IMG/VR virus record: IMGVR_UViG_3300038701_000531
Span: 1 to 64,000 of that record
Source: a virus
Reading direction: 5' to 3' (one strand)
DNA: 64,000 nt
Shown: piece after piece, positions 1 through 64,000 of the stretch
How the letters are laid out: the number at the start of each line of letters is the position of its first letter
Position numbering within the stretch: position 1 is the stretch's first letter
Notes under the pieces: generated by a model
Databases searched by the model: none
The model's input: the letters and a program-made list of their open reading frames with translations, nothing else
What the model was told of the DNA's origin: nothing
Program-made: the position numbers and the translations under genes

Positions 1-1
1 A

Positions 2-175
2 AATATAGCAGATTGCTATAAAACAATTACACTAGACTTTGATTGTGAAAACTTAAAAGACCTTGACAAGAGAATTAAAAAGGTTAATAATCTATTATCT
101 AGTATTAAGGCATTTAAAGAGGCTCTAGAAGAAATTAGAGATGAAGAACTAAATAAATTTAAATTTTATTATTAA
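2..175 (+). CDS. Hypothetical protein, 5'-truncated by window edge
   Basis: An open frame enters from the left edge and ends at TAA 173-175. The 57 visible residues are rich in Lys, Glu and Asp with regularly spaced Leu/Ile, which suggests a helical or coiled-coil C-terminus. The stop is followed directly by AAGGAG, the ribosome site of the next gene, so it belongs to the same operon. No family recognised. Confidence 0.6.
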   Translation, partial: NIADCYKTITLDFDCENLKDLDKRIKKVNNLLSSIKAFKEALEEIRDEELNKFKFYY

Positions 176-185
176 GGAGATTAAT

Positions 186-506
186 ATGGAAATTGTAGAA
201 GGTGGTGTATATAAGTGTGGTAAAGGTTTTGTACGTATTATTAAAAATCTTAGTGAGGAGGATTACCATGACCCTACCTATAAATCCTATGTAGGCATGT
301 CTTGTAACTCTGAAGGGCATACTTACAGGTGTAATTTTAATTTAGGTGTTTTTGGAAAAGAGGGTGAGTATGGTATGAATAACCCTCTAAGTTTACAATC
401 TAATTTAGAAGAAATTAAACCTAGAGAAACAATTAGTATTGCTGGTAAATTATATGATAAAGAAGAATTTGAAATTGCAGTAGCAAACCTTAAGGAGGTT
501 AATTAA
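186..506 (+). CDS. Hypothetical protein, 106 aa
   Basis: Starts at ATG with AAGGAG seven bases upstream. The protein is small, soluble and acidic with three Cys residues. No recognisable domain. The next gene starts one base after the stop with AAGGAGG inside the end of this gene, indicating translational coupling in the early operon. Confidence 0.7.
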   Translation: MEIVEGGVYKCGKGFVRIIKNLSEEDYHDPTYKSYVGMSCNSEGHTYRCNFNLGVFGKEGEYGMNNPLSLQSNLEEIKPRETISIAGKLYDKEEFEIAVANLKEVN

Positions 507-507
507 T

Positions 508-930
508 ATGGAAAAGGCTAAAGAGTTTACAAAAGATGATTTAAAAACAGGACATTTAGTAGTACTGCGTAATAGGCAGGAGTATGTAGTTTTTAGAGGT
601 TCTGAGTCAGTTTATCAGACTAGTAACTATCATAGTGAGGCAGTGCTAGTTTCACTAAACCAAGAAGTTTATTGGTTAGACCTAGAAAAGTACCTATCTT
701 GTTTGAAGTTTAATAAGTATACACGGGGATATGAAGATGTAACTGAACATGATATTATGGAGGTGTATCTACAAGCACACCCTTATAACTTTGTACGTGA
801 GTATGATAAAGATAAAAATATTTTATTATGGAAGCGTCAAGAAAAGTCTGAAAAAGACTTGCAAATTGAGGAACTAGAAGCTACAATAAACCAAGCTAAA
901 GAACAAATTAGTAAATTAAAAGGAGAGTAA
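508..930 (+). CDS. Hypothetical protein with C-terminal coiled coil, 140 aa
   Basis: ATG start with AAGGAGG 10 bases upstream. The N-terminal ~95 residues look globular; the last ~30 residues (EEL..TINQAKEQISKLK) have a heptad-like pattern suggesting a short coiled coil. Function unknown. It sits in a tight run of small early genes upstream of the SSB-like gene. Confidence 0.7.
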   Translation: MEKAKEFTKDDLKTGHLVVLRNRQEYVVFRGSESVYQTSNYHSEAVLVSLNQEVYWLDLEKYLSCLKFNKYTRGYEDVTEHDIMEVYLQAHPYNFVREYDKDKNILLWKRQEKSEKDLQIEELEATINQAKEQISKLKGE

Positions 931-935
931 TTGAG

Positions 936-1142
936 ATGGTAAATAATACAGTACAAGATTTCTATAATGAAATGGAGGGAGTACGAATTCAAACTTTGTA
1001 CTTAAGTTTAATTAATGATCGTAGTGATAAGATTGACGATGAAAAACATAAGTTGAAATTACTTAAAGGTTATGCTAAGATTATGAATCTTGTGAATCGC
1101 TTTCAAGTTAGTACAATTAATAAAGGAGGTAATAATGACTAA
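936..1142 (+). CDS. Hypothetical protein, 68 aa
   Basis: Small helical, charged protein starting at ATG 936. Its 3' end overlaps the next start by 8 bases and contains that gene's ribosome site (AAGGAGG). No family recognised. Confidence 0.65.
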   Translation: MVNNTVQDFYNEMEGVRIQTLYLSLINDRSDKIDDEKHKLKLLKGYAKIMNLVNRFQVSTINKGGNND

Positions 1143-1722
1143 ATCTTTAAGACTGAATAAGAGCTTACGTGATAGTATTCTTAAAAGTATTATGAATAAA
1201 TATGAAGAAGCTAACCCCTTACCAGAAAGTGAGTTACCTACTTCAGTAGACTTAAAAGTAGACTTAGCAGAAAAAATCCATAAAAAAGTTTATGGGAAGT
1301 ATAGTATTAATATCCCTATAGATATGGTAAACACCTCTAATCATATTAAAGTACAGTATCCTAATCAATCTGTGGTGCAGTTATACTTTAAATATGATGA
1401 GAATAAAGGGTATGACTACAAGATTTCTACCAAACAGTCTAAAGTAGAGTATGTATTAAGTGAAGACGACCCGCTATGGTTAGATTTTATAGCAATTAAG
1501 AATAAGATTGATGAATTTAATAATATTATTAAAGGTTTAGTAAAAGATAAAAAATCTTATGAGGAGGGGGTTAGTCAAGTACTAGAGGGTGTAAATACTA
1601 CAGGGCAACTACTAGAACAATGGCCTGAAGTAGAGGATTATTTACCTCAAAATATTTCTAACCCTAGTAAAATTAATTTACCAAGTGTTAGTGTTTCAAA
1701 ATTAAACGAAAAATTAAAATAG
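1135..1722 (+). CDS. Hypothetical protein, 195 aa
   Basis: ATG preceded by AAGGAGGTAAT. Mixed alpha/beta composition, highly charged, no motif I recognise. Its position immediately upstream of the probable SSB suggests an early DNA-metabolism role, but that is inference from neighbourhood only. Confidence 0.7.
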   Translation: MTKSLRLNKSLRDSILKSIMNKYEEANPLPESELPTSVDLKVDLAEKIHKKVYGKYSINIPIDMVNTSNHIKVQYPNQSVVQLYFKYDENKGYDYKISTKQSKVEYVLSEDDPLWLDFIAIKNKIDEFNNIIKGLVKDKKSYEEGVSQVLEGVNTTGQLLEQWPEVEDYLPQNISNPSKINLPSVSVSKLNEKLK

Positions 1723-1734
1723 GAGAATATATAA

Positions 1735-2706
1735 ATGGCTTTTAAACCAAAATCAGTAAATGAGAATACAGGGTCAACAATTGATTATAATGCAATCAAC
1801 CAAAATGTGAAGGGTGGATCGCGTCCGTCTAGAGTTAGTCTTATTGTAGATTTAGGAACACAGGAAAGAGAACCTTTTACTGAAGACTATAAAGAAACAC
1901 CAGCTCAAGAGGAAGCTATTAAAGATGGTGTAGGCTGGGTAGATGAAGTGGATGATAAGAAAGTATTCTTTAAAGAACAAGCCCCTAATGATCAAATTGC
2001 AGTCTTTGTAGACTTAACTAGTGATGTAGTAGATCATGGAGAAGATATTGGTAAGCAACCTTATCGCTTAATGGTGAATTCATCATTTATGGGGGATATC
2101 AAAGGTATTTCTTTTAGTGGTTGTTATAGTTTTGATAAAGATGGTAGCATCCTAAAAGATAAAGGATTTACATTCCACTCTAATTCAGTATTAACTAAAT
2201 TAGCTAATGCCACTAAACAGACTCAGATTGTTTCTGGTAGTGGTGATGATAATATGGATGTGACTCAGTTACTAGATAAGCCTTTGATGGTTACTGTTAA
2301 GAAAGATGAACGTAAAGATAATACCTACATCAACTACAAAGGGTGTTCAGAAGTTCCTATGGTTCCGTCTGACCCTAGTGACCCAGATAGTGATGAAGTG
2401 GCTCTTAATGTTAAACCTCTTAAGACAAAACCTTTAGTTATTACATTTGATAATATAACTCCTGAAGTGGTTAAATTCTTACGTGGTGATGTTATTAAGA
2501 AGATTAAGAAAGCAACTAACTATGAAGGTAGTAAGATGCAAGAAGTATTAGAAGCTGCTAATAAATCTAAAGCTGAAAAGGAAGATGATGCACCGAGTCA
2601 AGAGGAAAATAAAAAGAAAAAAGCTCCTGCGAAGGCTAAAAAAGTGGAGAAAGTAGAAGAGACTGATGATAATCCTTTTGAAGAACAGCCAGAGGAGTTA
2701 TTCTAG
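1735..2706 (+). CDS. Probable single-stranded DNA-binding protein
   Basis: The protein has 323 residues. The core (about residues 60-260) is beta-rich. It is followed by a Lys/Ala/Glu linker (KKKKAPAKAKK near 295-305) and an acidic tail ending NPFEEQPEELF. An acidic C-terminal tail ending in a hydrophobic residue is the hallmark by which phage and bacterial SSBs recruit partners. The role would be coating ssDNA during replication and recombination, consistent with the exonuclease gene about 1 kb downstream. The fold cannot be confirmed by eye, so the call rests on the tail and context. Confidence 0.55.
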   Translation: MAFKPKSVNENTGSTIDYNAINQNVKGGSRPSRVSLIVDLGTQEREPFTEDYKETPAQEEAIKDGVGWVDEVDDKKVFFKEQAPNDQIAVFVDLTSDVVDHGEDIGKQPYRLMVNSSFMGDIKGISFSGCYSFDKDGSILKDKGFTFHSNSVLTKLANATKQTQIVSGSGDDNMDVTQLLDKPLMVTVKKDERKDNTYINYKGCSEVPMVPSDPSDPDSDEVALNVKPLKTKPLVITFDNITPEVVKFLRGDVIKKIKKATNYEGSKMQEVLEAANKSKAEKEDDAPSQEENKKKKAPAKAKKVEKVEETDDNPFEEQPEELF

Positions 2707-2734
2707 GGGTCTAGAAGCTCCGTAGTGAGGTTTT

Positions 2735-2798
2735 CTATCATCAGTGATATGATAGGGTAGGTTTAATAATTAGACCTCTTAGAATGGCTCTGAGAGGT
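2735..2798 (+). promoter_or_regulatory. Two consecutive stem-loops after the SSB-like gene
   Basis: The 117-base gap holds a perfect 7-bp stem (CTATCAT 2735-2741 with ATGATAG 2749-2755) and a second stem of nine pairs (ACCTCTTAG 2774-2782 with CTGAGAGGT 2790-2798, one G:U). Neither has a U-tract, so they look more like mRNA-stability or processing elements than intrinsic terminators. Confidence 0.35.
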
Positions 2799-2823
2799 TC
2801 TATTAGTATTAAAGGAGAAACAA

Positions 2824-3075
2824 ATGACAGAAGTAGAATTAGATACAAAAGATGTAGCAAATGCTATTGATGAATTACAAATCCAATTTGGTAATCAGGA
2901 AGTAGCAGCAGAGCAGATTAAAAGTATTATGGAATACCTCAAAACTAAGTATGGTAAAGAGGAAGCTGATCGAATTAAGAAATTGGCTATGTTGATTCAT
3001 AAAGACAAATATGATGTTACTATTGAGGAATATAATAACATTGAAGAGCTTAATGAACAGGTTTATGGGGAGTAA
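2824..3075 (+). CDS. Hypothetical protein, 83 aa
   Basis: Acidic, predicted all-helical small protein; start ATG with AAAGGAG upstream. No family recognised. It follows the stem-loop gap after the SSB-like gene. Confidence 0.65.
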   Translation: MTEVELDTKDVANAIDELQIQFGNQEVAAEQIKSIMEYLKTKYGKEEADRIKKLAMLIHKDKYDVTIEEYNNIEELNEQVYGE

Positions 3076-3078
3076 GTT

Positions 3079-3255
3079 ATGTTATCTCTTATACTAAATA
3101 TATGCTCTATTTGTTTTATTATTGTATATATTGTAACCCTTACGGGAAGGTTAACAGGGTTTGATGTTAAAGAGGATGATATTATTCTATTATTAGGTTT
3201 TATCGCAGGTATTCAAGCTGACGTAATAGATATAAAAGATACTGTTAAGGGGTAG
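3079..3255 (+). CDS. Small membrane protein, 58 aa
   Basis: ATG 3079 to TAG 3253-3255, beginning three bases after the previous stop. The N-terminal ~21 residues (LILNICSICFIIVYIVTL) form a clear membrane segment, and a second hydrophobic stretch (DIILLLGFIAGI) follows. The ribosome site GGGGAG overlaps the end of the upstream gene. Function unknown. Confidence 0.55.
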   Translation: MLSLILNICSICFIIVYIVTLTGRLTGFDVKEDDIILLLGFIAGIQADVIDIKDTVKG

Positions 3256-3259
3256 GTAT

Positions 3260-3643
3260 ATGAGTAAGTTAGATAATCGTAAGTGGAAACCAATTATATT
3301 AAAAAGCTCTTTAAGGTGGTACACAGGGTATCAAGGGGACTATCATTTAGATAAAGAAGCTGGTAGAAGATATAATAGCACTCCATGTAGTGAAGGAGGT
3401 AAACACTACACAGATAAGCTAACAGTTAAACTAGCAGGTTATGGTCGAGGTAGGAGTGCTGCAAATTTCTATGTAGAGGATACTGAAGGTTATAAGTATA
3501 TGATGAGTATGTCAGGTTTTTATAGTCTACTTGAGCAAGTATTAATTAAGGGAGTAACTATTAAGAGAGGTGGTTATTTCACAGCAACCTTTATGCAAAC
3601 TAAACAAGGGGCTAATTATTTTATAGCACCTTATGAGGAGTGA
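3260..3643 (+). CDS. Hypothetical protein, 127 aa
   Basis: Basic, Gly/Tyr-rich protein with aromatic residues spread through a probable beta-rich domain. Start ATG with GGGG(T)AGG upstream. No known domain seen. It is contiguous with the exonuclease gene. Confidence 0.65.
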   Translation: MSKLDNRKWKPIILKSSLRWYTGYQGDYHLDKEAGRRYNSTPCSEGGKHYTDKLTVKLAGYGRGRSAANFYVEDTEGYKYMMSMSGFYSLLEQVLIKGVTIKRGGYFTATFMQTKQGANYFIAPYEE

Positions 3644-3645
3644 GT

Positions 3646-4785
3646 ATGAGCTTTAAACCTAAGAAGCCTAAAATAAAACCTTATGTACATAAGAAAAAAG
3701 ATGACATAATTTATGATGATGAGGTAACAGCAGTTATAGATTATGACTTAATATGCTTTAAAGCTGCTTCTGCTGGAGAGAAACGATTCATTATAGTTAC
3801 TCATAAGCCTAGTGGAAGTAAAAAACAGTTTAAAACTAGAACTGAGTTCTATGGACATTATGCTAAAAAATCTGGTGGGTGGTTAGCAAAGACTAATAAA
3901 GAACGAGAAGAAAAAGGAAAAGAAATATTTCCTTTAGAGGACTTTGATATAGTTGATGATCGTAAAGTAGATGATATTAGTTTTATTTATAATTCTGTTA
4001 ATAAAATGACAGCTAGAATATTAGATGCTTGTAAGACTTCTACTTACAAAGCTTATTTAGGTTCAGGAGATAATTTTAGACATAAAGTAGCCACAGTAGA
4101 AAAGTATAAGGAAGGGCGTCAAGATTTAATTAAACCTCTGTACCTAGAGGAAACTAGGCAATATGTAAAAGATAAATTCAATGCAATAGAAATTAAAGAA
4201 AATGAAGATTTAACTAATCTAGAGGCAGATGATTATTTAGTCATAGAAGCCCATAAAGGGTATCAGGACTATTTAAAGACTAAGAGGTGCACTACCGTTC
4301 AGGTTAGTACTGACAAGGACTCCGCACAAGGAGAGGGGTTGTTTTATAATTATGATAAAATGAAAAAACCTTTTTTAGTTAAAGATTATGGACGGGTATT
4401 TATGTATCAACCGTCCTTAGACAGTAAAGAGGAAGTTAAGGGCTATGGTATGTGCTGGCTACTATGGCAAATGAGCGCAGGAGATTCTGCTGATACATAT
4501 AAGCCAAGTAAACTAAGTAAAATGAATGTAGGTGATATAGTTGCATATAAAAACTTAAAAGACACTAAAAATCTAAAAGAGGGTTTAGAAGCTACAGTTA
4601 GTCTTTACAAGAAAATGTACCCAGAACCTGTAACTTACAATCATTGTATCACTGGAGAGGAAATAACTAAAGATTGGTTGGAACTAGCTAATGAATATTT
4701 TACCTTAGCTTATATGAAACGTTCTGAGAGTGATCAAACTACCTTCACATGGTTATTAGAGGAATATAAAATTGAATATAAATGA
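3646..4785 (+). CDS. 5'-3' exonuclease (T7 gp6 / FEN-like)
   Basis: 379 aa from ATG 3646; an in-frame GTG at 3640 is possible, but GAGGAG at 3635-3640 spaces better to the ATG. Visible metal-site motifs of the PIN/FLAP superfamily are VIDYDLICFKAA (N-terminal Asp), LEADDYLVIEA, VSTDKDSAQ and AGDSADTYKP; the last is the helix-hairpin-type GDxADN motif. Phage enzymes of this family degrade 5' ends of dsDNA or RNA primers during replication and recombination. The SSB-like gene upstream and HNH nuclease downstream fit a replication cluster. Confidence 0.75.
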   Translation: MSFKPKKPKIKPYVHKKKDDIIYDDEVTAVIDYDLICFKAASAGEKRFIIVTHKPSGSKKQFKTRTEFYGHYAKKSGGWLAKTNKEREEKGKEIFPLEDFDIVDDRKVDDISFIYNSVNKMTARILDACKTSTYKAYLGSGDNFRHKVATVEKYKEGRQDLIKPLYLEETRQYVKDKFNAIEIKENEDLTNLEADDYLVIEAHKGYQDYLKTKRCTTVQVSTDKDSAQGEGLFYNYDKMKKPFLVKDYGRVFMYQPSLDSKEEVKGYGMCWLLWQMSAGDSADTYKPSKLSKMNVGDIVAYKNLKDTKNLKEGLEATVSLYKKMYPEPVTYNHCITGEEITKDWLELANEYFTLAYMKRSESDQTTFTWLLEEYKIEYK

Positions 4786-5038
4786 CGTTTTAGACTATAT
4801 GAAAACTACAGACCTACATAAGTGGTGGTATGTAGAGGACTTGCGAGAGCATTCTTGGTCTTTGTATCAAGACGAGGTAAAGTGGGTAGTTGATGGGGAG
4901 GAGTGTAGTGCTGAGGTAAAACAAAGTACCACTGACCAAGGATTGTACTTTATTAATGCTGATAATGGTTGCGGAGATAATCTTACTTATATATTTGACA
5001 CAGAGAAACAAGTATTAGAAGGCGAACTTGATGGATAA
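4772..5038 (+). CDS. Hypothetical protein, 88 aa
   Basis: TTG start overlapping the end of the exonuclease gene by 14 bases; GAGG lies about 10 bases upstream. Acidic, Trp-rich near the N-terminus. No family recognised. Confidence 0.55.
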   Translation: MNINDVLDYMKTTDLHKWWYVEDLREHSWSLYQDEVKWVVDGEECSAEVKQSTTDQGLYFINADNGCGDNLTYIFDTEKQVLEGELDG

Positions 5039-5267
5039 AATTAAAGACATGAGGGGAGTCCTCCTACAAGAAGGAGATGTTATTGCTTATGGTAGGTCTA
5101 GTAGGCATCACCCTATAAATATAGGAACTATAGAGGGCTTTGAAGAAGTAAGCGGCACTAATCGAGTATACATATTAGTTTTAGGTAAAGGTAACTCTAA
5201 AGTGGCTAAAATACCAAGTTATCACTCTGGTCGAATGATAGTATTGCCATCACATTATATGGAGTAA
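5031..5267 (+). CDS. Small SH3/KOW-like phage protein, 78 aa
   Basis: ATG 5031 chosen over TTG 5028. The segment GDVIAYGRSSRHHPINIGTI is a beta-barrel-type signature (GD-V-Y then a GTI/V strand) common in small phage proteins. Related segments occur in the proteins at 15747-16337 and 63124-63747 of this window. Function unknown. Confidence 0.6.
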   Translation: MDKIKDMRGVLLQEGDVIAYGRSSRHHPINIGTIEGFEEVSGTNRVYILVLGKGNSKVAKIPSYHSGRMIVLPSHYME

Positions 5268-5269
5268 TT

Positions 5270-5797
5270 ATGATTGAACCTTGGGAGAAATACTCTCATA
5301 TATGGAAAACTAAGTCAGCTTTCTTTACGTACTTAAGAGGCGCTATACGTAAATCTGTATGGAACTTATATCCGCCTAAATTAGACTTTAAGAATAAAGT
5401 GTGTAAGCCTCCCCCAGAGGGCATTGAGACTAGAGCTAAAACAGGAGCTTTCTGTGCTTTATCTGGTGAATGGGTAGGTAAGAGCAAAGGAGAAATAGAC
5501 CATAAAGTTGGGAACGTATCTTTAAATGATTGGGAAGATTTATTACCTTTTGTAGAACATCTATGTCTACGTTGTGAGGGTGACAATTTACAGTTAGTAA
5601 CTAAAGAAGCCCACAAAATTAAAAGCTACGCTGAAAAGCATAACATATCTTATCAAGAAGCTAAAATCCAGAAGGAGACAATAAATATCTGTAAAGGGGA
5701 TGAAAAAGAATGGTTACTAGAAAGAGGTATAACACCCGCTAGTAACGCTAAGAAAAGACGTCAACAGGTACTAGAGGAGCTTAGTAAGAATGACTGA
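5270..5797 (+). CDS. HNH-family endonuclease
   Basis: 175 aa. The HNH-type core is readable as CALSG (residues ~62-66), GEIDHK (~74-79) and NLQLVTKEAHKIKS (~105-118), giving the Asp-His, Asn and His expected of a metal-dependent nuclease. It lacks NUMOD-type DNA-binding repeats, so it may be a free-standing homing nuclease or a recombination enzyme. The stop overlaps the start of the next small gene (ATGACTGA). Confidence 0.7.
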   Translation: MIEPWEKYSHIWKTKSAFFTYLRGAIRKSVWNLYPPKLDFKNKVCKPPPEGIETRAKTGAFCALSGEWVGKSKGEIDHKVGNVSLNDWEDLLPFVEHLCLRCEGDNLQLVTKEAHKIKSYAEKHNISYQEAKIQKETINICKGDEKEWLLERGITPASNAKKRRQQVLEELSKND

Positions 5798-5963
5798 ATT
5801 TAATAAAGGTCAAGAACACTATAAAAATGGTGGTCGTGTTACAAGACGTTATGGAACTTTCTCTGGAGAATTTCATAGAGGTTATGTAGCTGAAGAAAGA
5901 ATTAGTCGTTGTGGGTATAATAAATTACATTGGAATAAATCAAACAGAGTTAAAAGTTATTAA
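5790..5963 (+). CDS. Hypothetical small basic protein, 57 aa
   Basis: ATG 5790 overlaps the stop of the HNH gene (TGA 5795-5797) and ends at TAA 5961-5963. GAGGAGC lies upstream of the start. The protein is Arg/Lys/Tyr/Gly-rich. The overlap-coupled start and the following AAGGAGAG site for the next gene support it as real. Function unknown. Confidence 0.5.
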   Translation: MTEFNKGQEHYKNGGRVTRRYGTFSGEFHRGYVAEERISRCGYNKLHWNKSNRVKSY

Positions 5964-5973
5964 GGAGAGATTA

Positions 5974-6369
5974 ATGAGTGAGACTAGAACAGATATTATA
6001 ATGCGTTACCAACTTGGGGTAGCTGAAACCGTAGAAGAAGCTATTAGTATTATAGAACCGCTATTAGGTAAACCAGAAAGTGAAGATGAATTTTACTTTG
6101 AACCTAAAGGTAAATTTAAAGCTTCTTGGATTAATAATAAAGTATTTCTAGATTACTACTTTGTTGATGGTGCAACTACTTATTGTGATTTAGATTTTAG
6201 TTTAGGATTTGAAGAAGTAAATGAGGTGAGATCAGAGTTTGATAATGTGTTTACAGGGGAACAAGATATTTATATTGAGGATTGTTTACAGCCTTATGTA
6301 GATGGCGCAACATTAAGAGTGTTTCAGTATTATGATGGTGGATGTAGTGGTATATCGGAGGTAGAATAA
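5974..6369 (+). CDS. Hypothetical acidic protein, 131 aa
   Basis: Start set at ATG 5974 because AAGGAGAG (5962-5969) sits just upstream; a longer in-frame extension to 5911 would overlap the preceding gene. Strongly acidic, aromatic-rich protein with no family recognised. Precedes the phosphoesterase by one base. Confidence 0.65.
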   Translation: MSETRTDIIMRYQLGVAETVEEAISIIEPLLGKPESEDEFYFEPKGKFKASWINNKVFLDYYFVDGATTYCDLDFSLGFEEVNEVRSEFDNVFTGEQDIYIEDCLQPYVDGATLRVFQYYDGGCSGISEVE

Positions 6370-6370
6370 T

Positions 6371-7408
6371 TTGAATTTAACAAAGAAAGAATTAGATTAT
6401 ATAGCTGAGAAATTAGCAGATAATATTAGTAATAGACAAATCGCAAGAGATCTTTGGGGAGAATCAAATCAAGAATATAAAGTTCGTAGGGCTATTAATA
6501 ATGGTTTAGTAGGGGTTAATGATAATCAGGGAGATAAATCATTAAATGAAGCTATTGATTTGGAAGTCTTTAACCCTAAAGTTAATGTTTATAGTATTGA
6601 AACTAGTAAGACAGTAGTACCAAACGTTACCCATTTAATGATACCTGATACACAATGTAAGCCAGATATATCTTTAGATTATTTAAAATGGTTAGGAGAG
6701 TATATAGCAGAGAAGCAGCCCGAGGTTATTATCCATATTGGAGACCACGCTGATATGGAGTCTTTGAGTTCTTATGACAAAGGGAAGGGTAAAGCTGAGG
6801 GTAAGAGAGTACAAAAAGATATTGACGCAGCTATTGAGGGTATGAATGTACTACTTAAACCTCTTTATGACCTTCAACAGCAACAGAGGAAAGAAGTAGG
6901 GGAGGTTCTGTATAAACCTAAGATGGTTATGACTATAGGAAATCATGAAGAAAGGATTATGAGGCATGTTAATGATAACCCCGAACTACAAGGTTTCCTT
7001 GATTATGATAATCTTAAGTATAAAGATTTTGGATGGGAGGTTTATGATTTCTTAAAACCTGTAATAGTTAATGGGGTAAGTTACTGTCATTATATGGCAA
7101 ACCCTATGACAGGAAGACCTTATGGAGGTATGGCTATGAACGTCCTTAAGAATGTAGGAGAGAGCTTCTGTATGGGACATAAACAATGTTTAGATGTTGC
7201 TACAAGGTTCTTACCAGCATCAGGGAAGCAGCAATGGGCTATAATTGCAGGGGCTTATTATGAGCATAACGAAGACTATAAAGGGCATCAAGGGAATCAT
7301 CATTGGAGAGGGGTTGTTATGCAACATAATGTTAAAAACGGTAGTTTTAATCCTATGTTTGTTGATTTAGAGTATCTAAAGGATAGGTATGGCGCACAAA
7401 GATTATAA
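6371..7408 (+). CDS. Calcineurin-like metallophosphoesterase with N-terminal HTH
   Basis: 345 aa from TTG. Residues ~20-45 (SNRQIARDLWGESNQEYKVRR) resemble a helix-turn-helix. The phosphoesterase motifs follow in order: IPDTQ (D-x-Q at ~94), HIGDHADMES (GD, ~122), TIGNHEER (GNHE, ~193), then a His-rich end with GHK and GNHHWRG. Such phage enzymes are metal-dependent phosphodiesterases or phosphatases; the substrate cannot be told from sequence. It is the last gene before a hairpin-rich gap and the foreign cassette. Confidence 0.75.
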   Translation: MNLTKKELDYIAEKLADNISNRQIARDLWGESNQEYKVRRAINNGLVGVNDNQGDKSLNEAIDLEVFNPKVNVYSIETSKTVVPNVTHLMIPDTQCKPDISLDYLKWLGEYIAEKQPEVIIHIGDHADMESLSSYDKGKGKAEGKRVQKDIDAAIEGMNVLLKPLYDLQQQQRKEVGEVLYKPKMVMTIGNHEERIMRHVNDNPELQGFLDYDNLKYKDFGWEVYDFLKPVIVNGVSYCHYMANPMTGRPYGGMAMNVLKNVGESFCMGHKQCLDVATRFLPASGKQQWAIIAGAYYEHNEDYKGHQGNHHWRGVVMQHNVKNGSFNPMFVDLEYLKDRYGAQRL

Positions 7409-7444
7409 ATTTTACAATGTACTATAACTGAGTTTTGTTTCATC

Positions 7445-7552
7445 CAAAGAAATTATTTTAATAAATACTATTGCTTTTGAATAATTTCTTTGCTACTATA
7501 GTTACCAGTTCCTAGAGTTTTGTTGCAAACGTTATATTTCAAAGGCTCTAGG
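7445..7552 (+). promoter_or_regulatory. Two stem-loops between phosphoesterase and cassette
   Basis: A perfect 13-bp inverted repeat (C+AAAGAAATTATT 7445-7457 with AATAATTTCTTT+G 7480-7492, 22-nt loop) is followed by a 7-bp stem (CCTAGAG 7511-7517 with CTCTAGG 7546-7552). There is no U-tract after either. They occupy the boundary between backbone and cassette and could be transcript-end protection elements or cassette borders. Confidence 0.4.
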
Positions 7553-7570
7553 TAATATTTTAAATAATTG

Positions 7571-7599
7571 TTGTGTTATCCTAATAAGTTTGCTATTAT
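7571..7599 (+). promoter_or_regulatory. Possible sigma70-type promoter for the cassette
   Basis: TTGTGT (7571-7576) and TATTAT (7594-7599) are 17 bases apart, about 40 bases upstream of the first cassette gene. The -35 is weak and the -10 close to consensus. Inferred only. Confidence 0.35.
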
Positions 7600-7637
7600 T
7601 AATGCATCAATATAACAGAGAGAAAAACGAGGGATTT

Positions 7638-7820
7638 ATGTTTGATACATCGAAAATAAAGATATTTAAGTTGGCTGATTTATCAGAGCGAACACTTAAG
7701 GTTAAGACTTTTTCCGACTCCATTGACCATTCGCAAATGACGATAGCATTCGATTTAAAAACGGGCGAACACTTTGTTTTGGAATTTAAACAAATTCCGC
7801 AATGTGTTGAATCAAATTAA
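7638..7820 (+). CDS. Cassette gene 1, hypothetical, 60 aa
   Basis: ATG 7638 is preceded by GAGGGA and by the first TAACAGAGA element, so the longer TTG start at 7590 is rejected. Small protein, no family seen. Codon use (AAC, GAC, CGA, GGC) differs from the AGA/AGT/GGT-biased backbone. Confidence 0.6.
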   Translation: MFDTSKIKIFKLADLSERTLKVKTFSDSIDHSQMTIAFDLKTGEHFVLEFKQIPQCVESN

Positions 7821-7838
7821 CAGACAGGAGTTACCGAG

Positions 7839-8207
7839 ATGGAAAATTTTGATGTAAAGAAAAGTGATATATGGATGCTTGGCGAGGAAACGACAAAGGA
7901 AGAAGATAGGGTTGTTCGAACAGCAACTCCCGGGACTGTTGTTTATAAACCTGTAATGGGATTTGGGAAAGTCGAAATTGAAAGATACGTAGTGCTAAAC
8001 CTTTATGCTGATCATGGTGGTGGATATTGCATTGTTGTCGCTAGGTTGCGCAGAGCAGAGTTGGATAGTTATGCCGCCCTTGATAGGAAGGTGACGTCTT
8101 GGAAACGGTTTAAATTCAACAATGAAATGGGCGACTTTTATACAAGGAAGGAAGATGCCGAATACATTGCCAGATGCCACGTTAGAAAAATTTCTGAAAC
8201 AATTTAA
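7839..8207 (+). CDS. Cassette gene 2, hypothetical, 122 aa
   Basis: ATG with CAGGAG upstream and the TAACAGACAGG element at 7818. Mixed alpha/beta, Arg-rich C-terminus. No family recognised. The stop TAA begins the next element. Confidence 0.65.
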   Translation: MENFDVKKSDIWMLGEETTKEEDRVVRTATPGTVVYKPVMGFGKVEIERYVVLNLYADHGGGYCIVVARLRRAELDSYAALDRKVTSWKRFKFNNEMGDFYTRKEDAEYIARCHVRKISETI

Positions 8208-8221
8208 CAGATAGGTGAGTC

Positions 8222-8539
8222 ATGGAACCACTAACGTTTAAAGATATTGAAGAAATGAGCGAGAAGCTTAAATCAGTTCAAGAAGAAGCATTGAGAGGTT
8301 TGTTTTCTTGTTTTAAAGATGCTGATTACGACAGGGGCGACCAAATCATAATGCACTCGTCTTTGTTAAAAGGTCAGTCAATACCAGAATGGGCTAGCCA
8401 TGTTATTCATTCGTCTGGCTGGATAGAAAGCGGTGCTTATTACGTTGTTAAAGGTAATAACGAAAAGGTTGAGTTGAAAATTAATGTGCCGATGTTCGTA
8501 GAGTGTGACCCACGTTCAATTCTACGTGTAACGGTATAA
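8222..8539 (+). CDS. Cassette gene 3, hypothetical, 105 aa
   Basis: Starts 6 bases after TAACAGATAGG with the downstream GTGAG acting as ribosome site. No domain recognised. Its stop TAA again opens the next element (8537). Confidence 0.65.
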   Translation: MEPLTFKDIEEMSEKLKSVQEEALRGLFSCFKDADYDRGDQIIMHSSLLKGQSIPEWASHVIHSSGWIESGAYYVVKGNNEKVELKINVPMFVECDPRSILRVTV

Positions 8540-8553
8540 CAGATAGGTGAGTC

Positions 8554-8775
8554 ATGAATTTTAGAGATAGTGTACCAATCGAATTTTACAACGAAAAGGT
8601 ATCTGGAAAATCGCACCCCAAAGTGCGGACAGTCGGTGAACTTAAAAAGCAGTTAGAAAGATTACCCGACGATTTACCGTTGCTGTATGACAACGAAGAA
8701 GAAGTTTATGAAATGGTGGTATACAACATTGACTCAAATGCACACCTATCTCTTGTAGAAAAAGACTGTGGTTAA
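8554..8775 (+). CDS. Cassette gene 4, hypothetical, 73 aa
   Basis: The leader is identical to that of gene 3 (TAACAGATAGGTGAGTC then ATG). The centre (TVGELKKQLERLPDDLPLLY) resembles a short motif common in phage proteins of unknown function (GEL..L..LPDD.P). No function assigned. Confidence 0.6.
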   Translation: MNFRDSVPIEFYNEKVSGKSHPKVRTVGELKKQLERLPDDLPLLYDNEEEVYEMVVYNIDSNAHLSLVEKDCG

Positions 8776-8801
8776 CAATTTAACAGATAGGAGAAATCAA
8801 A

Positions 8802-8984
8802 ATGGGTAGAGTTTATTCAGAGGCCGAAAAAATGGCGCAAGTAGCATCCTTGCAAAGAAACGGAAGACACAACGAAGCAGCTAACCTATCCCAAAGGTAT
8901 GGGAATGAGCGCAAAAACCCGTCTTTAAAAAATCATTTCTGGAATGAGGCAGAGCGATCTCGTCGAATTAGAGACTCAGATTAA
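8802..8984 (+). CDS. Cassette gene 5, hypothetical basic protein, 60 aa
   Basis: ATG preceded by TAACAGATAGGAG, where the element merges with the ribosome site. Arg/Lys/Asn-rich, helical. No family recognised. Confidence 0.6.
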   Translation: MGRVYSEAEKMAQVASLQRNGRHNEAANLSQRYGNERKNPSLKNHFWNEAERSRRIRDSD

Positions 8985-9008
8985 CAGATACACGCAAGGG
9001 GAATGGAA

Positions 9009-9659
9009 ATGGAAAATCAATTTTACTTAGTTTGTCGTCATGGCAATTGTGGTACTAACGTGATGTTTCATAACAAAGACGAAAACGGTTATGGAACTGA
9101 CATAGACAACCTTCAGGTTTATACGGCTGAAGAAGGTCAAAAAGCTCTTGGCTATGACATTAAGTCATTACCCCTTTTAAAGTCTGCTGTAGACGAATTA
9201 TCTATTAGATCAGTTGATTGTCAGTATGTAAGCCAAAATGACGAACAGGAAGACCCTAACGGCGAATATATAGTCCAAGTCAAAGGCTGTTGGAATGGTA
9301 ACGACATAGCCTTTGTCATGATGGGTGGTCAAACATACGACTTAGACAAAGCGGCAGTATTCAGCCTTGAAGATGCGAAATCTGTATGCGGGTTTGATAC
9401 TGACATTTGGTCAAAAGCTTATCTCATTTCGAAATCTAGACGAACCTTTCAAGAACAGAATATTTCAATTAGAAAAATGGTTACTGGTGCTGGTATCAAA
9501 TACAAGAAACCAAGAAAGCGACGTGAGACATCTGGCAAGACTCGTCACAACTGCCCTAACTGCGGAAAAATCGTTTGGGATTACAACCCTTATGAAGCTC
9601 CGAATTGCTCAACTTATTGTGAGATTATGATGGCTCGTAATCCGTCATACGCCTACTAA
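9009..9659 (+). CDS. Cassette gene 6, protein with C-terminal zinc ribbon, 216 aa
   Basis: ATG 9009 is preferred over 9003 because AAGGGG (8996-9001) is then seven bases away. The last ~40 residues contain CPNCGKIVWDYNPYEAPNC followed by TYC, a probable zinc-binding ribbon; an N-terminal CRHGNCG pair is also present. The acidic middle has no recognised domain. It is the largest gene of the cassette; a nucleic-acid binding role is only a guess. Confidence 0.6.
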   Translation: MENQFYLVCRHGNCGTNVMFHNKDENGYGTDIDNLQVYTAEEGQKALGYDIKSLPLLKSAVDELSIRSVDCQYVSQNDEQEDPNGEYIVQVKGCWNGNDIAFVMMGGQTYDLDKAAVFSLEDAKSVCGFDTDIWSKAYLISKSRRTFQEQNISIRKMVTGAGIKYKKPRKRRETSGKTRHNCPNCGKIVWDYNPYEAPNCSTYCEIMMARNPSYAY

Positions 9660-9684
9660 CCAAATTAACAGATAGAGGGAAGAC

Positions 9685-10011
9685 ATGGGAATCAATAAAA
9701 ACAATGTCGTTTACTTGTTAAACGAGCTAGCAAATTCAGAGCCAGAGCAGTATGAAACTGGCGTAATGGAGATTCAATTTGAAGATGAAGATGGGCGTGA
9801 TACTGGTTGTGATGTAAGCGTTAGCGAATTGGCAACTAGCGCGTCAATCAGAATTGAAAAATTAGAAGAGACTTGTCAGCGACTAAAAGACTTGCATCTT
9901 TGGTCACTCGGTCACTTCAATTTCCCGACGAAACAGGACGGTGACGGTGCATATTGGTGGCGCAAAGAATTACGCCAAAAGCTAAACGAAATCCTGCATG
10001 AAGCAGGATAA
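9685..10011 (+). CDS. Cassette gene 7, hypothetical, 108 aa
   Basis: ATG preceded by TAACAGATAGAGGGA. The N-terminus (NNVVYLLNELAN) is helical; aromatic cluster near the C-terminus. No family recognised. Stop TAA opens the eighth element. Confidence 0.65.
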   Translation: MGINKNNVVYLLNELANSEPEQYETGVMEIQFEDEDGRDTGCDVSVSELATSASIRIEKLEETCQRLKDLHLWSLGHFNFPTKQDGDGAYWWRKELRQKLNEILHEAG

Positions 10012-10026
10012 CAGATAGCAAAGACA

Positions 10027-10131
10027 ATGGAATTTGGCGATTGGATAAATTTGTTGATCATTATAGTTATTGTCGCTGTTTGGTTCAGCCCAACAGAGCG
10101 AAATAGACGTAGAAACAATAGGAGTTACTAA
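10027..10131 (+). CDS. Cassette gene 8, single-pass membrane peptide, 34 aa
   Basis: ATG 10027 to TAA 10129-10131, preceded by TAACAGATAG at 10009. Residues 7-20 (INLLIIIVIVAVWF) form a membrane helix, followed by an Arg/Asn-rich tail (RNRRRNNR). The tail supplies the AATAGGAG ribosome site of the next gene, whose ATG overlaps the stop. The conserved leader is the main reason to believe this tiny gene. Confidence 0.5.
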   Translation: MEFGDWINLLIIIVIVAVWFSPTERNRRRNNRSY

Positions 10132-10460
10132 TGGAAACTTTACCAGATTTTGAAATTTGTAAGCGAATAGCTGAAATAGAGGGTTTTGAAAAAGCTTTAT
10201 TTGAGGGGGTTGAGGAAAGAGATTTCTTTGTCAAGTGTGAAAGTTTTAATGTACAAAGATTTAATCCTTTGACAGATGATGGTTTATGTTTTCATTTAAT
10301 GTTAAAACATAATATTACTTTCTATAGTAAAAATCATATAATAGGTAATACTAAATATGGCGCTCGTAAATTTATAATTAATCACCCTAAAACAATAACT
10401 GATGAAAATCCAAATAGGGCTATATGTTTAGCTATTATTGACGCTAATAAACTAAAATAA
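10131..10460 (+). CDS. Phage ABA-sandwich-like protein, 109 aa
   Basis: ATG overlapping the previous stop. The pattern ..RFNPLTDDGLCFHLMLKH.. then a C-terminal HP..ENPNRAICLAII resembles the phage ABA sandwich domain found in many small phage proteins of unknown function. Codon use returns to the AT-rich backbone style, so the cassette ends just before it. Confidence 0.5.
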   Translation: METLPDFEICKRIAEIEGFEKALFEGVEERDFFVKCESFNVQRFNPLTDDGLCFHLMLKHNITFYSKNHIIGNTKYGARKFIINHPKTITDENPNRAICLAIIDANKLK

Positions 10461-10473
10461 TTTAAAAACTCAA

Positions 10474-10503
10474 TTGACATGAGTATCTAAAATAGGTTAA
10501 TAT
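10474..10503 (+). promoter_or_regulatory. Probable promoter for tRNAs and nucleotide-metabolism genes
   Basis: TTGACA (10474-10479), 18-base spacer, TAATAT (10498-10503), placing transcription start about 10 bases before the first tRNA. Consensus -35 and good -10. Confidence 0.5.
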
Positions 10504-10519
10504 TCATTGTCTACTAAAT

Positions 10520-10596
10520 ATCTCCATAACTCAATTGGAAAGAGTAATTTCCTTCTAAGAAATAGGTTGTAGGTTCGAGTCCTACTGGGGATGCCA
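10520..10596 (+). tRNA. tRNA-Arg (UCU anticodon)
   Basis: Full cloverleaf: acceptor ATCTCCA/TGGGGAT, D stem ACTC/GAGT, anticodon stem ATTTC/GAAAT with loop CTTCTAA (anticodon TCT at 10554-10556), T arm GTAGG-TTCGAGT-CCTAC and encoded CCA. It reads AGA, a codon heavily used in this AT-rich genome. Confidence 0.92.
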
Positions 10597-10597
10597 A

Positions 10598-10674
10598 GGG
10601 TCTGAAGCTTAAGTGGTATAAGCAATCCGCTCATAACGGAGAGATAGCTAGTTCGAATCTAGTCAGACCCACCA
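10598..10674 (+). tRNA. tRNA with CAU anticodon (Met or Ile2)
   Basis: Acceptor GGGTCTG/CAGACCC, D stem GCTT/AAGC, anticodon loop CTCATAA (CAT at 10632-10634), T arm GCTAG-TTCGAAT-CTAGT and encoded ACCA. The first anticodon-stem pair is A/G mismatched. Could be elongator Met or, if lysidine-modified, Ile2 reading AUA; AUA is frequent in these genes. Confidence 0.88.
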
Positions 10675-10695
10675 ACTAATTAAGAGGAGAAAGTT

Positions 10696-11004
10696 TTGGG
10701 TATAATTTTAAGTCCTATCGAACAATTAAGAGCAGAAGCAGAACATATTAATTCTACTAAAAATACTCTTAAATTCCCTAAACAGGAACGATACAAACAA
10801 CCTAATGGTTTAGATTGGATTGATAAATGCGCTGATTCTTTTACAGAGGAAGAATTTAGAGGGGCTATGAAATTTACAATAGGTAAATACTTAGAGAGGT
10901 TAGGTAAGAAGGATAATATAACCTTAGAAGTAACTAAGGTAGCGGATTATGCAACTCGTTGGTTAGAATATGAAAAGAGTAAGGAGGAAATTGATGGACT
11001 TTAA
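10696..11004 (+). CDS. DUF3310-like protein, 102 aa
   Basis: TTG start with GAGGAG upstream. The region GLDWIDKCADSF..EEFRGAMKFTIGKYLERLGKK then a second helix matches the phage DUF3310 pattern (GN..KY..R...K...D..KA..Y). These proteins are often found with nucleotide-metabolism genes, as here. Ends overlapping the MazG-like gene. Confidence 0.6.
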   Translation: MGIILSPIEQLRAEAEHINSTKNTLKFPKQERYKQPNGLDWIDKCADSFTEEEFRGAMKFTIGKYLERLGKKDNITLEVTKVADYATRWLEYEKSKEEIDGL

Positions 11005-11569
11005 TAAAAAATCAAAAGAGATATTTGAACAAAATAAAGAAGCTGGTTGGTGGGATGATATGAATCGTTGTATCTACCAGACATTGCAGCTAGTTAATAC
11101 AGAAATAGCGGAAGCTACTGAGGGGGCTAGAAAAGACCTTATAGATGACCATCTCCCTCATCGTAAAATGGAAGAGGTTGAATTAGCTGATGCATTAATT
11201 CGTATGTTAGATTTAGCTGGCCGTTGTGGTTGGGAAAATGAAAACCTACATAGTGATGCTACTTTAGAGGAGGTTTTTAAACCTTGTATTTCTACTTTTA
11301 AAAATAGTAGTGCAGGTAAAGTACATCTAATTCTTAGTAGCATAGTCTGTACTATAGGGGATGAGATAAGTGACTCTGGTAAGTTTTATGACTCAAATTC
11401 TTTAGAAATATTAAATGCCTATAGCAGCTTTACTTATTCAATATTATTATATAGTAAATGTAAAGGGTATGATGTGTTAGGCGCTATGGAAGAAAAATTG
11501 GAATATAACAAAAATAGACTAGATCATAAGCGTGAAAATCGTGCTAAAGAAGGAGGTAAGAAGTTTTAA
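10994..11569 (+). CDS. MazG-like nucleotide pyrophosphohydrolase, 191 aa
   Basis: ATG 10994 follows AAGGAGG (10981-10987). The all-alpha NTP-PPase metal motif is visible: LQLVNTEIAEATEG (E..E) around residue 30 and EEVELADALIRMLDL (E...D) around 65. Family members hydrolyse dNTPs or alarmones to monophosphates. The adjacent thyX and nrdAB suggest dNTP-pool control. The C-terminal half is divergent. Confidence 0.65.
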   Translation: MDFNKKSKEIFEQNKEAGWWDDMNRCIYQTLQLVNTEIAEATEGARKDLIDDHLPHRKMEEVELADALIRMLDLAGRCGWENENLHSDATLEEVFKPCISTFKNSSAGKVHLILSSIVCTIGDEISDSGKFYDSNSLEILNAYSSFTYSILLYSKCKGYDVLGAMEEKLEYNKNRLDHKRENRAKEGGKKF

Positions 11570-12204
11570 TGAAAGTAGTATACATCGACCATATGGGAGA
11601 CGACACTTCTGTAGTTAAAGCTGCTAGAGTTTCTTTTGCTCAAGATGGGGAGGTACGTAGTGTAGAAGACAATACAAAATTAATCAATTATTTGGCTAAA
11701 CACCGTCATTGGACACCTTTTTCACATACTTCTATTACTTTACGTATGACTGCCCCCATACCTATTAGGACGCAAGCTTTTAAACATAAGGTAGGTTTTT
11801 CAGAAAATGAGGAAAGTAGGCGCTACGTCAGTTATGAACCTGAGTACTTTATTCCAGAGTTCAGGGAATCATGTGATAATAAAAAGCAAGGATCGGGAGG
11901 CTCTCATCCTGAAAGCAATAAAATACAAGACCTCTATAAGGTGTGTATGGAATATAACATTCGGTTGTATAAGAACTTATTAGATAAAGGTGTAGCAGAA
12001 GAACAAGCAAGGTTTGTACTACCACAAGGGTGTATGGTTAATTGGTATTGGACAGGGAGTTTAAGCGCTTTTGCTAGATTCTATAAACAACGTAGTGACT
12101 CTCATGCACAAAAAGAAATTCAAGAATTAGCTAAAATGGTTGCAGATACTATCCAACCACTATATCCTATATCTTGGAAAGCCCTTACAGAGGATAAAAC
12201 ATGA
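11569..12204 (+). CDS. thyX: Flavin-dependent thymidylate synthase ThyX
   Basis: 211 aa. Makes dTMP from dUMP using methylene-THF and NADPH with FAD, independent of folate oxidation by DHFR. The ThyX signature region is present as RTQAFKHKVGFSENEESRRYV (around residues 60-82): the usual RHRxxSxNxxSxRY motif appears as KHK..S.NEESRRY, keeping the Ser-Arg-Arg-Tyr end. C-terminal W..SL.AF..F...R.D.HAQ.EI is the substrate-binding helix. Starts at the end of the MazG-like gene and precedes nrdBA, forming a deoxynucleotide supply operon. Confidence 0.92.
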   Translation: MKVVYIDHMGDDTSVVKAARVSFAQDGEVRSVEDNTKLINYLAKHRHWTPFSHTSITLRMTAPIPIRTQAFKHKVGFSENEESRRYVSYEPEYFIPEFRESCDNKKQGSGGSHPESNKIQDLYKVCMEYNIRLYKNLLDKGVAEEQARFVLPQGCMVNWYWTGSLSAFARFYKQRSDSHAQKEIQELAKMVADTIQPLYPISWKALTEDKT

Positions 12205-12518
12205 AATTACCCTTTAAAACAGTATTACTAGATGATATACTAGAATACTACCCAGAGATAGACCCTCAGACCTCCTCAGAGGCAGAATTAGAGGTTTTAT
12301 TATATAAGCTAGGTATTGATATCAATTTTGGATTTGAACAGCTTACAAGGCTATTCAGGGACTCAAAAGATAAAACAAAAGTTGAAAACAAAGTTTGCTG
12401 GAGCGGAATTGAACGTTCTGATAAAGTTTGGCGTGATAGTGGTAATGCTTCTGAAGAATGTCTAGAATTATTCCGAAGTAGTATAGCAAGAGATGTAGGA
12501 GATAAACTTAGTGTTTGA
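12201..12518 (+). CDS. Hypothetical protein, 105 aa
   Basis: ATG overlaps the thyX stop by 4 bases. Acidic, no domain recognised. Last gene before a 154-base gap upstream of nrdB. Confidence 0.6.
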   Translation: MKLPFKTVLLDDILEYYPEIDPQTSSEAELEVLLYKLGIDINFGFEQLTRLFRDSKDKTKVENKVCWSGIERSDKVWRDSGNASEECLELFRSSIARDVGDKLSV

Positions 12519-12533
12519 TAAAAACTACATTTA

Positions 12534-12660
12534 AATCACTACTACTAGTGATTAATTATTAGTTGTATTGAATTAAGTAGTTTATTAACTATTACTAGTG
12601 AATAATAAATAGTATTAATTTAAGAGAGTTTTGGTAAATCTAACACCTCTTTTTTTTTTT
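12534..12660 (+). promoter_or_regulatory. Hairpin, imperfect repeats and T-tract upstream of nrdB
   Basis: AATCACT/AGTGATT (12534-12540, 12547-12553) forms a 7-bp hairpin. An ACTAGTGA-centred stretch recurs near 12594. A weak stem (AAGAG 12622-12626, CTCTT 12647-12651) runs into 10-11 T residues ending at 12660, which may act as a terminator or attenuator before the nrdB ribosome site GGAG. Tentative. Confidence 0.35.
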
Positions 12661-12672
12661 GGAGAATAATAA

Positions 12673-13659
12673 TTGATAAAAAAACCTAATATTCAAAAAC
12701 CACAACCAGCTTATGTTTTTGAATACCCAGAATATGCAACCTTAGCAGATCAACAATTAGATGTGTTTTGGCCTTGGAAAGAAATAGACGTTAGTAAAGA
12801 TAAACAAGCTCTTTTAACTGAGATGTCAGAAAGTGAAAAACATGGAGTGACGACAGCTTTAAAACTCTTCACTAAATATGAAATAATTGTAGGTAATGAA
12901 TATTGGTTAGGTAGGGTTATGAGAAACTTCCCTAAACCCGAAATACAAAGGATGGCAGCAGCTTTCGGCCATGTAGAGTTAAATAGTCATGCACCTTTCT
13001 ACAATGAGATTAATAAGGAATTAGGTTTGGCTACAGAAGATTTTTATAATTCTTATGTAGAGGATGAGACTCTTAAGGGTCGTATGGATTTTATTGATAA
13101 ACTGGTTAGTAGTAAAGACGATGTATTATCTTTAGCCGCCTTCAGTATCGTAGAGGGCGCTGTGTTGTACAGTAGCTTTGCTTTTCTAAAGCACTTTCAA
13201 AGTAATGGCAAAAATAAGCTAACCAATATATGTAGAGGCATTAATATGTCAGTTACAGATGAAAATCTACACAGCATTGGCGGTGCAAGTTTATGTAGAG
13301 ACCTTAAAAGAGAACTAGAATATACTGAGGAGGAGGAGTTAGAGTTTGAACATGAGGTGTACAGTTTATGCGATATAGTTAGGGACCATGAATATCGTAT
13401 CATTGATATGATCTTTGAGAAAGGTAAAATGGATGGCATTACTGATATACAGATGAAACATTTTGTAGATAGTCGTATCAACACTTGTTTACAGCAATTA
13501 GGGCTTAACAGACTTTATGATGTTAAATATAACCCTATTGCAGAATGGTTTTATAAAGGTATTAATAACTACCAATTTAATGATTTCTTTAGTGGTATTG
13601 GTAGAGAGTACCAAAGGAATTGGGATGAATCTAAGTTTATATGGAGGAAGAAAACCTAG
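12673..13659 (+). CDS. nrdB: Class I ribonucleotide reductase, small (beta) subunit
   Basis: 328 aa from TTG with GGAG upstream. The ferritin-like diiron/radical subunit generates the tyrosyl radical for NDP reduction. Visible ligands: Glu in FTKYEIIVG, Glu/His in GHVELNSHAPFY, Glu in VEGAVLYSSF and the E-x-x-H of TDENLH. The radical Tyr is the Tyr four after the His in HAPFY. In the first E..H pair the residues are four apart (ELNSH) rather than the E-x-x-H of E. coli NrdB. TAG overlaps the GTG start of nrdA (TAGTG). Confidence 0.9.
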   Translation: MIKKPNIQKPQPAYVFEYPEYATLADQQLDVFWPWKEIDVSKDKQALLTEMSESEKHGVTTALKLFTKYEIIVGNEYWLGRVMRNFPKPEIQRMAAAFGHVELNSHAPFYNEINKELGLATEDFYNSYVEDETLKGRMDFIDKLVSSKDDVLSLAAFSIVEGAVLYSSFAFLKHFQSNGKNKLTNICRGINMSVTDENLHSIGGASLCRDLKRELEYTEEEELEFEHEVYSLCDIVRDHEYRIIDMIFEKGKMDGITDIQMKHFVDSRINTCLQQLGLNRLYDVKYNPIAEWFYKGINNYQFNDFFSGIGREYQRNWDESKFIWRKKT

Positions 13660-15365
13660 TGGCTAAGACGATTTATGAAGAACTTTCTGCTGAAAGAAAA
13701 CAATTACAAGAACAAAATAAAATGCCAGATTGGTTCACAACAGGGGGTTGGCAACTTTTTAAAGAAAGGTACTTATATGATGCAGCTAATCCAAGAGATC
13801 AATATAAACGTATCGCGGATACAGCAGCTAAATATGTAGAGGGTAAAATGCCCCACCCTGAGGGTAAATTGTGGTCAGATGTATTTTTTGAACTTTTATG
13901 GAAAGGTTGGTTATCAGTATCCACCCCTATATTAGCTAATATGGGTACTAACAGAGGTTTACCTGTTAGTTGTTCTGGGCAGTATATTGGAGATAGTATC
14001 TATGATATTTACTCCTCTAAACTTGAAACAGCTATATTAACTAAACATGGATTTGGTACAGCAGGGTATTTTGCTATTAGAGAACGAGGAGCAGGGATAT
14101 CTGTTGGAGGGAAGTCTAGTGGGACTCAACCCGTATTTAAAGGCTTGGTTGGAGATATGCAATATGTCTCTCAAGGAGGAGTTAGAAGAGGAGCCTTTGC
14201 AGCTTATATTGAAATAGATCACCCTGACTTCTTTGAGTTATGTAATTTTATTGAACAGAACCCAGAGGATGCTAATATAGGGTGGATTGTACCTCAGAAT
14301 TTTATAGATAAACTCAATGAGGAAGATGAAGATTGTATAGAGAGATTTCAGAAAGCTCTGTTCACTAAGATGGTTACAGGCAAAGGTTACTTCTTCTTTA
14401 AAGATAAAGCCAATAAACAAAGACCTAAAATGTATAAGGACTTAAGTTTAAAAGTAGAGGCTCCCCAGCTTTGTAACGAGATCATGTTACATAGTAGTCC
14501 TGATTATACTTATACTTGTGTATTAAGTTCTAAAAATTTAAGTAAATATGACGAGTGGAAAGGGACAAATTCTGTGTATGAATCCACCGTTTTCTTAGAT
14601 TGCGTAGCTGAGGATTTTATACAAAAAGGTTGTAAAATAAAAGGTTTAGAAAAAGCTGTTAGATTCACCAAGGAAAGTAGAGCGCTTGGTTTAGGTGCTT
14701 GCGGTTTACATACTTTGTTCCAAAGTAGAGGAATACCTTTTGAGAGTTTTGAAGCTCACATGTTAAATAACGAGGTGTTCTCTTATATAAAGCAAGAGAG
14801 TGAGAGAGCGTCAAAAGATATGGCTGAATACTTAGGGGAACCCCTGTGGTGTGAAGGGTATGGAGTAAGGAATACTCATACTAGAGCAGTAGCACCTACT
14901 AAATCAACAGCTTTGATTATGGGGGGTATTAGTGAAGGTATCAATCCTGACCCTGCTATGACATATACACAAACTACAGCAGCAGGAGAAGTTGATAGAC
15001 TTAACCCTCAACTATTGAAGTTGATGAAAGATAAGAGAATTTATACTAAAGAACATATACAAGAAGTTATTGATGCTAAAGGCAGTGTACAGAAAGTTAA
15101 TTGGTTATCTGATGAGGAAAAACTAGTATTTAAGACCGCATTTGAAATAGACCAAAAAGCTATTTTAAGGTTAGCTAGTTTAAGACAAACTACTCTAGAT
15201 CAAGGACAGTCTCTTAACCTCTTCTTCTCCTCAGATGAGGATGAGTCTTATATAGCGGAGGTTCATCAAGAGGCTTTTGAAGACCCAAATATTAATGGTT
15301 TATATTATTGTTATAGTAAACGTGGTGTAGAAGCCTCTAAAGGCGAGTGTGTAGCTTGTCAATAA
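13659..15365 (+). CDS. nrdA: Class I ribonucleotide reductase, large (alpha) subunit
   Basis: About 568 aa from GTG 13659, with GGAGGAAG at 13643; a longer ATG start at 13641 is less likely. It lacks an ATP-cone and is short for NrdA, as in many phage enzymes. Catalytic features: PVSCSG (first redox Cys), PQLCNEI (thiyl Cys and Glu), YTCVLSSKNL (second redox Cys), radical-transfer Tyr pair in GLYYCYSKR, and the C-terminal reducing pair CVAC. The position two before the thiyl Cys, usually Asn, is Gln here. Confidence 0.92.
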   Translation: MAKTIYEELSAERKQLQEQNKMPDWFTTGGWQLFKERYLYDAANPRDQYKRIADTAAKYVEGKMPHPEGKLWSDVFFELLWKGWLSVSTPILANMGTNRGLPVSCSGQYIGDSIYDIYSSKLETAILTKHGFGTAGYFAIRERGAGISVGGKSSGTQPVFKGLVGDMQYVSQGGVRRGAFAAYIEIDHPDFFELCNFIEQNPEDANIGWIVPQNFIDKLNEEDEDCIERFQKALFTKMVTGKGYFFFKDKANKQRPKMYKDLSLKVEAPQLCNEIMLHSSPDYTYTCVLSSKNLSKYDEWKGTNSVYESTVFLDCVAEDFIQKGCKIKGLEKAVRFTKESRALGLGACGLHTLFQSRGIPFESFEAHMLNNEVFSYIKQESERASKDMAEYLGEPLWCEGYGVRNTHTRAVAPTKSTALIMGGISEGINPDPAMTYTQTTAAGEVDRLNPQLLKLMKDKRIYTKEHIQEVIDAKGSVQKVNWLSDEEKLVFKTAFEIDQKAILRLASLRQTTLDQGQSLNLFFSSDEDESYIAEVHQEAFEDPNINGLYYCYSKRGVEASKGECVACQ

Positions 15366-15385
15366 AAATAAATACAAAATAAAAC

Positions 15386-15414
15386 TTGCAAACCTCTTAG
15401 TGATGTTGTATTAT
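15386..15414 (+). promoter_or_regulatory. Promoter nested in a terminator-like inverted repeat (copy 1)
   Basis: TTGCAA (15386-15391), 17-base spacer, TATTAT (15409-15414). The -10 lies in the loop of the inverted repeat 15390-15441, so RNAs starting here would lack the left arm and leave the AGGAGG ribosome site free. Confidence 0.5.
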
Positions 15415-15447
15415 TAATTTAATTACATTGCTAGGAGGTTTTTTTTT
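15390..15447 (+). terminator. Intrinsic-terminator-like hairpin after nrdA, overlapping a promoter
   Basis: AAACCTCTTAG (15390-15400) pairs with CTAGGAGGTTT (15431-15441, one G:U), then T9 (15439-15447) and the ATG of the next gene. Transcripts from nrdBA would fold it. A near-copy lies at 57147-57202. Confidence 0.55.
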
Positions 15448-15750
15448 ATGTTTGATGCTAATCTTAGACACTTACCAAAAGGTCATAAATTCTTTGCTTC
15501 TATAGAGTATATAAATGTAGATGGTATTGATGTAGGTGATAATGTGTTAGTGCTTTGTGAAATGCTATCTGAGGAAAGCATCAATCCAAAAATTGAGTTT
15601 AAAGCTAATGGCAGTACTTATAGACTAAAACATAAAGATCACTTTGAAGAGGTATTAATGGTATATCAAGGTAATGTAGATGGTACAGGTTTTATAGATA
15701 AATATGTCAAAGCACATGTATTAACAATATTAGGAGGAGAATGGTTATGA
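15448..15750 (+). CDS. Hypothetical protein, 100 aa
   Basis: ATG directly after the T9 tract; AGGAGG at 15433-15438. Probable beta-rich small protein, no family recognised. Its stop overlaps the next start. Confidence 0.65.
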   Translation: MFDANLRHLPKGHKFFASIEYINVDGIDVGDNVLVLCEMLSEESINPKIEFKANGSTYRLKHKDHFEEVLMVYQGNVDGTGFIDKYVKAHVLTILGGEWL

Positions 15751-16337
15751 GTTATAAATTAGCGGATGGAAGTTTAAGTACAGATTATAAAGTAGGTGAT
15801 AAATTTGAGGTTGTTAGTGGTTTAAGCAACTCTGGGGTAAGTATAGGAACTATTTTAGAGTTTTTAGATGATGATGGTACACCTATGCCTGCATTTGATG
15901 TATCAGGAGGTGGAGGTTATGAAGTTTATGTTGGTTGGGAAGACTTAGTACCGCACCAAGAGCAGCCTAAATTCATTAATTCAGTAATGAAGAACTCAGA
16001 AATAGCTCAATTAGGTTTGTTAGAATTAGGTTACAAGTTTAAGACAGGAGATCAACAACCTAAGAGTTTAACTATAAAGTTCCTTTATACTAATGAATGC
16101 GGTGCACTTTCCTTAAGTGACCACTTAGATCTTAGTTACCTTAGAAATTTATATGCATTCAAAGCTACTATCGAAGATGGAAATACTGCTGTCACTGCAA
16201 AACTAAAGCAAGAGAAAGACTCTGCTAAATTATATCGCCAATTAAAATCTAATTACAGAGAGGAATCTTTTGGTCTAATGGTAGAAGATATTAAAAGTGG
16301 TAAAATAGATTTCTTAAAATTTACAGGAAAAGACTAA
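15747..16337 (+). CDS. Hypothetical protein with N-terminal SH3/KOW-like segment, 196 aa
   Basis: ATG 15747 chosen since AGGAGGAG (15732-15739) is seven bases away. Residues ~10-65 (VGDKFEVVSGL..VSIGTILEFLDDD) resemble the GD..V...GTI pattern in the proteins at 5031 and 63124. The remainder is charged and helical. Function unknown. Confidence 0.6.
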   Translation: MSYKLADGSLSTDYKVGDKFEVVSGLSNSGVSIGTILEFLDDDGTPMPAFDVSGGGGYEVYVGWEDLVPHQEQPKFINSVMKNSEIAQLGLLELGYKFKTGDQQPKSLTIKFLYTNECGALSLSDHLDLSYLRNLYAFKATIEDGNTAVTAKLKQEKDSAKLYRQLKSNYREESFGLMVEDIKSGKIDFLKFTGKD

Positions 16338-16645
16338 TGAAAACTTTACTTCTTATATTTAGTTTGCTACTATCATCTACAACATATAGTGCAGAACATT
16401 ATAAGACTAAATCATTTAATGTAGGTAGTGTATACTGTGATATAAGAACAGGTAGGAAAGTTAGAGATGCTGTATGCTACTACGTGTTTAAAGAAGATGA
16501 GACTACTATACACTGTAAAGAAGCTACTTACATGCACCCCAATAGGTTTATTATAGATAAAGGTGTTTATAGGGTTAGCAAAACAAGCTATGAAGCAAGA
16601 AGGTTTCTAGAAGAGGTAGCTAAAATTAAACTAGGTAAGGAGTAA
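16337..16645 (+). CDS. Secreted/periplasmic hypothetical protein, 102 aa
   Basis: Starts with a classical signal peptide: MK, a hydrophobic run (TLLLIFSLLL) and a probable cleavage site after TYSA. The mature part contains four Cys that could form disulphides. ATG overlaps the previous stop. A periplasmic role such as superinfection control is possible but not shown. Confidence 0.6.
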   Translation: MKTLLLIFSLLLSSTTYSAEHYKTKSFNVGSVYCDIRTGRKVRDAVCYYVFKEDETTIHCKEATYMHPNRFIIDKGVYRVSKTSYEARRFLEEVAKIKLGKE

Positions 16646-16650
16646 TAATT

Positions 16651-16857
16651 ATGAATGGTAGAGAACTTTTTAGAAATTATTTTAAGATTAAGAAAGGTCT
16701 AGATGTAGCGTCTTTTGTAGAGGAAACTGCAAATACAGACTTTTATCATAATGGGTCTTTTACTTTCTATTATAAAGATAGTGAGGGTAAAACTCAAAAG
16801 GCTAAAGGTTATTACCAAGATGTCTTATATTTTGCTATAAATAATAGGTGGCTATGA
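16651..16857 (+). CDS. Hypothetical protein, 68 aa
   Basis: ATG with AAGGAG upstream. Aromatic-rich small protein, no family recognised. Followed without gap by the gene at 16858. Confidence 0.6.
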   Translation: MNGRELFRNYFKIKKGLDVASFVEETANTDFYHNGSFTFYYKDSEGKTQKAKGYYQDVLYFAINNRWL

Positions 16858-17037
16858 ATGTATATCATAATGTACTCTGAGAGTTCCTCAGAAGGTCTCA
16901 GAGAAGAGATCTTAACTCAGGTAGGGGATAGTATACCTTTACGATTTAAAGACGCTGAAGGGGCTAACAATTACATTCACAGACATAGGTTATATGATGT
17001 ATTTGATAACATCAGACCTGTACTAGAGGAGAATTAA
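16858..17037 (+). CDS. Hypothetical protein, 59 aa
   Basis: ATG immediately follows the TGA of the previous gene; ends at TAA 17035-17037, one base before the next ATG. Coding throughout with backbone codon style and GAGGAG for the next gene at its end. Function unknown. Confidence 0.5.
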   Translation: MYIIMYSESSSEGLREEILTQVGDSIPLRFKDAEGANNYIHRHRLYDVFDNIRPVLEEN

Positions 17038-17038
17038 A

Positions 17039-17332
17039 ATGAATACAAAATTAGAAATGAAATACTTAAATGAAAAGAAGAGTATGAAGTTAGCTTACTT
17101 ACTAGGTGCTATTAGTTACATTATTCCATTAGCTCTACATAAATTCTACCTAGAACAATATGGATGGGCAGTATTATATATTATTCTTATATCTATAGGA
17201 CTACTTAGCCCTCAAAGCCTAGAAGGAGCTTTATGTACTTTAGTTTATAGCATTTTAATGCTTGTAGATATTATTAAGACTTCCCTTGATGTTAAGAGTT
17301 ATAATGAAAAATTATTAGATGAATATTTTTAA
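17039..17332 (+). CDS. TM2-domain-like membrane protein, 97 aa
   Basis: Two or three membrane segments: AYLLGAISYIIPLAL, then HKFYL, then WAVLYIILISIGLL and ALCTLVYSILMLVDI. A hydrophobic helix followed by H-K/R-F-Y-L is the TM2 domain signature. Last + strand gene before the terminator facing the late operon. Confidence 0.6.
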   Translation: MNTKLEMKYLNEKKSMKLAYLLGAISYIIPLALHKFYLEQYGWAVLYIILISIGLLSPQSLEGALCTLVYSILMLVDIIKTSLDVKSYNEKLLDEYF

Positions 17333-17333
17333 T

Positions 17334-17360
17334 AAAAAAAAAGGAGGCTAAAAGCCTCCT
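17334..17360 (-). terminator. Intrinsic terminator of the late (- strand) operon
   Basis: On the - strand AGGAGGC-TTTTA-GCCTCCT is followed by nine T. It lies 4 bases beyond the last late gene and directly after the stop of the convergent + strand gene; the + strand reading lacks a U-tract. Confidence 0.85.
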
Positions 17361-17363
17361 CTA

Positions 17364-17678
17364 TTAACAAGCATCTCTAACTTTAATTACTATATCACCT
17401 AAAATACAATCAGTAAGTGATATACCATCTGGATGATCAGCATCAGTAACAGATAAGTGTAGTATGTAACTACCTACTGCTAAAGCTGTGTCTCCTAGAA
17501 GTAGTTCTAATTTAGTTATATCATTCGTATCTAATAAGAATACTTCTGGATTAGAAACTTTAGTATAAGTCTCTGTACCAAGCTTAACAGTTATATCCGC
17601 CATGCTAGGTAGGTTAACTCCATTAACTCTAATTATCACTGGAGTTGATGTAGTCTTTACAACAGTATCCCACAACAT
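17364..17678 (-). CDS. Hypothetical virion-associated protein, 104 aa
   Basis: Start at ATG 17678 because GGAGG (17687-17691) is 8 bases upstream; TTG 17684 would be too close. Beta-rich (LELLLGDTALAVGSYILHLSV), likely an Ig-like or tail-decoration domain. Overlaps the preceding gene by one base at the end of the tail-fibre cluster. Confidence 0.55.
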   Translation of the reverse strand: MLWDTVVKTTSTPVIIRVNGVNLPSMADITVKLGTETYTKVSNPEVFLLDTNDITKLELLLGDTALAVGSYILHLSVTDADHPDGISLTDCILGDIVIKVRDAC

Positions 17679-17884
17679 TAACAATTCCTCCTATCTTCTA
17701 TATAAATACTTTCCCTAGATTCAAGATAAACTAATTCTCTCTCCTCAGGACATATAGATAATGCTGTCCAATCAATTGGAGTAACTACAGGAGGCAAACC
17801 AGAAGAAAAACCTCTGGTTATAATATCCTTTATTGTTCCTAAACCAGCACCAAAACCTCTAGTGATTATAGATTTAACAGACAT
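17678..17884 (-). CDS. Hypothetical protein with internal ITRGF repeat, 68 aa
   Basis: Two related halves near the N-terminus: IITRGFGAGL and IITRGFSSGL. Short proteins with ITRGF/Y repeats are common beside phage tail genes. Overlaps both neighbours by one base, indicating coupled translation. Confidence 0.55.
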   Translation of the reverse strand: MSVKSIITRGFGAGLGTIKDIITRGFSSGLPPVVTPIDWTALSICPEERELVYLESRESIYIEDRRNC

Positions 17885-20037
17885 TAACTACTCCTAGTGA
17901 TTGAAGTAGGATTAGCTGAATCATTAATGGTAAATGTTCCTGCTGCTGTAGCTCCATCTAATCTCTTAACATTATAACTAACTCCAGTAATATCAAAGTC
18001 AGTTAAGAATTGTTGAGTCATTAGAATAGCTTGAGTGGCTGTAGGAGCAACCCCATCTGCTGCATAACTCTCTACTAATTGAGTAGTCCATACATCACTA
18101 ACACTAATATCATTCAATGCTGATATCTGATTAGGTATAGTAGTACTAGTGTCCTCTAAGATAGCTGCAATACTCGCGTTATCAGGATTAACAGTAGCAA
18201 AGCCTGTAGCAGTCAACCAATTGCCTTGATTAAGCTGTAACTCATTAGTATCTGCTAATATGTCAGTAATACTAGAGTTATCTGGTGCGGTGTAACTAGA
18301 AGCTAACAGAGCATTGTCTGTACCTCTCATGTCAGTATTGGTAGTTGTAGTATCTACTAATGTAACATTAGCAACTACATCACTAGCAGCATTAAAATCA
18401 TTAAGGTCATCTAAGGTTGTCTTAGTACCACTAATACTAAAACCAGCTTTATCAGTTAGTGATCTAGTAGCATATGACCAGATATCAGCAGGGGTAGTAC
18501 CTCCACCGCCTCCAGCAGCACTAACTTCACTATCTAAGTAGAAACCAAAGGTTCCTGCTGTTGTGTGTCCTGATTGAGCTTCATCCCAAACACCATCTAC
18601 TATTTGAGATACTGTAGGAGGAGTACCTGTGTAAGCAGAATCAGTTCCTCTCATATCTGTGTTAGTTGTTGTTGTATCAACTAATGTAACATGAGCTACT
18701 GTATCTGTAGCAGGATTAAAATCATTTAAATCTGTTATATCACTTTTCTGAGATAAATCAGGAGTAGCTGTAGGAACAGCAGTAGTTCCATCCATACCTA
18801 ATCTATATCTGATTTGGTTCTTCTCAGTAGCTGTAAACTCACCACCCCCACTAATAGCTGTTCCTACGTCATCTACCACTTTAGTAGTAACTGCATCTGC
18901 ATTCTCAAAGAATACATCAAAGTTACCAGCGATACGTCCTGCTGTAGTTTCTGTTAATGTGGTAGATAAGAAACCCTGTGTAAATGAATTAACATTACCA
19001 CTAACGTCTATAGCCATAGAGCTAAAATTAGTAGGGAAAGTCTGAGTAAGGCTATAGCCTGTCTTGCCAACATTCCAATTACCCTTATTATCTAAAGCAT
19101 TAGCTGCAATACCAGAAGCTGTTATCCAGTTAGTTGGTATTGAAGGTAAGTTAGTTAAGTTAGTTACTGTAGCTACTGCATCTGTTGCAGGATCAAAATC
19201 ATTTAGAGCTGCTATTTGAGCAGGAATAGTAGTTCCTGTATCTTCTAGGATAGCAGTAATACTAGCATTATCTGGGTTTACCGTAGCAAATCCAGTGGCT
19301 GTAGCCCAATCCCCCTGATTAAGTTGCAACTCATTAGTATCTGCTAATATAGCTGTAATACTAGAGTTGTCTGGAGCTGTATAACCTGATGCTAATAAAG
19401 CGTTATCTGTACCGCGCATATCTGTATTAGTAGTACAAGTATCCACTAAGTCTACATTAACAACTGCACCAGCTAGAGTGTTAATAGCTCCTGCACTAAC
19501 TATATCTGTAGCTGCTATATCATTAAGAGCATCTAGAGTAGTCTTAGTTCCTGATATAGTGAATCCAGCCTTATCAGTTATTGCTCTTGTAGTTGTACCC
19601 CAAACTTTATCAGCCCCTACTTGAGTTATACCTACATCATTAGTGACATTTGTAGTTGTAGCTACTAAAGTTACATTAGCTACAGCATCACTAGTAGCAT
19701 CAAAAGTACTTCTAGTGCTAATAGCAGCGTCTAAATTAGTTAATCCTAAGTCAGCAGTATCGTGGGGGTCAAAACTTACAGTATACACTTGAATAGCAGC
19801 AGTAATAGCTGACGTATGAGTAAATGTAAATACTACATGATTACCATTGGTCTCTGCTTGAGTTGGAGCATAACTCCAAGTACCGTTACCTTCATGAGCT
19901 ACTGTACCTGCTCCAGCAGATTGAGTGCCCCCATCAATAGTGACATATACAGTAGTAGTCCCTGTTACGACATCACTCCCGTCAGAGGAGTTTATTAGTT
20001 GGGCTGTTACTACTTGCCCTGATATATTTTTTCTCAT
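17884..20037 (-). CDS. Tail fibre / appendage protein with internal repeats, 717 aa
   Basis: N-terminal ~100 residues form a beta domain (VYVTIDGGTQSAGAG..); the rest is a low-complexity, Thr/Asn/Asp-rich repetitive shaft. A unit of ~85 residues containing TDMRGTDNALLAS.YTAPDNS and DNASI.AILEDT occurs twice, encoded around 18112-18368 and 19198-19454. Such repetitive fibres mediate host contact and vary by recombination. Lies directly downstream of the propeller/LamG-like protein. Confidence 0.6.
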   Translation of the reverse strand: MRKNISGQVVTAQLINSSDGSDVVTGTTTVYVTIDGGTQSAGAGTVAHEGNGTWSYAPTQAETNGNHVVFTFTHTSAITAAIQVYTVSFDPHDTADLGLTNLDAAISTRSTFDATSDAVANVTLVATTTNVTNDVGITQVGADKVWGTTTRAITDKAGFTISGTKTTLDALNDIAATDIVSAGAINTLAGAVVNVDLVDTCTTNTDMRGTDNALLASGYTAPDNSSITAILADTNELQLNQGDWATATGFATVNPDNASITAILEDTGTTIPAQIAALNDFDPATDAVATVTNLTNLPSIPTNWITASGIAANALDNKGNWNVGKTGYSLTQTFPTNFSSMAIDVSGNVNSFTQGFLSTTLTETTAGRIAGNFDVFFENADAVTTKVVDDVGTAISGGGEFTATEKNQIRYRLGMDGTTAVPTATPDLSQKSDITDLNDFNPATDTVAHVTLVDTTTTNTDMRGTDSAYTGTPPTVSQIVDGVWDEAQSGHTTAGTFGFYLDSEVSAAGGGGGTTPADIWSYATRSLTDKAGFSISGTKTTLDDLNDFNAASDVVANVTLVDTTTTNTDMRGTDNALLASSYTAPDNSSITDILADTNELQLNQGNWLTATGFATVNPDNASIAAILEDTSTTIPNQISALNDISVSDVWTTQLVESYAADGVAPTATQAILMTQQFLTDFDITGVSYNVKRLDGATAAGTFTINDSANPTSITRSS

Positions 20038-20046
20038 TATTTCCTC

Positions 20047-22467
20047 TTAGAAATATCCTATCATAACGTTAGCTTGTCTAGCCCAGAATGGGGAGAAACC
20101 TGCTGCTTCCTGATTCCAACCATCATTAGTAGTCCAAGTCCCTGTATTAACTTCATTATCATAAACCGTTGATTCCCTGTCATCTGATGTACTAGCATAA
20201 GCTAACGAAGCATCTGATATAGTTAGGGGTTGTCTACCAAAAGGGGTAGAATCTGGGGATACACCTAATGTAAGCCTATTTATAGTTTCTGTATCAGTAG
20301 ACGTAGCTGTATTTGAATCTACGTGTACACCATTAACATAAAGTTTTCTACTGCTATCACTTTCATGGTATACTGTGTACTTACGCCATTCGTCCTGAGT
20401 TCTATCTCCAGAAGAACCAGCATAAACCTCAGTACCTGAACTAGTGTCACTCCACCTTACTGCTTGACTTCCTGAGAACCAAGTACCAATCACGCCTTGA
20501 TGGGAGGTAACTCCACCATTACCTATACATATTATACGTGTTTCAGAGTTAGTATTTATCTTAGCCCAAGCTGTTAAATAACAAGGATAGGTTCTTGAAG
20601 TTGCTAAAGCTACTGCAACATTATCATTGTCTGTACTGTTATATAGTCTGGCAGAATCAGTTATACCTAACCTGTTAGTTGCTAAAGTTGTACCTGATTG
20701 GGTTGGAGTTTGAGTACCAGTTTCATCTGTTAAACCCTCTACAGAAGCATATTGAGCTACACTATAAACTGCTTCACTACCATAAGTACTGCTTGCTGCT
20801 GGTTGCACTGTTTGAGTACTATCTGCAACTAAGTAGATAGTTTGTCCAGTTTGGGCTGTGGTTTTAACCCTCATATATACTTCTGGAGAAGCCCCAGTTA
20901 CAAAAGTAAATATATGTACTGGTAGTCTTACAGCTTTAGTACTATCTTCATACGCTATAAGATTTCCACCACCATTAGTAAAAGCATTTGCTCCATCTAA
21001 AGCTAAAGTTGGAAAATCACCAGCAGTTAACAATACAGGGAAATCTGAGTGACTACCTGTAATAGTAGGTAATGTGATAGTAGTTGCGTAGTCTCCTCCT
21101 GTAGGAGGGGATTCCACTGTATAGAAATTATCAAAATTAGTATGGGCGTCTGATAATTCAGCATCAGATAAAACTTTGTCAAATACTAAAATATCTTTGT
21201 ATATATTATCAGCTTGGTCATTACTAGCGTTTATACCACCAACATATAATCCCCCTGCTGGGGGTGTTACCCAAGTACCAAGAGTATTAGTATCTTCATA
21301 CGTCCCGTTAACACCTAGTTTGATAGTAACGTTAGAACCTTGCTTGCTCCAAGAAAAAGCTAATATATAATATTCTTGAGTATTTAACCCTGTGTAAGTA
21401 ACTCTTTGACTACTATCAACTCTAAAATGTAGATCGGTATCCGTTTCACTCCAAGATTCCCAATCATTTGATAAATTATTGTTATCAAAAACTGTCCTAA
21501 AGTTAGCCAAGGATTGAAACCAAACCTTCATCACAACAGTACAATCATCAGAGATTAAACTATTAGTTAGGTATTGCTGAGGATCGGATTTAGAGGTTAC
21601 TGTACTAATGTACATGTTATCTAATTTAATAGTTCTAGGCGACCCTTGATAGTGGTTGAATATTAAATCCCCACCATAAGATGTAACTCCCTCCATCTCT
21701 ATACTAGATAGTATAGGGTCTAACTGTGTTATTAAATTCCAATCACTATCATATCTATAAATCTCATTGACACTACCTGATTGATAGTAAGACCCTAAGA
21801 ACCAATCGCCATCGTGCTGTGTTAAGGACTGAATACCTACACAGGCATCATTCATAGTTATTACACCAATGAATGCTCCTGTGCTTTTGTTGAATCTGTA
21901 TATATCTGTATTTCTTTGATCAGACCCAAGTGTATTATAAAATGACGTTACATATAATTCTAAACCGTCAGGGCTTAATGCTACAGCAGATCCATTACAA
22001 TTAGTCTGAGCTGAAATATCAAAATGTGAGTCATAGGATAAGTCACTAATTAGATATTTAACTATACACTGATCTGTAGAAGACTGTGTAGGGGAGTCCC
22101 AATTAACTACAGGGACATAAAGATAAGTATCATCAATAAACCCCGATCCAATATGATCTACACCAGCAGGTAAACTAGTATAAGGACTAGTGTTACTCTC
22201 TACCTCAGTACCTGTTAGGTCGTACTTCTTTAGGCTTGCAGTGTTCATTGCAAACCAATGAGTAGCATTTCTAGCTATACCTTGTTGAGCATTCCAACCA
22301 GTTGTACCACTTATTTCATCGGAAACTACTTGGTGCTTTGTTTGGTTTGCAGTATCAGAACCTCCAGCTAAGGCTACCAATTTAGGTAGCTTCTCATCAC
22401 CAGATAAAGCTCTAACTATATTTCCATAAAGGGCATGGGAGGTATTTAAAATCTTACCAGCGCTCAT
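20047..22467 (-). CDS. Receptor-binding tail protein: beta-propeller plus two LamG-like domains, 806 aa
   Basis: ATG 22467 with GGAGG five bases upstream. Residues ~50-290 look like a beta-propeller (repeating DIYRFNKSTGAFIG, ALSPDGLELYVTSF, EIYRYDSDWNLI). About 300-450 is a concanavalin/LamG-like domain (YILAFSWSKQG..LGVNGTYEDT). About 460-570 resembles DUF2341 (TLPTITGSHSDFPVLLTAGD), followed by a second LamG-like domain (WRKYTVYHESDSSRKLYVNG). This architecture suits glycan recognition at the tail tip. Confidence 0.55.
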   Translation of the reverse strand: MSAGKILNTSHALYGNIVRALSGDEKLPKLVALAGGSDTANQTKHQVVSDEISGTTGWNAQQGIARNATHWFAMNTASLKKYDLTGTEVESNTSPYTSLPAGVDHIGSGFIDDTYLYVPVVNWDSPTQSSTDQCIVKYLISDLSYDSHFDISAQTNCNGSAVALSPDGLELYVTSFYNTLGSDQRNTDIYRFNKSTGAFIGVITMNDACVGIQSLTQHDGDWFLGSYYQSGSVNEIYRYDSDWNLITQLDPILSSIEMEGVTSYGGDLIFNHYQGSPRTIKLDNMYISTVTSKSDPQQYLTNSLISDDCTVVMKVWFQSLANFRTVFDNNNLSNDWESWSETDTDLHFRVDSSQRVTYTGLNTQEYYILAFSWSKQGSNVTIKLGVNGTYEDTNTLGTWVTPPAGGLYVGGINASNDQADNIYKDILVFDKVLSDAELSDAHTNFDNFYTVESPPTGGDYATTITLPTITGSHSDFPVLLTAGDFPTLALDGANAFTNGGGNLIAYEDSTKAVRLPVHIFTFVTGASPEVYMRVKTTAQTGQTIYLVADSTQTVQPAASSTYGSEAVYSVAQYASVEGLTDETGTQTPTQSGTTLATNRLGITDSARLYNSTDNDNVAVALATSRTYPCYLTAWAKINTNSETRIICIGNGGVTSHQGVIGTWFSGSQAVRWSDTSSGTEVYAGSSGDRTQDEWRKYTVYHESDSSRKLYVNGVHVDSNTATSTDTETINRLTLGVSPDSTPFGRQPLTISDASLAYASTSDDRESTVYDNEVNTGTWTTNDGWNQEAAGFSPFWARQANVMIGYF

Positions 22468-22488
22468 ACCAACCTCCAAGTATTTGTA

Positions 22489-22851
22489 TTAGTTATATCT
22501 CTTATCCCACTCATCAATATTTACTGAGTGCTTAGCGATAAAAGCATCATTCTTAGCTTTCATATCTACTAAGTCTTCCATATTAATTATACCAAAAGCC
22601 TCTTGAACTTTAGCCATATTCTGTGTCAATATTTGGTACAGCACCAAACCCTCTTGGTTCATATATGACATATCATCTGCATCTACCAAGTCTTTACCTC
22701 CTAAGAATTGGTCATTCTTCCAAGGAGCATATTGAACTAACCTATCAGTCTCTCTAGTAAGGTCTGATGCTAACTTAGCCCAAGCTGTTGATATTTGTTC
22801 TTGTTCTTGGTCGTGCTTTCTTCTTCTTCTACTTGCTATCATATTTGCCAC
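22489..22851 (-). CDS. Hypothetical protein, 120 aa
   Basis: Start uncertain: GTG 22860 or GTG 22851; AGGGG spacing favours 22851. Charged helical protein with an Arg-rich N-terminus (SRRRRKH). Overlaps the end of the upstream gene. Function unknown. Confidence 0.5.
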   Translation of the reverse strand: MANMIASRRRRKHDQEQEQISTAWAKLASDLTRETDRLVQYAPWKNDQFLGGKDLVDADDMSYMNQEGLVLYQILTQNMAKVQEAFGIINMEDLVDMKAKNDAFIAKHSVNIDEWDKRYN

Positions 22852-23125
22852 TTTGTACACCCCTAATCTTAACTAAGTTTTCTTCTTTTACTCTATCCCA
22901 CTCTATACTATTTATACAGTGGTCTTCCTCACCAGTTATTTTATTAAATATCCAATCTATTACAGGCATAATAGTCTTAGCCCATCTCTTACCTAATAAG
23001 AACATTATTCCCGTTCTACCACTAAATGTCTGGTCTGGGTCTCCACCTGTCACTACATTAAGAGACTGTGTACCCCAAACCAAGATATTCCAGAAATAAC
23101 TTTTTATTTTATCTCTAGTCCTCAT
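22829..23125 (-). CDS. Conserved phage protein of the lysis region, 98 aa
   Basis: The pattern LNVVTGGDPDQTFSGRTG then W..TIMPVIDWIF...DHC resembles a family of small phage/prophage proteins usually encoded among lysis genes. Function is not established. Overlaps its upstream neighbour by 11 bases. Confidence 0.5.
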   Translation of the reverse strand: MRTRDKIKSYFWNILVWGTQSLNVVTGGDPDQTFSGRTGIMFLLGKRWAKTIMPVIDWIFNKITGEEDHCINSIEWDRVKEENLVKIRGVQSGKYDSK

Positions 23126-23360
23126 GTTTATCCTTTATATTATCTATGCTGAACTTAAATGTACCTAATAAAGCTCCTAGGAAGCCAAATAAAGCTACTA
23201 ATTCATATTCTGATAGTTTACCTACATGTAACTTATAAAACTCCCACACTTCAAGCATAAACCACCCTGAGAACACTATAGCGGCTATAGATATAAGCCT
23301 ATATTGTTTTAATGTTATATGTAGAGGTTGTTGATGTATGTGTTCAATTACTTTTTTCAT
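23115..23360 (-). CDS. Two-helix membrane protein, candidate holin, 81 aa
   Basis: Two membrane segments: LISIAAIVFSGWFMLEVW and ELVALFGFLGALLGTF, separated by a short loop, with charged ends. This is the size and topology of a class II holin and it sits beside the spanin pair. A holin call is inference from topology and context. Confidence 0.5.
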   Translation of the reverse strand: MKKVIEHIHQQPLHITLKQYRLISIAAIVFSGWFMLEVWEFYKLHVGKLSEYELVALFGFLGALLGTFKFSIDNIKDKHED

Positions 23361-23727
23361 CTTGAGGGCATCTCTCTTCTCTCAGTTCTTTCCTGTAGTA
23401 GCAGAGCATCTTTTCTAATTTCCTTGTCCTCAACTCTTTTTGTTCTTCCCATATTCTAAATAGTTGGGAATCATCTGGAGTAAAACCTAATATAGTTTTA
23501 ACATTACCCTCCTCATCTACATACTGAACTTCTGTAATTCTACCTTTCATAAAAGGAGGAATTGGATCAGGCCAATCTGGATGATGAATAATATCCTCTG
23601 TATCTGGGAGGACAAAAGGGTTTTGAACTTCGATAGGCATTGATGAACAAGCACCTAATGAAATACAAAATAAAAGAGTGAGCCAAGTCCTTTTGGCTCT
23701 GGAGGAAAACTTTATTAATCTTTGCAT
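23344..23727 (-). CDS. Outer-membrane spanin lipoprotein (Rz1-like), 127 aa
   Basis: Signal sequence with lipobox LGAC (Cys at about residue 27), so an outer-membrane lipoprotein. Followed by a Pro/Asp-rich linker (HHPDWPDPIPPF) and a charged helix. Its start lies inside the 3' end of the Rz-like gene (13-base overlap), the usual Rz/Rz1 arrangement. Would fuse inner and outer membranes at lysis together with the i-spanin. Confidence 0.6.
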   Translation of the reverse strand: MQRLIKFSSRAKRTWLTLLFCISLGACSSMPIEVQNPFVLPDTEDIIHHPDWPDPIPPFMKGRITEVQYVDEEGNVKTILGFTPDDSQLFRIWEEQKELRTRKLEKMLCYYRKELREERCPQDEKSN

Positions 23728-24137
23728 GAATTCTTATCCCCCGAATTACAGCTCACTTCATCAATAAACTTATCAAAAGACCTATTAACTAATTTAGTCA
23801 TTAACTTTGGATGTTTACTGAAAGCATTCTCTAGTCTACCTATGTGAGACTCAAATTCTGACTTCTTTTGATTAAAGTCTGAAGTGAGTTTTGTATTAGC
23901 CTCTGAGAGTTCCTGAGCGGCTCTCTGAGCCTCTTTAATACGATTGTTGAGGTTTACTATAGCTTCATTAGAACTCTTCAACGCGGCCTCTACAGAGGCT
24001 TTCTCAGCCTCCATAAAAACTAAAGCACTCTCTGCTTTTTCAGCTTTTTGATATAATCCATAGCTAACACCAGATAATGCAAGCACTAATAATATAGCTA
24101 TAGCTCCTGTCTTAGCTGAGGATAGGAAACCTAACAT
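23715..24137 (-). CDS. Inner-membrane spanin (Rz-like), 140 aa
   Basis: One N-terminal membrane helix (AIAILLVLALSGVSYGLY) followed by a ~90-residue coiled coil (KAESALVFMEAEKASVEAALKS..), then a short Cys-containing tail. This matches i-spanin topology, anchored in the inner membrane with a periplasmic coiled coil. Paired with the lipoprotein gene that overlaps its end. Confidence 0.65.
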   Translation of the reverse strand: MLGFLSSAKTGAIAILLVLALSGVSYGLYQKAEKAESALVFMEAEKASVEAALKSSNEAIVNLNNRIKEAQRAAQELSEANTKLTSDFNQKKSEFESHIGRLENAFSKHPKLMTKLVNRSFDKFIDEVSCNSGDKNSCKD

Positions 24138-24153
24138 AATACCTCCTCAGTAT

Positions 24154-24840
24154 TTAGGTTTGAGGTACATTGTCTCCATTGTCCCCATTAACTGCTTCGT
24201 TAGTTACTTCAGTTGTGGTAGTTGTTGTATCACCTTGAGTATTAGTTTCTGAATTGGAACTAGTATTTTCTGAAGAAGATGAACTATTATAGCTCTCATT
24301 AGCCGTATCACCGCTAGTAGTATTATAGCTATCATAACTATAAGTATCAGAGCTGTTATTAGAGTCCTGAATGCTAGAGTGTTGAGACATGTCATTATTG
24401 GAGTCAGTATATGTGTTTGTAGTTGTGACCCCAGACCCTTTAATTTCTGCCATACCATTGAAGATATCCTTAAACATTGAGTCACTAGATAGTTGTCTTA
24501 ATGTACCATGCTCATTATTATTCTTAGCAATTTGGAATTGGAAGAAAGGACTAGCTAGTTTACCTAAGAAGTCTAAAGTGACTGCATACTTGTCTGATTG
24601 AGGAGGTTCTACATTGACATAACGTTGTTTTACATCAAAGACTACAAGACCACAGTTATTTGTATTTATCTGTTCGTCTGTACACCTAATCTCACCTTTA
24701 ATCTCAAATAACTTTTTAGGGGCATTTACTACCTTACCATACTCAAAACGAGCTTTAGCTATTTCAGCATCATATTTATTTGTGGTGCATCCTGTCATTA
24801 GCAACAAGGATACTAGGAATACGCTTATTAATTTTTTCAT
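24154..24840 (-). CDS. Lipoprotein with low-complexity Ser/Thr/Asn tail, 228 aa
   Basis: Start at ATG 24840 (MKKLISVFLV..), giving a clean signal peptide and lipobox MTGC. Residues ~130-225 are almost entirely Ser, Thr, Asn, Asp and Gly. Probably exported to the envelope. In the lysis cluster, but no lysis family recognised. Confidence 0.6.
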   Translation of the reverse strand: MKKLISVFLVSLLLMTGCTTNKYDAEIAKARFEYGKVVNAPKKLFEIKGEIRCTDEQINTNNCGLVVFDVKQRYVNVEPPQSDKYAVTLDFLGKLASPFFQFQIAKNNNEHGTLRQLSSDSMFKDIFNGMAEIKGSGVTTTNTYTDSNNDMSQHSSIQDSNNSSDTYSYDSYNTTSGDTANESYNSSSSSENTSSNSETNTQGDTTTTTTEVTNEAVNGDNGDNVPQT

Positions 24841-24848
24841 TGGTTGCC

Positions 24849-25241
24849 TTATTTTAATCCTAACCAAATTAAGACACCAGCAGTGATAACTGAGCCTATA
24901 ATACCAAAGAAAATCTTACGTGCATCACCAATACTCCTGTCATTAAGAGCTTGTTTAGTGGTCACATCACTCATCTTAACTTTAATATCTTTTTGTTCTT
25001 TAGTTATTTCTGCTAGTGTTAGTTGGAAGGATGCTTGTTTTTCTAATAGATAATTATGATTCTGCTCTACATAGTCCTTGAGAGCATCATCTCTAATTTT
25101 AGAGTTACTTACTGCAATTGCTAGTTCATGAGTGGCATCTGCTAATTTATCTAGCGTAGTTGTAACACCATCTTTGAAAGAGCTAATTTCACTTTTTACT
25201 CCAGCAATATCTTTTTCTATCTGATCTATTTTTTCCTGCAT
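24849..25241 (-). CDS. XhlA-like coiled-coil protein with C-terminal membrane anchor, 130 aa
   Basis: About 100 residues of coiled coil (IDQIEKDIAGVKSEISSF..) followed by one membrane helix (IFFGIIGSVITAGVLIWLGL). This resembles hemolysin XhlA-type accessory lysis proteins, which act with a holin. The neighbouring membrane proteins support a lysis role. Confidence 0.5.
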   Translation of the reverse strand: MQEKIDQIEKDIAGVKSEISSFKDGVTTTLDKLADATHELAIAVSNSKIRDDALKDYVEQNHNYLLEKQASFQLTLAEITKEQKDIKVKMSDVTTKQALNDRSIGDARKIFFGIIGSVITAGVLIWLGLK

Positions 25242-25297
25242 ACCTAAACTTTTTTATTTTTAAATGATAGTATACTACTGCTAGAGTAGCTCCCAAA

Positions 25298-25714
25298 CTA
25301 CCCATTAGTAGGGCTGTTATTATTGTTATTATCAAAAACTGCATATGTAAATATTAATACCTCGCTCACGTTTAGTATTAATGCAACACTATTTAAATCT
25401 ATATTAGACAATATACTAAAAGCACCTGAGAGATATTGTATTATAAAGAAGCAATATAAAAAGGCATAAGTTGTGTAAACACCTTCTTTCTTATTCTTTA
25501 CTGTCAAATACAGCACTACCAACACAGTTAATTGATGTCTAATGCCCTCTGAGATATAGTATTCTAAACCCCAAAAGTTAATATCATTATAGTATAGCCA
25601 CCAATTACTGATAACTATTAAAATAGCGAGAGTACCAGTGTCCTTCTTGGCATCTAGGAGAAATATTAATGTTATATTCATATAAATAAAAATTATAATA
25701 TCAAATGTAAGCAT
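25298..25714 (-). CDS. Polytopic membrane protein, 138 aa
   Basis: Four probable membrane segments (IIIFIYMNITLIFLL; LAILIVISNWWLYY; LTVLVVLYLTV; TYAFLYCFFIIQYLSG and a fifth weaker one) with an Asn-rich C-terminus. Could be a holin or an envelope-modifying protein; no family recognised. Confidence 0.5.
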   Translation of the reverse strand: MLTFDIIIFIYMNITLIFLLDAKKDTGTLAILIVISNWWLYYNDINFWGLEYYISEGIRHQLTVLVVLYLTVKNKKEGVYTTYAFLYCFFIIQYLSGAFSILSNIDLNSVALILNVSEVLIFTYAVFDNNNNNSPTNG

Positions 25715-25742
25715 TAATATTTCTCCTTAGTTTTATTATTTA

Positions 25743-25805
25743 CTACTTACTTTTACGTCCAGTTCCAGTAGGTTTCTTACCGTTCTTACCTTTTGAAGCT
25801 CCCAT
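25743..25805 (-). CDS. Tiny basic protein, 20 aa
   Basis: ATG 25805 to TAG 25743-25745, preceded by AGGAGA seven bases upstream. The product is made almost only of Gly, Lys, Ser and Thr. The good ribosome site and the position just after the DUF2612 fibre gene make it plausible; short Gly/Lys-rich peptides of this kind occur in other phage tail regions. Function unknown. Confidence 0.4.
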   Translation of the reverse strand: MGASKGKNGKKPTGTGRKSK

Positions 25806-25822
25806 TTAAATCTCCTGTTGTT

Positions 25823-28360
25823 TTATTGTGTTGGGTTTGCTATGTTAAACCAATAATGAGTTACCCCTGTATCATTGGTAAATGAGTTGTGACTTGGTAT
25901 TCTGATTTTAGTTCCGTCAATATCTATACCAGATATATAGGCTGAAGTAGGGGAAACAACCTGAAAAGTCTTAGAGCTAGTACCAGTTTTATAGGTGTTC
26001 ACTACTCCTAGACCATTATTGAAATTTCTACACATAAAAAGGCCAAGTCTATTTTCTATATCTACTAATTGACCATCCAATCCAGAAGCTGTGTAACTAC
26101 CAGCAGTTATACCTACAGCAGGGTCGTCAGCAAAAACATAACCTACATACTCTGTGCCATCCTTATTCATATCAAAGTTACCGCCTATACTACCTACACT
26201 AATTTCCGTAGAAGTTGGAGCTGTACCTGCAAAAATAGATCCTACTGTAACGGTAGAAGTATAAGTCATTACTGAGTCTGCTGGCATACCCTTAAACCAC
26301 ATTTGAGCATTATTAGGGGCACCTACATCAACACCTTGTACTATAAGTAAAGCTACTTCTTTTCCTAAACTATGGGGGATTTCCTGTCTTGCTGTACCAT
26401 CCCCTGTCCAAGTGATAACATCCATAAAACCTAGAGATTCTTTTATACAAGTGGCTAGGTATTTACCACCGCTACCATTCCAAGATGTAGAGCTAGCTGC
26501 CGTCATAGAAAAGCTATTATTAGTAAGAGTAAAGTCACCTAAGGCTGCAAAACCACTACTACCAGAAAGCCAAGTTTTAAAACCTTTTACTCCTAACTGT
26601 GATATAGCTGCTGCATCATGTACTTTACTATAATAGTTCATATGAAGAGAATTAACTAAATCCCAGTGTAGTATAAGACCTTCATTATTTAATAGATCAA
26701 CTCCTGTAAGTACATCGTTATTACTTAAGTTGCCTGTATAATTAGTCACAGAGAACTTAGTGTCTAAATCGGGTATAACACCTTGTTTCTTAGTTAAACC
26801 TTTAGTAGATTTAACAGTAAGACAAAAGTACCTGCCAGTGCCTCCTGAGGAGTTAGTGGATGTTGAATTTCCTAAGAATATCGAGTTTTTATTTACATTA
26901 TAATATAGGTCTGGGTCAGTTCCTGATACTGAGGAAGCCCATCTTCTACTTCTACTAGCCCCTGCCTTCTCATCGAAGATAGCTGTAGTTGCCTGTGAAG
27001 CCCCTCTAATTAAAGAAAAACCTACGTTATAAGGTAACACTAATTCATCTGCTAAGGTATCAGTAGATTGGTATTCTATAACTGACACACCATTTTCAGG
27101 AGCGTCTGCAAAGATGATACCCATGTATTCAATACCATCTTCATTTAAGTTATTTGCTCCAGCATCAAAACCTACTGTTACCTCAACATTATTGGGGAGA
27201 GTACTAGCCCAGATAGAAACATTCTCCGTAAGAACGCTATTAGATATGTACTCAGTCCCTGACATACCTTTAAACCAGTAAACCTCTCTCTGAGCTGCTC
27301 CAGTGTTAACTTTAGGAAAGAATAACATTGCTGCTACATTCTTTTTGCAATTATGAGGTAGTTGTCTCTGTAGTGTACCATCTCCTGTCCACTCTATAAC
27401 ATCACAGAAACCTTCTTTAGATCTAAAAGTATTAACTGTCATAGCTTCTAATGAGTGGTTAAATCTGTCTTGAGCAGGTAAGAGTACATCCTGTTCTAAA
27501 GTGAAGCCTGTAGCCCCAAAAGCAGTTACTCCTAAACTACGTATAGACCCTGTATTAACACCCATACGTCTAAACTTGTTGATACCCATGAAAGGACTGA
27601 TAGCCTCTTCCCAAGCATTAATACCTGTTATACACTTTATAAAAGATATAGATTTATTATCTGAGATATCAAAACCTACATCAATATCTATTTCTGTACC
27701 ATTACCTGAGAACACTTGAGAATTATAACAAGTAGTTATATCAAAATCTTGTGCTATACCTGTCCCACCTAAACCATCATTATAAAGGTCTACAAGGAAT
27801 AAAGCAGACGAATCACCAACATCACCAAAGATAGCTTTGGCTTCTTGAGATGTGTCACCTAAATCCTGACCTATCCAACCTCCACCTTCTTTATCATGAA
27901 GTAACCCAATATTACAAGTTGCTATAGAGGATGCTTGAAAATAATCAACAAAGTTATCTGGTATATTCAACCCATCAAAAGACATCATATAACTAACAGG
28001 ATAGTGCTCAAAGATATTTACATCAGTAGATAAAGTAACTTCTTTTAAAGACGCCATTAATTCCTCTGGAGTTCCGTGGGAATTATTAACATTTATCTTA
28101 AATTGAATAGCAATTCTGAAATCATCATCAGACTTACCTTTCCTTGCTTCACCTACTATAGCCCCTATCACATCTAATTGGTAGCCTATAGCGGTATCTA
28201 AGCTCCTATCACCTATTAAGTCGAAGAAAGTGTTCTCTAAGTCATTAGTTTGTTTAGTGTAGGCTGCTAGAGTACCTTCTATATTAGGTTTACCCTTAAA
28301 TTGGTCTAAGAGTCTTTCCTGACCTTGTTCTATTTGGTCTATCTTTATTGGCTTTGCCAT
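25823..28360 (-). CDS. Baseplate-attached fibre: DUF2612-like N-terminus, two DUF7483-like domains, 845 aa
   Basis: Residues ~1-120 (DQIEQGQERLLDQFKGKPNIEG..QLDVIGAIVGEAR..DDFRIAI) match the DUF2612 pattern of baseplate-proximal adaptors. Two repeats of ~170 residues follow, each beginning GF.DVI.WTGDGT..R..PH and continuing with WFKGM and DG.EY.G..FAD.P..G; they resemble the DUF7483 tail-fibre domain. The repeats lie around residues 310-450 and 640-780. Confidence 0.55.
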   Translation of the reverse strand: MAKPIKIDQIEQGQERLLDQFKGKPNIEGTLAAYTKQTNDLENTFFDLIGDRSLDTAIGYQLDVIGAIVGEARKGKSDDDFRIAIQFKINVNNSHGTPEELMASLKEVTLSTDVNIFEHYPVSYMMSFDGLNIPDNFVDYFQASSIATCNIGLLHDKEGGGWIGQDLGDTSQEAKAIFGDVGDSSALFLVDLYNDGLGGTGIAQDFDITTCYNSQVFSGNGTEIDIDVGFDISDNKSISFIKCITGINAWEEAISPFMGINKFRRMGVNTGSIRSLGVTAFGATGFTLEQDVLLPAQDRFNHSLEAMTVNTFRSKEGFCDVIEWTGDGTLQRQLPHNCKKNVAAMLFFPKVNTGAAQREVYWFKGMSGTEYISNSVLTENVSIWASTLPNNVEVTVGFDAGANNLNEDGIEYMGIIFADAPENGVSVIEYQSTDTLADELVLPYNVGFSLIRGASQATTAIFDEKAGASRSRRWASSVSGTDPDLYYNVNKNSIFLGNSTSTNSSGGTGRYFCLTVKSTKGLTKKQGVIPDLDTKFSVTNYTGNLSNNDVLTGVDLLNNEGLILHWDLVNSLHMNYYSKVHDAAAISQLGVKGFKTWLSGSSGFAALGDFTLTNNSFSMTAASSTSWNGSGGKYLATCIKESLGFMDVITWTGDGTARQEIPHSLGKEVALLIVQGVDVGAPNNAQMWFKGMPADSVMTYTSTVTVGSIFAGTAPTSTEISVGSIGGNFDMNKDGTEYVGYVFADDPAVGITAGSYTASGLDGQLVDIENRLGLFMCRNFNNGLGVVNTYKTGTSSKTFQVVSPTSAYISGIDIDGTKIRIPSHNSFTNDTGVTHYWFNIANPTQ

Positions 28361-28371
28361 TTAGCCTCCTA

Positions 28372-28884
28372 TCACTCTTGGAACCAAATAGCTTCCATTG
28401 CCTGACCAGCCAACCTAAGAGCTTGTTTCAATTGTGGTCTAGTGACATTAGCCACTGTATTATCAGCTAAAGCCCATTTAACAGTTTCAATATCATCTAT
28501 TGCAGCATTAATTGCTGTATTCATTCTTTGTTGTGATTTCTCATCACCATCAAATTCCATAGAGTCTACAGTAACTTTAATATTATCCACTTGAGCTGAC
28601 CTACTAGCTTTGAAAGATTCTCTAAAATAAGTAGTAAGTTCCTCAGCTATATTACCCTCTATAGGCTGATCAAACATTGGAATACTTTGGTCTGTTCTTA
28701 ACCAAACTCTATAAGCATCAAACCATTGCCACATTTTAGTTATGTAATGTTGATTTACTGCTGTTAGAAAATTATTACTATCTAAGGTAATATCTGCTAC
28801 AGCATTATGAAACTTATAGTCATTAGGTCTATCAGTTATTGTAGTATGAGTTTCATCTGTATAAAACATGTCTAGTTCAAACAT
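28372..28884 (-). CDS. DUF4376-like tail protein, 170 aa
   Basis: The C-terminal ~65 residues (FDGDEKSQQRMNTAINAAI..VKWALADNTVANVTRPQLKQAL) match DUF4376, a domain of tail fibre and fibre-assembly proteins. It lies between two tail-fibre genes. Confidence 0.6.
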   Translation of the reverse strand: MFELDMFYTDETHTTITDRPNDYKFHNAVADITLDSNNFLTAVNQHYITKMWQWFDAYRVWLRTDQSIPMFDQPIEGNIAEELTTYFRESFKASRSAQVDNIKVTVDSMEFDGDEKSQQRMNTAINAAIDDIETVKWALADNTVANVTRPQLKQALRLAGQAMEAIWFQE

Positions 28885-28886
28885 AA

Positions 28887-29423
28887 TTAAACTCCTGCAC
28901 TTATTTCACAAGACCACTCAGTACCCGTACCAGATGGTAAACTCTCTATCATAAAAGTAGCTATTCTTCCAGCAGGTATTGTACCAGTAAAGCCTACTCT
29001 AGTTGCTCCAGAGTTTAAAGTGACTGATGTTGAGTTAGTTGTTCTTACTTTGATAGTAGACCCTATCTGTTCATTACCACCCCCAACACTAATAACATTT
29101 TCCAGTGTTATTGTACTGCCTGTCATAATAACATAAGTATTAGATTGGTCTCTGGTTAAGGTTGGATCAGTAGAGGTTACTACTGTCTTTTTACCTACAT
29201 CGTCTTTGAAAGTATTTAATGTATCTACTTCAACATCAAAATACTCTACCCACTGGTTATTTAACCAGAGGGCATCATTGATATATTGTCTTGGTGTAGG
29301 TTCCTCACCTAACTGCCCATCATCTTTCCATTGTGCTGTAGGCTCTACCCTGTTATCTAGACCTGTAACACCATCTGTAACAATGTTATTAGCCCATTCA
29401 GGATACCTAGTTGGTTTTGCCAT
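28887..29423 (-). CDS. Tail-associated protein, 178 aa
   Basis: N-terminus RYPEWANNIV and EPT.QWKDDGQLGEEPTPRQYIN is typical of phage tail-fibre connector proteins that follow gpJ-like genes; the C-terminal half is a beta-rich Thr/Gly/Ser domain. Probably a baseplate-fibre adaptor. Confidence 0.5.
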   Translation of the reverse strand: MAKPTRYPEWANNIVTDGVTGLDNRVEPTAQWKDDGQLGEEPTPRQYINDALWLNNQWVEYFDVEVDTLNTFKDDVGKKTVVTSTDPTLTRDQSNTYVIMTGSTITLENVISVGGGNEQIGSTIKVRTTNSTSVTLNSGATRVGFTGTIPAGRIATFMIESLPSGTGTEWSCEISAGV

Positions 29424-29425
29424 TA

Positions 29426-31012
29426 TTATTCCTCAATAATCTCTGTTCTATCTTCTGTAAATGTAGCTATCTCATTATCAGAAATAGTAATAACTTGTTC
29501 TTTAAAATTAGCTATGTTAGGTTCTATTAATGGGTCTACTGAAGTAGCCACTAAAACTCTTAAATCCTGTATACCAGATACAGAGGAATAAATACCTCCA
29601 TAGAATCTTTTAGGTATAACATCCTCACCTAGGTCTAGAGTACTTCCATAACTAACTATAGAATCCTCCATTAAGTCCTCACCATTGGTAGGGAAAGCCT
29701 CTTCTGAGTATTTAGTGTAATAAGCTTTAACCCAAACATATATTGAGGTAGGTCTAGAGAACTTAACGCTCCTAAATTTACCTTGATCGTCAGTTATGGT
29801 GACTGATTCAGTACCTACTAATTCTACACCCGCAGGTTTAGATTCCCATATGACTTGAGCTATAGCTTCGTCTGTACCCCCTACTACAAGACATTCATAA
29901 GACTTACCCTCTCTCCCTTGAGCGTCCACATTAATACTTCGATTTTCTATAACAAAAGCTTGTGATACCCCCTCTACTTGATTGAGTTTGGCTTCTATAG
30001 ATGGGACTGTAGCATTACCATTGATAGATGATGACGTTTTAAATCTAGCTCTTAATTCTTCATCAGATTCTAAGTCTCTACCTGATATAATATCCGCAGG
30101 ATTGTTCACTGTATCCAACCCTGTTACAGGTGTATCTATAGTTGTTAATGAATTGCTAGAAGTAAATCTTTCCCCTGTAGTTGTAGCTTCCACTTTAACA
30201 GTGTCTGTAAATGTAGCTACTTTAGTTGCCACACCCATGAATGGTGTGTTATTAGCTTCATGAGACGCTGTAGGAGAGTTAGTAATCTGTACAGTAACTG
30301 TTATAGGGTTAATTTCATCTTTATTTATAACATTTAATGTAGATGCAGCATTAAGATTAAAACCTAATAAAGGTTCAAAATAAGATATAGGGTCATTAAT
30401 AAATTCAGGATTACCATCGTAAATAGTCTCTATATAGTAATCCTTATCAGAGGGTACTAAACCCTGTAGGGTCTCTGCTATATTTTGTAGTGAAGGAGGC
30501 CAAACAGTCTGGTAAGAGTATAAGTCCCCATTAATAGTTATAGCGAAAGTAGTACTAGGATCATCTGGAACACCTACACCTCCTTGAGGTCTAATACTCA
30601 CAGGAGTTCTTGAAGTACCAGTAGAGAGTGTACCTTGCTCTGTACTAAGATATTCATTACCATTTAAATCACTAAACTGTGTCCCAATAGGTACTACTGT
30701 ACCACTTGTACCAAATAAGTCTAAATCTCCAAAACTCTTAGTAGGGGCTAATCTAGTAATCTTAAGTATTGCTGCTAAATCATCTAATGACTTACCCTCA
30801 GCTACATCTATAATAAATGCATCATATAGTGATTGTGCTAATTCCCATTGTTCAGCTATAGCAGCAGCTATAATAGTATTCAGAATACCAAATAAACTAT
30901 TCTCTGATACATCTAGGCCATTACCATACTGTAGCTTTAAAGCAGCTTCTAATTCTTCTATAATATCGGGTAATCTTTTTATAACCAACCCGTTCACGGT
31001 TAAACCTGCCAT
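29426..31012 (-). CDS. Baseplate J-like protein, 528 aa
   Basis: The start (GLTVNGLVIKRLPDIIEELEAALKLQYG) and LFGILNTIIAAAIAEQWELAQSLYDA followed by GT.F....GNEYLSTE are characteristic of the baseplate_J family (P2 gpJ / T4 gp6 fold), which forms the wedge ring of the contractile baseplate. Directly downstream of the gp25-like gene, as in P2-type clusters. Confidence 0.85.
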   Translation of the reverse strand: MAGLTVNGLVIKRLPDIIEELEAALKLQYGNGLDVSENSLFGILNTIIAAAIAEQWELAQSLYDAFIIDVAEGKSLDDLAAILKITRLAPTKSFGDLDLFGTSGTVVPIGTQFSDLNGNEYLSTEQGTLSTGTSRTPVSIRPQGGVGVPDDPSTTFAITINGDLYSYQTVWPPSLQNIAETLQGLVPSDKDYYIETIYDGNPEFINDPISYFEPLLGFNLNAASTLNVINKDEINPITVTVQITNSPTASHEANNTPFMGVATKVATFTDTVKVEATTTGERFTSSNSLTTIDTPVTGLDTVNNPADIISGRDLESDEELRARFKTSSSINGNATVPSIEAKLNQVEGVSQAFVIENRSINVDAQGREGKSYECLVVGGTDEAIAQVIWESKPAGVELVGTESVTITDDQGKFRSVKFSRPTSIYVWVKAYYTKYSEEAFPTNGEDLMEDSIVSYGSTLDLGEDVIPKRFYGGIYSSVSGIQDLRVLVATSVDPLIEPNIANFKEQVITISDNEIATFTEDRTEIIEE

Positions 31013-31020
31013 AGTAATTC

Positions 31021-31377
31021 CTATATTGTGACAGTCACTACATTTTGATTTAAAGTAGTTACTGTGAAAGTTGCATTATAAACCCTTTCTCTAGGATTAA
31101 ATGTACCCTCGAAATTTGTTATCCTCACTACTCCCTCAGTTTTCAATATTACGTCCCTCAGGATATTCTCTACTAAGAATCGTTGATATTGTTGTGTGAG
31201 TATTTGTTCAAAGTAAGGCACCCCTACTTCTAAGTTATAAAACCACTCACCTAGAAAAGTATTAAGTCTAATAGTTAGCCTTTGTCTCACTAGAGTGGCT
31301 TCATCTGTTTCTAAGATAGGAGCATTATTAACTATTTTTATATCCCCTGTAGCAGGGTCTATTAATAAATCTGACAT
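31021..31377 (-). CDS. gpW/gp25-like baseplate wedge protein, 118 aa
   Basis: ILETDEATLVRQRLTIRLNTFLGEWFYNLEVGVPYFEQIL is the conserved gp25/gpW core (R..L......GE...n...G). Initiates sheath polymerisation at the wedge. Order gpV-like, gp25-like, gpJ-like is conserved among contractile tails. Confidence 0.85.
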   Translation of the reverse strand: MSDLLIDPATGDIKIVNNAPILETDEATLVRQRLTIRLNTFLGEWFYNLEVGVPYFEQILTQQYQRFLVENILRDVILKTEGVVRITNFEGTFNPRERVYNATFTVTTLNQNVVTVTI

Positions 31378-31385
31378 ATGTTACC

Positions 31386-32027
31386 CTATACTGGAGGTGT
31401 GGTTTGTGAACCACCTGATTGTACACCACCATGTTTATGATTCTTAAGACTCTTACCACCGCCAATACAATCAGTACTAGCTGTTACTGTCTTAGAACAA
31501 TTAATATCTCCATTAACGTCTAAATCACTATTAATTGTGGTTTTACCTGCTGGGGTGATCTCTACATCTCCTGATGATTTTAGAGATACTGTTGTACCAG
31601 CAAACTTTAGTTCTACATCACTATCGCTAGGACTTAAATTAGAAGTCTGTGTGAATAACCCACAAATAGCTATAGCGTCTGATATGCTATGTTGTCTATT
31701 CTCTCCTGCAACTCCAGCTCCTTTATTCTTCCATTTATCTATAGAATACTTAGAAAAGCATATGAGTACTTTATCCCCTGCTTTAATAGGAAAAGATAGT
31801 ATACCACCTCCACCAGCAGGAAAGACTACAGGGACTCCTCTAAGAGCCGTGGTAGGACTTTCTTCTTTAGTTAAGGCATTGACTAGCCTAACGTCTAAAG
31901 TCACGTCTACGGACTGCTCAGAGGCCTTGTAGGAGGTTACAGTAGCAGGTAATGAGGTGTAGATTCTATCTTGTAGTTTATCTACATGAGTTTGTATTGT
32001 ATCAAATAAGTCAAAGTTATAACTCAC
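31386..32027 (-). CDS. Baseplate spike (gpV/Gp138-like), 213 aa
   Basis: N-terminal OB-fold segment (GVPVVFPAGGGGILSFPIKAGD.VLICFS.YSID.W) matches the Gp138/gpV family; a beta-helical region (FAGTTVSLKSSGDVEITPAG) and a tip containing H-x-H (NHKHGGVQSGG) follow. The His pair is the iron-binding site of membrane-piercing spike tips. Confidence 0.8.
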   Translation of the reverse strand: MSYNFDLFDTIQTHVDKLQDRIYTSLPATVTSYKASEQSVDVTLDVRLVNALTKEESPTTALRGVPVVFPAGGGGILSFPIKAGDKVLICFSKYSIDKWKNKGAGVAGENRQHSISDAIAICGLFTQTSNLSPSDSDVELKFAGTTVSLKSSGDVEITPAGKTTINSDLDVNGDINCSKTVTASTDCIGGGKSLKNHKHGGVQSGGSQTTPPV

Positions 32028-33052
32028 TACCTAGCTCCTATGGTTAGTTTAGAAAACCAAGGCTTCCCTCTATTATCTAATTCATGACTGAGAGACCTGA
32101 CATTGTAGTCACCATCTATATCTCTACCATTTAATTGTTCAAAACCTTTTAAAGTGACTACGGTATCTATATCTACTGCACCATTAAGGAATATTGTAAT
32201 ATTAAGACCTTGCGGTGATCCAGCATTTAAGTTAGACCTTTGAACACTAGTAGGAGTACCTACTACATCATTAGGAGATAATATTACTTTCCTAACTAGT
32301 TTAGGTTCTGTTTTGTTTATAAGAAAGAAAATCTTATTCAGTATATACCAATTGAGGTTTTCATCTTTGACTAACTCATCTAAGATATTAGCTATTACTC
32401 CACTAGCAGTAAATTCTGAGGTGAAAGATGAAGATATAAACTTAGCGTTATCACTTATAGAGTTGTTAGTGAAAATAACACCATCCCAAGAATTGACTAA
32501 GCTCTTTATTATATCTTTCTTAGCAGAACCTTTAGGAAATACTTTAGATATTTTAACATTCCTTATACTAACAGCAGAATCTTTAGCTGTAATAGTTGTT
32601 ATAAGGTCAATGCCTGTATCCTCAGAAGTTATATCTACTATCTCCCCTGTGAATATCTCAGGGAGAGCATCATATTCATCTACCTGTGCATTCTCAATAA
32701 TACTCTTATACCCAGCTCTTAGTGATATTCTTCTATAACTAACAGCAGTAGTAATAAAGCCTAAATCCTCTTTAGACATATTGTAAACTTTAATGGTTAT
32801 GTTATTAGTATTACTGTTAGTATTATTCTTGTCTGTAGTTGCTTGTATTCTTAGTGGATTATCCCCTGAGTTTCCCCAGACTCTAGATTTTAACTTATCA
32901 TCGACAGGTAATGCACTAGTTTCTGTAGTAACTGCACTTGGGAATGGAGAAGAAGGAACCTCTAATTGTTGTGATACTGAAGTTCCTGTTGGAGGAGGAG
33001 AAGTCACATTAGTTATGACTAACTCATATATTCTATCTAAGACCTGCGCCAA
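32027..33052 (-). CDS. Baseplate hub protein (gpD/gp44-like), 341 aa
   Basis: Beta-rich; contains NNITIKVYNMSKEDLGFI, ISLRAGYKSI and EIFTGEIVDITSEDTGIDLITTITAKDSA, the pattern of the gp27/gpD-like hub. Overlaps both neighbours by one or more bases. Located between the plug-like protein and the spike. Confidence 0.65.
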   Translation of the reverse strand: MAQVLDRIYELVITNVTSPPPTGTSVSQQLEVPSSPFPSAVTTETSALPVDDKLKSRVWGNSGDNPLRIQATTDKNNTNSNTNNITIKVYNMSKEDLGFITTAVSYRRISLRAGYKSIIENAQVDEYDALPEIFTGEIVDITSEDTGIDLITTITAKDSAVSIRNVKISKVFPKGSAKKDIIKSLVNSWDGVIFTNNSISDNAKFISSSFTSEFTASGVIANILDELVKDENLNWYILNKIFFLINKTEPKLVRKVILSPNDVVGTPTSVQRSNLNAGSPQGLNITIFLNGAVDIDTVVTLKGFEQLNGRDIDGDYNVRSLSHELDNRGKPWFSKLTIGAR

Positions 33053-33371
33053 TTTCTTCTTCCTCTGTTAAGTATACTAACTGGAAAGCTGTTCCTAGAT
33101 TGTCTCTAGTAATCTTATCAGCAGAGGATTCAAATCTAAGAACCCACAAGTGTCCCTCTGGTAACTCAGGCTTGTAGTAGCCCAAGTCAACAGAAGTATT
33201 CTCAGTTAGTTTGACACCAGTTAAGATTGTATCTCCATTAGCATCATATATATCAATACACCAAACTGCCTCTCTAGTCTGCCACCTTAATTCTAAGTTT
33301 AAGACTACACCTCCTAGAATTACTTGCTGAGAAGACCAAGCATTTTTTGGTGTTCTTATTTGTAATGCCAT
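33033..33371 (-). CDS. Baseplate plug-like protein (DUF6983-like), 112 aa
   Basis: Pattern QQVILGGVVLNLELRWQTREAVWCIDIYDANG resembles the small Pam3 gp18/DUF6983 family that plugs the baseplate hub. Gene order (Dit-like, plug, hub, spike) agrees. Confidence 0.55.
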   Translation of the reverse strand: MALQIRTPKNAWSSQQVILGGVVLNLELRWQTREAVWCIDIYDANGDTILTGVKLTENTSVDLGYYKPELPEGHLWVLRFESSADKITRDNLGTAFQLVYLTEEEEIGAGLR

Positions 33372-33374
33372 AAG

Positions 33375-33938
33375 TTATCCTTTGTAAGAGTAATTCTTTT
33401 TACCAAATTGAGTATCAGGGGTGAAGTCACCAAGACCCTCTAATTGAGGTATACCTTTATCTTTAGTACTACTAGCACTAACATTAGTTTTAGGGTCTGA
33501 TTGGCCTCCTAAGACGTTTACAGTAGTTTCCTCTCCCCCAGTGGCAATATTTATTTGCTTTAAGTGGAGAGATACCATCCAACCATTAACACCCTCTTTA
33601 ACTGTTTTAGATAAACTTAGGTCTTCTACAAAACAGCTTTCATAAAGTTTATCTCCTGATTGGAAACTAATTAATTTAGCTTGTAGTATTAAAGACCTTA
33701 AGTTCTCAGTTAGTTGTTCAGATGAAACTAACACGCTATCTTTTGGGTTATAGACTCCTGATATCACACCATCAATAGTGAATTGAGCATTCTTCCTAAT
33801 ATAGTGGTCAGTTACAGAGGTTCTATTAGCAGTTGGATTTTCTGTAGCTGTACCTGAGAATTTCTCCACTACTTTAGTAGTAGCATCTAAAGCAATTACA
33901 ACTCCATTATCTAAGTGTAATGTATATCTTGATGCCAT
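33375..33938 (-). CDS. Dit-like tail/baseplate protein, 187 aa
   Basis: Beta-rich N-terminus (YTLHLDNGVVIALDA) followed by VTDHYIRKNAQFTIDGVISG..; this is the small phage protein found between tape measure and hub, grouped with Dit-like tail proteins. The C-terminal ~50 residues are disordered. Confidence 0.5.
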   Translation of the reverse strand: MASRYTLHLDNGVVIALDATTKVVEKFSGTATENPTANRTSVTDHYIRKNAQFTIDGVISGVYNPKDSVLVSSEQLTENLRSLILQAKLISFQSGDKLYESCFVEDLSLSKTVKEGVNGWMVSLHLKQINIATGGEETTVNVLGGQSDPKTNVSASSTKDKGIPQLEGLGDFTPDTQFGKKNYSYKG

Positions 33939-33940
33939 AA

Positions 33941-34843
33941 CTACCTCTGTGCCTGTGCATTAATATTATTCATCTTAACTCTAGTATCTACAGAGCCATT
34001 GCCTGAATCATCTATAGTGATAGTATTAGATACACTAAAACCTATACCCTCTAGAGCCGATAAAAGGATATCTTTAGCTCCACCTACTATATTAGTTCCA
34101 ATTGCTTGGTCTATTGTAGCATAAGGACCTGACCAAAAAAATGTTTCTGCTAGGCTAGGTTCTGTTTTTTTCTGTGAGGACTTATCACTAGACCTCTTAT
34201 CAACTTCACTATCTGACCCAAAACCTAAGTCTTTACCTAGTCTTCTTTCTACTTCACCCATAATGTTCTTAGAACTTAAAGCTATAACTTCTTCTATTAG
34301 TGCTTTAAGTAACATTAATTTAAGTATTACCCTACCTAGTGGGTTTAACATTAAGAGAAAACCTGCTGATAGTTTACTTACTGTGCTTTCAGCAAATTCA
34401 CCGCCTACTTGGTTAAGGAAACCAAACATTTTAAGAAGCATACCTAGAGAACTTAAAGCTCTTAATATTGCCCCTGCTAATTCCCTAACTACACCAAAGA
34501 CAACCTCAAAGGCTTGCCCTACAGCTTCTAGTGTTGGTTCTAGTTCTTTTAATCTTAGTGATAAATCTTTTAGTAGTTTGGCAAAACCTCTACCAAAACC
34601 TTTCTTAAAGATTGTATCTTGTGCTTTTTGTACTTGTGTAAAGAATCTACCTTGTTGTACTCTAACAGTCTTAAGAGCTTCAGATAATGCACCACCTTGT
34701 CTAGCGGCTTTAGCAAACTCTTTAGCTACTTTTGGAAGCACATCTTTAGCTAAGAGTGTGCCTTTTTCCATCATTGCAAATAATTCTTGCTCTGATACAT
34801 TTAGAGCGCTGGCAAATACTTGTATACTTCCGGGAACTTGTTC
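33941..34843 (-). CDS. Tape measure protein, exon 3 (C-terminal 300 aa)
   Basis: Starts with the codon run for EQVPGSIQVFASALNVSEQELF, which continues the conserved tape-measure motif (EEL.GQLGEQ.PGA..). It includes hydrophobic helices (AILRALSSLGMLLKMFG; SAGFLLMLNPLGRVILKLMLL) typical of tape measures, which thread the tail lumen. Read alone it has only a poor TTG start inside the intron; it is joined to the 16-nt exon 2 by removal of intron 2. Exons 1+2+3 give 670 residues. Confidence 0.85.
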   Translation of the reverse strand, partial: EQVPGSIQVFASALNVSEQELFAMMEKGTLLAKDVLPKVAKEFAKAARQGGALSEALKTVRVQQGRFFTQVQKAQDTIFKKGFGRGFAKLLKDLSLRLKELEPTLEAVGQAFEVVFGVVRELAGAILRALSSLGMLLKMFGFLNQVGGEFAESTVSKLSAGFLLMLNPLGRVILKLMLLKALIEEVIALSSKNIMGEVERRLGKDLGFGSDSEVDKRSSDKSSQKKTEPSLAETFFWSGPYATIDQAIGTNIVGGAKDILLSALEGIGFSVSNTITIDDSGNGSVDTRVKMNNINAQAQR

Positions 34844-35174
34844 CAATTATATTCAATAAAAGTCGCTACACCTTTACCCGCCCATCAAGGGCTGCTATAT
34901 GTCTCCATATAGTTTAGACTATATCTTAATCTACAGCACTACCTGTTTAGATTCCTACCATTTCCCTCACCAATCGCTTGTGAAGTACGAGCTAAAGCTC
35001 TAGTCGTTGATCCTGCCTCTTATCAGAGGATTGGATGCTGATTGACCTTATCTTAATAATTTTTACAGGTCGCCAGTATATCTCTATCTGGTATTGTATA
35101 TTAAGCTTAACAGGTGTTTCCAGCAGTTAAATAGGTTTTCATAAGGAGTTTCCTACCTTAAGCGCCTAACATTA
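34844..35174 (-). ncRNA. Group I intron 2 of the tape-measure gene, 331 nt
   Basis: 5' site CGCT|TAATG with guide GGCG giving P1 C-G, G-C, C-G and U:G at the splice site. Core elements in order: P (AACTGCTGGAAAC), Q (AATCAGCATCC), R (GGATCAACGACTAGA), S (AAGATATAGTC). P9 is a stem CTATATG/CATATAG with GAGA tetraloop; the intron ends ..ATAATTG|GAACAAG. Splicing restores the frame. No ORF inside. Confidence 0.8.
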
Positions 35175-35190
35175 AGCGAGTTGTTGCTTT
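35175..35190 (-). CDS. Tape measure protein, exon 2: 16-nt micro-exon
   Basis: AAAGCAACAACTCGCT, flanked by intron 1 ending ..AACTTAATG and intron 2 starting TAATG. Joined to exon 1 (..GAAGAGCT) and exon 3 (GAACAAG..) it reads EEL-KQQLA-EQVPGSIQ, exactly the expected tape-measure motif. Without it the flanking exons are out of frame. Confidence 0.8.
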
Positions 35191-36297
35191 CATTAAGTTT
35201 TTTCTGATAAGTTCGTTACTCTTACCACGTTCTCTAAGAACTGCTACATGTCTCCATGCAGATAGGATCATATCTTCACCCTCTCTAATGAGTAGGGGCT
35301 TTCTGTTTCGATTCTACTTAGAACCTACTCCCTTTCGGGATGACCTCTGAACTACTATTTTTTTTTTTTTAGAAATATAAATCTGAAATATCTTTATATC
35401 TTATCTTGTGTCGTATACGTTTCACTTCAATCACTTTAAGGTTTTTATTGGTAGATATCTTAGCTATGTTCTGGTCTGAGATACCTTCATTTATCTTTTC
35501 ACAAACCCAACAAATAGTTTTTGTAGAGAACTCTGTTCTATACTGGTGAGGTACTTGATAAAGTTTTCTTACATGGAACCAAGTATCTCCAGCTTTTAGC
35601 TTCCGTAGAACATCCATACTTATGTTATAACTGTCGGAGAGGTCTCTTACTCTATAACCTTCTGACAATTTTTTACAAAGTTCGTGTGCTGTGTTCTCAT
35701 CAAAAGAAGAGTTGTATAACCCCTCTCCTCTACTGCTTTCTAAGTTCTGTCCTGCGTGTTGCTGGTTTTGTGCCAAGGAACACCACTCTAAATTATCTAA
35801 GTGGTTATTTAGCTTATTACCATCTATGTGATTAACTGTTGTCCATATTTCAGGGTTAGGGTTGGGTATCCAAGCTTTTGCCAGTAACCTGTGTACTCTA
35901 GCGCAAGCTGCTTTACCATTAATACAAGTTCTTATATACCAGTACTTAGGTACTCCTTGTAAAGTGTGAGTCATCTCTTTTTCAGAATCTATCCTGAATA
36001 TTCTACCACATTTACTAACAGCGTAAGCTGGGTATTCCTCACAAACTTTAACCTTATAGCCTTTTATTTCAAAAATATTTGACATTTATTTCTCCTACTG
36101 AACTTGGGAGTTAAAAAAAAAATAATAGCTGCGGATTGTCTCTATTATTAACCTTATTACCATACCACGCTCATTACAGCGTGTGCTAGTACCTTATCAC
36201 TAAAGCACTGCGGTAGTCAATACCTAACAAGATATCCCCGCAATTAAGAAAGTTTTTACTTAATTATTACTAAAAAAGTGAGCCAAATCAACAACTT
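35191..36297 (-). ncRNA. Group I intron 1 of the tape-measure gene, 1107 nt, with HNH ORF
   Basis: 5' site GAGCT|AAGTTG; guide GGCTC forms P1 (G-C, A-U, G-C, C-G, U:G). Core elements: P (AATTGCGGGGATATC), Q (AATCCGCAGC), R (GTTCAGAGGTCATCC), S (AAGATATGATCC). P9 is a stem CTGCATG/CATGTAG with GAGA tetraloop. The HNH gene lies between Q and R. The 3' site is ..TTAATG|AAAGC, the final G being the conserved guanosine. Confidence 0.85.
35369..36085 (-). CDS. HNH homing endonuclease (NUMOD4-HNH) inside the intron, 238 aa
   Basis: Residues ~1-50 (EIKGYKV..EEYPAYAVSKCGRIFRI) match NUMOD4. The HNH core is RVHRLLAKAW..NPNPEIWTTVNHIDGNKLNNHLDNLEWC (His-Asp, Asn, Asn-Leu-Glu-Trp). Two helix-turn-helix-like segments (RVRDLSDSYNISMDVLRKLK; SDQNIAKISTNKNLK) would bind the target. 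ATG has AGGAGA upstream and lies in a loop between Q and R. It would spread the intron into intronless tape-measure alleles. Confidence 0.88.
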   Translation of the reverse strand: MSNIFEIKGYKVKVCEEYPAYAVSKCGRIFRIDSEKEMTHTLQGVPKYWYIRTCINGKAACARVHRLLAKAWIPNPNPEIWTTVNHIDGNKLNNHLDNLEWCSLAQNQQHAGQNLESSRGEGLYNSSFDENTAHELCKKLSEGYRVRDLSDSYNISMDVLRKLKAGDTWFHVRKLYQVPHQYRTEFSTKTICWVCEKINEGISDQNIAKISTNKNLKVIEVKRIRHKIRYKDISDLYF

Positions 36298-37391
36298 AGC
36301 TCTTCTGACATGATCGTGGTCTTATTGAGCATTTGTTGCAATGCCCTTAAACCACTTTTAGCTTGCTCAGGTGCAACTTTAAGAGCTGTAGCAAACTCAC
36401 TAAAACCTGTAAACAATTCTTTTGTTTCAGTTCTAGTCAACTTACCTTTAGCTGCAAATTGCAATTTAGAGAAAGCATCTGTAGAGGCTTTTAAGTCTAA
36501 ACCTAACCTTACAACTTCACTATCAACAAAAGCTAAATCATTAGCAGCTAACTTAGCAGAACCTGATGATGCAAGCATTGACGCTCTCATTCCCTCAAAA
36601 TCCTGACCTACTCTATTAATAGATTGAACACTATTTAATACAGCAAAAGCACCTAAATAAGATGTAGCTAATTGTCTAGCTGATTCCTTCATCCTATTCT
36701 GTGCCCTAGTTAACTCATTAATCTTTTGTTTCGTTTGTGAGGAAACTCTATTTATCTTCCTCATCTCAGCAGCTTGAGCTTTAAGAGCCATAGTAGCGTC
36801 TATAGTAGACTTACCCATTTTCTCTTGCTCTAGTCCTAACTGCCTTAATTGTTTTTGTTGCTTCTCTGTGAGATTAAATAGTAATCTCCTACCCTCAACA
36901 GTTCTATTAAAGAAATCATCACCGCCTTTAAAAGGAGTTAAAGCTTTATTGTTACTATCCTTAGTAGATGTAAAAGCATCAGGTTTCTTAAATATGTTCT
37001 CTTTACCAAGTAAAGCATTTGTAGAATGAGTCTTTTTAAGTTCATTCTTAAATCTCTGTTGAGCTAGAGTAGCTTCTTGTATTTCATTTTTGAGTTTTAA
37101 AAACTCAGAGGCTTTGTTAATATTATTAAGTCTATCTTTGAAACCTACTAAGGTAGACCCCATCCTTTCAAGCCTATCATGTGCGCCTTGAATAGCTAAC
37201 CTTTGCCTTTTAAGAGCATCACCACTAAATGCAGTGTCCATCTTATTAGCTTGAGCTACACTATTGGCTCCAATCATCTTTAAAGATTTATTAATTCTAT
37301 TTAAACTATCCTCTATCTTTTTAACTTCTTTTGTATCAGCTTTAATACTAAGTTGAGCAAAGAAGTCTGCAATCGAGAATCCTGATGCCAT
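36298..37391 (-). CDS. Tape measure protein, exon 1 (N-terminal 364 aa)
   Basis: ATG with GGAGAT upstream, immediately after the tail-chaperone fusion. Typical tape-measure N-terminus (SIADFFAQLSIKADTKEVKKIEDSLNRI), long coiled coil, then GLRALQQMLNKTTIMSEEL. The reading frame hits a stop 4 codons into the intron, so the annotated ORF end (36288) is not the biological end. Splices to the micro-exon. Confidence 0.88.
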
Positions 37392-37399
37392 TTAATCTC

Positions 37400-37980
37400 C
37401 TATTCAGTATTTGAAGGGATAAGGGCTTTTTCCGTTGCTGCAATGATTTCTAGCATTTCTAAAGCTTGAAAGAAATCTTCCAGAGACCAATCATTTCTTA
37501 TTTGTAAATATGTCTCATTGAATTTACCTGAAGTGGCTATTCTTAGAGCTAACATATTAAAAGTAGGAATTGAAGTTTTCTTAGAGATATCTTCTATAGT
37601 TCTTGTGAGCTTGACATTGCCTTCTCTATCATCCCCGTTAGGTGAATTAGAGAATCTGGATCGAAAAAAGGTATCACATTTTCTGCTAAGGAAAACCCTA
37701 CAACAGGGAGAAGATCTTTTCTAAATTCAGCAAAATGATTATCAAAGTCTATTGCTTTTCCTTGGCAAGTAACTTCTTTAACTAAAGCTTTGATTAGCTT
37801 TAATCCATCTCTATGGCCTAAGATATTCTTTGCCATACTACCTATTGAAGTGTCTTCTACATTACCAAGCATATCCATAACTTGAGATACAAAACCCCAA
37901 CTCTGCTCTGCACCAAATGTAATTATTTTATATTCTCTGCCGTTAATCTCAGCAGATTTTTGTCTATGTTCTAGACCCAT
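37400..37980 (-). CDS. Tail assembly chaperone, -1 frameshift extended product (gpGT-like)
   Basis: The short chaperone frame continues in the -1 frame after T-TTT-TTC at 37663-37669 (codons CCT TTT TTC). From there the -1 frame is open to TAG 37400-37402 and encodes ..NMLALRIATSGKFNETYLQIRNDWSLEDFFQALEMLEII.., typical of a gpT-like C-terminus. It ends just before the tape-measure ATG, the classical gpG/gpGT-tape measure order. The frameshift is inferred from the canonical heptamer and gene order. Confidence 0.75.
37594..37980 (-). CDS. Tail assembly chaperone, short form (gpG-like), 128 aa
   Basis: Zero-frame product ending ..MIEKAMSSSQEL. Contains EINGREYKIITFGAEQSWGFVSQVMDML and an alpha-helical remainder consistent with phage tail-assembly chaperones. 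Upstream of the tape measure and downstream of the tube genes. Confidence 0.75.
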   Translation of the reverse strand: MGLEHRQKSAEINGREYKIITFGAEQSWGFVSQVMDMLGNVEDTSIGSMAKNILGHRDGLKLIKALVKEVTCQGKAIDFDNHFAEFRKDLLPVVGFSLAENVIPFFDPDSLIHLTGMIEKAMSSSQEL

Positions 37981-38005
37981 TATTTTACCTCCAGTAAATT
38001 TTTAA

Positions 38006-38035
38006 TAAATAAAAAGCAGCTTATCCGAAGCTGCT
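38006..38035 (-). terminator. Intrinsic terminator after the tail-tube genes
   Basis: On the - strand AGCAGCTT-CGGAT-AAGCTGCT (8-bp stem) followed by TTTTATTTA. Lies between the tube gene and the chaperone; would lower expression of chaperones relative to tube and sheath. Confidence 0.75.
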
Positions 38036-38044
38036 ATTCTATTC

Positions 38045-38533
38045 TTATACTTGGATGGGTATAGATTCCTCTACAGGAACTACATCACCACCAATAGTCT
38101 TTAAATCGCTAGTAGTAAATTCCCAAGTTAGGGAATCTAATTCATCACTATAGTTAACTTCTGGTTGATTAGATATCCAAACATTAGTGGCTTTTTGATA
38201 AGCCATACCATTATTCCTCTTATCATTAAATGTAAAAGAACTAATACTATTTGGATTTGTACCATCATCATCTCTGTATTCATTATATAATAATTTATGG
38301 ACTACAGATGTTGACCAGATTTTAACTGTGATTGTAGCGCTAGTGTCTGCATTTAATAATCTAGCACCTACACCACCACCATCAATGCTAGGTACATAAG
38401 AATATTTTTTAGCATTCCTACGTACTACTACATGAGAGTTTGGGTCTAACCCAGAGGTTAAGTCTATACCATTAAATACAAAGCTGATTTCTTCTGGCCT
38501 ATACGTTTCTAAAAACTTATTTATAAAAGCCAT
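38045..38533 (-). CDS. Tail tube-like structural protein 2 (DUF3277-like), 162 aa
   Basis: Pattern EISFVFNGIDLTSGLD.NSHVVVRRNAKKYSY..DGGG..ARLLNADTSATITVKIW matches the DUF3277 structural proteins of KPP10-type phages. Shares the F.FNGID.SSG motif with the next upstream gene, so the two are paralogues. Confidence 0.65.
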   Translation of the reverse strand: MAFINKFLETYRPEEISFVFNGIDLTSGLDPNSHVVVRRNAKKYSYVPSIDGGGVGARLLNADTSATITVKIWSTSVVHKLLYNEYRDDDGTNPNSISSFTFNDKRNNGMAYQKATNVWISNQPEVNYSDELDSLTWEFTTSDLKTIGGDVVPVEESIPIQV

Positions 38534-38545
38534 GATACCTCCCTA

Positions 38546-38980
38546 CTATGCAGGTAACGGTATGAAATCTAGCTGATGACAACCAAAAGACCAAGTTACT
38601 TCTCCAGACTCTTGAGCTTTCGTCATATCGGGAGCTTTAACAAACCAACAATTAATAGCTGTCATTTGTCGAGAATTACTTGGGTCGATTACTGTAAAAT
38701 TACTCCAGTAGTCTTCCTGAATGTTCTCTTGTGCCAAATAAGCAGCAGTTAGTAAGCCATTCACAGCACTATTAGCCATTAATGTAAACTCAATAGTACC
38801 TTGCTTATTAATGTTCTTAGAGTTAGCTGTATCGCCTCTAGCGTTACCTTTTGTTGTTACTAAGTCATGTACACGTTTAGCGTCCAATACTGTATCAGAA
38901 CCAACGCCACTAGACATATCAATACCGTTCCATACGAATTGACAAGTAGCTAACATATAAGTTTTAATCATATCACTCAT
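38546..38980 (-). CDS. Tail tube-like structural protein 1 (DUF3277-like), 144 aa
   Basis: Contains CQFVWNGIDMSSGVG and GTIEFTLMANSAVNGLLTAAYL, the tube-protein pattern (lined with beta strands, S..N..L). Directly follows the sheath gene, the expected place for the tube. Confidence 0.65.
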   Translation of the reverse strand: MSDMIKTYMLATCQFVWNGIDMSSGVGSDTVLDAKRVHDLVTTKGNARGDTANSKNINKQGTIEFTLMANSAVNGLLTAAYLAQENIQEDYWSNFTVIDPSNSRQMTAINCWFVKAPDMTKAQESGEVTWSFGCHQLDFIPLPA

Positions 38981-38991
38981 ATTACTTCTCC

Positions 38992-40101
38992 TTATGCTGC
39001 TACTTCGTAGGTTACATTACCTGAGATTGGGTTAATCTCATTAACAAAACCAGCTAAGAAAGCTTCAAATTTAATATCACGTATGATACGGTTAGCTTTG
39101 TCTGCAAAAGGAATATCAATTGCTTTAGGCATTGTGATTGTATAATTCTCTTGGATGAATCCATATCCAACCCAACGAGTTAATACAGAATCAATGACAT
39201 TCTCAATCTGAGCTAGTCCAGCGTCCGTCATACGGATACCACCACCTTTTTGATTGATAAGTAGATCTAGTAAAGAAGCGTCTATGTCTTCTCTAAGACC
39301 GTCAGTACCCCGAACCAGATCAATCCATTCGCTACTAGCTGATTGCCCTTTCCATGTTCTAAATTGACCTCGCTGAGAGAATACAAAGTTTGCATTACGC
39401 GCTGAGACATTTGTAATCTGTGTATCTGTGAGTACATTACCTAGAGCATTCTGAGAAGCCCCTACACCGCTTAAAGCTAAGAAAGCCCAGTTAGCAGTAC
39501 CCTCTCTAAATGGTAAGTTATGACCTGCGAAAGCACATTCAGGGAACTTAGTATCTGCTTCGTGATGCCATAGTACTACTGATCGTTCATAGTTAGCATC
39601 AGCTAATTTACCCGCTATATCTCCTGAAGCTGCTGAACCTGCTACATAAGCTGTATCAACAGAACTAACTACATTGTTAGAGGTGAAGAACAATCTTTGT
39701 TTAGCCTCAACATAAGCTGCCATAGCTAATACTTCAGTCTCAGTGTGGTCTTCCATGCCAATTTGATACCAAGTATCATTTTCTAAACTACAAGCTGTAG
39801 CTGCTGCTACATAAGAAGCATCTGCTGTACCAGCACTATAGTATTGACCAATTATTACTTGACTAACAGCAGGGTTTTGTCGTAGATAAGCAGAAACTGC
39901 TAAGTAAACTACATCCGTATCTGCAAAGTCGTCTAATACTGAATCAATAGAGGTATAAACTCTTACTCGACCAGTAAAATCTACATCAGGAGCTGTTGAG
40001 TCTCCTGCATCATAGATAAACAAAGGAATATTAAATGCTGCGCGTTGCACTGCACTTGTATTCTTTGTGATATTTGTTTTAATTATTACGGGTAGTCCCA
40101 T
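38992..40101 (-). CDS. Tail sheath protein (DUF3383-like), 369 aa
   Basis: Features of DUF3383: N-terminal PVIIKTNI..NTSAVQRAAFNIPLFI, middle AFAGHNLPFREGTANWAFLALSGVG and a C-terminal ..FEAFLAGFVNEINPISGNVTYEV. Forms the contractile outer tube. Order sheath-tube-tube-chaperone is as expected for a myovirus. Confidence 0.85.
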   Translation of the reverse strand: MGLPVIIKTNITKNTSAVQRAAFNIPLFIYDAGDSTAPDVDFTGRVRVYTSIDSVLDDFADTDVVYLAVSAYLRQNPAVSQVIIGQYYSAGTADASYVAAATACSLENDTWYQIGMEDHTETEVLAMAAYVEAKQRLFFTSNNVVSSVDTAYVAGSAASGDIAGKLADANYERSVVLWHHEADTKFPECAFAGHNLPFREGTANWAFLALSGVGASQNALGNVLTDTQITNVSARNANFVFSQRGQFRTWKGQSASSEWIDLVRGTDGLREDIDASLLDLLINQKGGGIRMTDAGLAQIENVIDSVLTRWVGYGFIQENYTITMPKAIDIPFADKANRIIRDIKFEAFLAGFVNEINPISGNVTYEVAA

Positions 40102-40125
40102 TATAATATGTCCTTTAGTTTGTTG

Positions 40126-40710
40126 TTATGGTTTGGTTACGTCTATAGGGACTGGTATATCACCATTCACCCCAGTGATAAGGTCTCCATCTCCATTAAG
40201 AGTGATAGCATAATCACCTTCTTGGTATGGGTCTATAAATTTGTCAACAATATAAAAAGAACAAGTAAGTCTACTTCCTTCTCTAAACCTTGTTGATAAT
40301 AATGTTGGTGTTGGTACTACCTCTCCCTTAGCTCTCAAGGCTAAACCACCTGTAGTACTAAGGATATTATTGATAGTATAGGGAGTTATTAAGCTAGACC
40401 TAAATTGCTGTAGTATAGACTCTGAATCCTCACCGTAACACCTCCAAGTAAAGAACACTTCATAAAGTATCTCATAGGTAGGTAAGTTGGTGTCTTCATC
40501 TAAGTAGCTATCTAATACTTCCCCTGAGGGCTGTATAGTAACTCCTAAGTCTAAAGTAATATAAGGTGTATCTGCTTGAGGTCTGCCAGTTCTAGCTCTA
40601 CTAACTGAAGGTGTGGTTCCTGATTGTAATGGTGTAGTACTTAGTCTATTACCTACCACTGCTTTAGTTGTAGCTATAAGACCATCATACATCAAATCAT
40701 AATTAAGCAT
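40126..40710 (-). CDS. Neck terminator gp12-like protein, 194 aa
   Basis: Contains QADTPYITLDLG and YEILYEVFFTWRCYGEDSESILQQFRSSL, typical of the phage neck-terminator/LIC_12616 family, which caps the tail at the neck. Immediately upstream of the sheath gene. Confidence 0.6.
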   Translation of the reverse strand: MLNYDLMYDGLIATTKAVVGNRLSTTPLQSGTTPSVSRARTGRPQADTPYITLDLGVTIQPSGEVLDSYLDEDTNLPTYEILYEVFFTWRCYGEDSESILQQFRSSLITPYTINNILSTTGGLALRAKGEVVPTPTLLSTRFREGSRLTCSFYIVDKFIDPYQEGDYAITLNGDGDLITGVNGDIPVPIDVTKP

Positions 40711-41078
40711 TAAACTTTCTCCTCCAACATTACAAAAACTTTATAATGTTTTGTAGAGAGTTGCCTCCACTTTTCAACTACACCAACTTGATATCTTTTA
40801 TTATCTATAACTACAATATCAGCTTCACGGTTAATAGTGTCATCTACTGTCTTTAATTCTTGCTTAGTGTATATTTTTAATGATTCAGTATTTTTAAAAG
40901 CTTCTGGTAATTTATTTAAATCATCACCTGTGACAGGTTGAATACTACCTTTAGCTTTTATCCTAGTAGTACTTTCTTTAGCTTCTACCCAGTTACCTTT
41001 ACCATCATCATAACCCTCAAAACCTTTAGCAGCCCTTAAGACTAAGAAAGAATCAGTTTGTAATAATCTCATTTCCAC
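40710..41078 (-). CDS. Probable head-tail connector, 122 aa
   Basis: Small basic/acidic protein (IKAKGSIQPVTGDDLNKLPEAFKNTESLKIYT..VVIDNKRYQVGVVEKW) resembling stopper-type connector proteins: beta strands around a Q-P-V turn. Position between completion protein and neck terminator supports this. Confidence 0.5.
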   Translation of the reverse strand: MEMRLLQTDSFLVLRAAKGFEGYDDGKGNWVEAKESTTRIKAKGSIQPVTGDDLNKLPEAFKNTESLKIYTKQELKTVDDTINREADIVVIDNKRYQVGVVEKWRQLSTKHYKVFVMLEEKV

Positions 41079-41606
41079 CTACTTACTTGTCTTAACTAAC
41101 ATACCATCTCGTAACTTATGTGTATCTACAAGAGGATCATTACGTCCTTTTTGCTTAATAGTAGAGGGTGCGTTATCTACTAGACCAATGGTATTATCTA
41201 TTCCAAAATTATCTTGAGTTTTCTTTTTAAGATGTTCACCTACTCCCTCTAGGAAGTCTGTTATATGCTTATTTAGATTCTTACCTTTTCCAAAACCCAT
41301 ATAGAGTTTCTTAACTAAAGGTACTAATTTATTAGCCTCAGATTTTCCCATCATTTGTTGTAGTGTACCTTCAAAGAAAGGTCTAGGAGGTATACGTCCA
41401 TCTTTAGTACCCTCATGCAACCAAGCAGCTAATTCAGCCATATTGACATCTTCTTTTTTACCACGTTCATTAGTGTGGTGAATTTCAGAAGAATCAAAAC
41501 CAACTTGAACCCACTCCTGTGCTAGCCTGTTAAAGTCTTTCTTAAATTGGTTTAATTCTTTAAAACCTTTATTAGTATCTAGAGTAGCTTTAACAGTAAT
41601 AGCCAT
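41079..41606 (-). CDS. HK97 gp10-like head-tail completion protein, 175 aa
   Basis: Contains QVGFDSSEIHHTNERG..MAELAAWLHEGTKDGRIPPRPFFEGTL, the A..HE.GT..IP.RPF motif of gp10/tail-completion proteins. Confidence 0.65.
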   Translation of the reverse strand: MAITVKATLDTNKGFKELNQFKKDFNRLAQEWVQVGFDSSEIHHTNERGKKEDVNMAELAAWLHEGTKDGRIPPRPFFEGTLQQMMGKSEANKLVPLVKKLYMGFGKGKNLNKHITDFLEGVGEHLKKKTQDNFGIDNTIGLVDNAPSTIKQKGRNDPLVDTHKLRDGMLVKTSK

Positions 41607-41803
41607 TACTTCTCTTCCTTAACCTTAGTAGGTTTAGGAGATGCCTTAGGAGCCTCTGTAACGCTTATATTGCCCATATCTTTTAAAACCTTAAGTTCTA
41701 CCTTATTGAAAGGTATCGTTGGGTAGCGCTTGCTAGGGGACTCCTGACCAGCTCTATATTCCACTTTTGCAAACTTAAAGTTTTTTAAAATTGTTATTTT
41801 CAT
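41606..41803 (-). CDS. Hypothetical small protein, 65 aa
   Basis: Basic, with a Pro/Lys/Ala-rich C-terminus. Overlaps its downstream neighbour by one base. Connector-region small protein without assigned function. Confidence 0.6.
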   Translation of the reverse strand: MKITILKNFKFAKVEYRAGQESPSKRYPTIPFNKVELKVLKDMGNISVTEAPKASPKPTKVKEEK

Positions 41804-41810
41804 TTTAACC

Positions 41811-42239
41811 TCATAATGTTAAATCTGAGTCACACACACAAGAGGTATCTAGTTCTACTGCTTTACTATTTACAAACAAACCTATACTAACAGGAGGACT
41901 ATAACCCATAATAGGGCAGATAGTATTATTAACTGCTTTTATGTAGTCTTTCCAAGGGTCAGCCCCAGAACGCTCAAAACGTTCTAATTCTACCTCACCT
42001 GTTTTCTCTTTCTTAGTGCTGGCTTCATCCACATAGTAACTAGACTGATTCTTAATAGCACAGAGTTTTAGAGATTTACATGCAACCTCTGCATACTTCT
42101 CATCCTCACTGCCTACTTGATTAATTGTTAGATTAATCAGCATAAGTATTTCATCATCTTTAAGAGTGTTGTTATCTGGCAACCAGAATACAATATCTTT
42201 TAGTAACTTATTCTGATTCTCTGGTGATGTTAATGCCAT
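41811..42239 (-). CDS. Probable head-completion/adaptor protein, 142 aa
   Basis: Helical N-terminus with WLPDNNTLKDDEILMLINLTINQVG..EKYAEVACKSL, the arrangement of gp6-like adaptor proteins that follow the major capsid gene. Function inferred mainly from position. Confidence 0.5.
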   Translation of the reverse strand: MALTSPENQNKLLKDIVFWLPDNNTLKDDEILMLINLTINQVGSEDEKYAEVACKSLKLCAIKNQSSYYVDEASTKKEKTGEVELERFERSGADPWKDYIKAVNNTICPIMGYSPPVSIGLFVNSKAVELDTSCVCDSDLTL

Positions 42240-42250
42240 TTTAACTCCGA

Positions 42251-42274
42251 TAAAAAGAGGGGCAAAAGCCCCTC
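42251..42274 (-). terminator. Intrinsic terminator downstream of the major capsid gene
   Basis: On the - strand GAGGGGC-TTTT-GCCCCTC then TTTTTA. A 7-bp GC-rich stem directly after the capsid stop codon, as is common for the most highly expressed virion gene. Confidence 0.85.
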
Positions 42275-42281
42275 AACACTA

Positions 42282-43364
42282 CTAAGTAGAAGTAGTTAAG
42301 TGGGTGATAGCGCGAGGATTACCGTTGAAGTAAAGTACGTTAGACTCTTCTGCAACTGTAACACCTGAACGATTATCTTCCCAGAAAGCAGCATACTTAG
42401 AAAGTGCTTGTGTATTCACACTATCCATAGTTTGAGCTGGAGCATACTTCTTACCAATACCATTAGCCAAACCAACTGGAACAATGTAAGCATCTGCATC
42501 AGCAATTAGCTTAGTACCAGCAATGATCTCTGAACCGTAGTTAACATAAATCAAACCATCGTGTGATTTGAAGTTGTCATAACGGAAGTTACCATCTGAC
42601 ATAGTAGGCACAGCTTCAGACGCTAAATCTAAAGTAGAACGCAATGGACGAGCCAAAGTATCTTGCTTCTCAATATCATAACGCTTACTAAAGAAGTCAT
42701 CACCACACAATACGATTTGAGCATTAGCGCTCTCACCGCCACGGGCAATCTCTTGAGCGTTTAACTTACGTTGTTCCATAAAGCGTTGGATGAAATCATC
42801 GGCTGCTGTACCAAGAGTCATATCTATTTTAGCAGGACGAGCTGAACCAACTTGGTCAGTATAGAAGTTGTACTCAGTTGCACCACTACCACGAACAATG
42901 TTTGTATCTGCTGTAATCAACTGAGCAAGAGCCAACTCATCAAAGTTACTCCAAGAGTCCTCAGCTTTGATACTCATCATTGCTAAGATATCTTCGATAG
43001 TAAGTAAATCCATTGAGTTAGGTTTACGTCTACCAGAGATATCTTGTGGAGCTGCATTAAATTGTAAACCGAATGAAGGAACTTCATAGTAGAAAGTCTT
43101 CGCACGATCTTTAGTTAAGTTTTTACCTAACTCATGGTATTGCTTACCATCTGGTAATGCAACTGAGCTAGTAGTTTCATCATACTTGAACTGAGTAGTA
43201 GTCAAGAACTCATTAGTAGCATCTGTACCAAATAATGAGGTTAACAAGCGAGGCTTAACATAAGTACGTTGAGTACCCATTGTGATATCCTGCATCTGGA
43301 AACCACCAGTAAGAGCTTGACCTAATGCTTTATCAAGTACCTTTTCTGAAATTTTAATTGTCAT
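42282..43364 (-). CDS. Major capsid protein (lambda gpE-like), 360 aa
   Basis: Size and motifs fit the gpE family: VKPRLLTSLFG early, AKTFYYEVPSFGLQFNAAPQDISGRR in the E-loop region, and a C-terminal segment with DADAYIVPVGL..KKYAPAQTMDSVNT..YAAFWEDNRSGVTVAEESNVLY, equivalent to the A-domain and P-rich end. Preceded by a decoration gene and followed by a strong terminator. Confidence 0.85.
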   Translation of the reverse strand: MTIKISEKVLDKALGQALTGGFQMQDITMGTQRTYVKPRLLTSLFGTDATNEFLTTTQFKYDETTSSVALPDGKQYHELGKNLTKDRAKTFYYEVPSFGLQFNAAPQDISGRRKPNSMDLLTIEDILAMMSIKAEDSWSNFDELALAQLITADTNIVRGSGATEYNFYTDQVGSARPAKIDMTLGTAADDFIQRFMEQRKLNAQEIARGGESANAQIVLCGDDFFSKRYDIEKQDTLARPLRSTLDLASEAVPTMSDGNFRYDNFKSHDGLIYVNYGSEIIAGTKLIADADAYIVPVGLANGIGKKYAPAQTMDSVNTQALSKYAAFWEDNRSGVTVAEESNVLYFNGNPRAITHLTTST

Positions 43365-43392
43365 TTTCTTTTAATATCCTTTGATTATACTA

Positions 43393-43869
43393 CTAAGCTA
43401 CTACGTAAGATGGGATTACATTAGTTGCTGGGTCATAGACTGCCACACCTTGAGTTTCTAATTCTGTGTAGAATTCAGCTAAGTTAGGTGCTGTGATAGA
43501 ACCCTCTTCCAAACCACCTTTGTCAATTTCTGCATGACGATACAAAACTACCATTCTAGTAGCTGTAGTTGTCAATGTAACATCAGCTCGGTTAGTACCA
43601 ACACCAGCCTCAGGAGTACCTACAGTAACAGCAACTTTAGCACCATTAGGTAGTACAGAAGCTCCTGTAGCTGCAATATCTTGAGCTAAGTATGGTTCAA
43701 AAGCGTCTGTATCATCCCATACAACTAATGTACCAATAGGGTCTACAGCAGCAGCGCCTTTAACGTCTACAACTGCATATGAATAGTTTGTACCAGCACT
43801 GTTAGTAAATGCACCAAGGCCTTTTACTACTTCTGATAAATGTTTACGGCTAGTTTCGACTACTGGCAT
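43393..43869 (-). CDS. Head decoration protein, 158 aa
   Basis: Ala/Val/Thr-rich beta protein (VDVKGAAAVDPIGTLVVWDD..ATGASVLPNGAKVAVTVG) of the size and location of gpD-like decoration or cement proteins, directly upstream of the capsid gene. Confidence 0.65.
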   Translation of the reverse strand: MPVVETSRKHLSEVVKGLGAFTNSAGTNYSYAVVDVKGAAAVDPIGTLVVWDDTDAFEPYLAQDIAATGASVLPNGAKVAVTVGTPEAGVGTNRADVTLTTTATRMVVLYRHAEIDKGGLEEGSITAPNLAEFYTELETQGVAVYDPATNVIPSYVVA

Positions 43870-44564
43870 TATTTAGCATCCTTATTTGTTAATTCATTAC
43901 GGGCTTTAATCAATTTCTCAGCCATAGTTAGTTCAGCTTCTTCTTCATTAATTGAATCAGAGCCTTGTTCTTGTTTCAAAGCTTTCGCTAATTCAGTTTC
44001 TTCTTCTTTTTCTACAACTTCTTTAGCTTTATTAACTGCTTCTTCTTTATCCGCAATTAGGCTATCAAAAGCTTTGGTAATGAAAGATACTTGATCTTCG
44101 TTTAAATCAGCAATAGCACCTGCAATGCCAGCTTTCACATCACCATCAAAACTATAAGCAGCTAACACTTTTTCTGCTTTAAGAATTTTATTATCTTGCT
44201 CTAATTGTTCTAGTTTTTTCAAAATCTCAGCGTTATCTGACATGAGTTCTGTATTTCCTTTATCGTTTTTGTTATCTTCCCCTAAATCAACCGTAGTGGA
44301 AGATGGGGTGTTGGTATCTACTGTTAGATTTTTATCTAACGGAGTAAATTCTTCTCCAATCTCATCTAAGATTTCTTGTTGAGATGGCGTTAATTTTTTA
44401 TTTATATCTGAAGCTTTGAGTAATACTGGCTCATTATATCCTGAGGCAGCTCCACCTTGATCTCCATGTGTATAGGCTATATGTGCGCCTTTAAACTGAA
44501 AGTGTACACCTTTAAGGTTACGTTTAGCTTTTGGTTCACTTTTTATATTATCTAAATCACTCAT
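43869..44564 (-). CDS. Probable scaffold protein, 231 aa
   Basis: Very acidic, helical, with a coiled coil (NAEILKKLEQLEQDNKILKAEKVLAAY) and a Glu/Lys-rich C-terminus. Located between protease and decoration/capsid, the usual place of a prohead scaffold. Overlaps both neighbours by one base. Confidence 0.6.
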   Translation of the reverse strand: MSDLDNIKSEPKAKRNLKGVHFQFKGAHIAYTHGDQGGAASGYNEPVLLKASDINKKLTPSQQEILDEIGEEFTPLDKNLTVDTNTPSSTTVDLGEDNKNDKGNTELMSDNAEILKKLEQLEQDNKILKAEKVLAAYSFDGDVKAGIAGAIADLNEDQVSFITKAFDSLIADKEEAVNKAKEVVEKEEETELAKALKQEQGSDSINEEEAELTMAEKLIKARNELTNKDAK

Positions 44565-45289
44565 TATAATTCTTCTACCTCAGTAGCCATAGCTCCTATT
44601 GATAATCCCATAAGCTTACCACTCTTACGTAGCTCCCAAGCTTTAGGGTTTGTGAATTGTATCTCACACAAAGGCTGTCCTTCCTCTACCAGAGTTTCTC
44701 CTATCATACATTGATAAGGGTTAACCCAAGCTTTATTTACTTTAAAGGACTGTGACTTGTGACCGTGGAATAAAGATGATTGCAATGTTCCATCTTCATT
44801 AGCCTCATTAAAACTCTTAACTAAGTTATAAGTTTCATCTAAGCTAATAGTATCCCCTTGACCGTCTACGGATTCAGGTAATATATAGAGGGCTTCAACA
44901 GCTATCATTTCTTCATCATTAAATTGTTTTATAACTGATAGAGTTTCTTTCTTAGAACACCCAAAGTACTTATCTAAAGCCTCTCCTAGGCTATCTGTTA
45001 AGCTCTTAGAGACCTTTGATTCCTCAGGTACGTCTTTGTACTCAGTTAACCTTTCAACCCTCTGAGGCTCTCCTGAGAAGCTTACAGACGTTACATCAGT
45101 GATGGAATAACTTAATTTGTAGTCCTCACTTCTATAATCTCTGTCCTCTCCTGCAAAGTAAATAAAGTTATCATCAAAGTCTACTAAGTAAACCCAAGAG
45201 ATAGTACTATCGTCTCTAAAATGATTTCTAAGAGCCTTAGATAACAACTCTCTTTTATCATTGTTTGTATTTTTAATCAGAGTTGTCAT
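44564..45289 (-). CDS. XkdF-like prohead protease, 241 aa
   Basis: Start moved to ATG 45289, which has TAAGGAAGAG just upstream. The C-terminal ~60 residues (NKAWVNPYQCMIGETLVEEGQPLCEIQFTN.KAWEL..SGKLMGLSIGA) match XkdF-family serine proteases, with the invariant G-x-SIG end. The central LFHGHKSQSF supplies a His. It would process the scaffold during maturation. Confidence 0.65.
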   Translation of the reverse strand: MTTLIKNTNNDKRELLSKALRNHFRDDSTISWVYLVDFDDNFIYFAGEDRDYRSEDYKLSYSITDVTSVSFSGEPQRVERLTEYKDVPEESKVSKSLTDSLGEALDKYFGCSKKETLSVIKQFNDEEMIAVEALYILPESVDGQGDTISLDETYNLVKSFNEANEDGTLQSSLFHGHKSQSFKVNKAWVNPYQCMIGETLVEEGQPLCEIQFTNPKAWELRKSGKLMGLSIGAMATEVEEL

Positions 45290-46856
45290 GCTCTTCCTTA
45301 TCCTCAAAAATAGTTGTGCCAGTTTCATCTAACCTAAACAAAGCTTTATTCTCCACATTAGTAGCACTATTAGCACCACCTGCTTGTGAGCCGCCTACAC
45401 CACTAGTGCCATTAGATTCTCCACCTCTTGAGGTGTCTCCATCATCAAATACTAAATCCTCAATACCTTCAGTTGGTAACTTAGCTTTCTTATACAAGTA
45501 CTTCAAAGCTGCTGGAGTTAAACCTCCTACAGATTTCATACGCTGTGTTACCTTACTTAATTCATCATGAGAGTACTCAGTAGGATCAGCAGGTACAAAT
45601 TTAGGCATATCCTCAAAGTCTAAATGGATATTATTAACTGCAAGCAACCTAGGAGCTAATTGAGAGTTAATCACATCAACTTTCTGTTGAACTGATCTCT
45701 CTACGTAATAACCGTGAGTGCTAATAGCATTAGTAGACATTGAATAACTACCTACACTATCTTGACCTAGTAGTAAATGACCAGCGCCTAATGTGTTATA
45801 AATTGATTTACGCTTCTGGTCTATAACATCAGATGTTTTATACTGTTTACCACCACTACCCTCAATACCTTGTAATTTGAAATCATATAAAGGTGTTTTA
45901 GTAACCTCATCTACATCAGAGACTTGAACTATATAAGTACTTTCTCCATTCTGTACACGGGCTACATCCTCTTGTAGCTGTTTATAAGCTAGGGCTGCGT
46001 CTGGGTATTGAGCTGGGTTATTGGCTTGTTCTATTAGTAGTTGTGGCACTTTAATAACTACAACACCACCTAAGTCTTTAGAGATACCAATCATCTCTAG
46101 CTTCTCTACTACTTTCTTCTCAGCCCAAGCATCATAACAATGAACTAAAGGGCTATCGCCTTGAGGGTTATTACCCGTAGAATTGAAAGTGAAGTGTAGG
46201 AGGTTATCTGTTTTTAACTGTACATAGTTTCTTGAACTTAGTTGTGTGTTAAAAGCTGTTAAGTAACCTGCGAATTCTCTAGTAGAATCAAACTTACCCC
46301 TTTTTATAAGAGGTTTTTGAATAGCTGCTACAAGTTCTCTATTGTTAGTATCAAATTGCCAAGCATAAATAGATTTCTGATCTCTAGGGCTAAGTTTACG
46401 TAGTACTGTATTACCTTTGTACTTACCATAAGTTCTAACTTCAGTTACTATATTAAGTAATGAAAATCCATAGATTAAATCAGTAGCTGCATCTTGCATA
46501 GCTTTACGCCATGTTCCATAACTCATATTGTGTATATTGTAATTAAGGAACTCAGCAGCAATCTTACCTTTAGGGGTAGCACCTGTAAACTCACCATTAG
46601 CAAGAGCATTAACTACATGCAAGTTAGTGTTGTCTACAGCATTAAATACAGCATCATCTGTTAGCATTCTATCAAAAGTGCAGAGTCTTTGAGGCATAAC
46701 CAAATCTTTTTTCTTTGCATCTTGTATAAAACCAGATTGCATTAAGAGGTGTGGTTGACCTTTCTCCATTCCAAAGGGTCTAGGAACTGGAGTAAAAGAT
46801 TCTGCTTTGTTAATAGGAACACTGTCTTCTTTTTTATTTATATCTTCTGTAGACAT
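45273..46856 (-). CDS. Portal protein (DUF935-like), 527 aa
   Basis: Contains FDRMLTDDAVFNAVDNTNL, a long central region WRKAMQDAATDLIYGFSLLNIV..LSPRDQKSIYAWQFD..LLHFTFNSTGNNPQGDSPL, and GQDSVGSYSMSTNAISTHGYYVERSVQQKVDVINSQL; these are portal signatures. The last ~60 residues are disordered. Lies between TerL and the protease. Confidence 0.85.
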   Translation of the reverse strand: MSTEDINKKEDSVPINKAESFTPVPRPFGMEKGQPHLLMQSGFIQDAKKKDLVMPQRLCTFDRMLTDDAVFNAVDNTNLHVVNALANGEFTGATPKGKIAAEFLNYNIHNMSYGTWRKAMQDAATDLIYGFSLLNIVTEVRTYGKYKGNTVLRKLSPRDQKSIYAWQFDTNNRELVAAIQKPLIKRGKFDSTREFAGYLTAFNTQLSSRNYVQLKTDNLLHFTFNSTGNNPQGDSPLVHCYDAWAEKKVVEKLEMIGISKDLGGVVVIKVPQLLIEQANNPAQYPDAALAYKQLQEDVARVQNGESTYIVQVSDVDEVTKTPLYDFKLQGIEGSGGKQYKTSDVIDQKRKSIYNTLGAGHLLLGQDSVGSYSMSTNAISTHGYYVERSVQQKVDVINSQLAPRLLAVNNIHLDFEDMPKFVPADPTEYSHDELSKVTQRMKSVGGLTPAALKYLYKKAKLPTEGIEDLVFDDGDTSRGGESNGTSGVGGSQAGGANSATNVENKALFRLDETGTTIFEDKEEHDNSD

Positions 46857-46864
46857 GAGTTACC

Positions 46865-47188
46865 TTACTTTTTAGCAGCAGGTTTCTTCACTGTTGCTTT
46901 CTTAGGGGCTTTCTTAGAAACTACAGGAGTTTCTTCTTTAGTTTCCACTACAGGAGTTTCTTCTTTAGTTTCCACTACAGGAGTTTCTTCTTTAGTGTTA
47001 TTAATAAGAGTTACTCTAGTAAAAGTCATTGCAGCAGGGACTTCTCTAATAGAAGTTAGCAATTCTTTCTCGTATCTGTAACCTTTATCCATGTAGTCCT
47101 GAACTTCTGTCCAAAATTGAATTAGATTAGACATTGATGGTGCATTACATTGGATGGTTACTTTATTGCCATTTTCTTTAGCGTACAT
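46865..47188 (-). CDS. Hypothetical virion-region protein with tandem repeat, 107 aa
   Basis: N-terminal ~60 residues globular (VTIQCNAPSMSNLIQFWTEVQ); then KEETPVVET repeated three times and a Lys/Ala/Pro-rich tail (KKAPKKATVKKPAAKK). The repeats are encoded by a 27-bp DNA tandem. Between terL and portal. Confidence 0.6.
   Translation of the reverse strand: MYAKENGNKVTIQCNAPSMSNLIQFWTEVQDYMDKGYRYEKELLTSIREVPAAMTFTRVTLINNTKEETPVVETKEETPVVETKEETPVVSKKAPKKATVKKPAAKK
46921..46996 (-). repeat. 27-bp tandem repeat within the gene at 46865
   Basis: Unit CTACAGGAGTTTCTTCTTTA plus GTTTCCA occurs at 46921, 46948 and (22 of 27 bases) 46975. It is in frame and encodes KEETPVVET on the - strand, so it is a protein-length polymorphism site, not CRISPR. 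Confidence 0.85.
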
Positions 47189-47198
47189 TTAAGTTCCT

Positions 47199-48376
47199 TT
47201 AGTTATTCATATTATCCAACACATTCTTAGCTAGTGTTGGGTCAGTTGATTGATTTCTTGGTACAATTTTTATTACACGTTCTTTACAGAGGTAGTTGAA
47301 TGCTGTTGCGCAAGCATCAGGCCAATCATCTTTCCTATGTGCTGTTGATCTTTCTCCATCGAAAGACTCTAGCTCTTTGTAAAAAGCGTCTAGTGTAGCT
47401 TTATTAGGAAAAGATTCCTCTACTATTCTAACTAGCCCCGCTTGACAAGCTGCTGCAAAAGGTGAGAATTTAGTTAACTTAGATTTGTTAGTAGGCATTG
47501 CATCTGCCTTTACTATATAACCCTCAGATAATAATTTCTTAGCGGATTCCTGAAACTCTACAATACCAGCTTGACCTACATCTTTAGGTAGTATTATAGG
47601 GACTTCATCTCCATCAGCTTCTGCTTGGTCTTTTATTAGCGCATCTCTTTCTCCAGCTAATCTACAAAACTTACCATAGATATCTGATTTCTCATCTTTA
47701 GCTGATGGTATAAAATCTGCTATGATATAATAAATACCATTCTCATCTTTTTCCATTCTAATAGAAGCTGTAGGGTCTACATATCTATTTTTCTCGCTGG
47801 GTATACTAGCACCTTTATCCCAAGCTCTGCATTTAGAGGTCTTACATATAGGATAAGTTACATTTTCAACCCAATCTCTACCCCAATAATTACTACCCTC
47901 TGCTCTTGCATACCAGTTACCTTCAAGTAGTCTTGACCTCTCTACTCTAGGGAGTGAATTTAATTCTGCTAAATACTTGGGGTTTTTCTTGATTAATATT
48001 GGATTATCAAAAATAGTACCCGCAATGAAAGTAAAAGATTTAGGCTGTACTGTAATGTATTCTTTATCTATAGGATTCCAAACCTTACAAGCGTCAGGAA
48101 AATCTGCTATGATTTCCTCTGCACTATTTCTAAATACAGGTTTCTCGTCTATTACTATATAATACCTAATTTTACCCTGCTTCTCAGGGTCTGGTAATCC
48201 AGTTTCATCTAGATACCACTCAATCCAATTTAACACCCAACTATCAGCATCTGGATTACAAGAACCGAAAGCATAAGAATCACTTTCTGCTCCAGAACGT
48301 AGTCGAGATAGTAGATATGTGAACTGTCTTTCTGTAAAGTGGGTTAGCTCGTCAAAACCAACAAAAGAGTATTGTA
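47199..48376 (-). CDS. terL: Terminase large subunit TerL, exon 3 (nuclease half)
   Basis: Begins mid-codon; joined to exon 2 it reads ..HQG-L-QYSFVGFDELTHFTERQFTYLLSRLRS. FDELTHF is the Walker B region of the packaging ATPase. The C-terminal RNase H-like nuclease follows (CRAWDKGASI first acidic site, IILPKDVGQAG, HRKDDWPDACATAFNYL with the final acidic cluster). The ORF's apparent ATG (48389) lies inside intron 2. Powers genome packaging and cleaves concatemers. Confidence 0.9.
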
Positions 48377-48648
48377 CTTTTATGTTCATAACTATTCGTT
48401 AGGTAGTTACCGCTAATTAAAGCTGCTATATGTTTCCATATAGATCGGACTATATCATCATCCTTTTCAGGACGCCTTGCGCTTCGAGTATCAATAACTT
48501 ATACCCTACGAGTTTCCTCTAGTCTCTGCACTCACCTAAAGTTTAATTATAGGCTAGCTCAGGATTATCTTCAGCATTACTTGTTAAGACTTCCCCTGAA
48601 TTCACAAGGTTTGCAACTTATATTACTATAAGAGGGGGCTACAAATTA
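48377..48648 (-). ncRNA. Group I intron 2 of terL, 272 nt
   Basis: 5' site CAAGGGT|TAATTTG with guide GCCC (U:G plus three G-C pairs). P (AATTCAGGGGAAGTC), Q (AATCCTGAGC), R (GTGCAGAGACTAGA) and S (ATGATATAGTCC) are present. P9 is CTATATG/CATATAG with GAAA loop. The 3' site is ..ATAAAAG|TACAATAC. Splicing gives HQGLQYSFVGFDE in frame. No ORF. Confidence 0.82.
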
Positions 48649-48895
48649 ACCCTTGATGGTCTTCGCAGTTATCTTCATGCTGCATGTGAGCAAATGTTAA
48701 GGTTGCCCCACTTGGAAATTCATGTTGATACTGCGGTTTATTTCTAGTTTTGGTTTTAAAAGGTCGGTACATCTTTTGGCTCTCAGGCCAAAGTCCCCCA
48801 GCACCTACTAATTGAGTAGTGACCCTACGAAAGAATATACCATTAAAATTGGGGTCATGTACATGCTGCAAAGGGTGCATCAACATTAAGTGAGA
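48649..48895 (-). CDS. terL: Terminase large subunit TerL, exon 2 C-extein part
   Basis: Encodes SHLMLMHPLQHVHDPNFNG, then IFFRRVTTQLVGAGGLWPES and FPSGATLTFAHMQHEDNCEDHQG. It begins with the Ser that completes the Walker A GKS after intein excision, includes the adenine/Q-like FRR segment and ends at intron 2. The frame after HQG inside the intron stops within a few codons. Confidence 0.85.
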
Positions 48896-49882
48896 GTTAT
48901 GAGTAACTATAAAATCTTTGGTAATAAACTGTTTATCGTCCCCTGTAATGGATATACAAGTTGAATAATCTCTACCTGTCAATTCTACACTAACAACCCT
49001 ATTCTTAATTTTCTTAGGTTTACACCGTTCTTTCTTACGAGTTAAATGAAATATATCCGCCCCATTGGGGTGTCTAATATATAGTATATAAGCTTTACCG
49101 TAAGGAGACGGTGTTTTCTTCTCAGTTATAGTTGCAGTACCACCTAAACTTCTAATTAAGTATTGCATATCCCTAGCTAATTTAGAGGATACCGTACAGA
49201 ACTCTAAAGAGGTATCTAAGTTAGCGCACCCATCAGTATCCATAAGACCTCGTAGTAGTTCGAGTCTATTATTGTAAGTACTATTTAAGTACTCATCTGG
49301 AATACTTTTTGTATAAGATTTATGTCCAAATAACCCCAAGTCAATAAGGTCGTCTTTTATGTTATGTATTCCATAAGCGTACTGAGACGATCTTTTATTA
49401 ATTCTATAACCTAGTGACTTTAATCTATCTATAATTTCCTTATCCGCAGACGTAATAGCTACTTCTTTATTAATAGATCCATCACCTAATAAACACCCTA
49501 CTAAGTAGGGATGTAAGGTATGTTCTTTACCTTGAGAATATTCTAGGTTGGTGGGTAAATCAATTAAAGGACAACGTCTACGAGCGCCTTTAGGTTTTCC
49601 ATATTCTTTATCTAGTATACTTTTTAATTTTAAAGTATCTACAGTCTTGCGATTATCCTGCCCATCTCCTGCTATAGAAATAGTCCATAGATGTTCTCCA
49701 CATACCTCTACATTTCCTCCGTCTTGGAAAGTAACTTTATAAACATCTTTCTTAGGCTGAGGATATATCGCTAAAACTTTTTCGATATTACCTTTAGACC
49801 CTATCACAGAGTTTCCTACAGAAATATTTTCTATATTTACCCAACCAGTATCAGTTAGTACTGGAGTACCGTGTTTTAATGC
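48896..49882 (-). mobile_element. Class 3-type intein with LAGLIDADG nuclease, inserted in the TerL P-loop, 329 aa
   Basis: Begins ALKHGTPVLTDTGW (Ala at position 1, not Cys/Ser) and ends FIVTHN before Ser+1. Class 3 W-C-T residues are seen: Trp66 two after the block B His (GEHLW), Cys309 in block F (YSTCISI) and Thr327 before the terminal His-Asn. The block B Thr of class 1 is absent. Two LAGLIDADG motifs (LVGCLLGDGS and LLRGLMDTDG) show a homing nuclease. In class 3 inteins the block F Cys makes the first branch attack. Inserted after AGSGK, before the Ser of Walker A. Confidence 0.88.
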
Positions 49883-49897
49883 TTTTCCCGAACCAGC
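49883..49897 (-). CDS. terL: Terminase large subunit TerL, exon 2 N-extein part (five codons)
   Basis: GCT GGT TCG GGA AAA encodes AGSGK, the heart of Walker A. It lies between the 3' end of intron 1 and the first intein codon. With exon 1 (..IYGGA) and the C-extein (SHLM..) it forms IYGGAAGSGKSHLM. Confidence 0.85.
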
Positions 49898-50120
49898 CTT
49901 GGGATTGTTATGTAGCTCGTTATACTACTCTCTGATTTACCAGAGTATCGGACTATATCTTAGCTTTACGCTCCCCCCGTTTCGAGTTCACTTGAACCCT
50001 ACTTCCTCTCGGAATAGTCTCTACGCTCGGATATTAATCCTAGCTCGGTATTAGCATATCTTTAGACTTAGCTTTCACCGAATTAGAGGGGTATATTAAG
50101 GTGGAACCACTGGATTTTCA
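49898..50120 (-). ncRNA. Group I intron 1 of terL, 223 nt
   Basis: 5' site GGTGGTGCT|TGAAAATCC; guide GGTTCCACC pairs with the exon (G-C, G-C, U-A, G-C, G-C, mismatch, G:U, C-G, U:G). P (AATTCGGTGAAAGC), Q (AATACCGAGC), R (GTAGAGACTA) and S (AAGATATAGTCC) are all present, and the intron ends ..CCCAAG|GCTGG. A minimal ribozyme with no ORF. Confidence 0.85.
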
Positions 50121-50225
50121 AGCACCACCGTAGATTACAAGGTCTACACCTTTATTTGTTATATTGAAAGCAAGCTCTTGTGAACCTTTTTGTCACTGTG
50201 GTTGGATAACAACTTGTTTACTCAA
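50121..50225 (-). CDS. terL: Terminase large subunit TerL, exon 1, with an in-frame TGA
   Basis: TTG start with GGAGG six bases upstream (50232-50236). Reads MSKQVVIQPQ, then TGA (50193-50195), then QKGSQELAFNITNKGVDLVI and YGGA. The region after the TGA is clearly terminase (..Q..F.......D.VIYGGA) and has no internal start codon. The exact N-terminus and the TGA need resequencing; readthrough, mutation or error are all possible. Confidence 0.7.
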
Positions 50226-50226
50226 C

Positions 50227-50890
50227 CTACACCTCCTTAGGGATAAAATCCCATCCCAATTGTTTATAAGATTTACCTAACCATTCTAGAGGTATTACCC
50301 CCTTTCTTGGTTTTGTTAATATATGATTATTCTTATTCCTGCATCTATTTCTTAAAGTTCTGCTATCAATATGATTAGCTTTAGCAGCTTCCCTACAAGT
50401 ATCAAAATTCCCTAAAGGAGTGATCCAACTCCCTATCCAAAAAGGGCTATCTTTACCTTTAGGCTGAGATAAGTTATCAGGTCGTATACTATTAAGAAAT
50501 TCTACCCTAAGACTTTTATCTTCCTCTGATAATTTTTTTATAATTATCTTTTAAAGTATTCCTCATTTTAGCAGTAGCTTCTTTACCCCTATAACCCCCC
50601 CAACCTCCTAAGGATATGTTGTAGTATTCGGGGTTATCCACAACTGCCTGAGTAACTACTTTTTTCTCGTAGGCATAACATTCTTTAGCTGAACCCTCAA
50701 ATAAAATTTCTCTTTTGAAGTTGTCCTTTCCATATTTATCTAAGGCCACTTTAATAATAGATCCTGAACCAAAATATTTGTCATCATTTACTGTATTCTT
50801 ATAAGTTCTTACCCCTATGTACTTCCTATTATTAACTAAATTAGTAGTAAGATACACAAAAGCTTTTTTACTAAAATCTGGACTAGACAA
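50227..50890 (-). CDS. Free-standing GIY-YIG homing endonuclease, frameshifted
   Basis: TTG start with AGAGG upstream. Frame 0 (to 50516) gives FVYLTTNLVNNRKYIGVRTY (GIY-YIG as VYL-YIG), then Arg-containing helix and the catalytic Glu region. Frame 0 stops 7 codons after an A7 run (50533-50539). With one A fewer the frame continues to TAG 50227-50229, adding ~100 residues with a DNA-binding look (SWITPLGNFDTCREAAKANH; RTLRNRCRNKNN; WLGKSYKQLGWDFIP). It lies between terS and terL, near both terL introns. Confidence 0.65.
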
Positions 50891-50910
50891 GTTTAACCTC
50901 TATATAAAAG

Positions 50911-51246
50911 CTAATCCGCAGTCATTTTAATAACTGGGCTAAAATCATCATCCTCGTCACTATCATCATTAGAATCACTTTGACCTCTCTTGACAATACC
51001 CTGAGCTTTCTCTAAATACTTCTCAGCTTCAAAAACTAACTTAATTAAGTCTTTACTAGCTGCAACCTTTTGTGGTAATGTTAATTTGTTTTGAGGGTCT
51101 AAGACAGCAGCTATTAGATTATCTACTGCATCAGGTAAATATTGTTTACCTTTAGCCCTCACTTTCTTATGGGCTGTGGCTATATGCTTACTAGCAGGTT
51201 TATGTTCACCTGTAGGATTAGCTACCTTACCTTTTTGAAATGCCAT
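50911..51246 (-). CDS. terS: Probable terminase small subunit TerS, 111 aa
   Basis: Basic N-terminus (FQKGKVANPTGEHKPASKH), helical core (LPDAVDNLIAAVLDPQ..TLPQKVAASKDLIKLVFEAEKYL) and acidic tail (DDSDEDDDFSP). This size, charge layout and position before terL fit TerS, which recognises the packaging site. No motif is diagnostic. Confidence 0.55.
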   Translation of the reverse strand: MAFQKGKVANPTGEHKPASKHIATAHKKVRAKGKQYLPDAVDNLIAAVLDPQNKLTLPQKVAASKDLIKLVFEAEKYLEKAQGIVKRGQSDSNDDSDEDDDFSPVIKMTAD

Positions 51247-51249
51247 ATA

Positions 51250-51999
51250 TTACTCCTGTGTCACACCAATCAATAATGATGCTGCATTAACTACAATCTT
51301 AGTATTAGCATTTTCACTAATACCTCTAAATTCAAAAGTAGTTCCTGCGGTATAAGGGGGTGGTGCAAAGAAAGTATCCTCTAAACTAGATTCATACAAT
51401 TGGTATTCAATCAACCTGAAAGGTACTGGGTTATGAGGGGGATATACATATATACTAACATCACAATCTTTATTCTTACCTAAATAAGCTCTAACCCTAT
51501 TAGCAATTAATACTTTATCTTTAGACACTGTATAAACTGCATTATGAGATATCTCAGCTCCTTGCCCCACTTTAGCCATAATCTTAGATGCCACATTAGG
51601 AATACCTGCTGTAGCACCACCTTCCCCAGAATAAATATAAATATCTCCTTGAGAGGCAACTCCTGATAAGTTAATAGCTTGATTAAATCTATAATAAGTA
51701 CCACCTCCAACTAAAACTGGAGTAGTACCATTGGGTGTAACTGGAATAGTTATCTCTGTGAAATCGTCTGTTAGAAGTGTTAAAACGAAAGTGTTTGCTG
51801 TATCTGATGCAGAGGTAGATACTATGTATACATTCTCTGCTGTTGCTAGAGGTGTGTATAAGCCTCCGTGAGGCCATAATGTCTCCTCAGACATACCTAC
51901 GTCTGGGTTAACCCCTGTTATTGTCTTAGGGACTGCGCCACCAACCCTCCCTAAAGATATATCCACTCCAGAGGAATAGATTTCATAAATACTACTCAT
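51250..51999 (-). CDS. Putative virion surface/fibre protein, 249 aa
   Basis: Beta-rich, Gly/Thr-rich protein with VDISLGRVGGAVPKTITGVNPDVG and SGEGGATAGIPNVASKI. Resembles small structural proteins encoded upstream of terminases in other phages. Upstream of terS in the late operon. Exact role unknown. Confidence 0.45.
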   Translation of the reverse strand: MSSIYEIYSSGVDISLGRVGGAVPKTITGVNPDVGMSEETLWPHGGLYTPLATAENVYIVSTSASDTANTFVLTLLTDDFTEITIPVTPNGTTPVLVGGGTYYRFNQAINLSGVASQGDIYIYSGEGGATAGIPNVASKIMAKVGQGAEISHNAVYTVSKDKVLIANRVRAYLGKNKDCDVSIYVYPPHNPVPFRLIEYQLYESSLEDTFFAPPPYTAGTTFEFRGISENANTKIVVNAASLLIGVTQE

Positions 52000-52274
52000 T
52001 ACTGCTCCAAAAATTTCTTTATTTTTATTGTTTTCATCCGCTCTTTTCTTTCATACCTGAGATAAAGTATACCTTTATCATTCAAGGTTTTTATGAGCTG
52101 TCTTAATAATTTTCTGTTAAGTTTACCTACAGTATTGCAGATGTAAGCTTCGTGGTCTGATATGTAATGAATTGTGGCTGATAATATTGGACTAGACCTA
52201 CGAGCATAAGAATCACCAACCTTGTAAAATCTCAATGTCTCGACTTCAGGCTTTAAGTGTATAGAAAATTCCAC
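51999..52274 (-). CDS. Hypothetical protein, 91 aa
   Basis: Basic protein (LNRKLLRQLIKTLNDKGILYLRYERKERMKTIKIKKF) overlapping the next gene by one base. No family recognised. First protein gene after the - strand tRNAs. Confidence 0.6.
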   Translation of the reverse strand: MEFSIHLKPEVETLRFYKVGDSYARRSSPILSATIHYISDHEAYICNTVGKLNRKLLRQLIKTLNDKGILYLRYERKERMKTIKIKKFLEQ

Positions 52275-52295
52275 TTTGGTTCACCTGCTTGTGTT

Positions 52296-52371
52296 TGGTG
52301 CTACTCGTATGATTCGAACATACGACATCTACAGTACAAATGTAGCGCTCTACCATCTGAGCTAGAGTAGC
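52296..52371 (-). tRNA. tRNA-Thr (UGU anticodon)
   Basis: - strand cloverleaf: acceptor GCTACTC/GAGTAGC, D stem GCTC/GAGC, anticodon stem CTACA/TGTAG with loop TTTGTAC (TGT, 52336-52338), T arm GTATG-TTCGAAT-CATAC, discriminator A and encoded CCA. Confidence 0.93.
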
Positions 52372-52422
52372 AATTTGGTTGCGGTATAAAGAATAATTAG
52401 GTCTCTCTACACCGCTAAAATT

Positions 52423-52499
52423 TGGTACGGGATTTAGGATTCGAACCTAAGACATTATGCTCCCAAAGCATACGCACTACCTGACTGTGCTAATCCCAT
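52423..52499 (-). tRNA. tRNA-Pro (UGG anticodon)
   Basis: - strand cloverleaf: acceptor ATGGGAT/ATCCCGT (one T:G), D stem GCAC/GTGC, anticodon stem TATGC/GCATA with loop TTTGGGA (TGG, 52463-52465), T arm TTAGG-TTCGAAT-CCTAA and encoded CCA. Co-oriented with tRNA-Thr 51 bases downstream. Confidence 0.93.
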
Positions 52500-52510
52500 A
52501 AAAGTAAAAC

Positions 52511-52666
52511 AGATACCTCACTGTCTAAGGAGGAGAAATTCAGTGAGGTATCTAAACAAATCCTTTTGATAGAAGCTAGTGTGAGGAGGAGGCCATATTG
52601 ACAAACTAGCTTAGGAATTTCCTGTTGAACATAATTCTTATAGGTGATAGAAACTCCATACAACAG
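52511..52666 (-). ncRNA. Candidate structured RNA: three hairpins with anti-SD-like loops
   Basis: Hairpin A: perfect 13-bp stem (52511-52523 with 52541-52553); its loop on the - strand contains CTCCTCCTTAG. Hairpin B: AAGCTAGT/ACTAGCTT (52573-52580, 52605-52612), loop containing CCTCCTCC. Hairpin C: CTGTTG/CAACAG (52622-52627, 52661-52666), loop containing ATCACCT. These resemble pieces of the 16S rRNA 3' tail. No ORF. Lies between the strong - strand promoter's first gene and the tRNAs. Confidence 0.45.
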
Positions 52667-52681
52667 ATATTACTAAAACTC

Positions 52682-52891
52682 TTAATCATTGTCAAGGTTA
52701 TTTGTAATAAAATTATTACAATCTGATATATTTAAACTTTCTGTCAATTTCTCATGAGCATACTCTTTATCCCTAGTGTATATATAAACAGGGTTACTCT
52801 TACCTACACATTTACGACACATCCCATTATATTCTTCATCTCTGGACATCTCTACACTATCTAAACCTACATTACAAGCTTTACATCTCAT
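52682..52891 (-). CDS. Small zinc-finger-like protein, 69 aa
   Basis: MRCKAC at the N-terminus and MCRKCVGK around residue 24 form two CxxC pairs, a probable zinc ribbon. First gene of the - strand transcription unit, ~60 bases after the predicted start site. Function unknown. Confidence 0.6.
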   Translation of the reverse strand: MRCKACNVGLDSVEMSRDEEYNGMCRKCVGKSNPVYIYTRDKEYAHEKLTESLNISDCNNFITNNLDND

Positions 52892-52958
52892 AATGGAAAC
52901 CTTTTAAATTTATGGGGTACATACAAACTCCTTATAGTTTCTCTCAACCCTTAATTTA

Positions 52959-52987
52959 ATTATGCACTTATAATACCAACTTGTCAA
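52959..52987 (-). promoter_or_regulatory. Strong sigma70-type promoter for the late/tRNA strand
   Basis: On the - strand TTGACA (52987-52982), 17-base spacer, CATAAT (52964-52959). Predicted start near 52952, upstream of the zinc protein, hairpins and tRNAs. Confidence 0.65.
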
Positions 52988-53023
52988 CAACTATTTAATA
53001 TTTTAGTTAAATTTATTAGTTCA

Positions 53024-53130
53024 CCGTGTTGTTGATAATCGACAAGACGGTTAAATACATAAGAACACTACATACAGACTCAAAACTCCTCTGTAGCCCT
53101 TTAAAATATCCGTGTTGTTGATAATCAACA
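53024..53130 (+). repeat. Pair of palindromic repeats, possible operators
   Basis: CCGTGTTGTTGATAATC occurs at 53024-53040 and 53110-53126, 86 bp apart (about eight helical turns). The second copy is a perfect palindrome TGTTGATAATCAACA; the first has one mismatch (ATCGACAA). They lie just upstream (- strand sense) of the 52.97-kb promoter and suggest binding sites for a dimeric regulator or initiator. Confidence 0.55.
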
Positions 53131-53521
53131 TGTATTAAAAGAAGATCTAATTAAATATACTACTTAAGTTAATAACTAAATTAGCTAACTAAGTAGCTAA
53201 CTAAGTTATAAAAAGAAGATACTAAACAGACGAGCTACAAGCGAGAAAAAGAAAATAAAAAAAAACTAAGTTAGCTACTTAGATTATAATACTTAGATTA
53301 TACTAACTAAGTACTAACTAAGTTATAAAAGAAAATAGCTCTCTTGTGTTATATTTAGTTTTGTCCAGACTACGAGCTAATGGCTCGTAAAAAGAAAAAA
53401 GAAAAACTCTATTGGCTAATTTTAGTTATCTACTTAAGTGATCTACTTAGTTAGTAATAATATAATTAAATTACCATTGTGGCATCTTTTACTGTGCTAA
53501 ATAAATATTTAAAGAATATTC
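53131..53521. other. AT-rich non-coding region with iteron-like repeats
   Basis: No gene seen. CTAACTAAG occurs at 53185, 53197, 53303 and 53314, and inverted (CTTAGTTAG) at 53446. Two larger blocks repeat: ..CTAACTAAGTTATAAAA near 53197 and 53314, and ACGAGCTA followed by A/G-rich tracts near 53232 and 53372, the latter with hairpin ACGAGC/GCTCGT. A candidate replication origin or regulatory array between divergent transcription units. Confidence 0.45.
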
Positions 53522-53549
53522 TTGTATTTCTCTGTAATACGTGTATAAT
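53522..53549 (+). promoter_or_regulatory. Promoter for the right-hand + strand block
   Basis: TTGTAT (53522-53527), 16-base spacer, perfect TATAAT (53544-53549); predicted start near 53556, about 30 bases before the first gene. Confidence 0.6.
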
Positions 53550-53586
53550 TAAACTTATAAGATATATAAAATTATAAGAGGTAACT

Positions 53587-53763
53587 ATGGAAGAATTAGG
53601 TTTAAGAGGTTCCAAGATTAATTTATTGTGTTTATGTGGCTATAGCCTGTCAGAGGCTATCACCTATGTGGATACTGAAGATGTTGAACATCAAAACACA
53701 GAAACTGTAGGATCTCAATTAACTAATACATTAATAACTACTAATATTAAAACTAATAATTAA
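53587..53763 (+). CDS. Hypothetical protein, 58 aa
   Basis: ATG 53587 with AAGAGGTAACT upstream, first gene after the TATAAT promoter, ending at TAA 53761-53763. Contains CLCGYSLSEAITYV near the middle and a Thr/Asn-rich tail. Promoter and ribosome site support it. Function unknown. Confidence 0.5.
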   Translation: MEELGLRGSKINLLCLCGYSLSEAITYVDTEDVEHQNTETVGSQLTNTLITTNIKTNN

Positions 53764-53775
53764 ATAGGAGTCGCT

Positions 53776-53982
53776 ATGCCAACTTACACTTACAAGTGTA
53801 CTAATAAATCATGCAGTAAGCATGAAGAGTGTTTTGAGGTGATTCAAAAGATCACAGATGATAAACTAGAGACATGTTCTGAGTGTGATACTAATTCTTT
53901 GACTAAAGTAATAGTCCCTAGTGTTGCAGGTTTTAATTTGCAAGGTAAAGGTTGGACTAGAAAAATAGGGAGTGGAAAATGA
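53776..53982 (+). CDS. FmdB-like zinc ribbon protein, 68 aa
   Basis: MPTYTYKC..KSC near the N-terminus, C-SEC around residue 35, and a tail V.GFNLQGKGW; this is the FmdB-type regulatory zinc-ribbon pattern. Start ATG with AGGAG upstream. Ligand and target unknown. The stop overlaps the next start. Confidence 0.75.
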   Translation: MPTYTYKCTNKSCSKHEECFEVIQKITDDKLETCSECDTNSLTKVIVPSVAGFNLQGKGWTRKIGSGK

Positions 53983-54248
53983 TTACAGAAATAACTAAGT
54001 GGTTTTCTAGATTAAATATCTTAAAGAAACTAGGTTGGTCTTTGAAAGTGGTATGGTGGTGGTTATACTTAAAACGTGTAACAATACAAGATCTCTACTG
54101 TATACACACTGTAGAACAACTAGAGGGTTACAAAATCAATTTTATTGTTGACAATGGTAATAAATTATATAAGAATCATGCAGAGGGATCATTTAAATTT
54201 AGATTTAATGAGATTGTAGCCTCTCAGAGCCATTCTAAGGCTAAATAA
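53979..54248 (+). CDS. Hypothetical protein, 89 aa
   Basis: ATG overlaps the FmdB-like stop by 4 bases. Trp-rich basic N-terminus (KVVWWWLYLKRVT) could associate with membranes. No family recognised. Confidence 0.6.
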   Translation: MITEITKWFSRLNILKKLGWSLKVVWWWLYLKRVTIQDLYCIHTVEQLEGYKINFIVDNGNKLYKNHAEGSFKFRFNEIVASQSHSKAK

Positions 54249-54341
54249 GTTGTTAGTGGTAGGGTAGCTTAGGTTAACCTTTAAAAACGTTACTACGAGC
54301 TTCTGAGAAACTCTCAGAGGTATTAATGAGGAGGATTTAAG

Positions 54342-54722
54342 ATGGAAGAACTAAATAAGAGAGAATATTTTTCAGTATTAACTATGGCAGCTTATCTATC
54401 AGGGAACTTAGATTATTCTGGAGTAGTAAAGCTAGCTAATATGTTTGCTTATAAAGGTACAATAAAATCAGATGAACATACTGATAGTCTTTTGAACCAT
54501 TTGGAAAGTACTCAAGGTAATTGCAAATTACAAACACTTAAGTGGATTAAGTGTAGCGATAAATTACCTTCAGGTGTTAGTGGTAATTATATGGCATTTC
54601 GTCCGAAAGCTCCTGTAGAGTCTAGAGTATCTACCCTTTGGTTTGATCCCCTTTACCAAAGGTGGTCAGGAAAGTATGCTGTGACTCATTGGGCAAGAGT
54701 GCCAAATGAACCTAATATTTAA
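54342..54722 (+). CDS. DUF551-like protein, 126 aa
   Basis: C-terminal half WIKCSDKLPSGVSGNYMAFRP..W.GKYAVTHWARVPNEP matches the DUF551 pattern (WI...LP......V.HW...P.PP) found in many phage proteins. GAGGAGG upstream. Preceded by a 93-base gap with a TCTGAG/CTCAGA hairpin. Confidence 0.6.
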   Translation: MEELNKREYFSVLTMAAYLSGNLDYSGVVKLANMFAYKGTIKSDEHTDSLLNHLESTQGNCKLQTLKWIKCSDKLPSGVSGNYMAFRPKAPVESRVSTLWFDPLYQRWSGKYAVTHWARVPNEPNI

Positions 54723-54750
54723 TATAATTAGAAATTAAGGAGGACTTAGA

Positions 54751-55209
54751 ATGAAACATGTACAAGGTAACTTAGTATCCGCATATTTAGAAGGTGAAGT
54801 GGATATGATGCTACACGTAACCAATGCTCAAGGTGTTATGGGAAGTGGTATTGCTAAAGAGGTTAAAGATAGAATTCCAAAAGCTTTCAGTTATTATGAG
54901 GAAGCTTATAAGAAAGGTAAATTGGATTTAGGTCTTATTACTTCCGATGGTAAGGGGTGTTATAATTTAACAGCTCAGAAATTCTTTGGCAGAGGTTTTA
55001 GACCACTAAACTATGGTGCATTATCTGATTGTTTACAACAAATAGATACTGAAGCTTTCCACACAACAATAGATAATTGCGGTGCTGTACCTAAGATAGG
55101 AATTCCTTACAAAATGGGGTCTGATAGGGCTGGTGGTGATTGGGAAATTGTTAAAGAGTTAGTAGAATACTACTTAAGTCATTATGAAGTTTACATCTAT
55201 AAACTGTAG
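54751..55209 (+). CDS. Macro-domain protein (ADP-ribose binding), 152 aa
   Basis: Whole protein is a macro domain: HVTNAQGVMGSGIAKEVKDRIPKAF (loop 1 with N-x-x-G-x-x-G-x-G) and GIPYKMGSDRAGGDWEIVKELV (loop 2). Poa1p/ALC-like members hydrolyse ADP-ribose-1''-phosphate or remove ADP-ribose. In a phage it could remove host ADP-ribosylation or recycle NAD-derived metabolites. Followed by a structured non-coding stretch. Confidence 0.85.
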   Translation: MKHVQGNLVSAYLEGEVDMMLHVTNAQGVMGSGIAKEVKDRIPKAFSYYEEAYKKGKLDLGLITSDGKGCYNLTAQKFFGRGFRPLNYGALSDCLQQIDTEAFHTTIDNCGAVPKIGIPYKMGSDRAGGDWEIVKELVEYYLSHYEVYIYKL

Positions 55210-55211
55210 TT

Positions 55212-55390
55212 TTCGTTAGGTAGCAACTGCCTGAACCATTGCTAATGGTAGTGGTAACGAGACGGTAAATCCTACATACCGTAGTTGCAATGTAGGCGTT
55301 AATAACTTAAATGCTCAAATATGTGTACAAGGATACACAAAGCCTCTTTGTGGCGCTTCCTAGGGCGCTTTAGACGTAACAGAAGCTAGG
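55212..55390 (+). ncRNA. Candidate structured RNA with pseudoknot, ~180 nt
   Basis: The 203-base gap folds densely. Stems: GGTAG/CTGCC, ACCATT/AATGGT, ACGGTA/TACCGT whose loop CCTACAT can pair with downstream ATGTAGG (H-type pseudoknot), TGTGTA/TACACA overlapping the alternative CACAAAG/CTTTGTG, and GCGC/GCGC. No ORF of note; less AT-rich than flanks. No known RNA family recognised. Confidence 0.45.
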
Positions 55391-55412
55391 ACTAATTATA
55401 GGAGGTGGTTAA

Positions 55413-55703
55413 GTGAAATCAGTATTTTATGTTTGCTCGGACATACAAGAAGCTATAAATTTTATCAGAGTTAATACAGATTGGAGTCAGAGAACAAGAG
55501 TTTCCTTTTTAAATAAGGATGAAAATATAGTAGTTATAAATTCTTTTGAGAGAATCAGGGGCAGGATAGTAGACAAGGTTTATATTGATTATTCTTTTGA
55601 GAGTTTGAATGACAATATTCAACATAATTTTAAGGAAAGATTTAAACATCTAGGGGTTACTCCTATTAATCTAAATGAAAAAGAAGGAACACAAAATGAA
55701 TAA
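55413..55703 (+). CDS. Hypothetical protein, 96 aa
   Basis: GTG start with AGGAGGTGG upstream. Basic/acidic mixed protein, no family recognised. The structured RNA lies immediately upstream and could act as its leader. Overlaps the lysozyme start. Confidence 0.6.
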   Translation: MKSVFYVCSDIQEAINFIRVNTDWSQRTRVSFLNKDENIVVINSFERIRGRIVDKVYIDYSFESLNDNIQHNFKERFKHLGVTPINLNEKEGTQNE

Positions 55704-56196
55704 ATACATGAAACAACTAGCACACCACTTTGAAGGGTGTGAATTAAAAGCTTATTTAGATACAGGTGGTGTACCTACTATAGGTTGGGGTACTACTTAT
55801 TACTCAGATGGTGATAAAGTAGCTATGGGAGATATAATTACTCACGCATATGCAGACCAAGAGTTTGACCTAGCAGTAGAGAAATTTACAAGACAAGTTA
55901 AAAAACTAGTAGAAGTTCCTTTAACTGAATATCAAGAGGGCGCTCTTATAGATTTAGCATATAATATTGGTATTAATAATTTTAAAAAGTCCACTCTACT
56001 TAAATTAGTAAACTCTAGAGATTTTGAAGGAGCTGCTCAAGAGTTTAAATGGTGGAGGAAGGATAATGGTAAGGTTATAGAAGGCTTAGTTAGAAGACGT
56101 TTATCAGAAGAAAATTTATTTAGAGGGGATACCGTTAATTTTATTATAGAAAAACTTCCAGAAAACTGGAGAAGCTTTTATTATAACGGCAAATAA
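55696..56196 (+). CDS. Endolysin: T4-type lysozyme (glycoside hydrolase 24), 166 aa
   Basis: ATG 55696 with AAGGA upstream. The catalytic region HHFEGCELKAYLDTGGVPTIGWGTTY holds the Glu, Asp and Thr triad at the spacing of T4 lysozyme and RrrD (E-8-D-5-T). The C-terminal half (LTEYQEGALIDLAYNIG..F..STLLKLVNS) is the standard helical lobe. Cuts peptidoglycan glycan strands. No signal peptide, so it needs a holin; candidates are in the distant - strand lysis cluster. Confidence 0.9.
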   Translation: MNKYMKQLAHHFEGCELKAYLDTGGVPTIGWGTTYYSDGDKVAMGDIITHAYADQEFDLAVEKFTRQVKKLVEVPLTEYQEGALIDLAYNIGINNFKKSTLLKLVNSRDFEGAAQEFKWWRKDNGKVIEGLVRRRLSEENLFRGDTVNFIIEKLPENWRSFYYNGK

Positions 56197-56209
56197 GAGG
56201 TAATACTTA

Positions 56210-56758
56210 ATGTCCAAACAAAGACATAGTAATAGAAGATCAAAACAGTCAAGACAACAAAAAGTGGAAAGTGGGGAAAAGAAAATAATCAAAGAAAAAT
56301 TTGAGGAAGGGAGAAAAAGACCCCCAATCAAAGCTAAAACTCAGGCACAGAAATTATACCTAGAATATCTTAATAATAAACGTATGGGTAATGGTGCGTA
56401 TGAGACAAACTTAAAAGACGCCTTAACAGGTAACATAGAAATTCAGGAGGTTGAGTCTATACGGGGTAGGTCTTTTGATGAGAAGAGTATGCTCATTATT
56501 GAAGAGGCTCAACAATGTACTATAGATGAAATACAGAGTATTTGTAGTAGGGTATCAGATGATTGCCAACTTATAATTTCTGGAGATCCTAAACAAAAGG
56601 ATATTAAAGGTGAAAGTGGTTTAGAGTGGTTGTGCAAGTTTGTAAAGAGACACGACCTACAAAATGTTGGCTTAGTCCATTTTACAACAGATGACTGTGT
56701 AAGAGGAGGTCTAGTGAAAGATTTTCTTAAAGGTATGGATAAAGATAAAGGGGAATGA
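56210..56758 (+). CDS. PhoH-like ATPase lacking the Walker A half, 182 aa
   Basis: Residues ~40-55 (PIKAKTQAQKLYLEYL) match the start of phage PhoH and residues ~85-180 match its end: RGRSFDEKSMLIIEEAQQCT (Walker B) and CQLIISGDPKQKD (sensor). The intervening segment with GxxGxGKT and the PGD..K region is missing without a frame break, so the gene carries an internal deletion of roughly 80 codons. Unlikely to hydrolyse ATP alone; could be a regulator or remnant. Confidence 0.7.
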   Translation: MSKQRHSNRRSKQSRQQKVESGEKKIIKEKFEEGRKRPPIKAKTQAQKLYLEYLNNKRMGNGAYETNLKDALTGNIEIQEVESIRGRSFDEKSMLIIEEAQQCTIDEIQSICSRVSDDCQLIISGDPKQKDIKGESGLEWLCKFVKRHDLQNVGLVHFTTDDCVRGGLVKDFLKGMDKDKGE

Positions 56759-56806
56759 TTTGGGTAGGATGTTTAAAAGCCTAACTAAACTATACGAAGG
56801 AGACTT

Positions 56807-57124
56807 ATGAATATAACAATTTTTTACTATGAAGAACATCTACAAAAAGCTGTAGCAATTAACAACTCAAATAACCCCTACTTAGAAGAACCACTCTCTC
56901 TTGAGAGGGCTGAGGAAGAACTAATATCTATTGTATCAGAGGATATAGAGGAACTAAATGTTGTAAGTTTCTATGGAATATTCTTTTTACCCCAAATAAT
57001 TAGTGATCCAGATGAATTTGAGGATATAGGGATTATGATGCACGTACTCCAACCTCCACTGTTTGAATTTAAGGATGAAGACCTTAAACATGTTGTACTA
57101 TCTGAATCCTTAAAATCTCATTAA
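56807..57124 (+). CDS. Hypothetical acidic protein, 105 aa
   Basis: ATG with AAGGAG upstream. Very acidic with MMHVLQPPLFEF near the end. No family recognised. Last gene before the second terminator/promoter leader. Confidence 0.6.
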   Translation: MNITIFYYEEHLQKAVAINNSNNPYLEEPLSLERAEEELISIVSEDIEELNVVSFYGIFFLPQIISDPDEFEDIGIMMHVLQPPLFEFKDEDLKHVVLSESLKSH

Positions 57125-57140
57125 AACTATAAATTAAAAC

Positions 57141-57168
57141 TTGACAAAACCTCCTAGGCTATGATACC
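57141..57168 (+). promoter_or_regulatory. Promoter nested in a terminator-like inverted repeat (copy 2)
   Basis: TTGACA (57141-57146) and a weak extended -10 (TGATACCTT, around 57162-57170) whose start site would fall in the loop of the inverted repeat 57147-57196, as in copy 1 at 15386. Confidence 0.4.
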
Positions 57169-57202
57169 TTTAACGTATTAATTAGTTAGGAGGTTTTTTT
57201 TT
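57147..57202 (+). terminator. Intrinsic-terminator-like hairpin (copy 2), overlapping a promoter
   Basis: AAACCTCCTA (57147-57156) pairs perfectly with TAGGAGGTTT (57187-57196), followed by T9 (57194-57202) and the ATG at 57203. The right arm contains the AGGAGG ribosome site. Sequence and layout repeat those at 15390-15447. Confidence 0.55.
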
Positions 57203-57448
57203 ATGTCTTTTAAAAAGTTTACATTAAGTCCAGATGATATAAGACCTATTGACTTGGGAATCATTGATTGTTATAGTATGCCTAAATCAAATAGAGGAGA
57301 CCTTATGATCACTGAAATGACATTATATAATATTACATATGACGATAGCAGTTATCATAAACAAATTTATGATAGTTTTGATACACTAATTAATTTAAGA
57401 AGAAGTGTAGACGTAGTTAATAAATTTATAGGAGGTTGGTATGAGTAA
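57203..57448 (+). CDS. Hypothetical protein, 81 aa
   Basis: ATG directly after the T9 tract; ribosome site AGGAGG within the hairpin arm. No family recognised. Overlaps the next gene by 8 bases. Confidence 0.6.
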   Translation: MSFKKFTLSPDDIRPIDLGIIDCYSMPKSNRGDLMITEMTLYNITYDDSSYHKQIYDSFDTLINLRRSVDVVNKFIGGWYE

Positions 57449-57665
57449 ACAGAGTACACTAAACAAAATTACATTCATATTTTTTATTTTTATATTTCTA
57501 GCAGTAATTCACTTATTAGGTAATATAGTGTATCTAGAAGAACAACTAGAAGAAATACAACAGAAAGATTATACTGTAATCTGTAAAAAGGCTTACCAAA
57601 GAGAAGTTACTATGAATTATGAGGGCTATGATTGTATTATTTTAGGAAATAGTGATGAGATATAA
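57441..57665 (+). CDS. Single-pass membrane protein, 74 aa
   Basis: N-terminal membrane helix (ITFIFFIFIFLAVIHLLGNIV) followed by a short coiled coil and a Cys-containing C-terminus (VICKKAYQ..GYDCIIL). Its end overlaps the dam start. Function unknown. Confidence 0.6.
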   Translation: MSKQSTLNKITFIFFIFIFLAVIHLLGNIVYLEEQLEEIQQKDYTVICKKAYQREVTMNYEGYDCIILGNSDEI

Positions 57666-58488
57666 TAAATCCCTCTTTAAGTGGGCTGGAGGTAAAGGTA
57701 AGGCACTTAAACATGTACTACCTATACTAGAGCAACACAAGCGTAAAGTCTTCGTAGAGCCTTTTGTAGGAGCTGCTAACGTATCTTTAAACTTTGATTG
57801 TGATGAATATATTTGGAATGACATAAATAAAGAATTAATGAACACTTATAAGTATCTATTAAGTGCTGATAAAAATAAGCAAGATTATATAAATAAGTGT
57901 AATAAGATATTCTCCTCAGGTTATGAGAGTTACTATGAATTAAGAGATAGATTCAACAATACTGAGGATAAAATTGAGAAACTAACTATACTACAATTCC
58001 TTAATAAGCACGCCTTTAACGGGCTGTATAGGACTAATAAAAGTGGTAAATTTAATGTTCCTATAGGTACTGTAAAGAAGAATCCACCTAATGTTCCTGT
58101 AGAATCTATTGATATCTTAGTTAACCGACATAAGAATAACACAAAATTATTATGTCAGAGTTATAACAGTGTATTTGCTGTAGCAGAGGAAATGGAGGAT
58201 TGCCTTATTTACTGTGATAGTCCTTATGCGCCATTAACTACAGAATTTAAATATTCTGCTGGGGGTTTTAATAAAGATGATCACATTAAATTAAAAGAAT
58301 TAGCTAAAAATAGTAAACACACTACAATACTTAGTAATCATTGGACAGATTTTACAAAAGAGCTTTACAAAGACGCAGATGAGTTATACACTTTCCCAGT
58401 ACAGAGGACTATCTCTTGTAAAGGTGGTGATAGGAAAAAGGTTGAGGAAGTTGTAGCTGTTTATTTAGGAGAGGATAATGAGTTGTAA
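57655..58488 (+). CDS. dam: DNA adenine methyltransferase (Dam-type), 277 aa
   Basis: ATG 57655 (GTG 57652 also possible). Motifs of N6-adenine methylases: FKWAGGKGKAL (AdoMet site X/I), VEPFVGAANVSLNF and a motif IV IYCDSPYAPLT, where the usual DPPY is DSPY. A target-recognition region with NKHAFNGLYRTNKSGKFNVPIG is Dam/DpnM-like. Would methylate GATC-type sites on phage DNA, protecting it from restriction. Stop overlaps the next gene. Confidence 0.88.
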   Translation: MRYNKSLFKWAGGKGKALKHVLPILEQHKRKVFVEPFVGAANVSLNFDCDEYIWNDINKELMNTYKYLLSADKNKQDYINKCNKIFSSGYESYYELRDRFNNTEDKIEKLTILQFLNKHAFNGLYRTNKSGKFNVPIGTVKKNPPNVPVESIDILVNRHKNNTKLLCQSYNSVFAVAEEMEDCLIYCDSPYAPLTTEFKYSAGGFNKDDHIKLKELAKNSKHTTILSNHWTDFTKELYKDADELYTFPVQRTISCKGGDRKKVEEVVAVYLGEDNEL

Positions 58489-58855
58489 GCATGAGAGAAT
58501 TGAGGTTAAAGACCTACCTAAAATAACTTGGATAAAACTTATTTGTCATTGTGGAAAGGAATATAAAGCTAAAAGATCTGACCTACTACGTCATTATGGT
58601 TTATCTTGTTCTAAATCTTGTGCAGCTAAGAAAAGAACCTATAAAAGACTTCATCCTAAATTAGCTGGTACAGATTTATATCTGTCTTATCTTAAGACTA
58701 AGACAGCTAAACGTAAAAATGAACCTAATGATATAAGATATGTTGAGAGAGCTATAGCTAGAGATGAGGCTGCGAAGCAAGGAGGTTACTACCCCTTCGA
58801 TAGCCCAGACGAAATGTATGCTGCTATGTGTGATAACCCTGTGGAGGGACGATAA
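58478..58855 (+). CDS. Putative zinc-binding protein, 125 aa
   Basis: LICHCGKEY near residue 23 and CSKSCAAKKRTYKR near residue 45 give Cys pairs within a basic segment, likely a zinc-dependent DNA-binding domain. Overlaps dam by 11 bases, so translation is coupled. The resemblance to HNH-associated zinc fingers is weak. Confidence 0.55.
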   Translation: MSCKHERIEVKDLPKITWIKLICHCGKEYKAKRSDLLRHYGLSCSKSCAAKKRTYKRLHPKLAGTDLYLSYLKTKTAKRKNEPNDIRYVERAIARDEAAKQGGYYPFDSPDEMYAAMCDNPVEGR

Positions 58856-59067
58856 TGAGTTGTGAAATATGTGGTAGAAGTAGTTGCTGTAAATCTTTTC
58901 ATTCTATAGAAGCCCAAATAGACTATGATGAGGTTGCTGATAGAGTTGAGGAAAGAATTAAGGCTAAAGTATTAAATATTTTATATCAAGCAGATGGATA
59001 TCACAATGCTGAAGACACCTACGTAGTTTTATATGATAAACTTGTAAAAGATATAGAGGATATGTAA
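58855..59067 (+). CDS. Hypothetical protein with N-terminal Cys cluster, 70 aa
   Basis: MSCEICGRSSCCKS at the N-terminus may bind metal; the rest is helical and acidic. One-base overlaps with both neighbours. Confidence 0.6.
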   Translation: MSCEICGRSSCCKSFHSIEAQIDYDEVADRVEERIKAKVLNILYQADGYHNAEDTYVVLYDKLVKDIEDM

Positions 59068-59420
59068 TGTTCAAGGTTATCATAGCTGGAGGTAGAGATT
59101 TCAAGAAAGATAAAAATACTTTTGAAACTCTAGATAAAATACTAAGTAAACAACTTAAAGGTATAGAAGTTGTATCTGGAGGTGCTAGAGGTGCAGATGC
59201 AGTAGGAGAAGAATATGCTGTATCTAGAGGTTTAAATATTAGAGTCTTTGAAGCTGATTGGGATAAGTATGGTAAAAGTGCTGGTTATAGACGTAATGCT
59301 GAGATGGCTAATTACGGAAATGCACTTATAGCTTTCTGGGATGGGGCGTCTAGAGGAACTAAGAATATGATAGAATTGGCAGAAAAGAAAGGGTTGCCAA
59401 TTAGAGTTATTAATTATTAA
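59067..59420 (+). CDS. SLOG-family protein (DUF2493/YspA-like), 117 aa
   Basis: KVIIAGGRDFKKD at the N-terminus and VVSGGARGADAVGEEYA in the middle are the two Rossmann-like nucleotide-binding motifs, ending FWDGASRGTKNMIELA. SLOG proteins bind nucleotides, NAD-related ligands or ADP-ribose derivatives. Neighbours DUF4326 and, further left, a macro domain suggest a shared small-molecule theme. Confidence 0.8.
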   Translation: MFKVIIAGGRDFKKDKNTFETLDKILSKQLKGIEVVSGGARGADAVGEEYAVSRGLNIRVFEADWDKYGKSAGYRRNAEMANYGNALIAFWDGASRGTKNMIELAEKKGLPIRVINY

Positions 59421-59431
59421 GGAAATTAAAG

Positions 59432-59734
59432 ATGAAAATAAATGTTGTAAATAAGTATAATCATACTCCATCTACAAATTATATATACATAGGAAGAGGT
59501 ACTGCATTAGGAAACCCATTCCCTATTACAACTAAAGACGATAGAGATGCTGTTTGTAATAAGTATGAGAATTACTTAAAAAATTTAAAGCCTTCAATGA
59601 AAGCACAATTGAACTCTATAGTAAACCTAGGTAGAGAGCATGGAGAGGTAAACTTAGTATGCTTCTGCGCTCCTAAGAGATGTCATGGAGATTCCATAAA
59701 AGCTTTAATTGAATCCAAATTAGGAGAAACATAA
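59432..59734 (+). CDS. DUF4326 protein, 100 aa
   Basis: YIYIGRGTALGNPFPI and LVCFCAPKRCHGDSIKALIE are the defining DUF4326 motifs, with Cys-x-Cys-A-P and C-H-G-D. Common in phages beside DUF2493/SLOG genes; molecular function unproven. Confidence 0.8.
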   Translation: MKINVVNKYNHTPSTNYIYIGRGTALGNPFPITTKDDRDAVCNKYENYLKNLKPSMKAQLNSIVNLGREHGEVNLVCFCAPKRCHGDSIKALIESKLGET

Positions 59735-59955
59735 TGATAGATGAAACTAAAGAATTACTTGAAGAATATGAAAATCTATGTAAAAATAGAGATTGGTATT
59801 TCTACTATTCAGATGATCATAGTGTGTGGTCAAGAGGTCAAGCTAACTTAGATCGATGTATCTATATAGTTAACTACCTTAAGCAGTTAGGACTTAAAGA
59901 TAAAACAGTAGAGATATATAATAAGTATGCTCCTACAAAAGCTACAGTACAATGA
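59734..59955 (+). CDS. Hypothetical protein, 73 aa
   Basis: Acidic N-terminal helix (DETKELLEEYENLCKNRDW) and YNKYAP near the end. One-base overlap with DUF4326, ATGA overlap with the next gene. Function unknown. Confidence 0.6.
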   Translation: MIDETKELLEEYENLCKNRDWYFYYSDDHSVWSRGQANLDRCIYIVNYLKQLGLKDKTVEIYNKYAPTKATVQ

Positions 59956-60080
59956 GTGAAGATGTTATCACTGTAGTTAAAGAAACTAGGTGGTGTGAAT
60001 TTGGTTTTTACGTAGTAGCCCTTACAAGTGATGGTAGGAAGTATATAATCTTTGGAGATGAATTAGAGGAGGATGAATGA
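59952..60080 (+). CDS. Hypothetical acidic protein, 42 aa
   Basis: ATG 59952 overlaps the upstream stop (ATGAG) and TGA 60078-60080 overlaps the ATPase start. GAGGAGG for the downstream gene lies in its 3' end. Coding style matches neighbours. Confidence 0.5.
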   Translation: MSEDVITVVKETRWCEFGFYVVALTSDGRKYIIFGDELEEDE

Positions 60081-61156
60081 AAACAATAGAACTATCTTTA
60101 GCGCGTAATTATGTATCATCGTGGTCAACAGTAGACGCAGTGAGAGAATTAATTGCTAATGCCTTAGATGAAGGTGATCCATATATTGACACTATAGGCG
60201 ATGACGAAATAATCATTGAGACAGAAACTGGTAAAATACCTATTGAATATCTCCTTATGGGGAGTGGCAGTAAAACAGAGGGTACTGATACTATAGGTCA
60301 ATTCAATGAGGGACTAAAATTAGCACTACTAATCATTGCTAGAAATGATTTACCTCATGTAATATTAAATGGTGATGAACAATGGGAAGTTTATATAGCG
60401 AAATCTAATACATTTGGTATTGATTGTCTTCATATAGATATCACAGAAAATACTTACAATTCTGATACCGATAAAGTTAGGTTTGAAATATCAGGATTAC
60501 GTAGTGTACTAGGAGATATTAAAAGTAAGAATTTATGTTTCCAAGAAGACTTAGATGTTATATCTACTGATAATGGGGATATAATTAAAAATGACCACTT
60601 AAAAGGCCAAATCTTCTGTGGTGGTGTCTGGGTTTGTGAAGACTTAAGCTTTGATTATGGTTATAACTTCACCACTGATGTACTAAAACTTGATAGAGAT
60701 CGTAGAAAAGTATCTACTTTTGATTTAGCTTGGCAGACTAAAGAACTCTGGAACCTAGTTGATTCTGAGGAGGACGAAGAAGAATTAGTAGAAGCCATTC
60801 TAAAAGACAAATATGATGCTAAGTATGTAAATGGTTCTATGGTTAGTACTGAGGTTGCTAATAGAGTTCTTGAGCGGGCTACTAAAGACTTAGATGAGGA
60901 CACTGTATTAACAGGTGATTGGGCTGAATATGATAACCTTAGAGAGAGTAAAGTTAAGGTTAAATATATTAGTAGTGACGCTATAGCAAGTGTTATAACT
61001 AAAGCTACTAATTATAAGAAACCCCAAGAGTTTATAAAAATTGAAAAACCTATGGATATTTTAGTTGACTTTCATGAAAAATGGAGTGATAATATGGATT
61101 CAGACTTAGAGAGTGCTTTTAGTGAGTTAATTGATAAGTTAGATGGTTTAATTTAA
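60077..61156 (+). CDS. GHKL-family ATPase-like protein, 359 a
   Basis: 359 residues. Bergerat-fold motifs are visible: N-box TVDAVRELIANALDEGDP (E..xNAxDE), G1-like LLMGSGSKTEGTDTIGQFNEGLK (around residues 60-82) and a downstream beta sheet. The histidine-kinase/Hsp90/MutL-type ATP pocket is clear, but there is no kinase, MutL or gyrase C-terminal domain. Phages encode several such stand-alone ATPases of unknown role. ATGA-coupled to the upstream gene. Confidence 0.75.
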   Translation: MKTIELSLARNYVSSWSTVDAVRELIANALDEGDPYIDTIGDDEIIIETETGKIPIEYLLMGSGSKTEGTDTIGQFNEGLKLALLIIARNDLPHVILNGDEQWEVYIAKSNTFGIDCLHIDITENTYNSDTDKVRFEISGLRSVLGDIKSKNLCFQEDLDVISTDNGDIIKNDHLKGQIFCGGVWVCEDLSFDYGYNFTTDVLKLDRDRRKVSTFDLAWQTKELWNLVDSEEDEEELVEAILKDKYDAKYVNGSMVSTEVANRVLERATKDLDEDTVLTGDWAEYDNLRESKVKVKYISSDAIASVITKATNYKKPQEFIKIEKPMDILVDFHEKWSDNMDSDLESAFSELIDKLDGLI

Positions 61157-61177
61157 ACAACAAAAGGAGATACAAAA

Positions 61178-61459
61178 ATGAGCAACACAATTAATGTACA
61201 AGACTACTATTTACTAGACCAAGATAAGAACTTACCCACTGAGGAATCTGTGGTGGCAAGCTTCAAAGGTGTAGTAGCTAGTGATAATGACCAAGTAGTT
61301 ATCCAACAGCTATTAGTTGATGAGGATATCAAATCTGCTATCACTAGCCACAATGAAAAACGAGTTAAGTTAATTAATAAGGGCATTCTAGAACGTACTG
61401 GTAAAAAGGTTAACCTAGAACCTATCACTATTAAAAATTTGACTTGGTTAATTAAGTAG
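61178..61459 (+). CDS. Hypothetical protein, 93 aa
   Basis: ATG with AAAGGAG upstream. Acidic N-terminus, basic C-terminus (RVKLINKGILERTGKKVNL). No family recognised. Followed by a UUCG-loop hairpin. Confidence 0.6.
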   Translation: MSNTINVQDYYLLDQDKNLPTEESVVASFKGVVASDNDQVVIQQLLVDEDIKSAITSHNEKRVKLINKGILERTGKKVNLEPITIKNLTWLIK

Positions 61460-61467
61460 TATACTAT

Positions 61468-61490
61468 AACCCTCTTCGGAGGGTTTATTT
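61468..61490 (+). terminator. UUCG-loop hairpin, probable terminator
   Basis: AACCCTC-TTCG-GAGGGTT: a 7-bp stem with the very stable cUUCGg tetraloop, followed by TATTTGT. The U-run is imperfect, so termination may be partial. Confidence 0.65.
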
Positions 61491-61507
61491 GTAAATAAGG
61501 AGGTCAT

Positions 61508-61932
61508 ATGGAATTTAATGGAGCAGCTCTATACACTGCTGAGGAAATTAAAAGAGCTTTAAATAATTATAAAGAATCATGTGATGTATATGAGATTGAC
61601 TTAAAAAAAAAGCCAAACAAAAATATCTAAAAGATAACACTCCTAAATATGAATATAAATTTAAGTGGTTTTATTTTAAAAAGATACCTATAAGTTCCCA
61701 AGAGATATTAGACGAAGACGTTGATGATTCTTATGGAAAATATAAAAGTATAAATAATAAACTAAATCTTCTAGGTTATTTAGAAGAATCTAGAATTGTA
61801 AGTGAATGGGGGTACTACTGGGATAAAACTATATCAAACCAAATTAGACACCTAACTAATGGCGGTAAGGATGCTTACCTAAACCCAGAACAAGCTAGGT
61901 TTGTGAACAATTGGAAGGAGAACCAAGAATGA
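61508..61932 (+). CDS. Hypothetical protein read through a -1 frameshift (A AAA AAG)
   Basis: ATG 61508 with AAGGAGG upstream opens a 40-codon frame that stops soon after an A9 run (61604-61612). A -1 shift at the canonical A-AAA-AAG heptamer continues the frame for ~105 codons to TGA 61930-61932, with coherent sequence (KFKWFYFKKIPIS; YLNPEQARFVNNW). Total ~140 aa. Programmed frameshifting or a homopolymer indel are both possible. The next gene's ATG overlaps the stop. Confidence 0.5.
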
Positions 61933-62336
61933 CAACAGTAAAAGAATACATAGATTTATACAACAAAGGTGAACTACGCCAATCACAACTGCATTCTATG
62001 ATTGAAGCTATGATCTTTGAAATAGAGGATAAAGAATCTGAGGAAGAAACTACTATTGAATCTTTTGGAGGTTTAAACTATAAAACTATCTTTGGACAAA
62101 AAGAATTTTATAATGGACATGGACAATTACAAGTAGATGAGTTATCCTTAACTGAATGTCTTGGACTGATAAAACAATTAGGAGATAATAGTAAGGAAAC
62201 TGATAAGCCTGTATATAATATTTTCTACTTATCTATATTTCCAGAGAAAGAGGGATACTCAGGTAATATCCATCAGAGTGTTATAGGCGATGATATTTTA
62301 TGGTTAACAATTAATAATCTTGATATAGAATTATAA
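61929..62336 (+). CDS. Hypothetical acidic protein, 135 aa
   Basis: ATG 61929 (ATGA overlap with the frameshifted gene) preceded by AAGGAG; an upstream in-frame start at 61911 is rejected. Contains VKEYIDLYNKGELRQSQLHSM. No family recognised. Confidence 0.65.
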   Translation: MTTVKEYIDLYNKGELRQSQLHSMIEAMIFEIEDKESEEETTIESFGGLNYKTIFGQKEFYNGHGQLQVDELSLTECLGLIKQLGDNSKETDKPVYNIFYLSIFPEKEGYSGNIHQSVIGDDILWLTINNLDIEL

Positions 62337-62353
62337 ATTATAGGAGGATACTG

Positions 62354-62908
62354 ATGACAATTATTGTAGGTTACAAAGATAAAAAGAATAAAAAAGTTAT
62401 TATTGGTGGTGATACTAATGCTACTGGAGGTTGGCACACATCACGGAGATTAGATGGTAAAACCTTCACAGTACATGGTATATCCTATGGCTTCACATCT
62501 TCCTATCGGATGGGGCAGATTATTAAGTACCATATGCCAGAACTACTAAGCACTATAAGAAAGAAAGACCCTTTTAATTATGTTGTAAGTGTTCTTGTAC
62601 CTGAATATCGAAGACTTTTAAAAGCACATGGTTATAATGGAGAATATGACTCACACAATGATGTATCAGGGAGGTTTATTATAGCTATTGATGGTAATCT
62701 CTTTGCTATTGATAATGATTTCCAAGTAATTGAACCTAGAGATGACTATTTTGCTGTAGGTTGTGGCAGTGAATATGCTTTAGGAAGTTTATATCAAACC
62801 AGTACAGACAAAGATACTAGTATTAAAGATAAAGTAATAAAAGCTTTAGATTGTGCTTGTTATTTTAGTGCTGGCTGCGGTGGCGAATATACTTTTGAGG
62901 AAAACTAG
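62354..62908 (+). CDS. Ntn-hydrolase (proteasome beta/HslV-like) protein, 184 aa
   Basis: N-terminus MTIIVGYKDKKNKKVIIGGDT, then GKTFTVHGISYGFTSSYRMGQ and GRFIIAIDGNLFAIDNDFQVIE..FAVGCGSEYALGSL. This is the alternating strand pattern of proteasome-like Ntn hydrolases, with Thr2 as the potential nucleophile after Met removal. Phage homologues are widespread; their substrate is unknown. Confidence 0.7.
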   Translation: MTIIVGYKDKKNKKVIIGGDTNATGGWHTSRRLDGKTFTVHGISYGFTSSYRMGQIIKYHMPELLSTIRKKDPFNYVVSVLVPEYRRLLKAHGYNGEYDSHNDVSGRFIIAIDGNLFAIDNDFQVIEPRDDYFAVGCGSEYALGSLYQTSTDKDTSIKDKVIKALDCACYFSAGCGGEYTFEEN

Positions 62909-62923
62909 AGGGTAAATTAATAT

Positions 62924-63124
62924 ATGAAAGATTTAGATATAGGTACTAGGGTATCTACAACCCATAACTTTCTCTCAGATGGTGTAATTAAAGATCTTAT
63001 TAAAAGCTACTGTGGCAGTTATGTAGTCTATTACTTAATTAAATTAGATGAGAAAGCACCTAATCAGTATGCTTGGGAAACTGATGAGGTTTTATTAGAT
63101 AGAAGTGAAATAAAGGAGAAATAA
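62924..63124 (+). CDS. Small SH3/KOW-like phage protein, 66 aa
   Basis: Short beta-barrel-type protein (LDIGTRVSTTHNFLSDGVIKDLIK..YLIKLDEK..WETDEVLL). Start ATG without a strong ribosome site (GAGGGT). One-base overlap with the next gene. Confidence 0.55.
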   Translation: MKDLDIGTRVSTTHNFLSDGVIKDLIKSYCGSYVVYYLIKLDEKAPNQYAWETDEVLLDRSEIKEK

Positions 63125-63747
63125 TGACAACAGTAATTACTTCATTTATGAGCAGTACTTATCAGGGAACAGAAGAAGATCTCTTAGCTGACCCTTATTT
63201 TAAGAACCTTCAACTGATATACCAAGAATTAAAAGAAAAGGGTTATTGTTATGTGTCAATACCTGATGGAGACTATGAAGGGAGTATAGCTAAATTTACA
63301 GTGGATGTAGATCAAATAAAGGATAAACTCTACTGGAGTATAGATAGGTATAATAACATTTATAATATGACTTCTTATTTTTCAGGGAGATTATCTTGGA
63401 AAGGTAGAAAGAATAATCCTAAATTTTTATTAACTTCTAGAAAGGTAACTGCCGTTTTTCTAAACTATGATGGTGAAGAAGTTTTCAGGCGTCTAGACTT
63501 TAATAAAATTAAAAAGGAATTATTAGAAAAGCCATTATATGATATGAAAGGTGATGAATTATTTATAGGTGATAATGTACTATATATGAATCTTAGATAT
63601 GGAAATGGTGGCAGGTTATCTATAGGAACTATTAAAGAATTCAAACCTCACGCTAGAGATGGTTATGTATCAGTTATTATCATCAACGAAGATGAAGAAC
63701 AAAAGAGTGAGTGCAACTACCCACAGAATCAAGTGTATAGATTATAG
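63124..63747 (+). CDS. Hypothetical protein with C-terminal SH3/KOW-like domain, 207 aa
   Basis: AAAGGAG upstream. The last ~65 residues (KGDELFIGDNVLYMNLRYGN..LSIGTIKEF) contain the GD.V.Y...IGTI.F motif shared with 5031-5267 and 15747-16337. N-terminal part unassigned. Confidence 0.6.
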   Translation: MTTVITSFMSSTYQGTEEDLLADPYFKNLQLIYQELKEKGYCYVSIPDGDYEGSIAKFTVDVDQIKDKLYWSIDRYNNIYNMTSYFSGRLSWKGRKNNPKFLLTSRKVTAVFLNYDGEEVFRRLDFNKIKKELLEKPLYDMKGDELFIGDNVLYMNLRYGNGGRLSIGTIKEFKPHARDGYVSVIIINEDEEQKSECNYPQNQVYRL

Positions 63748-63755
63748 GAGAAGTA

Positions 63756-64000
63756 ATGTCAATAGAAAGAGCAAAGCAGTTAATATCTGAAGGACATAAT
63801 GTATGTGTACTAGGTTCTGGTGGTACAGGTAAGAGTACATTAATTAGAGAATTAGACAATAATAGAACTCTAATTGGAGCGCCTACTGGAACTGCTGCTC
63901 TTAATGTTGGAGGAATGACTAATCATAGTTTATTTGGCTTATCTTATGGCCTACCAACAGAAAAGGATTGTACTACATTAAGTCAGTCCTTAATTAATCT
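63756..64000 (+). CDS. PIF1/RecD-like DNA helicase, 3' truncated by window edge
   Basis: ATG 63756 with TAGGAGAAG upstream. The first ~80 residues show Walker A VLGSGGTGKSTLI and motif Ia APTGTAALNVGGMTNHSLFG, the signature of PIF1/Dda-type superfamily 1B helicases. These unwind DNA 5' to 3' at forks or during recombination. The rest lies beyond the window. Confidence 0.8.
   Translation, partial: MSIERAKQLISEGHNVCVLGSGGTGKSTLIRELDNNRTLIGAPTGTAALNVGGMTNHSLFGLSYGLPTEKDCTTLSQSLIN

Follow-up and report, generated by a model that had tools for sequence, protein, structure and literature searches.

The window analysed here, 64,000 nt of viral DNA (positions 1 to 64,000 of IMG/VR record IMGVR_UViG_3300038701_000531), carries on its minus strand, between 37391 and 33941, one tape-measure gene from a metagenomic contig that is interrupted by two group I introns, A and B (Table 1). 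The ORFs at 37391-36288 and at 34846-33941 both belong to this gene, as its two parts, as an earlier note on the same DNA had proposed. Exon 1 matches PHROG tape-measure families with E-values down to 1.4e-41, and strong matches to these families are found for each half; scored separately against TMP_3, the halves reach 27.7 and 26.0 bits, under the Pfam cut-off of 41. The model coordinates continue across the junction: the N half stops at position 111 of TMP_3 and the C half restarts at 115, the match to PHROG 5255 runs to 426 and resumes from 432, and that to PHROG 2335 runs to 598 and resumes from 603. These gaps mean that 3-5 residues are absent between the halves.

Table 1. Elements of the interrupted tape-measure gene, in window coordinates
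Feature	Coordinates	Strand	Details and evidence
Exon 1	36298..37391	-	1094 nt, ends ..GAAGAGCT; translation and PHROG
Group I intron A, site S3	35191..36297	-	1107 nt, ends ..TTAATG; leave-window-out nhmmer and helix covariation
Intron A guide sequence	36278..36284	-	GGCUC (36284-36280) forms P1 with GAGCU of the exon; splice-site pair U:G
Intron A P3 5' strand CUUUCU and start of P4	36238..36252	-	P3 changed on both sides in 6/6 pairs
Intron A P4 3' strand (CAAUCCGCAGC)	36128..36138	-	P4 95% paired
HNH homing-endonuclease ORF, P6 loop of intron A	35369..36085	-	238 aa; Pfam HNH_3 E=1.8e-6, above cut-off; phrog_59 E=4.1e-41
Intron A P7, P3 3' strand, P8, P9	35244..35347	-	paired: P7 91%, P8a 93%, P9 95%
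Micro-exon AAAGCAACAACTCGCT	35175..35190	-	16 nt; KQQLA codons and last base of Leu codon
Group I intron B, site S5	34844..35174	-	331 nt, no ORF, ends ..AATTG; Rfam and leave-window-out nhmmer
Exon 3 (EQVPGS..)	33941..34843	-	903 nt; translation and PHROG

The introns and the 16-nt exon between them make up an insert of 1454 nt. Joining 1094 + 16 + 903 nt gives an open frame of 671 codons including the stop, and the predicted 670-aa protein reads EEL-KQQLA-EQVPGS, via ..MSEELKQQLAEQVPGS... Without the 16-nt exon the frame is shifted and the protein ends prematurely at EELNKFPEVYKYLPAL (stop). That a single intron cannot restore the frame, another statement of the earlier note, holds for the scheme tested; this solution was rejected, as exon 1 joined to exon 3 is out of frame.

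With the window left out of training, models still recover both introns claimed between the halves. For intron B the leave-window-out nhmmer match covers 35156-34847 (E=1.2e-42), and for intron A there are two matches, 36287-36126 (E=4.6e-21) and 35352-35202 (E=7.8e-15). Across 34844-36297, Rfam recognises intron B (RF00028, 34895-35184, 88 bits against a gathering score of 50, full length 1-253) and only sub-threshold fragments of intron A (22.8 and 17.6 bits, same gathering score), where a second intron, with an ORF, was recognised by hand. Intron A falls below the gathering score because the 717-nt ORF splits it. The last intron base is G in both.

Intron A has the group I core P3-P9 with its P3/P7 pseudoknot, by the leave-window-out model and by covariation of P3, P4, P7, P8 and P9. 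When its eight core helices were scored on the 13 other site-S3 introns, they were 90% paired and 27/45 pairs covaried; with the 3' partner moved by 1-3 columns, these figures were 36-52% and 8-16 pairs, a control somewhat biased toward the helices, which were read from the window, the bias being lessened by leaving the window out of the count. Among all 14 site-S3 introns P1 is paired in 70/70 cells with U:G in 14/14, and both sides have changed in 6/7 pairs of P9 and 6/6 of P9.2. Support is weak for P7.1 (82% paired) and P7.2 (60%), and P2, P6 past three pairs, P7.2 and P8b are poorly kept. In P10 of intron A a mismatch follows after just 3 bp. A long pairing with the micro-exon (11 of 12, AGUUGUUGAUUU/AAAGCAACAACU) was also seen in this intron.

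The HNH ORF is intact and lies in a peripheral loop. Its placement in P6 comes from the pairing GCUAUUAUUU/AAAUAGUAGU, of which relatives keep only the first three pairs well. Most likely this ORF drives, or once drove, homing of intron A into the conserved tape-measure site, and its protein presumably cuts the intronless site. Indirect signs of such homing are lineages shared at the same site by distant phages and the presence or absence of introns among relatives.

A gene that is simply broken, or that codes for two separate proteins with introns that no longer splice, is a very improbable reading of this locus. The divergence of intron A and an in-frame TTG at exon 3 could be taken in its favour, but the TTG listed as the start of the exon 3 ORF (34846-34844) is no start codon, being the last three bases of intron B. 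Moreover, the exon frames are open, the conserved motif is intact, compensatory changes maintain the core helices, and the ICP1 orthologue is spliced in infected cells (PMC10448857).

For the 16-nt exon we used a dynamic-programming parser trained on four intact relatives only, which requires T before the intron, G at its end and a U:G-containing P1 no shorter than 4 bp. For the window it returned exactly the junctions of the earlier note, with a score of 91.0. Dinucleotide-shuffled inserts reached this score in 0/200 cases, with a top shuffle of 89.8, and the score was dismissed as stand-alone proof because a difference of this size is too weak. Thus, reading frame, motif and P1 alone fail to single out the 16-nt exon. 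The decisive support is comparative, and it is strong. In an IMG/VR relative (L005, 78-81% identical) there is no intron at site A, MSEELKQQLA is unbroken, and a 345-nt site-B intron follows before EQVPGS. Four intronless relatives (L004, L006, L013, L015) read EEL(K/R)xQ(L/M)(G/A)E at the motif; no intron interrupts the motif in L004, L006, Vibrio K354 and 424E50-1. It follows that KQQLA is exonic and that A and B are separate insertions. A 16-nt exon at S3/S5 recurs in ICP1, HNL01 and 10AMN. The two complete introns, the splice sites, the micro-exon and the restored KQQLA of the earlier note are thus backed by relatives, including L005 and the parse of ICP1. In the phage collection searched at nucleotide level, the window has no relative.

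The same comparison bears on whether the 1454 nt are one composite or nested element (twintron) with AAAGCAACAACTCGCT intronic. Such an element would agree with the single contiguous insertion between the gene halves and with the one intron that Rfam places above threshold, but we give it almost no credence: L005 has intron B alone with KQQLA joined to exon 1, A and B each have their own P1-P9 and belong to separate lineages, and exon 1 joined straight to exon 3 breaks the frame.

We therefore favour, with a probability of about 95%, a tape-measure gene of a tailed marine phage that two self-splicing introns of group IA type interrupt independently, and whose splicing would yield the 670-aa protein. 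Intron A lies in the EEL codon of EELKxQLxExxPG and intron B after KQQLA, which leaves 16 coding nt between them. Each guide pairs with the end of its own 5' exon in a P1 with U:G, with GAGCU in the case of A and, in the case of B, with CGCU, the four bases that end the micro-exon. Through P10 each intron also pairs with its 3' exon. For intron B these pairings are CGCU/GGCG (P1) and UGUU/AACA (P10). The mean length of P10 is 4.98 bp with the true 3' exon and 3.11 +/- 0.20 bp with randomly dealt exons. The window's micro-exon gives its first three bases to P10 of intron A and its last four to P1 of intron B, which leaves room for both helices at the same time. Splicing of A and B, initiated by guanosine, would then bring the three exons back together. 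For this phage we infer splicing itself, and its order, from the sequence.

In addition, some transcripts might, as in Twort orf142, skip the 16-nt exon by joining the 5' site of A to the 3' site of B, with a truncated product that is regulatory. Natural skipping has been reported for exons of 23 and 34 nt that lie between two group I introns (PMC10136302), and skipping also for phage SIOphi (PMC11878797); exon 3 here has GAACAAG, which resembles CAACAA of the micro-exon. Against this, the frame would shift, the protein would be truncated, and A and B have different guides. We consider such skipping unlikely, if conceivable alongside the two-intron splicing set out above.

Introns of this gene cluster by site: the best match is at the same site in 43/48 cases (10,000 permutations: mean 7.5, maximum 23/48), a count that overstates independence since close relatives inherit introns by descent. 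Introns A and B belong to different site-specific lineages and are clearly not copies of each other. Duplication of one into the other was rejected, as each matches introns of its own site best.

In marine myophages the motif EELKxQLxExxPG has nine insertion sites within 75 nt and 0-5 introns per gene, with micro-exons as short as 8 nt. Two introns are found in PhAER-4 (micro-exon of 11 nt), K470 (33 nt) and 11895-B1 (49 nt), three in HM1 (25, 36 nt), J2-1 (25, 39 nt), ICP1 (8, 16 nt) and HNL01 (33, 16 nt), four in S4-7 (18, 18, 8 nt) and 10AMN (18, 26, 16 nt; last exon corrected by hand), and five in H101 (25, 8, 11, 20 nt). Rfam independently gives five tandem matches in H101, four each in S4-7 and 10AMN, and three each in HNL01, HM1 and ICP1. 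The collection scan used two sub-alignments, the 14-sequence alignment being too diverse, and automatic parses are distrusted for the last exon of L022 (corrected by reading), for L039 and for two truncated contigs, L027 and L032.

The five introns of Pseudoalteromonas phage H101 (L010, 2843-5332) lie within 64 nt of coding sequence; its GenBank record mentions only an intron HNH endonuclease. All of the 8-nt H101 exon GAAGAGCT is taken up by P10 of intron 2, a helix of 9 bp that extends by one base into intron 3, and P1 of intron 3 draws on the same exon. These two helices are mutually exclusive, which predicts ordered splicing. Among open-access papers, we found none on the micro-exon clusters of H101, S4-7 and 10AMN, nor any account of two introns that both claim one 8-nt exon. 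We tentatively suggest, with somewhat less than even confidence, that the hotspot reflects repeated, independent invasion by group I introns and that its densest cases, in which P10 of the upstream intron and P1 of the downstream one each take up a whole micro-exon, form a coupled ribozyme array with a fixed splicing order.

Two other endonuclease genes of the hotspot deserve mention. In the S5 intron of HNL01 (L020, 4033-5027) the HNH ORF looks broken, with no ORF of at least 390 nt and two short ORFs annotated; this HNH-like remnant suggests endonuclease decay. The S1 intron of HM1 (L011, 2187-3043) carries, judged by eye, a CxxC-type HNH ORF (CSKCNEEL..CAYCGD), unlike the NUMOD4-type ORFs at S3.

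Elsewhere in the window, the large-terminase gene (50225-47199, minus strand) is apparently interrupted three times, with splice sites placed by eye. A group I intron at about 50120-49898 follows VIYGGA; then come 15 nt (AGSGK, Walker A) and a LAGLIDADG intein (ALKHG..VTHN) that ends before S, which puts these two elements 15 nt from each other within Walker A. A second group I intron, which Rfam scores at 99.7 bits, lies at about 48648-48392. An in-frame TGA (50195-50193; LSKQVVIQPQ*QKGSQ) stands at codon 11 of what is taken to be the first exon, downstream of a good ribosome-binding site; it is possibly a sequence error, a stop or a sign of an unrecognised start further on. Recoding of TGA, considered because of the TGA codons in the terL exon, was rejected: of 77 long ORFs that do not overlap, 11 end in TGA, and TGG codons number 216. 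Upstream, at 50905-50227, two ORFs look by eye like the frameshifted pieces of a GIY-YIG-type homing endonuclease (YIGVRTYK).

Automatic annotation splits intron-rich tape-measure genes into 'hypothetical proteins' and loses their micro-exons. These genes show to what extent an essential phage gene tolerates subdivision by selfish ribozymes with its product retained. ICP1, H101, S4-7 and 10AMN are natural systems for studying splicing order and fidelity across 8-16-nt exons, as well as the competition of homing introns for one conserved site.

Several other genes also have small exons with a group I intron on either side. In Staphylococcus phage Twort, orf142 has several group I introns in one tail gene, two of them separated by a 23-nt exon (Landthaler and Shub 1999, via PMC10136302); gene and introns are different from those here, the exon is longer and exon skipping occurs. 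Coxiella has a 34-nt exon between group I introns (PMC10136302), and small exons between two group I introns are described for the ribonucleotide reductase of phiNIT1 and the terminase of SIOphi, again other genes (PMC11878797). Mitochondrial micro-exons go down to 1 nt, as in placozoan cox1, but in an organelle, with group IB introns and in an unrelated gene (PMC5436844).

Closer to the window are two phages with the same tape-measure gene and motif. H101 (KR534323) has an S3 intron that shares about 78% identity with the beginning of intron A over 147 nt; it differs in its five introns by parse and in the lack of an S5 intron. Vibrio phage ICP1 (gp79-81) has the orthologous gene, an HNH endonuclease in its S3 intron as in the window, and, by our parse, a 16-nt exon AAAAGGTCAACTGGGT between S3 and S5 as well; it differs in a third intron at S2, hence an 8-nt exon GAAGAACT, and its same-site introns have diverged. 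In Barth et al. 2023 (PMC10448857), RT-PCR and Sanger sequencing give four exons and three introns for the ICP1 transcript, with the HNH homing-endonuclease gene typically in the middle intron; our sequence-based parse agrees in intron number and position of that gene. The earlier note, right on anatomy and mechanism, called two ribozymes 16 nt apart in an essential phage gene very unusual. This is only partly so, since for marine myophage tape-measure genes such arrangements are common and often more extreme, and the four-exon transcript of ICP1 was confirmed in 2023; rarity was overrated for this family. The window thus joins the intron-split tape-measure genes already known, and the hotspot of the whole family is of more interest than the window itself.
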